Shown here one piece after another: positions 1 through 37,333 of a DNA stretch of 37,333 bases. Below the pieces are notes generated by a model. It was not told the DNA's origin. It searched no databases and was given only the letters and a program-made list of their open reading frames with translations. Positions within the stretch are counted from its first letter, which is position 1. Every line of letters begins with the position of its first letter. A program made the translations under genes and the position numbers. Location of the stretch: contig JAFYJV010000026.1 in assembly GCA_017537965.1 (NCBI GenBank), forward strand, positions 1 through 37,333. The letters are read 5' to 3'. Source of the stretch: Bacteroidales bacterium. Its GTDB lineage: Bacteria > Bacteroidota > Bacteroidia > Bacteroidales > F082.

Positions 1-28
1 CATGGGGCTTGGCGCGCCAAGCCCCATG
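1..28. repeat. Perfect 28-bp GC-rich palindrome at the window edge
   Basis: The first 28 bases form a perfect palindrome: CATGGGGCTTGGCG followed by its exact reverse complement, centred on GGCGCGCC. It lies 32 bases downstream of the stop of the minus-strand gene at 61-1083, so it may be that gene's terminator stem. Whether a U-tract follows cannot be judged because the window starts here. It could also be half of a larger repeat. Confidence 0.6.
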
Positions 29-60
29 ACAACAAAGTCACCATAACATGCTTCTCATGT

Positions 61-1083
61 TTAATGCTGGATTCTTACCGCGTTACTCAACTCCAACTCA
101 AATTGCTGTTCGGGAATGCCGTCTCCGGTCATGGTAACCGTCAAGACATTCACTTCGTTAACCCAACTCTTGAATTCAAATGTCTCAACACGCTCTTCAC
201 CTTCTTGAAAATCATTAACTTGAAATGTCTCCTCCGCTACCAACTTTTTCCCTCGGCGACTTGATCGAAACATCTTTACATTCAATTGGAGTCCTGAAGC
301 ACGTCCTGGGCCTACATTGTTCATATTGAGCTGCACCTGACACGATGCCTTTTCAAAAATGAAACATGGCTGTGTTTCAAACTTCACCTCCCTAATGACA
401 AAAATAGGCGCATCCAAACACGGAACCACCTCAAACCTAGTTGATTGAAACTGTTTCGGGATTTCTCCAATAGCCCAATGAAGTGTTGTGGTCTCAACAT
501 AATAGTAATCCCTACCCGAAAACATTATTGGGTGGCTTGCCTCCACCGAGTCACAATGCACGCCAAGTGCCAAATGATCTGGCATCGACAAAAGCACAAA
601 ATCAACCCCCATCTCTTTCAACATGGCAGCCAACAATACCGTTTTGTCCTCACAATCACCAACGCCATCAGCCAAGGTCTCAATAGGATAGCGCACGTAG
701 TTCTCTTCTCCCATCGACGTTTCATCGGTAACATAAGGAAGCGCCTGTACAAATGTCACAGCAGAACGAATCATCTCCAGCTCTGTGGAAACAGAATCAG
801 CAAGTTGTCTTGTCAACTCACGAAGCGCCTCCCTGTCATGTTCCGAATAAATAAAGCCACAATAGCTGGCAAGACCGACATACGCCGTATTTTCATACTG
901 ATATGCTTGATGTTCACGGTCCTTACGGTAATAGTCCAGTAATTGGCTATCCATAGCCAAGGTGCATTCCCGCTTCTTTCCCACACAGTCCCACTCATAA
1001 TGAAGTTGTATCAGGCTGTCATTCTCGGCAGCCAATACTACCGAGCCAAATAGTAATCCTATCGCAAGAAATATTGTCCTCAT
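61..1083 (-). CDS. Secreted transglutaminase-like (cysteine protease fold) protein
   Basis: The protein has 340 residues. An N-terminal signal peptide (hydrophobic residues 3-18, cleavage probably after A19) sends it to the periplasm or outside. The middle matches the transglutaminase-like core: a Cys in GDCEDKT (C144) at the start of a helix, a His in PDHLALGVH (H170 or H176), and an acidic residue in YYVETT (E197) form the likely catalytic triad. The last 110 residues look like an all-beta domain rich in valine and phenylalanine, possibly an adhesion or Ig-like fold. The gene sits 42 bases downstream of the tricorn-type protease gene on the same strand and is probably the last gene of that operon. 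The substrate is unknown; the family includes peptidases as well as cross-linking enzymes, so 'transglutaminase' is a fold label only. Confidence 0.75.
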   Translation of the reverse strand: MRTIFLAIGLLFGSVVLAAENDSLIQLHYEWDCVGKKRECTLAMDSQLLDYYRKDREHQAYQYENTAYVGLASYCGFIYSEHDREALRELTRQLADSVSTELEMIRSAVTFVQALPYVTDETSMGEENYVRYPIETLADGVGDCEDKTVLLAAMLKEMGVDFVLLSMPDHLALGVHCDSVEASHPIMFSGRDYYYVETTTLHWAIGEIPKQFQSTRFEVVPCLDAPIFVIREVKFETQPCFIFEKASCQVQLNMNNVGPGRASGLQLNVKMFRSSRRGKKLVAEETFQVNDFQEGEERVETFEFKSWVNEVNVLTVTMTGDGIPEQQFELELSNAVRIQH

Positions 1084-1125
1084 AGTTCACATCAAATACA
1101 ATGATAGAACTCGGTGATCGCTTTT

Positions 1126-4100
1126 TTATTTTCCCCAATAATGGAATTCCTTCACTTCCTTCTGAAGTTCTTTTACAGCAGCCTCCAACTGTTCATCAAC
1201 ACCAGATGCCATCTTCTCTGGAGTGTTGCGTACCTTTACATCAGGTTCCAACTGGGTGTTTTCCAACCAATTGCCCTGTTCAGTACGATAACCCACCACA
1301 GGCAAGCCGAAATACAGCGATGGATCCTGCAAAGTTTCCCACGTTACACTTGACATAGTTCCCGGGACCGGCATACCCACCAAAGCACCCATCTTTTTGT
1401 AATGATAGACCCATGGAGTGCCATGAGCGTTGCTGTAGTTGGCTTCGCCGATGATCATCACAGAAGGCTTGTTGTATCGACGCGACGGCATCACGCATGC
1501 CACGCTGTCATGAATCACTTGTTCAAGGTACTTCTCGCCGCTGAAAAGGGTCTCGATGTCTTCATGTAGACGGCCTCCTCCATTGAAACGTGTATCAATG
1601 ACAATGCCATCGCATAGGTTATACTTGCCCAATATCTGGGAATAAATGTCACGATAGCTGGCATCACCCATGCTCTTAACATGGACATAACCCAGCTTAC
1701 CATCCGACAATTCCTTCACAATCTGTTCGTTACGCTTTACCCAACGGTTATACAAAAGGTCGTTCATAGTCCCATGGCTAATGGGCTTCACCGTTTCTGA
1801 CCACCGATTATGGTTGACAGGGTTGTACACCTCCACCAGCACTTGTTTTCCCACCTTATTGTTAAGCAACGGATAATAGTCCTCGCCAGCCTTAATCGAA
1901 ACACCATCAATCTTCTCAATCACACAACCAGCGACCACTTTCGAGGCTTTTCTGTCAAAGGGACCTCCTTCCACCACCTCATCAACCTTGATTCCGTCGC
2001 CACGATAGTCAAGATCCAACAGCACACCGAACTCCGCAGTGATGTCTCCTTTGCTTGACGGACGATAACCCGAACCCGTATGCGATACATTCAACTCACC
2101 CAAGATCTCACTCAACATTTCCGAAAAGTCGTAATTGTTGTTGATATGTTGCAGGAACGGATGATACGCTTCTTTCATCATATCAATATCCACACCATGC
2201 TTGTCCGTCATAAAGAAACGCTTGTCTATCTGCAAAAACACATGGTTGAACATGTATTCCCGCTCCTCAGCCAAGTCAAGCTGCATCGTAGCATCATAAT
2301 TGATGGAGGTCGATTTACCGCCCTTGGCTTCCACTTTTTGAAGGTTACCTCCCGATAGCAAAAAGAGGTTGTCGCCCTTCTTATCCATGCGAAGCTCAGC
2401 ACCACCCTTGCCAATCTTTTTCAAGATCTTCATTGACTTCTCGCGTATTTCCAACTCCCAAAGATCAAATCCTTTTTCAAACGACGACATGAAATACAAC
2501 TTGTCACCGTCCTTGGAAAGCACCATCCCGCTCAGACGCGACGACATGGGTGTCAAACGCTGTACTCGATCTTGCAAATGATCCAGCTCCACTATGATAG
2601 CCTTTGTCTCTTTAGTCTCCTCTTCCTTTTTTTCTCCATCCTTGTCCTTATCTTTCTTCTTGTCTGCTTTTTTCGTCTTCGATTTCTTATCCTCCTTAGG
2701 TTCCTCTTTCTTAGCTTCTTTTTTTCCCTTCTCAATCTCCTTCAAAAGTGCATATTCTTCCTTATTCATCATGAATTTGTCATAAGCATCCTGATTCACA
2801 AAGGCGATGAACGCATCATTTTGGCTACCCCAGGAAGCATGGGAACGCATCCCGTAACGGTCGGAAACAAAGATGATTGCGTTGCCGTCAAGTGCCCATC
2901 TCGGCTTGTCGTCTATGTAGGCGCTTTCAGTGATATTGTAAACCTTCATATCACCGCTCGCCGACACGATTCCAACATCGGAATACGGATCGCGCATATT
3001 CGTGATGAGTGTCAAAGCGAACCATTTCCCGTCAGGAGACCATTGATAATCCATGCTGCCGTAATGCTGTGTGCCATCCGTGATCTGACGTACTTCTTTG
3101 GTAGCAACATTATAGACTTTCAAGACATTACGATTCTCGATATAAGCTATTTCCTTCCCGTCAGGCGAGAATTCGGGATTGCTTCGTTCGATGCCGTCAT
3201 TTTCAAACAAAGGTGTCTCCTCAATCAAGGTAGCATAGGCAAAGCTGTAGTCCTCTTTGCGAACGATCTTGGCTTGATATAGATTCCAATAACCGTCACG
3301 TTCCGAAGCATAGACCAATGTACGGCCGTCCTTTGAGAAAGATGGGCTTCGCTCCGCCTGTGGCGTATGGGTGATCTGCTTGGTGGTTGCATAGTCGTCA
3401 ACGCCTGTCACAAAGACATCTCCACGGGAGACAAAGGCGATCAGCTTGTCGTCGGCACTCAACGCAAAGCTGCCGGCGCCCTTGAAATCCTGTTTCACCA
3501 GCTGCTCATTCGGCTGGTCGTTGACAATCTCCACCGACACCTTTTGCGGTTCCTGTCCAATACGCTGGGTATAGATCTCGCCCATGTAACCGTAACAAAG
3601 CAAGCCATTTTGGGCCACACTCAAAAAACGGACCGGATGCGTCTTGAAAAACGACACCTGCTCCACTTGATTGAGGTTGTTTGCTGGAGCCTTATAGACG
3701 TTAAAGCTACCGTTGTTTCGTTCACTAAGAAATACAACTTCTTGACATCCAGGTAGATAACATGGATCACGATCCTCGCCGGGATTCAAGGTCATGATAG
3801 TATGCGTCTTCTTTTTCGCGTCATAGTAAACCATATCACGTGCCACCGACGACACATGATGTTTACGCCACGCATTCTCACCGCCTTTCCTATCCACATA
3901 CAAAAACGACTTTCCGTCCTTGTCGAACGACATCCCACTCACTGGAACCGCCAGCACTTGTTCGGGACGACCTCCTTCAACGCTCACCTTATACAACTCA
4001 GTGATCCAACCCGATGCAAACTGGATGTTCTTGGCAGACTTCTGTACCTGCGCCGAGAAATAGATCTCCTTCCCATCAGGAGAAAAAGCCCATGGCAGTT

Positions 4101-4419
4101 CTGCAGCAGAATTGGTTGTGATCCTATTCGCGATACCGCCTTCGGCAGGCACTGTATAAAGGTCGAAATTCCCATTTCGATCCGAGGCAAATGCCAATGT
4201 CTTGCCGTCGGGCGACCATACCGGCATGGTCTCATACGAAGGACTGGTGGTAATTTGGACGGCCTTTCCACCATTCACATTCACGACATATATGTCCCCC
4301 TTGTAACAAAAGGCAATCCTGTCCCCTTGCGGAGCGATGACATTGTAGCGCATCCATAACGGCTGGGCCGACAGTTGGACGCTGACGATCACCAAAAAGC
4401 TGAGTATTAGGCGTTTCAT
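1126..4419 (-). CDS. Secreted tricorn-type protease (PD40 propeller + PDZ + S41 peptidase)
   Basis: The protein has 1097 residues with a clear signal peptide (residues 1-18, VQLSAQP at the cleavage region). Residues about 25-690 hold repeated PD40/TolB-type propeller blades, recognisable by recurring WSPDGK, FSPDGKEI and FASDRNGN motifs. Between the blades is a strongly charged Lys/Glu linker of about 50 residues. A tricorn core and a PDZ domain follow, then a C-terminal S41 (tail-specific protease) domain. The tricorn active-site set looks complete: Ser-His in NVSHTG, the nucleophile in NYSNAHG, and the acidic residue near WLENTQLEPD. In the family the propellers thread peptides to the peptidase chamber; a periplasmic peptide-degrading role is inferred. 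The gene follows the FAA-hydrolase gene by 23 bases and is probably cotranscribed with it. Confidence 0.9.
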   Translation of the reverse strand: MKRLILSFLVIVSVQLSAQPLWMRYNVIAPQGDRIAFCYKGDIYVVNVNGGKAVQITTSPSYETMPVWSPDGKTLAFASDRNGNFDLYTVPAEGGIANRITTNSAAELPWAFSPDGKEIYFSAQVQKSAKNIQFASGWITELYKVSVEGGRPEQVLAVPVSGMSFDKDGKSFLYVDRKGGENAWRKHHVSSVARDMVYYDAKKKTHTIMTLNPGEDRDPCYLPGCQEVVFLSERNNGSFNVYKAPANNLNQVEQVSFFKTHPVRFLSVAQNGLLCYGYMGEIYTQRIGQEPQKVSVEIVNDQPNEQLVKQDFKGAGSFALSADDKLIAFVSRGDVFVTGVDDYATTKQITHTPQAERSPSFSKDGRTLVYASERDGYWNLYQAKIVRKEDYSFAYATLIEETPLFENDGIERSNPEFSPDGKEIAYIENRNVLKVYNVATKEVRQITDGTQHYGSMDYQWSPDGKWFALTLITNMRDPYSDVGIVSASGDMKVYNITESAYIDDKPRWALDGNAIIFVSDRYGMRSHASWGSQNDAFIAFVNQDAYDKFMMNKEEYALLKEIEKGKKEAKKEEPKEDKKSKTKKADKKKDKDKDGEKKEEETKETKAIIVELDHLQDRVQRLTPMSSRLSGMVLSKDGDKLYFMSSFEKGFDLWELEIREKSMKILKKIGKGGAELRMDKKGDNLFLLSGGNLQKVEAKGGKSTSINYDATMQLDLAEEREYMFNHVFLQIDKRFFMTDKHGVDIDMMKEAYHPFLQHINNNYDFSEMLSEILGELNVSHTGSGYRPSSKGDITAEFGVLLDLDYRGDGIKVDEVVEGGPFDRKASKVVAGCVIEKIDGVSIKAGEDYYPLLNNKVGKQVLVEVYNPVNHNRWSETVKPISHGTMNDLLYNRWVKRNEQIVKELSDGKLGYVHVKSMGDASYRDIYSQILGKYNLCDGIVIDTRFNGGGRLHEDIETLFSGEKYLEQVIHDSVACVMPSRRYNKPSVMIIGEANYSNAHGTPWVYHYKKMGALVGMPVPGTMSSVTWETLQDPSLYFGLPVVGYRTEQGNWLENTQLEPDVKVRNTPEKMASGVDEQLEAAVKELQKEVKEFHYWGK

Positions 4420-4442
4420 GTTGACTAGTTGTATTGTTAGGA

Positions 4443-5054
4443 TTATTTTACACGGAACCAGAATACGGATTCATCTTCGAGAAACAGTTCCAATTTATCA
4501 CCCACATGCACGGGGCCGACTCCCCTTGGCGTGCCGGTGAAGATGTAATCGCCTTCCTTCAAGGTCACGAAATGCGACACATGGGAAACGATCCTGTCAA
4601 AGCTGAAAATCATGTCGCGGCTATTGCCCTGCTGGGCCCACTGATCATTAAGTTTCATTCCAAAACCGATCTCGGAAGGATTGTGCAACTCACTGATTTT
4701 CTTAAACTCGCCGATAGGAGCTGAACTGTCGAAAGCCTTCGCAATTTCCCAAGGAAGACCTTTTTCGATACAACGGCGTTGCAAGTCACGAGCCGTAAAG
4801 TCAATGCCCACGGTGATGGCATCATAATAGTTATGGGCAAAACGCTCTTCAATGGAACGACCTGGTTTGCAGATGCGGATCACTAGTTCCGTCTCAAAGT
4901 CGATCTCCTGAGAAAAGTCAGGATAGAAAAAGGGGTTGTGTGGCAAAAGCAGTGCCGAGGCCGGCTTCATGAAAAACAACGGTTCTTTGGGAAGCTCATG
5001 GTCGAGTTCAGCGATATGAGCCAAGTAGTTTCGTCCGATACAGATGATCTTCAT
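4443..5054 (-). CDS. Fumarylacetoacetate hydrolase (FAH) family protein
   Basis: The protein has 203 residues, the usual length for single-domain FAH proteins. The start IICIGRNYLAH, the metal ligands E54 and E56 in DFETELVIRI, D85 in GIDFTARDLQ and the late motif FTGTPRGVGPV are all characteristic. Family members are Mg-dependent enzymes that cleave or decarboxylate 2-oxo acids (acylpyruvate hydrolase, oxaloacetate decarboxylase); the exact substrate cannot be read from sequence. It is cytoplasmic, with no signal peptide. The gene lies 8 bases after the exonuclease gene and 23 bases before the tricorn-type protease gene, all on the minus strand, so it is probably the second gene of that operon. 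Confidence 0.88.
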   Translation of the reverse strand: MKIICIGRNYLAHIAELDHELPKEPLFFMKPASALLLPHNPFFYPDFSQEIDFETELVIRICKPGRSIEERFAHNYYDAITVGIDFTARDLQRRCIEKGLPWEIAKAFDSSAPIGEFKKISELHNPSEIGFGMKLNDQWAQQGNSRDMIFSFDRIVSHVSHFVTLKEGDYIFTGTPRGVGPVHVGDKLELFLEDESVFWFRVK

Positions 5055-5062
5055 GGCATCTA

Positions 5063-5881
5063 TTATATGAGGGTTTTCTTGCCACCCATCTCAAGCTTGA
5101 TCTTGGTGATGAGTTTCTTGGTGTAGAGTGGGAAATCGCTATTCATCATCCACGAATAATAGGAAGGCTCCATGCGGAAGACATCCGCAACACGTTTCCC
5201 CTTGTGTTTCCCAAAGAAGAAGACCTCTTTGCCTTCGCTATCATAGATGATTTGCCCCGAAAGATCGGCATTTTGGTGGTGTGCCGAGAACTTTGACAAT
5301 TCCTTCATGTCGTTGACGGGACCTTGCGAGCGATTGCCTTTGCCGTCCTCATAATCGACACCTTCATATTTGTCAAGCATGGCCTTCAGCACCTCATACG
5401 TCGCCTTGGTGTCGGCTTCGGCGCCATGGGCGCCTTCCAGTTCTGCATGGCAGAAGAAACGATAGGCGCCTTTCAGCGTACGAGGTTCCATCTTCATGAA
5501 GATGTTCATCACGTCGATGAAGTCACGCCCTTCCAAGTTGAAGTCCACATCCACCCGCAAGAACTCCTCAACCAGCACGGGAAGGTCGAATTTCAAAATA
5601 TTGTAGCCTGCCAGGTCGGCATTGCCGATAAACAGCGCTATTTCCCTGGCTTTGTCACGAAAAGTCGGTTCATTGGCTACCATCTCATTCGTATAGCCAT
5701 GCACCGAAGAGGCCTCTTGCGAGATGGGCATTTCTGGATTGAGCAGCCAACGGCGCTGTTCCTTCTCCCCTTGTGGAGAGACCTTCAAGATGCTGATTTC
5801 AACGATACGGTCATGGGTCGTATTGAGGCCCGTTGTTTCCAGATCGAAAAACACGATGGGACGTTTCAAGTTCAGTTCCAT
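5063..5881 (-). CDS. DEDDh 3'-5' exonuclease with exodeoxyribonuclease X-like C-terminal domain
   Basis: The protein has 272 residues. The N-terminal domain is a DnaQ/epsilon-type 3'-5' exonuclease with its five catalytic residues visible: D13 and E15 in FFDLETTGL, D99 in ILKFDLPV, and H152 and D157 in AHGAEADTKA. Residues about 220-265 carry a second small domain (FFGKHKGKRVAD, SYYSWMMNSDFP) resembling the C-terminal domain of exonuclease X-like proteins and DUF3820. A role in DNA repair or proofreading is likely, but this is not the replicative epsilon subunit by context. It is the first gene of a minus-strand run, with a TAnnTTTG-type box just upstream and divergent from the DUF3276 gene. 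Confidence 0.9.
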   Translation of the reverse strand: MELNLKRPIVFFDLETTGLNTTHDRIVEISILKVSPQGEKEQRRWLLNPEMPISQEASSVHGYTNEMVANEPTFRDKAREIALFIGNADLAGYNILKFDLPVLVEEFLRVDVDFNLEGRDFIDVMNIFMKMEPRTLKGAYRFFCHAELEGAHGAEADTKATYEVLKAMLDKYEGVDYEDGKGNRSQGPVNDMKELSKFSAHHQNADLSGQIIYDSEGKEVFFFGKHKGKRVADVFRMEPSYYSWMMNSDFPLYTKKLITKIKLEMGGKKTLI

Positions 5882-5901
5882 TTTTTGACTTCTTTTTTGT
5901 G

Positions 5902-5909
5902 CAAAAATA
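5902..5909 (-). promoter_or_regulatory. Bacteroidota -7 box for the exonuclease operon
   Basis: On the minus strand this reads TATTTTTG, a match to the phylum's -7 consensus TAnnTTTG, 21 bases before the exonuclease start. No good -33 TTG is seen at the expected distance, so the call rests on the -7 box and the position between divergent genes. Confidence 0.55.
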
Positions 5910-5962
5910 ACAACTTATCCGCATTTTTTTCATGAATTCTCCCCTCTCTCACGAAATAATAT

Positions 5963-5970
5963 TACTTTTG
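5963..5970 (+). promoter_or_regulatory. Bacteroidota -7 box for the DUF3276 gene
   Basis: TACTTTTG matches TAnnTTTG and lies 46 bases before the start of the DUF3276 gene. It is divergent from the exonuclease promoter. No clear -33 box was found. Confidence 0.55.
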
Positions 5971-6016
5971 TGCGATTTTTCAATCCAAAAAGACATTTGT
6001 AGTACGAAATCAAAAC

Positions 6017-6376
6017 TTGAAAAACATGATGGAAGAAAATGAATTGCAGAATGGAAGAGACGACTTGTTCTCAAAAGCGGTAAGAGCAGGGAAAAGAACG
6101 TATTTCTTCGATGTGAAGACGACCAGAGGCGATGAGAAATACCTCACGATTACAGAGAGTAAGCGTCGTTTCGACAACGACCAAAACCGCTTCTTCTTTG
6201 AGAAACACAAGATTTTTTTGTACAAAGAGGATTTCCAAAAGGTCTCCAAGGCCTTGACCGACGCCATCAATTTCATTGAGACTGGCGAATACCCTGAAGA
6301 TTACAACGAGGAGCCCATCCCACCTACCGAGGACGGCCTCGAAAAATGGTTCGACGATCTGGAGAAAAACCTTTGA
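6017..6376 (+). CDS. PUR family DNA/RNA-binding protein (DUF3276)
   Basis: The protein has 119 residues and is typical in length and sequence for the DUF3276 family found across Bacteroidota. Residues about 20-95 form the PUR-like domain (KRTYFFDVKTTRGDEKYLTI, FFEKHKIFLYKEDF). The C-terminus is acidic (PPTEDGLEKWFDDLEKNL). PUR domains bind single-stranded nucleic acid; the cellular role is not settled. Start codons at 6017 and at 6026 or 6029 (MKNMMEEN) are all possible; the first is used here. The gene has its own promoter and an intrinsic terminator directly after it, so it is probably monocistronic. Confidence 0.85.
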   Translation: MKNMMEENELQNGRDDLFSKAVRAGKRTYFFDVKTTRGDEKYLTITESKRRFDNDQNRFFFEKHKIFLYKEDFQKVSKALTDAINFIETGEYPEDYNEEPIPPTEDGLEKWFDDLEKNL

Positions 6377-6398
6377 TCGACGATCACAAAAAGCCATG

Positions 6399-6432
6399 GA
6401 GGCCGCACGAAAGTGAGGCCTCTTTTATTTTT
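6399..6432 (+). terminator. Intrinsic terminator after the DUF3276 gene
   Basis: The stem GAGGCC/GGCCTC is extended inward by CAC/GTG across a G-A mismatch and closed by a GAAA tetraloop. It is followed by TTTTATTTTTC. It lies 22 bases after the DUF3276 stop codon and separates this gene from parA. Confidence 0.85.
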
Positions 6433-6497
6433 CAACAAAAGAAATGGTTGTTGATAACTTTCATCAGACACGCACAACAAAACCCTGTCAAAAAACG

Positions 6498-6505
6498 TAC
6501 TTTTG
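6498..6505 (+). promoter_or_regulatory. Bacteroidota -7 box for the parA operon
   Basis: TACTTTTG matches TAnnTTTG 37 bases before the parA start and follows the DUF3276 terminator. No convincing -33 box is seen. Confidence 0.5.
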
Positions 6506-6542
6506 CCCAACGATTATTAAGTCATCAATCTGAGATATATTC

Positions 6543-7316
6543 ATGGGAAAAATCATCGCTATAGCCAACCAAAAGGGCGGCGTGGGAAAGACCACCACGG
6601 CCATCAACCTGGCTGCCAGCCTTGCCGTCCTCGACCATAAGACCCTACTTATCGATGCCGATCCACAAGCCAATGCCACCTCGGGCGTGGGCTTCGATCC
6701 GAAAACAATTGAGACCAGCATCTACGAGTGCATCATCGAGCGCACCGACCCACACAAGGTCATCGTGGAAACCGAAACACCCAATCTCTTTCTGCTGCCC
6801 GCACACATCGACCTTGTCGGTGCCGAGATTGAGATGATCAACCTCCCTGAGAGGGAAAAAATGATGCGACAGACTTTGGCGACCGTCAAGGGAGAATATG
6901 ATTTCATCATCATCGACTGTTCCCCGTCGTTGGGCCTCGTCACCGTCAACGCCCTCACCGCCGCCGACTCCGTCATCATCCCGGTACAATGTGAATACTT
7001 TGCACTCGAAGGGCTCGGCAAGCTGCTCAACACTATCAAGATCGTGCAAAACCGCCTCAACCCCGAATTGGACATCGAAGGCATCCTGTTGACCATGTTC
7101 GACACCCGTCTCCGCCTGTCAAAGCAAGTGGTCGAGGAAGTCAAGATGCATTTCCAAGACATGGTGTTCGACACCATCATCAACCGCAACACACGCCTTG
7201 GCGAAGCACCCAGTTTCGGCAAGACCATCATCATGCACGACGCCGGATCGGTTGGCGCCATCAACTATCTAAACCTTGCCAGGGAAATCTTGGAAAAGAA
7301 CCCTTCATTAAATTGA
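6543..7316 (+). CDS. parA: ParA/Soj chromosome partitioning ATPase
   Basis: The protein has 257 residues, standard for chromosomal ParA (Soj). It shows the deviant Walker A motif KGGVGKTTT near residue 11 at the very N-terminus, LLIDADPQANAT as the A' motif, and IIIDCSPSLG as Walker B. There is no N-terminal helix-turn-helix, which fits a chromosomal rather than a plasmid ParA. It binds DNA non-specifically as an ATP dimer and is cleared by ParB, driving origin segregation. parB starts 13 bases downstream. Together with DUF5683 and dapB this makes a tight operon. Confidence 0.95.
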   Translation: MGKIIAIANQKGGVGKTTTAINLAASLAVLDHKTLLIDADPQANATSGVGFDPKTIETSIYECIIERTDPHKVIVETETPNLFLLPAHIDLVGAEIEMINLPEREKMMRQTLATVKGEYDFIIIDCSPSLGLVTVNALTAADSVIIPVQCEYFALEGLGKLLNTIKIVQNRLNPELDIEGILLTMFDTRLRLSKQVVEEVKMHFQDMVFDTIINRNTRLGEAPSFGKTIIMHDAGSVGAINYLNLAREILEKNPSLN

Positions 7317-7329
7317 AAGAAAGAGCAAT

Positions 7330-8232
7330 ATGTCAGATAACAATAAGAAAAACAGAGGTTTAGGACGCGGCTTGGACGCCATCTTGCAGAGTCCCGAGAC
7401 AGACATCACCAGCAGGGACATCAGCGGCGATTATGTCGCAGGCGCCGTTGCCGAGATCGACATCAACCTCATCGAGACCAATCCTTTCCAACCACGCACC
7501 GAGTTCGACCAGGAAGCGTTGGAAGAATTGGCACACTCCATCAAAGAGCAGGGCGTCATCCAGCCCGTCACCGTCAGAAAACTTGGATACAACCGCTACC
7601 AGCTGATCTCGGGCGAACGCCGACTGAGAGCCTCCAAACTCGCTGGGCTCTCCAAGATCCCGGTATTCATCCGCATCGCCAACGACGAGCAGATGCTGGA
7701 ACTTGCACTCATTGAGAACATCCACCGCGAAAACTTGAACGCCATCGAAGTGGCCATCTCCTATCAACGACTCATCGACGAGTGCAACCTCACCCAAGAG
7801 CAGTTGAGCGAAAAAGTGGGCAAGAGTCGCTCTGCCATCGCCAACTTCCTGCGCTTGCTGAAACTCCCAGCGGAGATCCAGATCGCCCTCCGTGATGGCC
7901 ACATTACCATGGCACACGCACGAGCTCTCATCAACGTGGAAGACAAAGAGGCGCAGCTGAAACTCCTTCAGCAGATCATCGAAGACGAACTCAATGTCCG
8001 ACAAACCGAGGATCTCGCCAACAAAGCCAAGATCACGGACAACAGCAAGGAGCCGCGCAAGCAGACCAACTACCTGCCCGACCATTTCAAGGCACAGATC
8101 AAGACGCTCTCACAGGCGCTGAACACCAAGGTCAAGGTGAAACGCAACCTCAAAGGCCAAGGCAGCGTCGTCATCGACTTCAAGAACGAAGCCGAATTCG
8201 ACCGCATCATTCAACTCTTCAACAAGCAATAA
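7330..8232 (+). CDS. parB: ParB/Spo0J chromosome partitioning protein (CTPase)
   Basis: The protein has 300 residues. The N-terminus contains the Lys/Arg-rich ParA-contacting segment (KKNRGLGRGLDAIL). It is followed by the CTP-binding ParB domain with NPFQPRTEFD and the GERRLRAS box, then the HTH domain that reads parS (LTQEQLSEKVGKSRSAIANFLRLL is split here around residues 155-178). The C-terminal dimerisation domain ends at the stop. ParB loads at parS and spreads as a CTP-dependent clamp. I found no convincing parS site within this window. The stop codon abuts the ATG of the next gene, indicating translational coupling. Confidence 0.95.
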   Translation: MSDNNKKNRGLGRGLDAILQSPETDITSRDISGDYVAGAVAEIDINLIETNPFQPRTEFDQEALEELAHSIKEQGVIQPVTVRKLGYNRYQLISGERRLRASKLAGLSKIPVFIRIANDEQMLELALIENIHRENLNAIEVAISYQRLIDECNLTQEQLSEKVGKSRSAIANFLRLLKLPAEIQIALRDGHITMAHARALINVEDKEAQLKLLQQIIEDELNVRQTEDLANKAKITDNSKEPRKQTNYLPDHFKAQIKTLSQALNTKVKVKRNLKGQGSVVIDFKNEAEFDRIIQLFNKQ

Positions 8233-8805
8233 ATGCCACGCCGCCTCCGACATTGCTGCTGTCTCCTATTGGGATGCGTCCTCTTGTTGTCCTCCATGAC
8301 GGTACAAGCCCAGAAAAAGACGCATAGCCCCAAGAAAGCCGGCATCATGTCTGCCATCCTCCCAGGTCTCGGTCAGGTTTACAACGGCAAATGGTGGAAA
8401 GTACCCATCGTTTACGCAGGTCTCGGAGGCATAGGTTATCTTGCATACAGCAACTACACCGACTATCAAACCTTTCTGAACGCCTATAAGATCAAAACGG
8501 GCAACCTCGAAGAAGGAGTAACTCCCAGTACGATTGAGCTTCAACTGGCCGAATACTACCAAGCCAGCCAACTGCAGACTTACAAGGAAAGCTACCGGCG
8601 CGACTTTGAGTTGTATTGCATCCTTCTCGGTGTGTGGTATGGGCTCAATATAGTAGATGCTGTTGTTGACGGGCACCTATACACCTACGACATCAGCGAT
8701 GACCTGAGTTTTAGCATAGACCCCAATTTCAACATCCCCGAAGCGCCTTGTCTTTGCTATTCCGGCGGGCGACAGACGGGGCTTACTTTTGCTTTCCATT
8801 TTTGA
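8233..8805 (+). CDS. DUF5683 membrane protein
   Basis: The protein has 190 residues with a signal peptide or first membrane segment (residues 8-25, ending VQAQ). It then carries the DUF5683 signature: an AILPGLGQVYNGKWWKVPIVYAGLGG-type segment around residues 41-66, a Tyr-rich region and a second hydrophobic stretch near residues 122-137. The function is unknown. It is regularly found between parB and dapB in Bacteroidota, as here. The ATG directly follows the parB TAA with no gap, so it is probably translated by coupled re-initiation. The C-terminus looks extracytoplasmic. Confidence 0.85.
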   Translation: MPRRLRHCCCLLLGCVLLLSSMTVQAQKKTHSPKKAGIMSAILPGLGQVYNGKWWKVPIVYAGLGGIGYLAYSNYTDYQTFLNAYKIKTGNLEEGVTPSTIELQLAEYYQASQLQTYKESYRRDFELYCILLGVWYGLNIVDAVVDGHLYTYDISDDLSFSIDPNFNIPEAPCLCYSGGRQTGLTFAFHF

Positions 8806-8806
8806 C

Positions 8807-9544
8807 ATGAAAATAGCACTCATAGGATACGGAAAAATGGGCCATGAGGTGGAGAAAACCGCACTCGCCCAAGGCCATGAAATCGTTGTCACCATCGACA
8901 ACGAACAGGAATGGGACGAACGCCTGTCTCTTTTGAAACAAGCCGACGTTGCCATTGAGTTCAGTCAACCCGACCAGGCATTTGCCAACATCAACCGTTG
9001 TTTCGACCTTCATTTACCCATCGTGGTGGGTACCACGGCTTGGTACGGCCATCTTGACGAAGTCAAACAGCGCTGCAAAAATGAGGGACAGAGCCTGTTT
9101 TACGCCCCCAACTTCAGCATCGGCATGAACATGGTCTTCATGATGAACAAGCAACTGGCACGTTTTGCAGAGCAATACGGCTATTCACTAAAAGTGGCTG
9201 AGACCCATCATATTCACAAGCTTGACAAGCCCAGTGGAACCGCTGCCAAACTCGCCAACGACATCCTCGCCGAGAGCAGCCGTTACCAACGTTGGAGTAT
9301 CGACGAGCCCACATGCCCCGAAACCATTTCAGGAGAAGCCTGCGATGTCCTTCCCATTGAAGTCACTCGCGAGGGCGAGGTGTTCGGCATCCACAGCGTC
9401 ACCGCCTTATCCTCTGCCGACCGCATCACCCTCACCCACGAGGCCTTCAGCAGAGAAGGTCTTGCCAAAGGCGCCCTTGCTGCCTCACAGTTTTTAATGG
9501 GTAAGAAGGGCTGCTTCACAATGGAGGATTTGTTTGGCGCCTAA
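8807..9544 (+). CDS. dapB: 4-hydroxy-tetrahydrodipicolinate reductase
   Basis: The protein has 245 residues if started at the ATG at 8807, one base after the DUF5683 stop; the longer frame from 8789 would overlap that gene and adds nothing conserved. The Rossmann motif GYGKMG lies at residues 7-12, and the catalytic motif ETHHIHKLDKPSGTA at residues 132-146. DapB reduces 4-hydroxy-tetrahydrodipicolinate with NAD(P)H on the way to diaminopimelate and lysine, so it feeds peptidoglycan synthesis. It is the last gene of the parA-parB-DUF5683-dapB run; lepB has its own promoter. Confidence 0.95.
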   Translation: MKIALIGYGKMGHEVEKTALAQGHEIVVTIDNEQEWDERLSLLKQADVAIEFSQPDQAFANINRCFDLHLPIVVGTTAWYGHLDEVKQRCKNEGQSLFYAPNFSIGMNMVFMMNKQLARFAEQYGYSLKVAETHHIHKLDKPSGTAAKLANDILAESSRYQRWSIDEPTCPETISGEACDVLPIEVTREGEVFGIHSVTALSSADRITLTHEAFSREGLAKGALAASQFLMGKKGCFTMEDLFGA

Positions 9545-9565
9545 AGGCTGTTTTTGTTATCTTTG
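9533..9565 (+). promoter_or_regulatory. Promoter of lepB (-33 and -7 boxes)
   Basis: TTTG at 9533-9536 and TATCTTTG at 9558-9565 are separated by 21 bases, matching the Bacteroidota sigma-ABfr promoter. The -33 box overlaps the last codons of dapB. Confidence 0.7.
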
Positions 9566-9618
9566 CAAAATAATAAACGGAAGCAATTCCCGTTAATAGT
9601 GAAATTGTATTATAAAAT

Positions 9619-11133
9619 ATGTCACTGATTCTCTTCATCATCCTAATTCCTGCCCTGTTCACAGTGCCGATCGCGTTCACCTGGAAGCAGTTCAAAGCCG
9701 CAGGTCAAAAAGGCTGGCAGGCCTTCGTTCCTTACCTCAACATCTTCGTGCTGTTGAAGATCATCAAGAAACACAAGAAATTCTGGTGGTGGTTTTTCAT
9801 CATCTTCCCGTATATCAACATCTTCATGCTTTTCCTCATGCTCATCGAGCTGGGCAAATGCTTTGGCCGGTTCAAAGTGTGGGAGGAATTCATGGCCGCC
9901 ATCCTGCCTTTCATCTTCTTCCCGCTTATCGTGAAGGATGACCCTTATCAGGATCCCGCCACCGCCAAGAGGCCCAAGAAATCGACCGCCCGCGAGTGGT
10001 TCGATGCCATCGTGTTCGCCGTAGTGGCCGCCTTGATCATCCGCACCTATGTATTCGAGGCCTTCACCATCCCGACCTCCAGCATGGAGAAGTCGCTCTG
10101 CGTAGGCGACTACTTGATTGTCAGCAAGATCCACTACGGTCCCAAACGCCCCAACACACCTTTGTCGTTCCCATTTGTACACAACACGTTGCCTTTTAGC
10201 ACCACCAAGAAATCATATCTAGAGTGGATCAAATTGCCCTATCACCGCTATCCCGGCGTATCCACCATCAAACGCAACGACCCCATCGTGTTCAACTACC
10301 CTGCTGGCGACACCGTATGCGACAAGTTCCAAAGCAGCATAAGCTACTACGACCTCATCCGCGAATACGGCCGTCAGAGAGTTTGGACTGACCACGCCAA
10401 CTTCGGCAATGTCATTGCCCATCCAGTGGACAAGCGAGAGAACTACGTGAAGCGCCTCATTGGCATGCCCGGCGACACCCTGCAAATTATCGACGGGGTA
10501 GTGTATATCGACGGCAAACCGGGATTCCAGCCCGAAAACATGCAGTTCAACTATACCGTCACCACCACAGGCAATGGCATCAACCAACGAATCCTCGACA
10601 CCTACCATATCACGGAAGCATACCGCGGTGCCTCACCCAACGAAGCCATCATGAACATCAGCGAGAAGGTGGCCGTGGAACTTCGAAAGCTCCAGTTCAT
10701 CACCTCTGCCGAAAAGCGCATCACGCCAGCCGGACAAGGCACCAACTACGAACTCTTCCCCCACCGTCCCGACCTTTATCCCTGGAACGTTGACAACTAC
10801 GGCCCCATCGTGATGCCAAAGAAAGGCGAGACCATACAACTCAACATGGAAAACCTGCCTTTGTACGAACGCATCATCCATGCATACGAGCTTCATGACC
10901 TGCAAGTCAAAGACAACCAAATCCTTATCGACGGCCAGCCCGCCGACAGTTACACTTTTGCCATGGATTATTATTGGATGATGGGCGACAACCGCCACAA
11001 CTCAGCCGACTCGCGCTACTGGGGTTTCGTGCCCGAAAACCATATCGTAGGCAAGGCGATCTTTGTTTGGCTCTCCCTTGACAAAGAAAAAGGCGGTATC
11101 CGTTGGGATCGAATGTTTAGGATTCCAAAATAA
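9619..11133 (+). CDS. lepB: Signal peptidase I
   Basis: The protein has 504 residues. Residues 1-105 form a hydrophobic N-terminal extension with about three membrane segments (DUF5684-like), absent from the enterobacterial enzyme. A further membrane anchor lies at about 130-150. The catalytic Ser155 is in IPTSSMEKSL and the general base Lys278 in ENYVKRLIGMPGD. The last conserved box is MMGDNRHNSADSRYWGFVP near the C-terminus. Between the Lys box and the last box is a long insertion of about 150 residues, usual in this phylum. It cleaves signal peptides of exported proteins such as the neighbouring LolA-like protein. A strong promoter precedes it. Confidence 0.93.
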   Translation: MSLILFIILIPALFTVPIAFTWKQFKAAGQKGWQAFVPYLNIFVLLKIIKKHKKFWWWFFIIFPYINIFMLFLMLIELGKCFGRFKVWEEFMAAILPFIFFPLIVKDDPYQDPATAKRPKKSTAREWFDAIVFAVVAALIIRTYVFEAFTIPTSSMEKSLCVGDYLIVSKIHYGPKRPNTPLSFPFVHNTLPFSTTKKSYLEWIKLPYHRYPGVSTIKRNDPIVFNYPAGDTVCDKFQSSISYYDLIREYGRQRVWTDHANFGNVIAHPVDKRENYVKRLIGMPGDTLQIIDGVVYIDGKPGFQPENMQFNYTVTTTGNGINQRILDTYHITEAYRGASPNEAIMNISEKVAVELRKLQFITSAEKRITPAGQGTNYELFPHRPDLYPWNVDNYGPIVMPKKGETIQLNMENLPLYERIIHAYELHDLQVKDNQILIDGQPADSYTFAMDYYWMMGDNRHNSADSRYWGFVPENHIVGKAIFVWLSLDKEKGGIRWDRMFRIPK

Positions 11134-11145
11134 AATTATTTTTGC

Positions 11146-11153
11146 TATCTTTG
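11146..11153 (+). promoter_or_regulatory. Bacteroidota -7 box for ftsK
   Basis: TATCTTTG lies 24 bases before the ftsK start and 12 bases after the lepB stop. It indicates a separate transcription start for the ftsK-lolA-glycosyltransferase run. The -33 region is weak. Confidence 0.6.
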
Positions 11154-11177
11154 CGCTTCATTTGAAGACGAGAAACA

Positions 11178-13847
11178 ATGGCTGAAAACAAGAAAAGAGA
11201 GAACACCTTCAAGCCCAAACTTGAACCTCCAACCGTGACAGAAGACAAGGTCGAGATCCAAGTCAAGGATCCCGATGCACCCAAAAAAGCGGCTACTCCA
11301 AAGAAAACCCACGAGTCCGCCGACAAGAACGAGAAAAAGTCGGTGAAGTCGAAGAAAGAAAACAAAAACACCACACCCGATCCAAGGATACGGTATGGCA
11401 TTGGCTTTTTGATCTTGTGTATAGCACTCTTCCTGGCCCTGTCGTTCATCTCCTATTTCGTTAGCTACTTCAACGGCACCTACCAGGAGACGGGCACCCT
11501 TCTTTTCAACAAAGCCATCCAATTCGACGTCATCACAGGCAAATTCGGCTCCTTCCTGGCACAAGTCCTTATCAAGGAGTCGTTTGGCATCGGTGCGTTC
11601 TTCTTCGTCTATCTGCTCACCATCATCGGCTTGCGTCTCACCATCGGCTCCAAGATACGGATGTGGAACATTTGGAAATGGGCCATCATGCTTCTCGCCT
11701 GGCTACCGCTACTTTTTGCATTCATCCATTTCATCGCTCCCAACAAGGCTTGCGAGATTTTCGGCGGTGCCGTAGGGAAATTCCTGAACGCCAATCTCTT
11801 CAATTTCATTGGCAAGTCGGGCGTCATCCTCACTATTATCTTCGTCTTCCTGCTCTACCTGCTTTTCGAGTTCAACCTCAACATTGATGCTATTAGGCAA
11901 TGGCGCGAAAGAAGAGCCGACCGACGAGCCATGAAACTGGCACAGAAGCAAGATGCCAAGCACAACGACTATTACGACAACCAAGAGCGTCCTACTGATA
12001 GCGACAATCCAACTGATTCTACTGACGACGAAGACGAAGATCTTGATTTCGACGAGGAGGAGCTCCCTCCCATCACCGTGATCCACAGACCTGTCGAGAA
12101 CACGCTCAAGACCGACAATCTTCCCGTCCAAGACGAAGTTGAACTGGACCCCAACTCCCCCAGCAACACCCCTATTGACAAAGACAAGGACAAGCCTGCC
12201 ACCGACACCCCGTTGGAGGTGGTAAATCAAAGCCAAAACGAGAAAGTAGAACTGGTCATTGAGAAAACACCCGAAGAGGTCACCATCAAAGACGGCAAAG
12301 AGCACCATACCATCGACACCCCATACGATCCCCATTACGAGCTCAGCGACTTCAAGTTCCCCGGACTGGACCTGTTGAGGGATTTTGGCGACAAGCGCGC
12401 CGAAGTGAGCAACGAAGAGTTGGAAGCCAACAAGAACAAGATCGTGGAGACCCTTGCCAATTACGGCATTCAGATCGATAAGATCAAAGCCACCATCGGT
12501 CCCACTGTCACCTTGTATGAGATTGTCCCTGCGGCAGGTGTCCGCATCTCCAGAATCAAGAACCTGGAAGACGACATCGCGTTGAGTCTCGCCGCCCTGG
12601 GCATCCGCATCATCGCCCCCATCCCCGGCAAGGGTACCATCGGCATAGAAGTTCCAAACAAGAAGCCCGAGACCGTCTCCATGAAGAGCGTTCTCGCCTC
12701 CGAGAAGTTCCAGAACAACAAATTCGCGCTACCCTGCGCCATCGGCAAGACCATCTCCAACGAGACCTACGTCTTCGACCTGGCCAAGATGCCTCACATC
12801 CTGATGGCTGGCGCCACAGGTCAAGGCAAATCGGTCGGACTGAACGCCATCATCGCCTCACTGCTCTACAGCAAGCACCCTTCTGACTTGAAGTTCGTCA
12901 TGGTTGACCCCAAGAAAGTGGAGCTCACGCTCTACAACCGCATCGAGCGCCATTATCTGGCCAAGCTGCCCGACTCGGAAGACGCCATCATCACCGATGT
13001 CAACAAGGTGGTCCGCACGCTCAACTCCCTCTGCATCGAGATGGACGATCGCTACAACCTCTTGAAAGCCGCTGAATGCCGCAACATCATCGAATACAAC
13101 GAGAAATTCAAGTCACGCCGGTTGCTCCCCACCGAAGGGCACCGTTACCTTCCTTATATCGTCCTTGTGGTGGACGAGTTCGCCGACCTTATCATGACGG
13201 CCGGCCGCGAAGTGGAGTCGCCTATCGCCCGTCTGGCCCAGCTGGCTCGCGCCATCGGCATCCACCTCATTATCGCAACCCAGCGCCCGTCAGTGAACAT
13301 CATCACAGGCTCCATCAAGGCCAACTTCCCAGCCCGTATCGCCTTCCGTGTCATTTCAGCCGTCGATTCCAAGACCATCCTCGACCAGAGTGGCGCCAAC
13401 CAACTCATCGGACGCGGCGACATGCTGCTCTCCACTGGCAACGACTTGGTGCGTTTGCAATGCGCCTTCATCGACACCCCCGAGGTGGAGGCCATCACGA
13501 GCTTCATCGGAGAACAGAGAGGATATAGCGAGCCATTCCTGCTGCCCGACGTCCCCGAGACCGACAGCAACTCAGGAGATGGCGACTATGACGATGACGA
13601 TGTTCGCGACAGCCTCTTTGAGGAAGCAGCCCGCATCGTGGTGCAGACACAGCAGGGATCCACGTCCATGATCCAGCGCAAACTCAAGCTTGGCTACAAC
13701 CGGGCCGGCCGTATCATCGACCAACTGGAGGCCGCCGGCATCGTTGGACCTTTCTCCGGAAGCAAGTCACGCGAAGTAAAAGTCGCCAACGAGTTCGCTT
13801 TGGAACAGATTTTGAAGGATCTGGAACTCAAAGATCAAGGAATATGA
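11178..13847 (+). CDS. ftsK: DNA translocase FtsK/SpoIIIE
   Basis: The protein has 889 residues. A charged N-terminal tail (1-70) is followed by about four membrane helices (residues 72-235). An acidic linker (about 240-390, runs of Asp/Glu) follows, then the alpha and beta motor domains. Walker A is GATGQGKS at residues 545-552 and Walker B is VLVVDEFADL. The C-terminal gamma winged-helix (SMIQRKLKLGYNRAGRIIDQ) reads polar DNA guide sequences. FtsK pumps DNA at the division septum and helps resolve chromosome dimers. Its stop overlaps the next ATG by four bases (ATGA), so the lolA-like gene is translationally coupled. Confidence 0.95.
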   Translation: MAENKKRENTFKPKLEPPTVTEDKVEIQVKDPDAPKKAATPKKTHESADKNEKKSVKSKKENKNTTPDPRIRYGIGFLILCIALFLALSFISYFVSYFNGTYQETGTLLFNKAIQFDVITGKFGSFLAQVLIKESFGIGAFFFVYLLTIIGLRLTIGSKIRMWNIWKWAIMLLAWLPLLFAFIHFIAPNKACEIFGGAVGKFLNANLFNFIGKSGVILTIIFVFLLYLLFEFNLNIDAIRQWRERRADRRAMKLAQKQDAKHNDYYDNQERPTDSDNPTDSTDDEDEDLDFDEEELPPITVIHRPVENTLKTDNLPVQDEVELDPNSPSNTPIDKDKDKPATDTPLEVVNQSQNEKVELVIEKTPEEVTIKDGKEHHTIDTPYDPHYELSDFKFPGLDLLRDFGDKRAEVSNEELEANKNKIVETLANYGIQIDKIKATIGPTVTLYEIVPAAGVRISRIKNLEDDIALSLAALGIRIIAPIPGKGTIGIEVPNKKPETVSMKSVLASEKFQNNKFALPCAIGKTISNETYVFDLAKMPHILMAGATGQGKSVGLNAIIASLLYSKHPSDLKFVMVDPKKVELTLYNRIERHYLAKLPDSEDAIITDVNKVVRTLNSLCIEMDDRYNLLKAAECRNIIEYNEKFKSRRLLPTEGHRYLPYIVLVVDEFADLIMTAGREVESPIARLAQLARAIGIHLIIATQRPSVNIITGSIKANFPARIAFRVISAVDSKTILDQSGANQLIGRGDMLLSTGNDLVRLQCAFIDTPEVEAITSFIGEQRGYSEPFLLPDVPETDSNSGDGDYDDDDVRDSLFEEAARIVVQTQQGSTSMIQRKLKLGYNRAGRIIDQLEAAGIVGPFSGSKSREVKVANEFALEQILKDLELKDQGI

Positions 13848-14449
13848 GAAAGCACATCCAAATCATCGCAGGCATCCTCCTGCTGCTTGCCTCGAACGCA
13901 ATGATGGGCCAAGACAAGGCCAGTGAACTCGTCAATAACCTTTCCAAATCCCTCAAGAAACACAAAAACACTGAGGTGATCTTCACCTATCAATCCCCAG
14001 GAAGTTCCGAGGCTAAAGACGGGCAAGTGTTTCTCCAAAACGATGCCTACAAAATCATCCTCGAAGAACAGCACACCATCTCCGACGGGAATCTCATCTG
14101 GACCTATCTCGTCGAAGAAGAAGAGATGTATATCAGCAAGGTTGACGAAAACAGCGACAGCCCCGTCCAACTTTTCACCGACCTAGAGAAGGAAAGCACT
14201 CCCAAACTCAAAGGCACCGATGCCAACGGCAACACGGTCATTGAGCTTTACGACAACCGCGGGAACTCTATGGACATCACCCTCAAGTTCGACAAGAAAG
14301 GGGATCTGAAAAGACTCGAAATGCAATACGAAGAAGGCACGCTGGTATTTAACATCACCGACATCAAGTTTGACCTTGATTTCGAAGACGGTTTCTTTGC
14401 TTTTGACGAGAAGGCCTACCCCAACGTTGACATTATCGACATGAGATGA
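13844..14449 (+). CDS. LolA-like outer-membrane lipoprotein carrier
   Basis: The protein has 201 residues with a signal peptide (residues 4-21, ending MMGQ). The rest is a half-barrel LolA/LolB-type fold: SKSLKKHKNTEVIFTYQSP at the start, then alternating beta strands, ending YPNVDIIDMR. LolA escorts lipoproteins through the periplasm from the Lol transporter to the outer membrane. Bacteroidota often encode this gene next to ftsK, as here. It overlaps ftsK by four bases and the glycosyltransferase gene by four bases, so the three are one operon. Assignment as the main LolA, rather than a paralogue, rests on context. Confidence 0.82.
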   Translation: MRKHIQIIAGILLLLASNAMMGQDKASELVNNLSKSLKKHKNTEVIFTYQSPGSSEAKDGQVFLQNDAYKIILEEQHTISDGNLIWTYLVEEEEMYISKVDENSDSPVQLFTDLEKESTPKLKGTDANGNTVIELYDNRGNSMDITLKFDKKGDLKRLEMQYEEGTLVFNITDIKFDLDFEDGFFAFDEKAYPNVDIIDMR

Positions 14450-15579
14450 AAGTCGTATTCCTGGCACGATGGTATCCGCACAAGTACGACCCAATGTTCG
14501 GGCTGTTTGTGCAACGTCATGCCGAAGCCGCAGCTCTTCACAACGACATCACAGTGGTTTATGTCCATCCCGACGGGAACACTGTCGGCAAATACGACAT
14601 CGAACGCGCCACAGAAAACGGTGTGGACACCATACGTGTCTATTACAGGAAAGCTGGCAAGATCCTCTCTGCATTGCGCTATTACCGTTCCTGCAAGAAA
14701 GCTTTGAGACTTGCCGGAAAACCCGATCTGATCCATGTTCACGTGTTGACACGAATGGGCTTAATCGCCTATCTCCAAAAGCTATTCCACCACATTCCCT
14801 ATCTCGTCACCGAGCACTGGTCGCGTTATTTGCCCGGCAACGATTTCAGCGGTGGTCTCCGCAAGGCAGCCACCCGCCTCGTGGTCAGGAACGCCGCCAT
14901 GGTGACCACCGTGACAGAGAACTTGGCTCAAGCCATGAAAGCCCATGGGCTTCGCAACCCGAACTACGTCGTCCTGCCCAATGTCGTGGATTTCAGTTTA
15001 TTCCAACCTAAGCCGCATCACAACGAGGTCCCTAAGATCGTCCATGTCAGCTGTTTCGAAGACCAATCGAAAAACATCAGCGGGCTCCTGGAGGCGTTGA
15101 AACTGTTGAAGGATCGGGGCATTCCCTATCAAGCTGTCCTCATCGGCGATGGAATGGATTTTTCAGCGATGAGAACGCACGCCCATACGCTTGGTTTGGA
15201 AGACCATGTGCGTTTCACAGGACTGTTGCAGGGACAAGCATTGGCTGACGAGATGGCATCGGGCAACTTCCTGGTGGTCTCCAGCCATTACGAAAACATG
15301 CCGGTGGTGATTCTTGAAGCCTTGGGATGCGGACTTCCCGTTGTCAGCACCCGTGTGGGCGGCATCGCCGAGATCATCAACGAAAGCAACGGGATCTTGG
15401 TTGCTCCACGAAACGCCAACCTTCTGTCGGAGGCAATGGAACAATGCTGCCGCACCTATAATAAATACGATCCCGAAAGCTTAAGAGCTCAAGTGATGGA
15501 ACGATACGACATGAAACAAGTCGGAAAAATGCTTGACGAATGGTACCGTGAGATTATTCACCCACAGTGTTCTTCATGA
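14446..15579 (+). CDS. Glycosyltransferase family 4 protein
   Basis: The protein has 377 residues with a GT-B fold. The N-terminal half starts VVFLARWYPHKYDPMFG, includes HVLTRMG and HWSRYLPGN, and is typical of acceptor-binding domains. The C-terminal GT1-type donor domain has FEDQSKNISGLLEAL, ENMPVVILEALGCGLPVV and the E-x7-E region around VILEALGCGLPVVSTRVGGIAE. It probably adds a sugar to a surface glycan or LPS, given the lipid A genes that follow convergently. The donor and acceptor are unknown. Its last 26 bases overlap the 3' end of lpxA on the opposite strand. Confidence 0.88.
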   Translation: MKVVFLARWYPHKYDPMFGLFVQRHAEAAALHNDITVVYVHPDGNTVGKYDIERATENGVDTIRVYYRKAGKILSALRYYRSCKKALRLAGKPDLIHVHVLTRMGLIAYLQKLFHHIPYLVTEHWSRYLPGNDFSGGLRKAATRLVVRNAAMVTTVTENLAQAMKAHGLRNPNYVVLPNVVDFSLFQPKPHHNEVPKIVHVSCFEDQSKNISGLLEALKLLKDRGIPYQAVLIGDGMDFSAMRTHAHTLGLEDHVRFTGLLQGQALADEMASGNFLVVSSHYENMPVVILEALGCGLPVVSTRVGGIAEIINESNGILVAPRNANLLSEAMEQCCRTYNKYDPESLRAQVMERYDMKQVGKMLDEWYREIIHPQCSS

Positions 15580-16339
15580 TGCCGATACGGGAAGCCTCGA
15601 TAAACTTGATGATCAAGTCAACATCTTCAGAAGCGGGCAGGTTTGCCTTGATATGCTGCACAGCTTGCGAAACATTCATGCCTGTGCTATAGATCACACG
15701 ATACACATCCTGAATGGCATTGATACGCTCTTTGGAGAAGCCTCTGCGTCCAAGGCCGATGTAGTTCACACCAGCGTAAGAGACAGGATATCCCGTACCC
15801 GTCTTCACAAACGGAGGGATGTCTTTGTTGATCATGGCACCGCCCGAGATCATCACGTGGGCACCGATACGGGTAAACTGCGACACTGCAGCAAGGCCTC
15901 CCAGAATAGCCCAGTCCTCAACAGTGATATGGCCCGCCAGGGTGGCCGCATTTGCCATGATGACGTTATCGCCTACATAACAGTCGTGTGCCACATGCGT
16001 GAAAGCCATCAGGAGACAATTCTTCCCCACCATGGTCTTGCCACTGGCAGCGGTACCTTTATTGATGGTGGCCGACTCGCGCACGGTGGTGCCGTCGCCA
16101 ATGAAGCAATAGGTAGTCTCTCCTCGGTATTTCAAATCCTGAGGGATGGCTGAAATCACAGCGCCGGGAAATATCTTGCAGTTCTTACCGATACGAGCCC
16201 CATCCATGATGGTGACATTAGGTCCGATCCATGTGCCAGAGCCTATTTCCACATCCGCACCGATCCAGCTGAAAGGTTCAATCTTCACGTCCTCGGCGAT
16301 GCGGGCATCAGGATGGATATATGCCAAAGGTTGATTCAT
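15554..16339 (-). CDS. lpxA: Acyl-[ACP]--UDP-N-acetylglucosamine O-acyltransferase
   Basis: The protein has 261 residues, the normal length for LpxA. The first 180 residues are left-handed beta-helix hexapeptide repeats (IAEDVKIEPFSWIGADVEIG). The catalytic-histidine region is LMAFTHVAHDCYVGDNV near residues 115-130, and the C-terminal helical part includes GLGRRGFSKERINAIQDVYR. It adds the first 3-hydroxyacyl chain to UDP-GlcNAc in lipid A synthesis. It starts 11 bases after the lpxC stop and is certainly cotranscribed with it. The 3' end overlaps the glycosyltransferase gene by 26 bases tail to tail. Confidence 0.95.
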   Translation of the reverse strand: MNQPLAYIHPDARIAEDVKIEPFSWIGADVEIGSGTWIGPNVTIMDGARIGKNCKIFPGAVISAIPQDLKYRGETTYCFIGDGTTVRESATINKGTAASGKTMVGKNCLLMAFTHVAHDCYVGDNVIMANAATLAGHITVEDWAILGGLAAVSQFTRIGAHVMISGGAMINKDIPPFVKTGTGYPVSYAGVNYIGLGRRGFSKERINAIQDVYRVIYSTGMNVSQAVQHIKANLPASEDVDLIIKFIEASRIGIMKNTVGE

Positions 16340-16350
16340 TGCATACAGTA

Positions 16351-17271
16351 TTAGTCCTGTTGAAGCATGGTGTGTTTGATCTTACGGGCAAATGCCGTAT
16401 TGGAGAAATGCCCTGGCTTGAAGGCTGTGACATGCCCTTTGATGGGTTTGCCCACCAGCGTCAGGTCGCCTATCACATCAAGCAGTTTATGCCGTGCAGG
16501 TTCGTTGTCGAAATAAAGGTCCACGTTGTTCAAGATACCGCCTTCCTTGACAAGCACTTTAGGCTTCTTGAAGAATGCGGCGATATGGTCCAGCTCTTCA
16601 GAGGAGACGTTTTTGTTGACAAACACGATCGCATTGGTCAAGTCGCCGCCTTTGATGAGATTTCTACTCAAGAGGGTCTCCAGTTCATGAAGGAAGACAA
16701 AGGTACGGCAGGGAGCGATCTCTGTCTCAAAGTCCTTCATATTGTGCAACGAGGCGCTTTGTTTATCCAAAACCTTGGTGTTGTATTTCACGGTGACATC
16801 CACTTGAAAGGAGTCGCACGGTTCGATAGACAGTTCAATGCCCAACACATCGTTCCTATAAGAGATAGGCTCTTTGATCACATAATAGTTACGCGGAGCT
16901 TTTTGCTCAACGATGCCGGCTTCCTTCAACACCTTGACAAATTCCTTGCCGCTGCCGTCCATGATGGGCATCTCCTCCACATCGATGTCGATCAGCACAT
17001 TGTCAATGCCCATGCCCCTCAACGAGGCCAGCACATGTTCCACGGTATATATCTTGACGCCACCTTTTCCAAGGGTGGTTCCTCTTGTTGTATCAATCAC
17101 ATTGTCCACATCGGCCTCGATGATCGGCTGATCCTCAAGATCCACACGACGAAAACGTATGCCAGTATTCACTGGTGCGGGATTGAAAGTCAAGGTGCCA
17201 CATTGACGAGTATGAAGACCTGCGCCGGTCACACTGACCTTTCTTTTTAGAGTACACTGCTTTTCTTCCAT
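16351..17271 (-). CDS. lpxC: UDP-3-O-acyl-N-acetylglucosamine deacetylase, without FabZ domain
   Basis: The protein has 306 residues and covers exactly one LpxC unit. E78-H79 (YTVEHVLAS), H261 and D265 (RHKLLDVIGDL) and H280 (KGHVTAF) are the catalytic and zinc residues. LpxC removes the acetate from UDP-3-O-acyl-GlcNAc, the committed step of lipid A synthesis. In most Bacteroidota this protein is a bifunctional LpxC-FabZ fusion of about 460 residues. Here the frame stops right after the LpxC domain (KHTMLQQD), and lpxA begins 11 bases later, so no FabZ follows. The gene has its own strong promoter and a small hairpin in its leader. Confidence 0.93.
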   Translation of the reverse strand: MEEKQCTLKRKVSVTGAGLHTRQCGTLTFNPAPVNTGIRFRRVDLEDQPIIEADVDNVIDTTRGTTLGKGGVKIYTVEHVLASLRGMGIDNVLIDIDVEEMPIMDGSGKEFVKVLKEAGIVEQKAPRNYYVIKEPISYRNDVLGIELSIEPCDSFQVDVTVKYNTKVLDKQSASLHNMKDFETEIAPCRTFVFLHELETLLSRNLIKGGDLTNAIVFVNKNVSSEELDHIAAFFKKPKVLVKEGGILNNVDLYFDNEPARHKLLDVIGDLTLVGKPIKGHVTAFKPGHFSNTAFARKIKHTMLQQD

Positions 17272-17281
17272 AAAAACCGTT

Positions 17282-17303
17282 CTTGAGTTCCTATTGCCTC
17301 AAG
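17282..17303 (-). promoter_or_regulatory. Hairpin in the lpxC leader
   Basis: In the minus-strand transcript CTTGAG pairs with CTCAAG across a 10-base loop. The 3' arm ends 10 bases before the lpxC ATG. It lies downstream of the predicted start site, so it is part of the short lpxC leader and could affect translation initiation. No U-tract of terminator quality stands between it and the ATG beyond GGTTTTT. Confidence 0.45.
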
Positions 17304-17312
17304 AAAAACGGG

Positions 17313-17343
17313 CAAAAATAGAGAAAATTACTGAAATACCAAA
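17313..17343 (-). promoter_or_regulatory. Promoter of lpxC-lpxA (-33 and -7 boxes)
   Basis: On the minus strand TTTG (17343-17340) and TATTTTTG (17320-17313) are spaced by 19 bases, a very good match to the Bacteroidota housekeeping promoter. It lets lpxC-lpxA be expressed independently of lpxD. Confidence 0.75.
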
Positions 17344-17354
17344 GAAAAAACGCC

Positions 17355-18395
17355 TCAAAGGCTGGATTTAAGCCTTTCCACTTCTTTTTCAAGTACATCC
17401 AGCTTCCGCGCCATCTCGTCAAGGTGTCTGAAACGGGCGTTGGAACGAAGATATTGCCGCAAAGGTTGGATGGGAGTTCCCATGAATTCCTGATTTTCTT
17501 CCTTGATGCTTCCCATGATGCCGCATTGTCCTCCAAACTTGGAGCCGTCAGCGATGTGCAGGTGTCCAACGAAACCCGATTGACCGCCCACTACGCAGTT
17601 CTTTCCGAGATGTGTAGAGCCGCTGACCCCCACTTGTGCAGCCAAGGCGGAGTTCTCGCCCACTTCGACATTATGAGCCAGATGGACAAGATTGTCGAGT
17701 TTGACGCCCTTGTGCACATGAGTTGACCCCATGGTGGAGCGGTCGATGGTGGTATTGGCGCCGATCTCCACATCGTCGTCGATGACCACGTTACCCACCT
17801 GCGGGATCTTCTCATAATGGCCGTCTTCTTGGGGAGCGAAGCCAAAGCCATCGGCACCGATCACGGCTCCTGCATGAAGGATACAGCGTTTGCCGACCAC
17901 CGTATTGCGGTACAGTTTCACTCCAGGATACAACGTTGTGCCATCGCCGATGACGGAGCCATCACCGATATAGACTTGGGGATAGACCTTCACATTGTTG
18001 CCAATGGTGACATTCTCGCCAACAAAAACAAACTCACCAAGATAGACGTTCTCACCGCATTTGGCACTCGGCGACATGAATGCCAAAGATGAAACGCCAT
18101 TCTTCTCTTGCGACAGTTGATCGTAGTACGACAACAATTTCGCAAAGGCAGCGTAGGCGTCATCTACACGTATCAAAGTGGCGGATATGGGCGCCTTGAC
18201 TTCAAAATCACGGTTGACGATGACTACGGAAGAGCCCGTCTCATATAAATAAGGAGTATATTTCGGATTGGCCAAGAAGCTCAACATACCAGTGGTGCCT
18301 TCCTCTATCTTGGCTACGTTCCACACTTCGACATTCGGATCGCCTTCCACCGTCCCCGACAGCAAGGCTGCTATTTGTAATGCATTGAATTTCAT
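17355..18395 (-). CDS. lpxD: UDP-3-O-(3-hydroxyacyl)glucosamine N-acyltransferase
   Basis: The protein has 346 residues, typical for LpxD. The N-terminal uridine-binding domain (residues 1-100) contains [19 protein letters not shown]. The central hexapeptide beta-helix (about 105-310) contains [20 protein letters not shown], with the catalytic His in the LAHNV segment. The C-terminal helix ([19 protein letters not shown]) is the trimerisation helix. It adds the second, N-linked acyl chain in lipid A synthesis. It follows the small membrane protein gene by 9 bases and precedes lpxC, which has its own promoter. Confidence 0.95.
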
Positions 18396-18404
18396 TCGTC
18401 TCGA

Positions 18405-18917
18405 TTAGATTTCGTTAAACTCTTTCTTCAGTAAGGCGACGGCCTGCTCCACGAAAGGATTCGGCAATGCCACCAACGCCTGGGCTATCATGGCGACATC
18501 CGTGTCCACCTCCGTCTTGTCGAATGTGGCATTGATCTGCCCCACCAGTTCCTCTTTGGCCTGCTGGACCGCCTGCCAGGTGTCGGACGAGACGTACAAC
18601 TGCTGTGCCATGTTATGTTCAAACTCGTCTTCCACATTCCGAAGCAACGCAATATGGAAGGCATCACGTTCCGTGCCCGGAACATATACCCGTTTTACCA
18701 GTACAGGCAGTTGGGAACGCTCCAAAAAAAGCAAGAAACGCTCACAGGCTTGAATCTTCAGTGGCGTGACCATTTTCATGGTTGCGATACGCATCTCGGC
18801 TTTGGCTTTCAGGCGCAGCTCCCATTCTCTCAGCTTGAAGCTACGGTAAACGATAAAGACTGCAACCGCCAGCAACAAGGCGATAACCACGAGAACGACA
18901 ATGAGAAAGACATTCAT
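18405..18917 (-). CDS. Small membrane-anchored protein of unknown function
   Basis: The protein has 170 residues with one strong N-terminal membrane helix (residues 3-25) followed by a positively charged stretch (RSFKLREWELRLKAKAEMR). The remainder is a soluble, mainly helical domain, probably cytoplasmic. It resembles conserved uncharacterised Bacteroidota proteins (possibly DUF7935), but I cannot name a function. It lies 9 bases upstream of lpxD on the same strand and shares its promoter. This suggests, but does not show, a link to envelope synthesis. Confidence 0.8.
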   Translation of the reverse strand: MNVFLIVVLVVIALLLAVAVFIVYRSFKLREWELRLKAKAEMRIATMKMVTPLKIQACERFLLFLERSQLPVLVKRVYVPGTERDAFHIALLRNVEDEFEHNMAQQLYVSSDTWQAVQQAKEELVGQINATFDKTEVDTDVAMIAQALVALPNPFVEQAVALLKKEFNEI

Positions 18918-18936
18918 GGAAATGTGATTTAGGATG

Positions 18937-18944
18937 CAAAGGTA
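18937..18944 (-). promoter_or_regulatory. Bacteroidota -7 box for the lpxD operon
   Basis: On the minus strand TACCTTTG matches TAnnTTTG 19 bases before the start of the small membrane protein gene. It is back to back with the promoter of the aminotransferase gene. The -33 region is not convincing. Confidence 0.55.
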
Positions 18945-18950
18945 CGAAAA

Positions 18951-18985
18951 GAATTAAGAATTTAGAATTATGAATTAAGAATTAT
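18951..18985. repeat. Short AT-rich iterated sequence
   Basis: The motif GAATTAAGAATT recurs in slightly changed form across 35 bases between the two divergent promoters. Such iterations are frequent in AT-rich spacers and may be simple replication slippage. They may also move a -33 region; nothing more can be supported. Confidence 0.35.
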
Positions 18986-18987
18986 CG

Positions 18988-18995
18988 TAATTTTG
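18988..18995 (+). promoter_or_regulatory. Bacteroidota -7 box for the aminotransferase gene
   Basis: TAATTTTG matches TAnnTTTG and predicts a start near 19001, about 50 bases before the ATG at 19052. No -33 TTG is visible; the upstream region is the AT-rich iterated sequence. Confidence 0.55.
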
Positions 18996-19051
18996 CAATC
19001 CATTTTCATGCGTTGGAAAACAAATCAAGAATAAAACTTAAATACCGAATC

Positions 19052-20260
19052 ATGAGTGAAATCATCTTATCAAACAGAGTGTTGAACATGGCTGAATCCG
19101 CCACCCTGGCCATGACCAACAAGAGCCGTGAGCTGAAGGCCCAAGGCATCGACGTCATCAGCCTAAGCATTGGCGAGCCCGACTTCAACACACCCGAATC
19201 GGCCAAGCAAGCCGGTGTTGACGCCATCAACAACAACGACACGCACTATCCGCCCGTACCTGGTACGCCCGCACTGCGCAAGGCCATCGCCAACAAGCTG
19301 AAACGCGACAACGGACTCGACTACAAGGACACCGACGTCCTCGTCTCGAACGGTGCCAAGCAGGCCATCAACAACGTCCTTCTCGCAGTCGTCAACGACG
19401 GCGACGAGGTCATCATCCCAGCCCCGTTCTGGGTATCCTACCCCGAGATGGTGAAGCTGGCTGGCGGCGTGCCTGTCATCATCAAGACCGACATCGAGCA
19501 CGACTTCAAGATTACGGCCGAGCAACTCGAGAAGGCCATCACACCCAAGACCAAGGTCCTGATGATCAACACGCCTTGCAACCCCAGCGGCAGTGTCTTC
19601 ACCAAGGCCGAGCTCACGGCCATCGCCGAGGTATTGAGAAAATATCCCAATATCGTCATCATCTCCGACGAGATTTATGAGTTCATCCAATACCAACAGA
19701 AACACGAGAGCATGGGACAGTTCGAGTTCTTGAAGGACCGTCTTGTCCTCGTCAACGGCGTCGCCAAAGGTTATGCCATGACTGGCTGGCGCATCGGCTA
19801 CATCGCCGCTCCGCAAGCCATCGTGAAGGCCACCAACAAGATCCAGGGCCAAATCACCTCCGGTATCTGCACCATCGCACAAGCCGCTGCTGCCAAGGCC
19901 ATGGAACTCAGCCCAGAGAACTCCAAGGAGATCCAGGACATGCTTGCCGCTTTCCGTCACCGCCGCGATACCTTCGTGAAGCTGCTGAACGAGATCCCAG
20001 GCGTGAAATGCAACACTCCCGCCGGTGCCTTCTATGTGTTCCCCGAAGTGAAGTCTTATTACGGCAAGACCGACGGTGAGACCGTCATCAAGGGCAGCGA
20101 CGACCTCTGCATGTGGCTGCTCTACAACGCCCATGTCGCCTGCGTCGCCGGCAATGCCTTTGGCAACGACGACTGCATCCGTCTCTCCTACGCCACCTCC
20201 GAGGACAAGCTCGTGGAAGCCGTGAGAAGAATCAAAGAGGCTTTGACGAAACTTCGTTAA
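19052..20260 (+). CDS. Pyridoxal phosphate-dependent aminotransferase (aspartate aminotransferase type)
   Basis: The protein has 402 residues from the ATG at 19052; an upstream in-frame ATG at 19013 would add a non-conserved basic tail, so it is not preferred. It is a fold-type I aminotransferase of class I: SIGEPDFNTPE at the start, INTPCNPSGSVF for cofactor and substrate contacts, the PLP lysine K239 in GVAKGYAMTGWR, and the substrate-binding Arg in DCIRLSYATS. The most likely activity is aspartate/2-oxoglutarate transamination, though prephenate or other acceptors are possible in this subgroup. It has its own promoter. hldE1 follows after 25 bases and may be cotranscribed. Confidence 0.9.
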   Translation: MSEIILSNRVLNMAESATLAMTNKSRELKAQGIDVISLSIGEPDFNTPESAKQAGVDAINNNDTHYPPVPGTPALRKAIANKLKRDNGLDYKDTDVLVSNGAKQAINNVLLAVVNDGDEVIIPAPFWVSYPEMVKLAGGVPVIIKTDIEHDFKITAEQLEKAITPKTKVLMINTPCNPSGSVFTKAELTAIAEVLRKYPNIVIISDEIYEFIQYQQKHESMGQFEFLKDRLVLVNGVAKGYAMTGWRIGYIAAPQAIVKATNKIQGQITSGICTIAQAAAAKAMELSPENSKEIQDMLAAFRHRRDTFVKLLNEIPGVKCNTPAGAFYVFPEVKSYYGKTDGETVIKGSDDLCMWLLYNAHVACVAGNAFGNDDCIRLSYATSEDKLVEAVRRIKEALTKLR

Positions 20261-20285
20261 CAGAAGGCAGAAGACATAAGGCAGA

Positions 20286-21284
20286 ATGGAAGGTTTGATG
20301 GAACGGTTTAACGGGTTGAATGCCTTGGTGGTAGGCGACGTGATGATCGACACCTACTCGAAAGGCGTTGTCGAGCGCATGTCACCCGAAGCCCCTGTGT
20401 CCATCGTGAACCTGCGCGACCGTTTCAGCCGGCTTGGCGGAGCCGCCAACGTAGCCCTTAACCTCAAGGCTTTGGGAGCCGATGCCACCGTGTGTGCTGT
20501 CGTAGGCGACGACCTTCCTGCCGACACGTTTTTCGCATTGATGCAAGCTCATGGCATGAAGACGGACGGTTTGGTAAGAAGCGACAAACGGCGCACCACC
20601 GTCAAGCAGCGTGTCTTCAACGGCGACCAACAAGTGCTACGCATCGATGAAGAGGACACCTTCGACTTGACCGATGAGGAGCATCGTAACCTTTGGCATG
20701 TCATCGAAAAGGCCATGACAAAAACGCCCTTCGATGTCATCGTCTTGCAGGACTACAACAAGGGCGTCCTCACGGAGAAGATGATCCACGACATCATCCA
20801 GCTTGCCAACAGCAAGCACATCCCCGTTGCCGTCGATCCCAAGAAGAAGAACTTCTTCGCTTACGAAGGCGTCACGCTTTTCAAGCCCAACGCCAAGGAA
20901 CTTCGCGACGGTCTCGGCGCGCGCGCCGAGACCGTCGCCGAGCTCCATCAGGCGGCCCGACAGCTGCAGGAGCGGCTGCGGTGCCCCTACCTGATGGTGA
21001 CCCTCTCGGAGCGAGGTGTCATCATCCTGCACGACCCCTGTCTCAACGGCAAGGAATACGTCTTCCATCATCTCCCTGCCCATCAAAGAGCCATCGCCGA
21101 CGTCTCCGGCGCCGGCGACACTGTGCTGAGCGTAGCCGCACTATGTGCAGCCCTTCAAATCGATGCGAAGACCACCGCGACACTATCGAACCTCGCAGGA
21201 GGACTGGTCTGCGAAGAAGTCGGCGTGGTGCCCATCGACAAAAGCCGATTCCTCGAAGAGGTCAAACGCATCTGTCATGAATGA
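20286..21284 (+). CDS. hldE: D-glycero-beta-D-manno-heptose-7-phosphate kinase (HldE kinase domain)
   Basis: The protein has 332 residues and belongs to the PfkB/ribokinase family. The early motif VVGDVMIDTYSKGVVERMSP and RLGGAANVALNLKALG are diagnostic for RfaE/HldE domain I. The ATP/anion-hole motif DVSGAGDTVLS lies near residue 275. It phosphorylates heptose 7-phosphate at C1 for ADP-heptose and LPS inner core synthesis. The nucleotidyltransferase domain is not attached, as in two-gene (hldA/hldC) systems. Codons around residues 207-218 carry a perfect 34-bp palindrome. Its last 8 bases overlap the start of ubiE (ATGAATGA), so the two are translationally coupled. Confidence 0.9.
   Translation: MEGLMERFNGLNALVVGDVMIDTYSKGVVERMSPEAPVSIVNLRDRFSRLGGAANVALNLKALGADATVCAVVGDDLPADTFFALMQAHGMKTDGLVRSDKRRTTVKQRVFNGDQQVLRIDEEDTFDLTDEEHRNLWHVIEKAMTKTPFDVIVLQDYNKGVLTEKMIHDIIQLANSKHIPVAVDPKKKNFFAYEGVTLFKPNAKELRDGLGARAETVAELHQAARQLQERLRCPYLMVTLSERGVIILHDPCLNGKEYVFHHLPAHQRAIADVSGAGDTVLSVAALCAALQIDAKTTATLSNLAGGLVCEEVGVVPIDKSRFLEEVKRICHE
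20905..20938. repeat. Perfect 34-bp palindrome inside hldE
   Basis: GCGACGGTCTCGGCGCG is followed directly by its exact reverse complement, with no spacer. It is in frame and encodes part of ELRDGLGARAETVAE. Symmetry is lost at the next base on each side. Confidence 0.9.
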
Positions 21285-22029
21285 CCAGCAGGCCATCACT
21301 GCGATGTTCGACGGCATCGCTCCCAGATATGACTTGCTCAACCGTCTCCTCTCCTTTCATCTTGACACCCGCTGGCGCAAAAAGACCTCCAGAATGGTAA
21401 AGGAACACCTGTCGGAGATCCTTGGGGCATCCAGCCATCAGACCGCACCCACGGCCATCCTCGACGTGGCCACCGGCACGGCCGACCTCGCCTTGCAACT
21501 GTCCAAGGACAACCCTGAGGCGCAGGTGACGGGCATCGACCTCTCGCTGCCCATGTTGGAGATCGGAAACGACAAAATCCAGCGGCAACGGCTGGAGCAT
21601 CAAGTCCACCTACAGGCAGCCGATGCGCAGCACCTTCCCTTTCCCGACCATAGTTTCGATGCCGTCACCTGCGCCTTCGGCGTACGCAACTTCGAAGCGT
21701 TGGAAGTGGGACTGCAAGAGATGCGCAGGGTCACCAAAGACAATGGCATCATAGCCATCCTGGAGTTCTCCATGCCCACCTCATGGTGGATTAGAGCCCC
21801 CTATCAAGGATACACCCGTTATCTCCTTCCTTTGATCGGCCGCATGATATCAGGCCACAAGGATGCCTACACCTATCTGCCCGAATCAATCAAGACTTTC
21901 TCAACCCAATCACTGACGGATCGACTGCTTGACATCGGCTTTCCCGAAGTGCACACAACCCATTTGTGCGGTGGTGTGGCCACCATATACATAGCAAACC
22001 TTAAAAAAAACGGAAGTGCTCTACAATAA
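21277..22029 (+). CDS. ubiE: Demethylmenaquinone methyltransferase
   Basis: The protein has 250 residues from the ATG at 21277; the open frame extends upstream inside hldE but that part is a shadow. The UbiE/MenG signatures are complete: MFDGIAPRYDLLNRLLSFHLD at the N-terminus (split at the usual helix), the SAM-binding ILDVATGTADLAL, and VTCAFGVRNFEALEVGL. In this menaquinone-using phylum it most likely methylates demethylmenaquinone (menG activity). It overlaps hldE by 8 bases. The porT gene follows after 41 bases, an arrangement known from several Bacteroidota. Confidence 0.93.
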   Translation: MNDQQAITAMFDGIAPRYDLLNRLLSFHLDTRWRKKTSRMVKEHLSEILGASSHQTAPTAILDVATGTADLALQLSKDNPEAQVTGIDLSLPMLEIGNDKIQRQRLEHQVHLQAADAQHLPFPDHSFDAVTCAFGVRNFEALEVGLQEMRRVTKDNGIIAILEFSMPTSWWIRAPYQGYTRYLLPLIGRMISGHKDAYTYLPESIKTFSTQSLTDRLLDIGFPEVHTTHLCGGVATIYIANLKKNGSALQ

Positions 22030-22070
22030 AGCGCCCCAAACATCCGTTAAAATCACCTAAAACAGCACTT

Positions 22071-22931
22071 GTGAAAAGAGTATTCAAAATAGCCGTACTG
22101 CTTATTCTGGCGACACTTTGCACCATGGAGGTCCAAGCCCAACGCAGAAAAGTGATCTATCTCCAGAAATACAACAACGAGCCGTATCATTTCGGATTTC
22201 TTTTGGGAATCAACTTCATGGACTACTCACTGTTTATGGAGGACAACTATCAGAATACCGACCATCCGAAAAGCGAGTTTTCCAAAAGCGACAAGGACCT
22301 TCAGGGGTTTTCGAACGAACAATTGGATCATTTCAAGATTTTCAATGTGGAGAGTTATACCCAACCAGGCTTCTCTGTAGGTGTCATCGGCGATAAACGG
22401 CTGGGAGCGTACTTCAACCTGCGCTTCTGTCCCACTTTGAGTCTTAGCTCCAAGTTCGTGCAATATGAGACTCAGTTGTACGACCACTCGGGGAACATCA
22501 TCCAGTTTACCAACGAAACTGGAACCGTCAAAAATACCAAGACCGTGACTTCGCACGACCAGTTGGCCACATTCTTGGAGTTTCCGCTGCTTGTAAAATA
22601 CCGCTCCAAACGATACAACAACATCGGAGCCTATCTGATCACTGGCATCAATCCCAAGCTATATCTTGGATCCATCAAAGGCACGACCATTACTTCAGGC
22701 GCTGACGGCTATCCAGCAGTGCTCCAGATCAACCGCACCGATCTCGCTTTCGAATTCGGCACCGGCTTTGACATCTACAACCAATGGTTCAAGATGGGAA
22801 TTGAAATCAAGATGAGCGTTGGCCTCCTCAACATCGTCAAGGACGATGCGTGGTCAAAAAACTACATCTACAACGCTCCAGTAAAAGAAGTGAGAAACAA
22901 GCAGTTGCAGCTGTCTTTTACCTTTGAATAA
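22071..22931 (+). CDS. porT: PorT/SprT, type IX secretion outer-membrane beta-barrel
   Basis: The protein has 286 residues. The start is GTG at 22071, chosen because it opens a good signal peptide (residues 1-23, ending VQAQ). The mature part is beta-rich, with alternating aromatic residues and a C-terminal strand ending in Phe (KQLQLSFTFE), as expected for an outer-membrane barrel. The motifs HFGFLLGINFMDYSL and RLGAYFNLRFCPTLSL match the PorT/SprT family of the type IX secretion system. The position directly after ubiE supports this. PorT is required for secretion and gliding-type surface export in the family. No separate promoter is visible in the 41-base gap. Confidence 0.8.
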   Translation: MKRVFKIAVLLILATLCTMEVQAQRRKVIYLQKYNNEPYHFGFLLGINFMDYSLFMEDNYQNTDHPKSEFSKSDKDLQGFSNEQLDHFKIFNVESYTQPGFSVGVIGDKRLGAYFNLRFCPTLSLSSKFVQYETQLYDHSGNIIQFTNETGTVKNTKTVTSHDQLATFLEFPLLVKYRSKRYNNIGAYLITGINPKLYLGSIKGTTITSGADGYPAVLQINRTDLAFEFGTGFDIYNQWFKMGIEIKMSVGLLNIVKDDAWSKNYIYNAPVKEVRNKQLQLSFTFE

Positions 22932-22951
22932 AATTATTTTTCCCGTTTTTG

Positions 22952-22981
22952 TTGCAGGTATGATTTTTTTGTCTAATTTTG
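22952..22981 (+). promoter_or_regulatory. Promoter of tRNA-Glu (-33 and -7 boxes)
   Basis: TTG at 22952-22954 and TAATTTTG at 22974-22981 are spaced by 19 bases. The predicted start, near 22987, gives a tRNA precursor with a leader of about 33 bases. Confidence 0.75.
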
Positions 22982-23019
22982 CAGCGTCAAAACGAACCCC
23001 AAAGGCAAGTAAGACTGTT

Positions 23020-23093
23020 GGTCTCTTCGTCTAGTCTGGTCAGGACGTCAGGTTTTCATCCTGGTAACTCGGGTTCAAATCCCGGAGAGACTA
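23020..23093 (+). tRNA. tRNA-Glu (anticodon TTC)
   Basis: The 74 bases fold as a cloverleaf. The acceptor stem GGTCTCT pairs with AGAGACT (first pair G-T), the anticodon stem TCAGG pairs with CCTGG around loop TTTTCAT (anticodon TTC), and the T-arm contains GGTTCAAATCC. CCA is not encoded (CTACAA at the end). An intrinsic terminator follows two bases later. Confidence 0.95.
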
Positions 23094-23095
23094 CA

Positions 23096-23121
23096 AGCCC
23101 GCCAAACAGCGGGCTTTTTTT
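23096..23121 (+). terminator. Intrinsic terminator of tRNA-Glu
   Basis: AGCCCGC pairs with GCGGGCT across a six-base loop and is followed by six Ts. The T-run merges directly into the -7 box of the lplA promoter. Confidence 0.92.
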
Positions 23122-23122
23122 A

Positions 23123-23130
23123 TATCTTTG
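23123..23130 (+). promoter_or_regulatory. -7 box four bases before the lplA start codon
   Basis: TATCTTTG matches TAnnTTTG and ends only four bases before the ATG at 23135. Transcription should start at or next to the A of the ATG. No -33 box is seen, because the expected place falls in the tRNA terminator stem. Confidence 0.6.
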
Positions 23131-23134
23131 CATC

Positions 23135-24091
23135 ATGAAAGCGACACGGATCATCATCAGCAGGCAACACAACCCCTATCTGAACCTCGCGGTAGAAACC
23201 TATCTCACCGACCATCAGGAGGAGGGCGTCGTCACGATGTATCTCTGGAAAAACCAACACACGGTGGTCATCGGGCTGAATCAGAACCCCTTCTTGGAAT
23301 GTGACGTGAAACGCTTGAATGAGGAAGGAGGATTCCTGATGCGTCGGCGGACAGGCGGCGGTGCTGTGTATCACGACCTTGGCAACCTCAATTTTTCCTT
23401 CATTGCCGACAAGCACTACTACGATGTGCGGAAACAGCAGTCCGTCATCCAAGAGGCTTTGAAGAGTTTTGGATTGGAAGCCGAGATTTCTGGGCGCAAC
23501 GACCTGCTTTGCCAAGGCAGGAAGTTTTCTGGAAACGCCTTTTTCAACGGGACTACAAACAACCTGCACCACGGCACCATTTTAATTAAGACCGACAGTG
23601 AGATGATGCAACGCTATCTAACAGTCAACAAAGCCAAACTGCAGAAACATGGTGTGAAATCCGTGGCCAGCCGGGTGGTGAATCTTTCGGAATTGGCCGA
23701 CATTACCTCCGAAAACATTGTGGAGCCTTTGATCCATTCTTTTGAAAAAATTTATGGCACAAAAACAGAAACTGTTGATTTTGAAACTATTGCTTCTCTG
23801 GACGAGGTCAAAGAGACAGTGGATCGGATTTCTTCACACGACTATCTTTATGGCAAATGGGAACATTTTCGCGCCATCAAAAAAGGACAGTTCTCATGGG
23901 GCAACGTGGAGATCGGCTTTGTTGTTGACAGCGCCACGAATACCATCCGCGACATCACCATCGCTTCCGACAGCCTCGACACAGACATCATCCTTGAGAC
24001 GGAACTCCAACTTCGGGGCCATAGCAGCATCACACCACCTTTCAGCGACAACATCATCAGCAACGACATCTTTCATCTGATTTACGAATGA
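23135..24091 (+). CDS. lplA: Lipoate-protein ligase A
   Basis: The protein has 318 residues from the ATG at 23135. The longer frame starting at 22979 runs through the tRNA gene and is not real. The LplA signatures are clear: the N-terminal strand TRIIISRQHNPYLNLAVE, MRRRTGGGAVYHDLGNLNFSF (split), ISGRNDLLCQGRKFSGNAF, and the lysine-containing accessory C-terminal domain. It activates lipoate with ATP and attaches it to E2 and GcvH proteins. The ATG lies four bases after a -7 box, suggesting a leaderless mRNA. Its TGA overlaps the next ATG by four bases. Confidence 0.92.
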   Translation: MKATRIIISRQHNPYLNLAVETYLTDHQEEGVVTMYLWKNQHTVVIGLNQNPFLECDVKRLNEEGGFLMRRRTGGGAVYHDLGNLNFSFIADKHYYDVRKQQSVIQEALKSFGLEAEISGRNDLLCQGRKFSGNAFFNGTTNNLHHGTILIKTDSEMMQRYLTVNKAKLQKHGVKSVASRVVNLSELADITSENIVEPLIHSFEKIYGTKTETVDFETIASLDEVKETVDRISSHDYLYGKWEHFRAIKKGQFSWGNVEIGFVVDSATNTIRDITIASDSLDTDIILETELQLRGHSSITPPFSDNIISNDIFHLIYE

Positions 24092-24516
24092 GCAAGGCCG
24101 ACCATAAAGAAAAACGCTTCATCAAACGTCCAGAATACCCTGGAGGGAAAGCCGCATTGTTGAAATACATCCAGGAAAATCTCCAGTATCCCGCCGACGC
24201 CTTGGAACAGCGCATCGAAGGCAACGTGAAGGTGTGGTATGAAGTCAACGACAATGGCGTCGTAGTCGATAGCAAGATCATCCAGTCGTTATCCCCCTCC
24301 TGCGACAAGGAAGCCCTTCGCGTAGTCAATTCCTTCCAGTACAGCCGGCCCAAAAACATACACCTCCGTGTAAAATCCGCTTTCACGATCATCATTAGAT
24401 TCCGCTTGAAAGAAGCCGCTCAGAAGCTTACCATACAATACACCCAAGCCAACAAACCCAAGCCGACGAGCCCAAGCAAAAACTCTGAAACATATACATA
24501 TACGATCAACTTTTAG
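24088..24516 (+). CDS. TonB C-terminal domain protein without membrane anchor
   Basis: The protein has 142 residues. Residues about 12-110 match the TonB C-terminal fold: RPEYPGGKAALLKYIQENL, YPADALEQRIEGNVKVWYEV, and DKEALRVVNSFQYSRP. A Lys/Pro/Ser-rich tail follows. Unlike ordinary energy transducers it has no N-terminal membrane helix, no periplasmic Pro-rich spacer and no signal peptide, since it begins MSKADHKEKRFIK. The start is fixed by the four-base overlap with lplA. It may be a cytoplasmic derivative with another job. miaB follows after 12 bases. Confidence 0.75.
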   Translation: MSKADHKEKRFIKRPEYPGGKAALLKYIQENLQYPADALEQRIEGNVKVWYEVNDNGVVVDSKIIQSLSPSCDKEALRVVNSFQYSRPKNIHLRVKSAFTIIIRFRLKEAAQKLTIQYTQANKPKPTSPSKNSETYTYTINF

Positions 24517-24528
24517 CACTCACCAACC

Positions 24529-25917
24529 ATGAAATACTATCTCCTGCCCTTCGGATGCCAGATGAACCTCAGTGACACGGAACGCGTTCGCACCGTGCTG
24601 CAAAAGATGGGGTTTGTGCCCACTGACAACGAAGAAGAAGCCACCATCCTCGGCATCATCGCCTGCTCGGTACGACAGAAAGGCATCGACAAGGTGTATG
24701 GGCGCATCGAGAAATGGAATGCCATGAAGAACCGCCAGAATGCGATCACCTTCGTGTCGGGCTGCATCCTGCCTGCCGACCGGCTCCGCTTTCTCAAACT
24801 GTTCGACCTTGTTTTCCCCATGAACGAGTTGCCCCAACTGCCTGAGATGATCCGCCAATACGGCATCGTCACCCCAGCCTCGCTACGGATGGGCGAAGAG
24901 ATCGAGGCGCAGCCCGTAGTCCGTCCCGTCGCGCCGCTGTTCCACAAAGACGACAAGGTCAACCCCTCCGCCAACATGGAACATTTCTGGGAAATCAACC
25001 CCATGCAGACCTCATCGTTCGAGGCTTTCATCCCGATTCAAAACGGATGCAACAACTTCTGCACCTATTGTGCTGTGCCATACACTAGAGGCAGAGAGGT
25101 TTCCAGATCGTCGGAGGATATATTGAACGAGGTGAAAGAGCTGGTGGAAAAGGATTACAAGAGCATCACCTTGTTGGGACAGAACGTCAATTCGTATGGT
25201 TTGGACAAGAAGGGCGAAGAGATCGACTTCGCTGAGTTGCTTAGGCGCATTGGCGAATACGGCAAGGCTTCGGGCAAGGAGTTTTGGGTATATTACACGG
25301 CACCGCATCCCCGCGACATGGGCGACGACATCATCGAGGTGATGGCACAATACGACTGCCTCGCCAAGCAGATCCACATCCCGATCCAGTCGGGTGACGA
25401 CAACATGCTGCAACGCATGAACCGGCACCACAATCTGGAGCGTTACCGTCATATCATCCAAACCATCCGCCGTGTGCTCCCCACTGCCACCATCTTCACT
25501 GACATCATCGTGGGCTTCACCCATGAGAGCGAGGAGGAGTTCGAGAACACCCGAAAAGCCATGGAAGAGTTCAAATACAACATGGCATACATCGCCCAAT
25601 ACAGCGTGCGCGAAGGTGCCGTGGCCTCCAAGTGGGAGGACGACGTGCCCAAGGAAGTGAAGCGCCAGCGTTATCACCGCCTCACCGAAGAGTTGATGAA
25701 GCACTCCTTAGTCTATAACCAGACCTTGGTGGGCACCACCGTTAAGATGCTCGTTGAAGACTACGATCGCAAGAGCGGGTATCTCACTGGCCACACCGAA
25801 GGAAAGATTGTCATAAGATTCGCTTCCAATGATACTTCATTGATTGGGCAAATTGTGAATGTGAAGGTGACTTCGGCGACGGCGTTGTCGATTGAGGGCT
25901 GTATTGTATTAGACTAA
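24529..25917 (+). CDS. miaB: tRNA-2-methylthio-N6-isopentenyladenosine synthase (MiaB type)
   Basis: The protein has 462 residues. The N-terminal methylthiotransferase domain holds C10 (FGCQMN), C46 (IIACSVRQKG) and C79 (VSGCILPAD) for the auxiliary 4Fe-4S cluster. The radical-SAM core has C174, C178 and C181 (CNNFCTYC), and a C-terminal TRAM domain ends SIEGCIVLD. MiaB methylthiolates A37 of tRNAs reading UNN codons. The second cluster motif lacks the usual Asn-Thr before the Cys (ACSVRQKG instead of NTCSVRE), so it may belong to a divergent MiaB branch. Part of its last codons recurs as a direct repeat 1.6 kb away, and its stop overlaps the convergent DUF1016 gene by four bases. Confidence 0.88.
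   Translation: MKYYLLPFGCQMNLSDTERVRTVLQKMGFVPTDNEEEATILGIIACSVRQKGIDKVYGRIEKWNAMKNRQNAITFVSGCILPADRLRFLKLFDLVFPMNELPQLPEMIRQYGIVTPASLRMGEEIEAQPVVRPVAPLFHKDDKVNPSANMEHFWEINPMQTSSFEAFIPIQNGCNNFCTYCAVPYTRGREVSRSSEDILNEVKELVEKDYKSITLLGQNVNSYGLDKKGEEIDFAELLRRIGEYGKASGKEFWVYYTAPHPRDMGDDIIEVMAQYDCLAKQIHIPIQSGDDNMLQRMNRHHNLERYRHIIQTIRRVLPTATIFTDIIVGFTHESEEEFENTRKAMEEFKYNMAYIAQYSVREGAVASKWEDDVPKEVKRQRYHRLTEELMKHSLVYNQTLVGTTVKMLVEDYDRKSGYLTGHTEGKIVIRFASNDTSLIGQIVNVKVTSATALSIEGCIVLD
25881..25898 (+). repeat. Direct repeat copy 1 (in miaB tail)
   Basis: GGCGTTGTCGATTGAGGG in the last codons of miaB recurs with one mismatch at 27463-27480. The two copies flank the DUF1016 nuclease gene. Confidence 0.7.
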
Positions 25918-27146
25918 GCTTCTCTCTCGTCCTTTTCATTATTATTCTGTGTTTCCATCAACCGTCTTGATTCTTGCAATTCACTTTGTAACAATTCCAC
26001 ACGTTCTATCAATTGTTCCTGCGTCGGTAGAGCATCAGCAATTCGAATATTATTGTATGTGGCCACCCCCATCGGTGTATTGATTCCCCTAAACGACCAT
26101 TGAACATCGGCTTTATTCAGATTTGAACAGATCAGAAGCCCTATGGTAGGATTATCTTCACTTTGTTTCAGCAACTCATCAACTGCGTTGACATAGAAAT
26201 TCAACTTGCCAGCAAATTCAGGCTCAAATGGTCTTGCTTTCAACTCACAAACTATGTAACAATGCAGTCGGATATGGTAAAACAACAAATCTATCTTACG
26301 CGATCTACCACCAACAATGATTTCTTTTTGACGACCAAGAAAAGCAAAGCCAGTCCCAAGTTCCAAAAGCAAATCCGTAATACTCTTGCTTAAGGCTACT
26401 TCCAATTCATGCTCATCGTAGGTCACGTGATCTACAGTGGCAAAACCAAAATCATAATTCTCTTTCACTACTTGTTGTGCAAACTGGGATAATTGGGGCG
26501 TGAGATGCTGTGGGAAATTATTAGGTGCCTTTCCTCGTTTATGGAAAAGGTCTTCGGACATAACATGCTCCAAAGCATCACGACTAATGCCTTCTTCTAT
26601 GGTATAACCAACGTAAAACAATGCTTCCTCGATAGTTTGTGAATGTTGCATGATTCGTATATGATGTCCCCATGGAACACATAAAAAAGGCATGGGAAAT
26701 TCTGAAACGACCTGTTTCAGTTTTTCTTCACCCTCCCATTCATCCCCTATTTGTTGTAGCTTTTTCCAATAATTCTCTTTTGGCAACAATTCTGAAACAG
26801 CCTGTTTCACTTTCCCCGATTTCTCAGTATAGAATAGGTACCATTGTTTCATGTACCAAAGATTTCTTGATGAGAAATTATTGCTGCTGGGAAACTCTTT
26901 CTTCATATCAAGGCTTACCTGCTCTACTACACCCGTCCCCCAGCGTTCCTCTGCCTTTTTTATTACAAGGTCACGGCCAAGTTGCCAATTGTACAACAAC
27001 TTCTCTACATTTATCTTGAATGCAGCTTTCACCTGTGCTGAACGGTATCGTCGTTTCAATTCCGCGATCCACACTGCATAATCCTTATCTAGATGGATAT
27101 CATGCGTCTTTACCATACGCGGGTGCTCTTCTTGTTTCTCTAACAT
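25914..27146 (-). CDS. DUF1016 (YhcG-type) PDDEXK nuclease family protein
   Basis: The protein has 410 residues. Residues about 15-170 are the DUF1016 N-terminal domain (VEKLLYNWQLGRDLV, SSRNLWYMKQWYLFY). Residues about 235-390 are the PDDEXK nuclease-like domain, with the active-site series D in RSRKIDLLFYH and E-x-K in IVCELKARPFEPE. A short coiled coil (QLIERVELLQSELQESRRL) closes the protein. Homologues lie in defence and restriction neighbourhoods, but a substrate is not established. The gene is convergent with miaB (four-base overlap), AT-richer than its surroundings, has its own promoter and is flanked by an 18-base direct repeat, all pointing to acquisition. Confidence 0.88.
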   Translation of the reverse strand: MLEKQEEHPRMVKTHDIHLDKDYAVWIAELKRRYRSAQVKAAFKINVEKLLYNWQLGRDLVIKKAEERWGTGVVEQVSLDMKKEFPSSNNFSSRNLWYMKQWYLFYTEKSGKVKQAVSELLPKENYWKKLQQIGDEWEGEEKLKQVVSEFPMPFLCVPWGHHIRIMQHSQTIEEALFYVGYTIEEGISRDALEHVMSEDLFHKRGKAPNNFPQHLTPQLSQFAQQVVKENYDFGFATVDHVTYDEHELEVALSKSITDLLLELGTGFAFLGRQKEIIVGGRSRKIDLLFYHIRLHCYIVCELKARPFEPEFAGKLNFYVNAVDELLKQSEDNPTIGLLICSNLNKADVQWSFRGINTPMGVATYNNIRIADALPTQEQLIERVELLQSELQESRRLMETQNNNEKDEREA

Positions 27147-27201
27147 ATTTATTATATTTTCAATTCTTATATTAAATCTATTGTTTTAATATTTTGGCCT
27201 A

Positions 27202-27231
27202 CAAAAATACAATTATTTTAATACTAATCAA
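27202..27231 (-). promoter_or_regulatory. Promoter of the DUF1016 nuclease gene
   Basis: On the minus strand TTG (27231-27229) and TATTTTTG (27209-27202) are spaced by 19 bases, a full Bacteroidota promoter, giving a leader of about 50 bases. Confidence 0.7.
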
Positions 27232-27388
27232 CTATTACAATGAAATTGATATAACATTTTTAGATTTATTTATAAAACGAAAATAGCAAATAGGCCTTCT
27301 AAACCTTTTCTTGACCTGGGAATCCACATACGAAACGAGCCTCATGATTGTTTTACAAAGAAAGATGGCTTCTGAATTGATTTCTTAT

Positions 27389-27396
27389 TATCTTTG
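27389..27396 (+). promoter_or_regulatory. -7 box upstream of the small open frame
   Basis: TATCTTTG matches TAnnTTTG 25 bases before the ATG at 27422. No -33 box is visible at the right distance. It may be a relic of a former gene's promoter. Confidence 0.4.
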
Positions 27397-27421
27397 CAAA
27401 CAATAATCAGTATTATATACA

Positions 27422-27493
27422 ATGCCGAAATCACCAGAAGAAATAAAAGAATTACTGGAATTGGCATTGTCGATTGAGGGGGAATTGGTATAA
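27422..27493 (+). pseudogene. 23-codon open frame, possible gene remnant ending in a copy of the miaB tail
   Basis: ATG to TAA encodes 23 residues (MPKSPEEIKELLELA then LSIEGELV). The last third repeats the ALSIEG end of MiaB at both DNA and protein level. It has a -7 box and ends three bases before the SGNH hydrolase stop on the other strand. It is either a small peptide gene or the scar of an insertion or duplication; the second seems likelier. Confidence 0.35.
27463..27480 (+). repeat. Direct repeat copy 2
   Basis: GGCATTGTCGATTGAGGG matches the miaB-tail copy at 25881-25898 in 17 of 18 positions and in the same orientation and reading phase. Confidence 0.7.
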
Positions 27494-27495
27494 CT

Positions 27496-28233
27496 TTATT
27501 CTATGTATTTCTTGATTTCCTCCGCCCACCTGTTGTATGCCTCGGGAATAAGATGAACGCCATCACGCGTCAATTCTTTTGGCATCTCGCCATCATTTTC
27601 GTACAACGACCACAAATCCACATAAACGCAGTTTGAACGGGCTGCTATTTTTGCTATTGTTTCATTTGATTTTATGATTTTTTCGCTGCTTGCGCGCCCT
27701 TTGCACATAGAATGATTCACTGGTAAAATGCTCTGCAAATAAATCTCTGCCTGAGGTACCGCACTTTTGATGGAATCCACCATACCTTGATACTGCGTCT
27801 CAAAAGTCTTCTCCGATTTGCGTCGCAAACCATTTATGCCCGTCAAAACAAATACTTTTTCGGGATGTACTACCTTAACTTGTTTTACCCGAAGCATTAC
27901 GCCATTCATATTATCGCCAGGATAGCCTAAATTGCAGGTTTTCACATTCGGAAAGTAATCTTGAAAATTTCCTCCACAAGTCTGTGAACTTCCAATAAAA
28001 ACAACATCAGCATCATAATCCATCTTTCTCAGTGTGTTCGTCCATCCTTGAATACACCAATAGTCACCTCGATTTCTTGGGTTCAATTCGCATAGTCCTA
28101 AGCTATTTCCCATTATTTGGAAATAATGCGTCTTTGAATTCATCTGACTAATTCCAACCAGCAAAACTACATTTGCCACCAATGACAGAACTAATGTCGC
28201 CACAAGTCCTCTGCTGTTTTTTGTATTTTTCAT
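27496..28233 (-). CDS. Membrane-anchored SGNH/GDSL-type hydrolase
   Basis: The protein has 245 residues. An N-terminal membrane helix or uncleaved signal (residues 10-30) is followed by an SGNH hydrolase fold. Block I is VVFIGSSQT (nucleophile S83, with GSS in place of GDS), block II is NLGYPGDN, block III is LTGINGL (N134), and block V is D224-x-x-H227 in RDGVHLIPEAY. Family members are esterases or O-acetyl hydrolases acting on sugars, glycans or lipids; the substrate here is unknown. The gene stands alone on the minus strand. A structured RNA with a terminator lies directly upstream, so expression is probably controlled by attenuation. Confidence 0.85.
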   Translation of the reverse strand: MKNTKNSRGLVATLVLSLVANVVLLVGISQMNSKTHYFQIMGNSLGLCELNPRNRGDYWCIQGWTNTLRKMDYDADVVFIGSSQTCGGNFQDYFPNVKTCNLGYPGDNMNGVMLRVKQVKVVHPEKVFVLTGINGLRRKSEKTFETQYQGMVDSIKSAVPQAEIYLQSILPVNHSMCKGRASSEKIIKSNETIAKIAARSNCVYVDLWSLYENDGEMPKELTRDGVHLIPEAYNRWAEEIKKYIE

Positions 28234-28280
28234 TTGATTTGATAGTTTTCACCTAACTATCAATCACATCCGAAAGACTG

Positions 28281-28311
28281 AAAACAAAAGGTGTGAGCCT
28301 TTCTACTCACA
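28281..28311 (-). terminator. Intrinsic terminator in the leader of the SGNH hydrolase gene
   Basis: In the minus-strand RNA TGTGAG (28311-28306 on the other strand) pairs with CTCACA (28297-28292) around an eight-base loop. It is followed by CCTTTTGTTTT. It lies about 48 bases before the hydrolase ATG. Its 3' arm extends to GCTCACACC, which is perfectly complementary to an upstream GGTGTGAGC, so an antiterminator can form instead. Confidence 0.75.
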
Positions 28312-28550
28312 TTCACGGGAAGCGTAGGAAGAAACCCGTCTAACTACGATAGATGCAGCTCACACCAATACTGGCGAGCATTAACTTCAGTAGTTAGTTG
28401 GGCACCTGCGTCCCATGAATTAGGCTGTTATCCGTTTTTCAGAACAATCAGTTTCCTACGCTTTATGTTCGAATGTGATAATAGCTAATGCCTTGTTATT
28501 AAATATGTTAGTTTACCTTTCTTACTATACCATGTACCGTTTTTGAATGA
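28290..28550 (-). ncRNA. Structured leader RNA / candidate attenuator or riboswitch of unknown class
   Basis: Read on the minus strand from the predicted start near 28550. A 10-bp closing stem pairs AGCGTAGGAA (28462-28453) with TTCCTACGCT (28330-28321). Inside it CTAACTAC (28397-28390) pairs with GTAGTTAG (28347-28340), extended by CCC/GGG (28402-28400 with 28337-28335). On top is an apical hairpin with ATG/CAT, CTC/GAG and CCA/TGG steps. A rival hairpin ACGGG/CCCGT (28339-28335 with 28319-28315) is also possible. Downstream GCTCACACC (28298-28290) can pair with apical GGTGTGAGC (28366-28358), a perfect 9-bp alternative to the 6-bp terminator. The signatures of TPP, cobalamin, tmRNA, RNase P and SRP RNA were looked for and not found; a 6S-like RNA is the main alternative. 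Confidence 0.65.
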
Positions 28551-28555
28551 CGTTG

Positions 28556-28563
28556 CAAAAATA
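28556..28563 (-). promoter_or_regulatory. -7 box of the structured leader RNA
   Basis: On the minus strand TATTTTTG matches TAnnTTTG and lies about 94 bases before the closing stem of the RNA. The nearest TTG for a -33 box is 24 bases away, wider than usual. It is divergent from the promoter of the four-helix-bundle gene. Confidence 0.55.
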
Positions 28564-28730
28564 GTGTTTTTTGAATACATCATCCTTCAACGGCTCATAT
28601 TTGTGAAATAAAAATAATTTCGAAAACTCGGATAAGCTAGTAAAGCACTTCCGCTCAACATCTTTTCTAATATGTCTGCCAATCATTGTTGATGTTTGAA
28701 GAAGAAAAAGAATTATAATACATAAGCATA

Positions 28731-28762
28731 TTGCAAATTAGTATATAAAAATATTATTTTTG
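28731..28762 (+). promoter_or_regulatory. Promoter of the four-helix-bundle gene
   Basis: TTG at 28731-28733 and TATTTTTG at 28755-28762 are separated by 21 bases and lie 25 bases before the ATG. The promoter is intact although the gene is interrupted. Confidence 0.65.
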
Positions 28763-28787
28763 CAAAACACGGCAAAAAAAACATCTT

Positions 28788-29531
28788 ATGCAGATTAACA
28801 GATTCGGGTATTACTGGTTGGATACTTGGGTGTTGGCCAACGTGATACAACTGGCCACGCAAGACTTCTGCACTCGCTATCTTAACCGCACCAATGATCC
28901 ATGTGGGCGACAATATGACCAGATGACACAGGCGGCGCGTTCCGTTCCAGCTAACATTGCAGAAGGCAACTCACGGCACTCCACTTCCAAAGAAACAGAG
29001 ATGCGCCTCACGGACGTGGCCAGGGCAAGTTTGGCGGAATTGGCCAACGATTATGTAAACTGGCTCATACGGCATGAAGTAATACCATGATCGGCAAAGT
29101 CGGTAGAACACAAAAGAGTCTGTTACACCCCCTTAGACCCTCCAACCTATAAAGACGATGTTCAACACCTTAGCAGCATCCACATCCTGGAGCAAAAGCA
29201 CAAGTTTGACACTTGGCTCTGTTCCAAGAATTCCATGACAGAAGCCAACTGTCTGCTCGTCCTATGCAATCGCCTCATCATGATGTTGGGCAAACAAATT
29301 GAAAATCAACTTGAAGTCTTCAGAGTAGAAGGTGGCTTCACCGAAGCTTTGTCAGCCGAAAGACTCGCTCACAGAGCAGAACAAAGTGCCCAAGCGAATG
29401 CACCACTTTGCCCTAAATGCGGCAAGCCGATGATAAAACGCATGGCCAAAAAAGGCAAAAACGCTGGCAATGAGTTTTGGAGTTGTTCAAGCTATCCAGA
29501 TTGCGATGGGACAAGGAGTATTTCGTTATAA
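28788..29531 (+). pseudogene. Four-helix-bundle protein with topoisomerase-type zinc ribbon, interrupted by an in-frame TGA
   Basis: A 247-codon frame is broken by one TGA at 29088-29090. The first part (100 residues) is a four-helix-bundle domain of the 23S rRNA intervening-sequence type (RQYDQMTQAARSVPANIAEG, KETEMRLTDVARASLAEL). The second part continues in the same frame without any other stop: KHKFDTWLCSKNS, EANCLLVLCNRLIMMLGKQ, then a C4 zinc ribbon of topoisomerase type (CPKCGKPM, WSCSSYPDC). The TGA falls after EVIP, where I would expect Pro-Trp in relatives, so a TGG-to-TGA change is the simplest explanation. An internal ATG at 29235 could start the second half. Function is unknown; such proteins are common in Bacteroidales genomes. 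Confidence 0.8.
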
Positions 29532-29557
29532 CGAATTTTCTAATAATGTAATTACGA

Positions 29558-29590
29558 TTTGGATCAATCCTTCAAAAAGCCGTAACTTTG
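29558..29590 (+). promoter_or_regulatory. Promoter of mtaB (-33 and -7 boxes)
   Basis: TTTG at 29558-29561 and TAACTTTG at 29583-29590 are separated by 21 bases. The -7 box ends 17 bases before the ATG, giving a leader of about 10 bases. Confidence 0.75.
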
Positions 29591-29607
29591 CCGAATGATT
29601 TGGTGAA

Positions 29608-30918
29608 ATGAACAAGAAAATTGCATTCAAAACCCTAGGTTGCCGCGTCAACCTCTTTGAGACCGATGCTTTGGCGTCGCGGTTCAAAAAGGGAGGCTAT
29701 GAGGTGGTTGACGGAAGCGAAGCCGACGTGTTTGTGGTGAACACCTGCACGGTGACCAACACGAGCGACCAAAAGTGCAGGCAAGCCATCCATCAAATTC
29801 GAAGGAAAAATCCCGAGGCCCTGTTGGTGGTCACCGGCTGCATGGTCAACCACCGCAAGGAGGAAATCATCCAAGAAGGGATGGCTGACTATGTCATTGA
29901 CAACGAGCGCAAAGCCGCCATCTTCGACATCGTGGACGAGCATTTCAAAAAAGGTCACAGCGATCCCGAAGGTTATGATCGCGACCTGTTCAGCTACCAG
30001 CCTGCCTACGACACCTTCCATACCCGAAGCCTCATCAAAATCCATGACGGCTGCAACAACTTTTGCTCTTACTGCATCATCCCAATGGTCAGAGGAAGAT
30101 CTACCAGTCGTCCCGCCCAAGACATCTATGATAACATCCGCAGCGTGGTGGATCACGGCTTCAAGGAAATCGTCCTGACCGGCGTCAACATGGGTCGTTA
30201 CAAGGATGGCGACACTAACTTTGAAGCCTTGGTCGAACACATTATTAATATAAAGGGCGATTTTCGCGTCAGAGTATCTTCCATTGAACCCGATCAGTTC
30301 AGCGATCGTTTCCTGCAACTCTTCCAACATGAGAAGCTCGCTCCACACATGCACATCTGTTTGCAAAGCGGTTCGGAAGACACACTGAAACGCATGCATA
30401 GGTTCTATACCGCAGCGCAGTTCCGTGAGATGTGCCAGCGCATCAAGGATTTTCGTCCCGACTTCAACCTCACCACCGACATTATCGTGGGCTTCCCAGG
30501 AGAGAACGAGGAGACGTTTAAGGAAAGTTGCGATTTTGCCCGCGAGATCGGCTTCAGCCACATCCACACCTTCAAATATTCGAAACGCACCGGCACCAAA
30601 GCAGCAACCATGCCCAACCAAGTGCCCGAAACGATCAAGTCGCAACGCAGCGAGGTGATGCGGGCCATCTCATTGGAAAACAAACTCAAGTATTTCGAAC
30701 TGATGAAGGGAAGGACACAGCGACTGTTGATTGAGCGCATCGATACCAAAGGAATTGCCAAAGGCTATGGAGAAAACTATCTCCCCATTCAAATCCAAGG
30801 AGAAGGATTGAAAAAAAACACATTCACCGAAGTGAAACTGGGAGTAATATTGAATAGGGATAACGAGGAAAAAATGACATTCACCTCGTCATTACCTCCC
30901 CAAGGGTCGGTGTGGTAA
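29608..30918 (+). CDS. mtaB: tRNA N6-threonylcarbamoyladenosine methylthiotransferase MtaB
   Basis: The protein has 436 residues. The auxiliary cluster cysteines are C12 (TLGCRVNLFE), C47 (VNTCTVTNTSDQKCRQ) and C78 (VTGCMVN). The radical-SAM cysteines are C149, C153 and C156 (CNNFCSYC). The VNTCTVTNTSDQK block and PMVRGRSTSRP mark the MtaB/e-type group, which converts t6A37 to ms2t6A37 in tRNA. The last dozen codons (from about 30887) fall inside the left arm of a palindromic repeat, so the repeat supplies the stop codon and the SSLPPQGSVW tail. It has its own promoter. Confidence 0.92.
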   Translation: MNKKIAFKTLGCRVNLFETDALASRFKKGGYEVVDGSEADVFVVNTCTVTNTSDQKCRQAIHQIRRKNPEALLVVTGCMVNHRKEEIIQEGMADYVIDNERKAAIFDIVDEHFKKGHSDPEGYDRDLFSYQPAYDTFHTRSLIKIHDGCNNFCSYCIIPMVRGRSTSRPAQDIYDNIRSVVDHGFKEIVLTGVNMGRYKDGDTNFEALVEHIINIKGDFRVRVSSIEPDQFSDRFLQLFQHEKLAPHMHICLQSGSEDTLKRMHRFYTAAQFREMCQRIKDFRPDFNLTTDIIVGFPGENEETFKESCDFAREIGFSHIHTFKYSKRTGTKAATMPNQVPETIKSQRSEVMRAISLENKLKYFELMKGRTQRLLIERIDTKGIAKGYGENYLPIQIQGEGLKKNTFTEVKLGVILNRDNEEKMTFTSSLPPQGSVW

Positions 30919-30984
30919 TCCAACAACCCAAATCTGAGATAATTCCAGTCGGATTGCCGCATCGCTACGCTCCTCGCAATGACG
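30887..30984. repeat. Palindromic REP/MITE-like repeat overlapping the mtaB 3' end
   Basis: The right arm (30951-30984), read on the minus strand, starts CGTCATTGCGAGGAGCG and ends GCGGCAATCC. This is the widely occurring CGTCATTGCGAG...CAATCC repeat. The left arm (30887-30921) starts CGTCATT and ends GGTAATCC in inverted orientation, with a diverged middle. A 29-base spacer separates the arms. Such elements scatter through many genomes, often between genes. Here the left arm is coding. Confidence 0.65.
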
Positions 30985-31022
30985 TCTATCGCACGCTTTT
31001 CAAAAAAAATTCTAGGAAATAA

Positions 31023-31052
31023 TTGTTTGTATCAAGAAAAGTTGTAATTTTG
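31023..31052 (+). promoter_or_regulatory. Promoter of rpsT (-33 and -7 boxes)
   Basis: TTG at 31023-31025 and TAATTTTG at 31045-31052 are spaced by 19 bases. The leader is about 38 bases and AT-rich. Confidence 0.75.
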
Positions 31053-31095
31053 CAGCCCGATTACAAAAAGATTAAACAATAAGACAACATAAAAA

Positions 31096-31350
31096 ATGGC
31101 AAATCACAAATCTTCACTCAAAAGAATTCGTCAAACCGAGAAGAGACGTCTCCACAACCGTTACTATGCCAAGTCCATGCGTAACGAAGTCAGAAAGTTC
31201 AGAACCATCACCGACAAGTCAGAGGCTGAGACCAAGCTTCCTAAAATGTATTCCATCATCGACAAACTCGCCAAGCGCGGCATCATCCACAAGAACAAAG
31301 CCGGCAATTTGAAGTCGAAACTGACGAAACACACCGCCAAGTTGGCCTAA
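31096..31350 (+). CDS. rpsT: 30S ribosomal protein S20
   Basis: The protein has 84 residues, highly basic and helical, the normal length for bS20. The motifs [30 protein letters not shown] and the C-terminal [19 protein letters not shown] are diagnostic. It binds 16S rRNA early in small-subunit assembly. It is a single-gene unit with its own promoter and a strong terminator 27 bases after the stop. Confidence 0.97.
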
Positions 31351-31376
31351 TAAGAGTAATATTTCATCATAATGTC

Positions 31377-31408
31377 GGCCTCCTCTGTTCCAGAGGAGGC
31401 CTTTTTTT
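31377..31408 (+). terminator. Intrinsic terminator of rpsT
   Basis: An uninterrupted 11-bp stem GGCCTCCTCTG/CAGAGGAGGCC with a three-base loop is followed by seven Ts. Confidence 0.95.
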
Positions 31409-31461
31409 GTTTGATATTGTAGAATTTTTTGTAACTTGCGCCGGTTTATTATTCACACCTT

Positions 31462-32172
31462 ATGACTAGAGCGGAAGACAAATCCATCAAAAGCTGGGCA
31501 GCGGACGACCGTCCTAGGGAGAAGCTGATCACCAAAGGGAAAACCGCACTCAGCAACGCCGAGCTGATAGCCATCCTCATCGGTTCAGGCCAGGGAGGCC
31601 GCTCGGCAGTAGCGCTCGCCAGGGAAGTACTAAGCAATTGCGAAGACAGCCTCGTCAAACTATCGAAACTCAGCCTCGAAGAACTGATGCAGCACAAGGG
31701 CATCGGAGAAGCCAAAGCGGTTAGCATCATCGCCGCACTTGAACTTGGGAAACGACGACGTCTCAGCACACCCGAGGAGTGCCTGGCCATCACCAACAGC
31801 AAAGACGCCTACGAGTGTTTTCTCCCTCTCATCGAGAACCCCTCCACTGAGAATTTCCTGGTGGCCTACCTGAACCAGAGAAACCATGTCATTAAGACGG
31901 AACGCATCAGCACTGGAGGTCTCACCGCCACTCTCGCCGACCCCAAAGTGATCTTCAAAAACGCCCTCCTGAAAGGTGCCACCGCCATGGTAATCTGCCA
32001 CAACCATCCATCGGGAGTCATAAAACCAAGCAAAGATGACAAACAATTGACAAAAAAACTTATCTTCGCAGGAAAAATCATGGACATCTTCGTCATGGAC
32101 CACCTCATCATCGGCGACAACACCTATTTCAGCTTCGCCGAAAACGGAATGATGGACGAGCATTGCCTATGA
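31462..32172 (+). CDS. radC: RadC family JAB/MPN-domain protein
   Basis: The protein has 236 residues, full length for the family. An N-terminal helix-hairpin-helix-like region (SIKSWAADDRPREKL, LMQHKGIGEAKAVSII) precedes the JAB1/MPN metalloprotease-like domain. The zinc motif is complete: E in KTERISTGG, and H-x-H plus D in CHNHPSGVIKPSKDD. RadC's original repair role was withdrawn, and its real activity is uncertain. Upstream, TAACTTGC is only a weak -7 box. wecB begins 41 bases later and could be cotranscribed. Confidence 0.92.
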   Translation: MTRAEDKSIKSWAADDRPREKLITKGKTALSNAELIAILIGSGQGGRSAVALAREVLSNCEDSLVKLSKLSLEELMQHKGIGEAKAVSIIAALELGKRRRLSTPEECLAITNSKDAYECFLPLIENPSTENFLVAYLNQRNHVIKTERISTGGLTATLADPKVIFKNALLKGATAMVICHNHPSGVIKPSKDDKQLTKKLIFAGKIMDIFVMDHLIIGDNTYFSFAENGMMDEHCL

Positions 32173-32213
32173 CAATAAAAAACTAAACATCTCAAAACCA
32201 ACAAAATAAAACG

Positions 32214-33368
32214 ATGAAAATAGTCACCATCATCGGAGCGAGGCCACAGATTATCAAGGCAGCGGGACTGAGCAGGATCATCCATGAGCACTACGCCGAC
32301 CGCATCCGGGAAGTCATTGTCCATACCGGGCAACATTACGACGAAAACATGTCGCAAGTGTTCATCAATGAACTCGGCATCCCTCAACCCGACTACAATC
32401 TCCATGTGGGATCGGCCAGCCATGGCATCCAAACCGCCAGAATGATCGAAGGCATTGAACGCATCCTTCTTGACGAGAAACCCGACTACATCGTTCTTTA
32501 CGGTGACACCAACTCCACGCTTGCTGGAGCCGTAGCCGCTTCCAAGATCCAAGTACCCATTGTGCACATCGAAGCTGGATTGCGGTCGTTCAACAAAAGC
32601 ATGCCCGAGGAGATCAACCGCATCGTGTGCGACCATTGCTCCACCCTGCTCTTCACCCCTACCCTTGCCGGATTTGAGAATCTTGCCCGTGAAGGTTTCA
32701 AGACGGACAATGACGGACCTTACAACATCGACAATCCGAAGGTGTTCCACTGTGGCGACATCATGTACGACAACAGCCTGTATTTCTCAACGGTAGCCGA
32801 TCAAAAAGTGGATGTGCTGAAGCGGTTGGATCTGGAAGGGAAACCCTTTGTCCTTACCACCCTTCACCGCAACAACAACACCGACGACAAGCTGCGGCTG
32901 AACAGTATCGTAGAGGCCGTCATGGAGCTATCGAAAGAAACCGTCGTCGTCTTGCCTTTGCACCCAAGGACGCGAAAAATGATCAACCAGCTGCTGGATG
33001 AAGACAAGGTCGTTCGGCTGTTTCACACCGACAACATCATCATCACCGATCCCGTGTCGTTTTTGGAGATGATCCAGCTGGAAAAACACGCCAGCCTGGT
33101 GATGACCGATTCGGGCGGTGTGCAGAAAGAGTCCTATTTCTTCAAGAAACCCTGCGTCATCCTGAGGCCTGAGACCGAGTGGGTAGAGATTGTGAAGACA
33201 GGGGCCGCCACCTTGGTGGATGCCGACCAGGACAAGATCCTTCAGACCTGCAGACACTATCTGCAACAACCGCCCGTCAACTTCCCTGAAGTTTTTGGCG
33301 ACGGCCATGCTGCGGAATTCATGCTGGAACAAATGACCCAATGCCACAACGACAAAACCCCTGATTGA
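32214..33368 (+). CDS. wecB: UDP-N-acetylglucosamine 2-epimerase (non-hydrolysing)
   Basis: The protein has 384 residues. The family motifs are all present: VTIIGARPQIIKAAGLSRII at the start, HTGQHYDENMS, YGDTNSTLAGA, HIEAGLRSFNKSMPEEINR, TLHRNNNTDD and TDSGGVQKESYFFKKPC. It interconverts UDP-GlcNAc and UDP-ManNAc, supplying ManNAc-type sugars for surface polysaccharide. Only one base separates its stop from the following hydrolase gene, so the two are coupled. No dehydrogenase or polymer genes lie nearby, so the destination polysaccharide cannot be named. Confidence 0.93.
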   Translation: MKIVTIIGARPQIIKAAGLSRIIHEHYADRIREVIVHTGQHYDENMSQVFINELGIPQPDYNLHVGSASHGIQTARMIEGIERILLDEKPDYIVLYGDTNSTLAGAVAASKIQVPIVHIEAGLRSFNKSMPEEINRIVCDHCSTLLFTPTLAGFENLAREGFKTDNDGPYNIDNPKVFHCGDIMYDNSLYFSTVADQKVDVLKRLDLEGKPFVLTTLHRNNNTDDKLRLNSIVEAVMELSKETVVVLPLHPRTRKMINQLLDEDKVVRLFHTDNIIITDPVSFLEMIQLEKHASLVMTDSGGVQKESYFFKKPCVILRPETEWVEIVKTGAATLVDADQDKILQTCRHYLQQPPVNFPEVFGDGHAAEFMLEQMTQCHNDKTPD

Positions 33369-33369
33369 C

Positions 33370-34302
33370 ATGAGAATAAAGATCTTTATAGCCGCCACCA
33401 TCCTGCTACTCTGCAGCTTGAGCATGATGGCCCAAGAAAAAACCACCTATCCTTTCGTTGAACGTGACTCGACGCTGTATTTGGATGTACATCGACCCGC
33501 CATAGCGAGACCAGACAAAGCAGCAGTGCTCTCCGTTTTCGGCGGAGGATTCATCGTTGGCAAGCGTGACGACAACTATCAGACGGCATTGGCCGACTCG
33601 CTGGTCAAGCGTGGTTTCACTGTGATAAACATCGATTACCGTCTCGGCTTGAAAGACAGCGTAATGGTAGCCAGCCATAGCAGATTGCTGGATGCCGACG
33701 ACCTGTTCCAGTACTGCATCGACATCGCCACTGAAGACTGTGCCGCCGCCATTGCCTGGGTTGTCACCCATGCCGAGGAAATCAACGTTGATCCATCAAG
33801 AATTGCACTGACAGGAAGTTCGGCAGGTGCCATCACCGTATTGCAACTCGACTATTGCCGTGCCAACGGGCTGCCTCAGTCTTCGGTCTTGCCCGAAGGA
33901 TGGAAGCCTGCCGCTGTGATTCCCTATTCGGGAGGCGTGATGTGCCGCAAGCGCGACCTGAAATACGACACCCCGCCAGCGCCCACCCTGCTATTGCATG
34001 GCACCAAAGACAAGATCGTGGCCTATAAGAGTTTCGGGTTACCTTTTCACGCCAAGCTCTTAGGTTCCAAGACCATTGACAAGAAGATGAACAAGCATGG
34101 CATCCCCCATTGGTTCATCCGTTTCGAGGGCATCGGACATGAGGTCGCCTCGTGGTTTCCTGGATCCGTTGACCTATTCTGCGCTTTCGTTGACCAGGCC
34201 CTGGCCGGACGCATTTCCAGCCTTGACGCCACCATGAGCGACAGCGAACTGAAACCCACCCGTTGGACCGACATGAGCCTTCTTGAGCTCTATAAAAAAT
34301 AA
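33370..34302 (+). CDS. Secreted alpha/beta hydrolase (esterase/lipase type)
   Basis: The protein has 310 residues with a signal peptide (residues 4-21, ending SMMAQ). The alpha/beta hydrolase fold shows an oxyanion motif FGGGFIVGKRDD, the nucleophile elbow GSSAGA, an acidic residue in LHGTKDKIVAYKS and a His in GIGHEVASWF. This fits the BD-FAE/carbohydrate-esterase-like or lipase group. It probably deacetylates or de-esterifies a glycan or small ester in the periplasm. It starts one base after the wecB stop and is cotranscribed; a link to the ManNAc polymer is possible but unproven. Confidence 0.83.
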   Translation: MRIKIFIAATILLLCSLSMMAQEKTTYPFVERDSTLYLDVHRPAIARPDKAAVLSVFGGGFIVGKRDDNYQTALADSLVKRGFTVINIDYRLGLKDSVMVASHSRLLDADDLFQYCIDIATEDCAAAIAWVVTHAEEINVDPSRIALTGSSAGAITVLQLDYCRANGLPQSSVLPEGWKPAAVIPYSGGVMCRKRDLKYDTPPAPTLLLHGTKDKIVAYKSFGLPFHAKLLGSKTIDKKMNKHGIPHWFIRFEGIGHEVASWFPGSVDLFCAFVDQALAGRISSLDATMSDSELKPTRWTDMSLLELYKK

Positions 34303-34317
34303 AATTTCAGCAACTGC

Positions 34318-34347
34318 TTGTTTATTAAGGAAAAAGCATTATCTTTG
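34318..34347 (+). promoter_or_regulatory. Promoter of the rpsF-rpsR-rplI operon
   Basis: TTG at 34318-34320 and TATCTTTG at 34340-34347 are spaced by 19 bases. The leader to the rpsF ATG is about 50 bases, long enough for autoregulatory binding, but no defined structure was recognised. Confidence 0.78.
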
Positions 34348-34403
34348 CACTCGCTTTTCGAAGCAAATAACAAAACTATTAAATCTTTAATTATCAGTAA
34401 ATT

Positions 34404-34754
34404 ATGAATCAGTACGAAACCGTTTTCATTGTTACTCCCGTTTTGTCTGAAGATCAGATGAAGGAAGCGGTAAAGAAATTTGAAGATCATCTGGCCACTG
34501 TCGGCGCAGAGATCGTTCATGAAGAGCACTGGGGCATGCGCAAACTGGCATACCCGATCCAGAAGAAATCCACAGGCTTCTATCAGTTGATAGAGTACAA
34601 AGCCGAAGGCGACATCATTGCCGACCTTGAAACCGAACTCAAGCGTGACGAGCGCATCCTCCGTTTCCTGACGGTGAAGCTTGACAAGCACGCCATCGCC
34701 TACAACGAGAAGAAACGCAAGAAAGCCCAGGAACAAGCCGAGGCCCAAGCTTAA
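34404..34754 (+). CDS. rpsF: 30S ribosomal protein S6
   Basis: The protein has 116 residues. The start [19 protein letters not shown], the [20 protein letters not shown] block and [15 protein letters not shown] are typical of bS6. The tail is Lys/Glu/Ala-rich. bS6 pairs with bS18 in the platform of the small subunit, matching the next gene. First gene of the rpsF-rpsR-rplI operon, with a 32-base gap to rpsR and no ssb between them. Confidence 0.97.
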
Positions 34755-34786
34755 AACATCTTGTCTAACATTAAAACTCAAAAGAA

Positions 34787-35059
34787 ATGGCACAACAAGC
34801 TAACAACGATATCAAATACTTGACTCCTATCGCAGTCGATACCAAGAGAAAGAAATACTGCCGCTTCAAGAAGAACCGCATCAAATACATCGACTACAAA
34901 GATGCCGACTTCCTTCTGAAGTTCGTGAACGAACAAGGCAAGATCCTGCCTCGCCGCATCACCGGCACTTCCACCAAATATCAAAAGAAAGTTGCACAGG
35001 CTATCAAGAGAGCACGCCACCTCGCCCTCATGCCGTTTGTTGCTGATATGCTGAAATAA
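34787..35059 (+). CDS. rpsR: 30S ribosomal protein S18
   Basis: The protein has 90 residues. [18 protein letters not shown] and [20 protein letters not shown] are the bS18 signatures, followed by the basic C-terminus [18 protein letters not shown]. It binds 16S rRNA as a heterodimer with bS6. It lies between rpsF and rplI in the operon, 14 bases before rplI. Confidence 0.97.
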
Positions 35060-35073
35060 TAGGAGGATTAGAC

Positions 35074-35523
35074 ATGGAAATTATTCTGAAACAAGACATT
35101 AACAACTTAGGCTATAAGAACGAAATCGTCACCGTGAAAGACGGTTACGCTCGCAATTATTTGATCCCCAACAAGATGGCCATCCTCGCAACGGAAAGAA
35201 ACCGCAAGATGCTGGCTGAGGAGATCCGTCAACAAGCCCATAAGGAAGAGAAGATCAAGAACGAAGCCATGGACAAAGCCAAGGCTCTCGAAGGCCTGAA
35301 GCTCACCATCGGCGCCAAAGCCGCTGCCACAGGCAAGATCTTCGGATCAGTCAACTCCATCCAGATCGCCAACGCCATCAAGGAAGCTTGCAACATCGAG
35401 ATCGACCGCAAGCAAATCGTGATGAACGAAGAGGCCGTGAAGGAACTCGGCAACTACAAAGCCAAAGTCAGACTCCACAAGGACGTCCAGACTGAGATCG
35501 AATTCGAAGTGGTCGCTGAATAA
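35074..35523 (+). CDS. rplI: 50S ribosomal protein L9
   Basis: The protein has 149 residues. The N-terminal rRNA-binding domain (LKQDINNLGYKNEIVTVKDG, YARNYLIPNKMA) is joined by a long central helix (about residues 42-75) to the C-terminal domain (GKIFGSVNSIQIANAI, VRLHKDVQTEIEFEVV). bL9 bridges neighbouring ribosomes and supports frame maintenance. Last gene of the operon; a UUCG-loop terminator follows 25 bases after the stop. Confidence 0.97.
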   Translation: MEIILKQDINNLGYKNEIVTVKDGYARNYLIPNKMAILATERNRKMLAEEIRQQAHKEEKIKNEAMDKAKALEGLKLTIGAKAAATGKIFGSVNSIQIANAIKEACNIEIDRKQIVMNEEAVKELGNYKAKVRLHKDVQTEIEFEVVAE

Positions 35524-35548
35524 TAAAGACGCATCCACCAAGATAAAA

Positions 35549-35583
35549 AAGGCTGTTTCTTCGGAAGCAGCCTTTATTTTTTT
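35549..35583 (+). terminator. Intrinsic terminator of the rpsF-rpsR-rplI operon
   Basis: AAGGCTG pairs with CAGCCTT and the inner TTC with GAA, closed by a TTCG tetraloop. It is followed by TTATTTTTTT. The T-run merges into the -7 box of the next gene. Confidence 0.92.
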
Positions 35584-35590
35584 ACCTTTG
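35583..35590 (+). promoter_or_regulatory. -7 box four bases before the rRNA methyltransferase start
   Basis: TACCTTTG matches TAnnTTTG and ends four bases before the ATG at 35595. A leaderless transcript is predicted. The -33 region would fall in the terminator stem and shows no TTG at the right distance. Confidence 0.6.
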
Positions 35591-35594
35591 CCAC

Positions 35595-36338
35595 ATGATT
35601 ACGAAAAACACCATCAAGCTTGTCCAGTCGCTGAAGCAACAAAAATTCCGGAAGGAACACCAACTATTTGTTGTCGAAGGCAGAAAAATGGTCGAAGAAC
35701 TACTCCGATCCTCGTTCGACATGGTTTATTTGTTTGCAACGGAACGTTATTGCAATGAAAACGGCATACCTGACGATCGTATGGAGACGGCAAGCGAGGT
35801 GCAGATGGCACAGATGAGCGGACAGGACACGCCTCCAGGCATCCTTGCCGTGGTGAGGATCCCGAAACGAACGAGACCCATATCGCATGAAGGCATGACC
35901 TTGGCATTAGACGGCATTGCCAACCCAGGCAACATGGGCACCATCATCCGCACGGCAGAGTGGTTTGGCGTCAAGGAGATTGTTTGCAGCGAGGATTGCG
36001 TGGAGATTTGGAATCCCAAGGTGATTCAAGCCACCATGGGATCCATTTTCAGAATGAATGTGGTGAGTGCTCCATTGGATGCCTACCTCATGGAAGAAAG
36101 AAATATGGGAAAAGCCATTTATGGAGCCTTGTTGGAAGGGGAAAACATCTTCAAGAAAGCCCAATGGGAGGACGGCATCATTGTGATTGGCAGCGAGTCG
36201 CACGGTATCCGAAGCAACATCCTGCCGTTCATCACGCATCCCATCACCATTCCGAGGGTGGGTGAAAGTGTCACAGAATCGTTGAACGCCTCCATGGCGA
36301 CAGGAATTATTTTAGCTGCGTTTGCCATGCATTCATAA
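35595..36338 (+). CDS. TrmH/SpoU family RNA 2'-O-methyltransferase
   Basis: The protein has 247 residues. An N-terminal substrate-binding domain (LKQQKFRKEHQLFVVEGRK) is followed by the SPOUT domain with its three motifs: ANPGNMGTIIRTAEWFG, IVIGSESHGIR, and PRVGESVTESLNASMATGI, which form the SAM-binding knot. Members methylate 2'-OH of rRNA or tRNA, for example RlmB on 23S G2251; the exact nucleotide cannot be read here. The ATG lies four bases after a -7 box. Confidence 0.9.
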   Translation: MITKNTIKLVQSLKQQKFRKEHQLFVVEGRKMVEELLRSSFDMVYLFATERYCNENGIPDDRMETASEVQMAQMSGQDTPPGILAVVRIPKRTRPISHEGMTLALDGIANPGNMGTIIRTAEWFGVKEIVCSEDCVEIWNPKVIQATMGSIFRMNVVSAPLDAYLMEERNMGKAIYGALLEGENIFKKAQWEDGIIVIGSESHGIRSNILPFITHPITIPRVGESVTESLNASMATGIILAAFAMHS

Positions 36339-36353
36339 TTTTATTTATATTTG
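36321..36353 (+). promoter_or_regulatory. Promoter of the zinc-ribbon CD225 gene
   Basis: TTTG at 36321-36324, inside the end of the methyltransferase gene, and TATATTTG at 36346-36353 are separated by 21 bases. The box ends 28 bases before the ATG. Confidence 0.7.
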
Positions 36354-36381
36354 TCGATTGAACAAAACAACCATTTGACTT

Positions 36382-36813
36382 ATGCCACGTTATTGCACAA
36401 ATTGCGGAAAGGCCATTGAAAACGATGGCAAGTTCTGCACCAATTGCGGAGCGCCTGCTCCTGTTGATCAACCCACCTACACTCAGCCCGATCCAGAGCC
36501 ACAATATGCCCGTCAGGAGACGCCGAAAGGTCCGAAACCCGCCAGTTACCTGGCACTTTCGATTTTGGCCACCATTTTCTGCTGCCTACCTTTCGGTATT
36601 GTGGCCATTGTCTTCTCGGCCAAGGTTGACAGTCATTGGAACGCTGGCAGGTTCATCGAAGCTCAAGAAGCCTCTCGCAAGGCTAAGACCTGGATGCTGG
36701 TCAGCGTCATTCTCGGTGCTGTGGCAATCATCAGTTACCTTGCGCTTGTGTTTTTTGGCATATCGCTTTTGGGAGGTGAAGAATTCCTTGAGATTTTAGA
36801 GAACTACAAATAA
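36382..36813 (+). CDS. Zinc-ribbon CD225/dispanin-like membrane protein
   Basis: The protein has 143 residues. A zinc ribbon at the N-terminus uses C5, C8, C19 and C22 (YCTNCGKAIEND, FCTNCGAP). A Pro/Gln-rich linker (23-50) leads to two membrane helices (about 54-75 and 104-130) with the CD225 signature between them (CCLPFGIVAIVFSAKVDSHW, ASRKAKTWMLVS). The cellular role is unknown in bacteria; zinc-ribbon CD225 proteins are common in Bacteroidota. The DUF2752 gene follows after 9 bases and is probably cotranscribed. Confidence 0.85.
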   Translation: MPRYCTNCGKAIENDGKFCTNCGAPAPVDQPTYTQPDPEPQYARQETPKGPKPASYLALSILATIFCCLPFGIVAIVFSAKVDSHWNAGRFIEAQEASRKAKTWMLVSVILGAVAIISYLALVFFGISLLGGEEFLEILENYK

Positions 36814-36822
36814 ATCACCTAA

Positions 36823-37185
36823 ATGAAAACAATTTACAAGATAATCCTATGGATCATAGGATTATCTTGTTTTGTTTTAATATATCACTTTTTTGATCCC
36901 ACACACAGCGACTTGGCACCGAAGTGTCCATTTTGGCTGTTGACGGGTTATTATTGTCCTGGGTGCGGATCGCAGCGAGCCATCCATTGTTTCCTGAACG
37001 GAAGTATCTGGGAAGGCATGCAACACAACTACCTGTTGTTGCCATCGCTTGTCTATGTGATTCTGTTGACGGTCGCTCCCAGGAATGGGAAGTTGATCAA
37101 AGCGCTTACCAGCAGCACAGCCTGTTGGATACTTTTTGCGGTATTCATGGCTTGGTGGTTGGTAAGGAATCTGGCAGGGATATAA
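36823..37185 (+). CDS. DUF2752 membrane protein
   Basis: The protein has 120 residues with three likely membrane helices (about 5-22, 70-88 and 96-117). The DUF2752 core is GYYCPGCGSQRAIHCFLNG, with C45 and C48 and an Arg followed by a helix and N in HNYLLLP. No function is established; DUF2752 genes often sit next to CD225 or TM2 genes, as here. Codons 5-16 contain a perfect 16-bp inverted repeat followed by a T-rich run, a hairpin inside the coding region. Confidence 0.82.
   Translation: MKTIYKIILWIIGLSCFVLIYHFFDPTHSDLAPKCPFWLLTGYYCPGCGSQRAIHCFLNGSIWEGMQHNYLLLPSLVYVILLTVAPRNGKLIKALTSSTACWILFAVFMAWWLVRNLAGI
36836..36870 (+). repeat. Perfect 16-bp inverted repeat with T-rich run inside the DUF2752 gene
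   Basis: ACAAGATAATCCTATG (36836-36851) and its exact reverse complement (36855-36870) are separated by GAT and followed by TTTGTTTTAA. In RNA this is a long hairpin with the look of an intrinsic terminator, starting 13 bases after the start codon's first base. Confidence 0.85.
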
Positions 37186-37211
37186 AACAAAAAATTCTTC
37201 CGACTTCCAAC

Positions 37212-37244
37212 AAAAAAAGCCCTTCCGCTTTCGCGGAGGGCTTT
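37212..37244 (-). terminator. Terminator of the rRNA operon
   Basis: On the minus strand AAAGCCC and the inner TCCGC pair with GCGGA and GGGCTTT, with one bulged base and a four-base loop. A run of seven Ts follows. It lies just after the 5S rRNA 3' end. On the plus strand only CTTTCTC follows the stem, so termination there would be weaker. Confidence 0.85.
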
Positions 37245-37252
37245 CTCGTAAG

Positions 37253-37333
<81 letters not shown>

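Follow-up and report, generated by a model that had tools for sequence, protein, structure and literature searches.

A candidate fold-switching leader RNA in front of functionally unrelated genes of Bacteroidota

Does the structured region in front of an SGNH/GDSL hydrolase gene of a Bacteroidales bacterium (lineage F082; assembly GCA_017537965.1, contig JAFYJV010000026.1) control that gene, and does it belong to a known class of leader RNAs? The window—the whole stretch of DNA analyzed, 37,333 nucleotides in length—had been predicted from its letters to carry a new riboswitch or attenuator serving the hydrolase gene. The reading that we prefer, with a probability of about 0.72, is an uncatalogued class of cis-acting 5′ leader RNA, which controls transcription of the next gene by switching between two folds and which is borne on cassettes in one of its branches, family I.

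Every helix named in the original prediction was found where it had been placed, on the minus strand. This first observation is confirmed and was indeed understated; stem P0, a conserved 5′ block, a possible pseudoknot, and a hairpin preceding the ATG were absent from it. The large hairpin domain of the window element spans 28478-28307 on the minus strand. The features, in the order in which they would be transcribed, are:

28563-28556, minus strand: promoter box of the Bacteroidota type (-7), TATTTTTG, 46 nt 5′ of the conserved 5′ block
28509-28479, minus strand: conserved 5′ block AACATATT-N10-GCATTARCTATTA, which forms a small hairpin, H1, across the wider family
28484-28491 and 28385-28378, minus strand: PK1, 5′ strand GCATTAGC complementary to 3′ strand GTTAATGC, a possible pseudoknot from the 5′ block to the middle of the element
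28478-28471 and 28314-28307, minus strand: stem P0, 5′ strand TCACATTC pairing with 3′ strand GAATGTGA
28462-28453 and 28330-28321, minus strand: closing stem P1, 5′ strand AGCGTAGGAA pairing with 3′ strand TTCCTACGCT
28397-28390 and 28347-28340, minus strand: 8-bp stem P4, 5′ strand CTAACTAC pairing with 3′ strand GTAGTTAG in the minimum-energy fold, outside the covariation count
28371-28379, minus strand: 5′ arm of the apical hairpin P5, placed by covariation in the 48 family I sequences
28366-28358, minus strand: 3′ arm of P5, GGTGTGAGC, common to P5 and the alternative helix AT
28298-28290, minus strand: 3′ arm of AT, GCTCACACC, pairing with the P5 3′ arm at 28366-28358
28350-28353, minus strand: TCTA, the extension of AT, pairing with TAGA at 28305-28302
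28302-28305, minus strand: TAGA, the partner of TCTA, placed by covariation
28339-28335 and 28319-28315, minus strand: HP, ACGGG pairing with CCCGT across the P1 3′ strand
28298-28303, minus strand: 5′ arm GAAAGG of the short, terminator-like hairpin T, pairing with CCTTTT at 28291-28286; found mainly in family I
28289-28281, minus strand: U-tract TTTTGTTTT, immediately 3′ of AT
28265-28236, minus strand: start-codon hairpin GATTGATAGTT...AACTATCAAATC, ending 2 nt 5′ of the start codon
27496-28233, minus strand: cargo gene encoding an SGNH/GDSL hydrolase of 245 aa (PF13472, E 3.8e-17)

We take TATTTTTG to be a promoter box on the basis of the Bacteroidota -7 consensus TANNTTTG; the transcript would be predicted to start a few bases 3′ of this box. 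The 148-nt hairpin of the window folded better than 200 of 200 shuffled sequences (z -4.9), and a 240-nt version of the element folded better than 199 of 200 (z -3.8). A further possible hairpin, TGTGAG/CTCACA, was returned by the terminator scan at 28311-28292 on the minus strand, overlapping P0 and AT.

Near full-length copies of the element were found by blastn, among 100 related genomes, in seven other genomes, where they precede different genes; two of the genomes (G012 and G077) carry two such copies each. The left-end pattern of the 5′ block, with at most one mismatch, was present in 37 of the 99 genomes of the genus, and a reversed control pattern in 0 of 99. The left-end pattern was also present in 32 contigs of a named genome set, assigned to Bacteroidales, Bacteroidia, Bacteroidetes, Salinivirgaceae, Paludibacteraceae, Limimorpha, or Colimorpha. 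Of 393 Bacteroidales genomes searched with a covariance model of 48 family I sequences, 55 gave matches under strict filters at E ≤ 0.001. The window copy was the sole strong family I copy of its genome, with three weaker matches elsewhere, and many of the weaker matches to this model represent a second branch, subfamily II.

The family I alignment comprised 48 of 70 full-length copies, near-duplicates having been removed. Across these 48 non-redundant homologues, both of the mutually exclusive folds that had been predicted were conserved with compensatory changes. Fold A (P0, P1, P5, and T) had compensatory changes at 24 of 34 pairs, with 90.4% of the alignment cells paired, and fold B (AT, TCTA/TAGA, and ACGGG/CCCGT) at 16 of 20 pairs, with 92.7% of the cells paired. 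Within fold A, pairing reached 95.0% of cells in P0 (5/8 pairs compensatory), 82.8% in P1 (7/10), 95.8% in P5 (6/9), and 88.3% in T (6/7). Within fold B, the nine-pair part of AT was paired in 97.1% of cells, and 8 of 10 pairs of the extended helix had changed on both sides, which bears out the predicted 9-bp pairing; since P5 and AT share an arm, this covariation could partly be carried by P5. The TCTA/TAGA extension was paired in 92.2% of cells (3/4 pairs compensatory), and the second exclusive pair, ACGGG/CCCGT, sited as had been predicted, in 86–89% (5/6). In shuffle controls, which ignore phylogeny, 0 of 500 shuffles scored as high as either fold in cells paired, in double changes (by pairs and by cells), or in covariation score; the count of further pair types is a weak measure, reached by 59/500 shuffles for fold A and 20/500 for fold B. 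When the partners were slid by 1–3 columns, pairing fell to 39–49% in fold A and to 40–61% in fold B.

The weaker matches that were inspected make up subfamily II, which follows the plan of family I in different letters. It was represented by alignment A4 (31 of 33 seeds; L143 and L146 were left out) and alignment A7 (31 of 33 places, mostly from more distant families; L177 and L186 were left out); one locus is counted in both sets, as L116 in A4 and L156 in A7. In A4, P1 covaried at 8/8 pairs and AT was kept, with 95.3% of cells paired and 5/7 pairs compensatory. Both folds recurred in A7, the third alignment, with its 31 members. For both folds in A4 and A7, no shuffle out of 500 equaled the alignment in cells paired or in covariation score; the number of pairs changed on both sides was matched by 35/500 shuffles in an A4 fold test and by 2/500 and 45/500 in A7, and that of further pair types by 53/500 in one A4 fold test. 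The PK1 strands were paired in 87.4% of subfamily II cells, a double change being seen at a single pair of the eight (A-U 11, U-A 10); PK1 is thus a possible pseudoknot that rests on one strongly covarying pair. In A7, a further pseudoknot is suggested by pairing in 79.7% of cells and compensatory changes at 3/4 pairs. A subfamily II model of 31 sequences detected matches in 62 of 395 Bacteroidota genomes across the phylum (E ≤ 0.001, strict filters). Five places of the window genome matched this model, the window copy among them, weakly (E 0.0019).

This covariation in two folds supports the predicted cis-acting leader RNA of riboswitch or attenuator architecture. The two-state leader is real and structured, and it would work like an attenuator or a riboswitch, possibly a ligand-binding one. 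Two conserved, mutually exclusive helices with a common strand were found, as was a putative terminator stem followed directly by a U-tract. At least 6 U within the 9 nt after AT were present in 46/48 family I sequences, 29/31 in A4, and 22/31 in A7, together 97/110 sequences, with one locus entering twice; the background is 3–7% of all 9-mers. The local hairpin T, with an energy of -4.2 kcal/mol in the window, was present in 42/48 family I sequences, 10/31 in A4, and 3/31 in A7; shuffled segments contained such a hairpin in 15–19% of cases. T is therefore mostly absent from subfamily II, where its frequency is near the shuffled rate. Because T is rare and AT lies directly before the U-tract in the wider family, AT is best read as the terminator stem. 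The original prediction had taken the short hairpin for the terminator and the 9-bp pairing for the antiterminator; these labels are probably reversed, given that T is rare outside family I and that the 9–10-bp helix precedes the U-tract. AT would probably be the terminator stem, and the pseudoknotted fold A the antiterminator. In family I, T also precedes the U-tract, so either fold could end transcription.

The mechanism that we propose begins with fold A, in which P0, P1, P4, and P5, together with probable pseudoknots of the 5′ block, would form a compact domain occupying the 3′ arm of P5; with fold A formed, RNA polymerase would presumably read on. In fold B, P0, P1, and P5 would yield, the ACGGG/CCCGT hairpin would form, and the 3′ arm of P5 with the tail before the U-tract would make up a long intrinsic terminator. 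A signal, either a small molecule or a protein, would set the balance between A and B. Full folds were calculated without pseudoknots or ligand, and the helices enforced as fold A differed slightly among the three alignments; on these terms, the calculations favored fold A over fold B. The median advantage was 15.7 kcal/mol in family I (A ahead in 44/48 sequences), 10.7 kcal/mol in A4 (30/31), and 9.0 kcal/mol in A7 (27/31). Since fold A is predicted to be far more stable, it would be the default, fold B would need something that delays or undoes A, and a small ligand alone may be unable to shift the balance. Any simple ligand model is most vulnerable at this predicted energy gap.

The same stability bears on the idea that a host RNA-binding protein or a processive antitermination complex binds the 5′ block or H1 and drives the switch, the short copies described below being the binding site alone. 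A protein acting co-transcriptionally is easier to picture against a very stable fold A than a small ligand is, and the 5′ block is the most invariant part of the element, kept alone before the genes of arrays; the short copies may, however, be mere deletion remnants. We regard this idea as less likely than not, though not remote. It is a special case of the fold-switching leader and not an exclusive alternative to it.

A promoter upstream and a same-strand gene downstream were the further attenuator features found, the promoter box in 23/50 cases only. In these 23 cases, out of 50 distinct regions upstream of family I copies, TANNTTTG was located 46–72 nt before the 5′ block; the six control windows each contained it in 0–2 of 48–50. 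When the distance was anchored elsewhere, it was found in 17/46 family I regions, the controls giving 0–2 except for one window (6/46). A promoter box was present in 2 of 7 usable subfamily II cases, and array-internal copies appeared by eye to be mostly without TANNTTTG. The longest downstream ORF was on the same strand in 69/70 family I and 58/61 subfamily II cases. The ATG was located -25 to 70 nt from the model end in 66/72 family I and 38/59 subfamily II cases; in 21/59 subfamily II cases the chosen ORF started 71–750 nt away. One locus, L089, which is cut and has wrong element coordinates, was left out of the promoter and orientation counts, while its ORF is within the 72. Since the hairpin is strong and itself ends like a terminator, it might also belong to a stand-alone, 6S-like small RNA lying upstream of the gene by chance. 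This is very improbable in view of the same-strand orientation and the short spacing to the downstream start codon, and the Rfam 6S covariance model, a check that the original prediction had named for a stand-alone RNA, did not match the window.

The start-codon hairpin pattern was found in 39/48 family I copies, with the ATG 3–7 nt past the matched pattern. In the window this hairpin folds with -10 kcal/mol (z -2.4; 4/200 shuffles were as good). At locus L019 a similar start-codon hairpin is formed by a different sequence, and several subfamily II leaders also appear by eye to have one. An additional pairing between the 5′ block and this hairpin is plausible in family I; the arms differ in subfamily II. 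Control could be translational, the ribosome site being masked by the hairpin, into which the upstream structure would feed. The recurrence of the hairpin close to the ATG, including from unlike sequence, is consistent with such control, but the conservation of AT and the U-tract is left unexplained by it, and as the principal mode of action we consider it unlikely. It is compatible with the fold-switching leader as a second layer, and the hairpin may add translational control there.

A leader peptide encoded in the P5 region could allow attenuation by the translating ribosome; in favor of this, an ATG at the foot of P5 opens short ORFs in many copies. Their length and frame vary between copies, several copies are without the ATG (by eye), and no conserved run of codons was seen, which makes this mode extremely improbable. 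A peptide-leader attenuator was rejected, no conserved short reading frame having been seen by eye.

The absence of signatures of a known class, noted in the original prediction, was upheld: the copies tested matched no Rfam 15 family and hence no known aptamer class in it. At the Rfam 15 gathering threshold, the window gave only a tRNA and a 5S rRNA, both elsewhere in the window; 20 subfamily II loci gave only a tRNA, and 10 loci of weaker matches only DUF805 RNA, in L111. Permissive Rfam searches with the window region, L162, and L120 gave either nothing or weak matches far below the gathering scores. Terminating riboswitches and attenuators likewise have a promoter, a long conserved leader, an exclusive terminator fold, and a same-strand gene; unlike these, the class of the window is without an Rfam 15 match in the copies tested and its cargo is functionally unrelated. 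Literature searches turned up no title or abstract that describes the element. On the strength of these searches and of Rfam, the leader RNA class is apparently new, although a motif survey, such as that of 224 motifs from 2017, may already contain it.

Several structured RNAs of the same phylum carry Rfam numbers in the motif listing of one survey from 2010—Bacteroid-trp, Bacteroidales-1, Flavo-1, and 6S-Flavo (PMC2864571)—and none of them matched the element copies at the gathering threshold. The same listing contains two Bacteroidetes motifs without an Rfam number, Bacteroides-2, reported from a single sequenced organism, and GUCCY-hairpin, found also in Proteobacteria (PMC2864571); either could conceivably be an earlier sighting of the class.

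Neither branch of the class is tied to one kind of gene. EcoRI-type adenine methylases accounted for 41 of 72 family I downstream proteins; N6 and C5 methylases, MmeI-type enzymes, a Tsp45I-type enzyme, glycosyltransferases, GDSL/SGNH hydrolases, sulfatase-fold enzymes, and an acyltransferase were also present (among the best 25 of 34 matching families; the family counts overlap and must not be summed). In subfamily II, the TonB plug domain was found in 12/59 proteins and an N6 methylase domain in 7/59 (among the best 25 of 44 families), and many of the cargoes resemble lipoproteins or secreted proteins by eye. The 72 family I and 59 subfamily II proteins were not made non-redundant, and 3 of 62 subfamily II places yielded no ORF. 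The window-branch leader thus precedes functionally unrelated cargo, of which the SGNH hydrolase is one among many, and the predicted dedicated regulator of this gene did not hold.

Leader and cargo shift their chromosomal position between species. In the window, they lie within the following block:

25918-29607: 3.7-kb block with a DUF1016/YhcG nuclease, the SGNH gene, the RNA element, an S23-type protein, and a 98-aa ORF, between miaB-like and mtaB-like genes

In genomes G033 and G012 (L200, L202), these two flanking genes overlap and no block separates them, the miaB-like protein being 87% identical in that comparison; other genes precede mtaB in G038 and G058. The SGNH unit adjoins ruvB in G033 and G012 and is one gene away from it in G002; in the window genome, ruvB is on another contig. 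Elsewhere, a 1.6-kb unit of element plus cargo in L034 (1468-3064) and L035 (5086-6682) is 97% identical between different flanks; its cargo is of the DUF2334 type, and it has short inverted repeats at the right end. L034 and L036 have the same upstream gene and different cargo. Short copies with the 5′ block alone precede small genes in same-strand, single-gene arrays, at L045 (G001:C28) 6479-10959 and at L072 2448-6416, the latter ending with a full element and a methylase. The genes behind the short blocks are presumably DUF1016, RhuM-like, and KilA-N-like.

Such arrays, the unit between different flanks, the exchanged cargo, and the two settings of the SGNH cassette, at ruvB in two genomes and inside the miaB-like/mtaB-like pair in the window, could all be explained by a role at the DNA level. 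An integron-like recombination or attachment site would then be provided by the 5′ block or by the folded strand, and the RNA structure would be a by-product. Integron gene cassettes with attC sites come close to this picture, with one gene per cassette, a single orientation within the array, and a conserved site that folds; unlike attC, the site of the element precedes the start codon, is 240+ nt long, and has two alternative folds and a U-tract. In the arrays with the short block, too, the site precedes each ORF and does not follow it, as compared with integron cassette arrays. A DNA-level role does not account for the two alternative folds, the U-tract, and the upstream promoter box, nor for the subfamily II copies preceding lipoprotein, secreted-protein, and TonB-receptor genes, and homologous recombination inside the shared leader could itself yield cargo swaps. 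We consider such a role quite improbable. A likeness of the 5′ block to the Xer dif site was dropped, no inverted repeat having been seen.

For the fold-switching leader, the best reading of these positions is that the class spread partly with mobile cassettes; the family I leader would travel with its cargo genes as a cassette. Searches of the window sequence against phages and plasmids gave no match, nor did viral contigs searched with three patterns, L120 against plasmids, or L155 against phages. In the plasmid search, L162 led to two Bacteroidota plasmids and L155 to one.

A rather doubtful extension of the fold-switching reading is a portable regulatory RNA, a self-contained switch driven by a ligand or factor, which would have spread horizontally across the phylum and brought defence and cell-surface genes of unrelated function under a common signal. 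If true, DNA methylases, restriction enzymes, glycan-modifying enzymes, and TonB receptors would share a signal such as phage attack or entry into a new host. It has long been asked how DNA-modification genes are controlled once they have entered a new cell, and the cargo of the window branch is dominated by such genes, chiefly the EcoRI-type methylases (among the best 25 of 34 families). Present in about 1 in 6 of the Bacteroidota genomes sampled, and without an Rfam 15 match in the copies tested, the class would represent a sizeable regulatory RNA of this phylum that still lacks an explanation. Both folds are precise enough for a direct test by mutation and re-pairing.

Two side observations concern subfamily II. 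In L111, DUF805 RNA (RF03081; 1817-1882) lies approximately 110 nt downstream of the subfamily II element. Partial subfamily II matches were found on the mobilizable plasmids of Rhizosphaericola mali (L191) and Chryseobacterium shandongense (L192); the matches carry no annotated feature and precede a hypothetical protein, followed about 850 nt further on by a T9SS-sorted protein.
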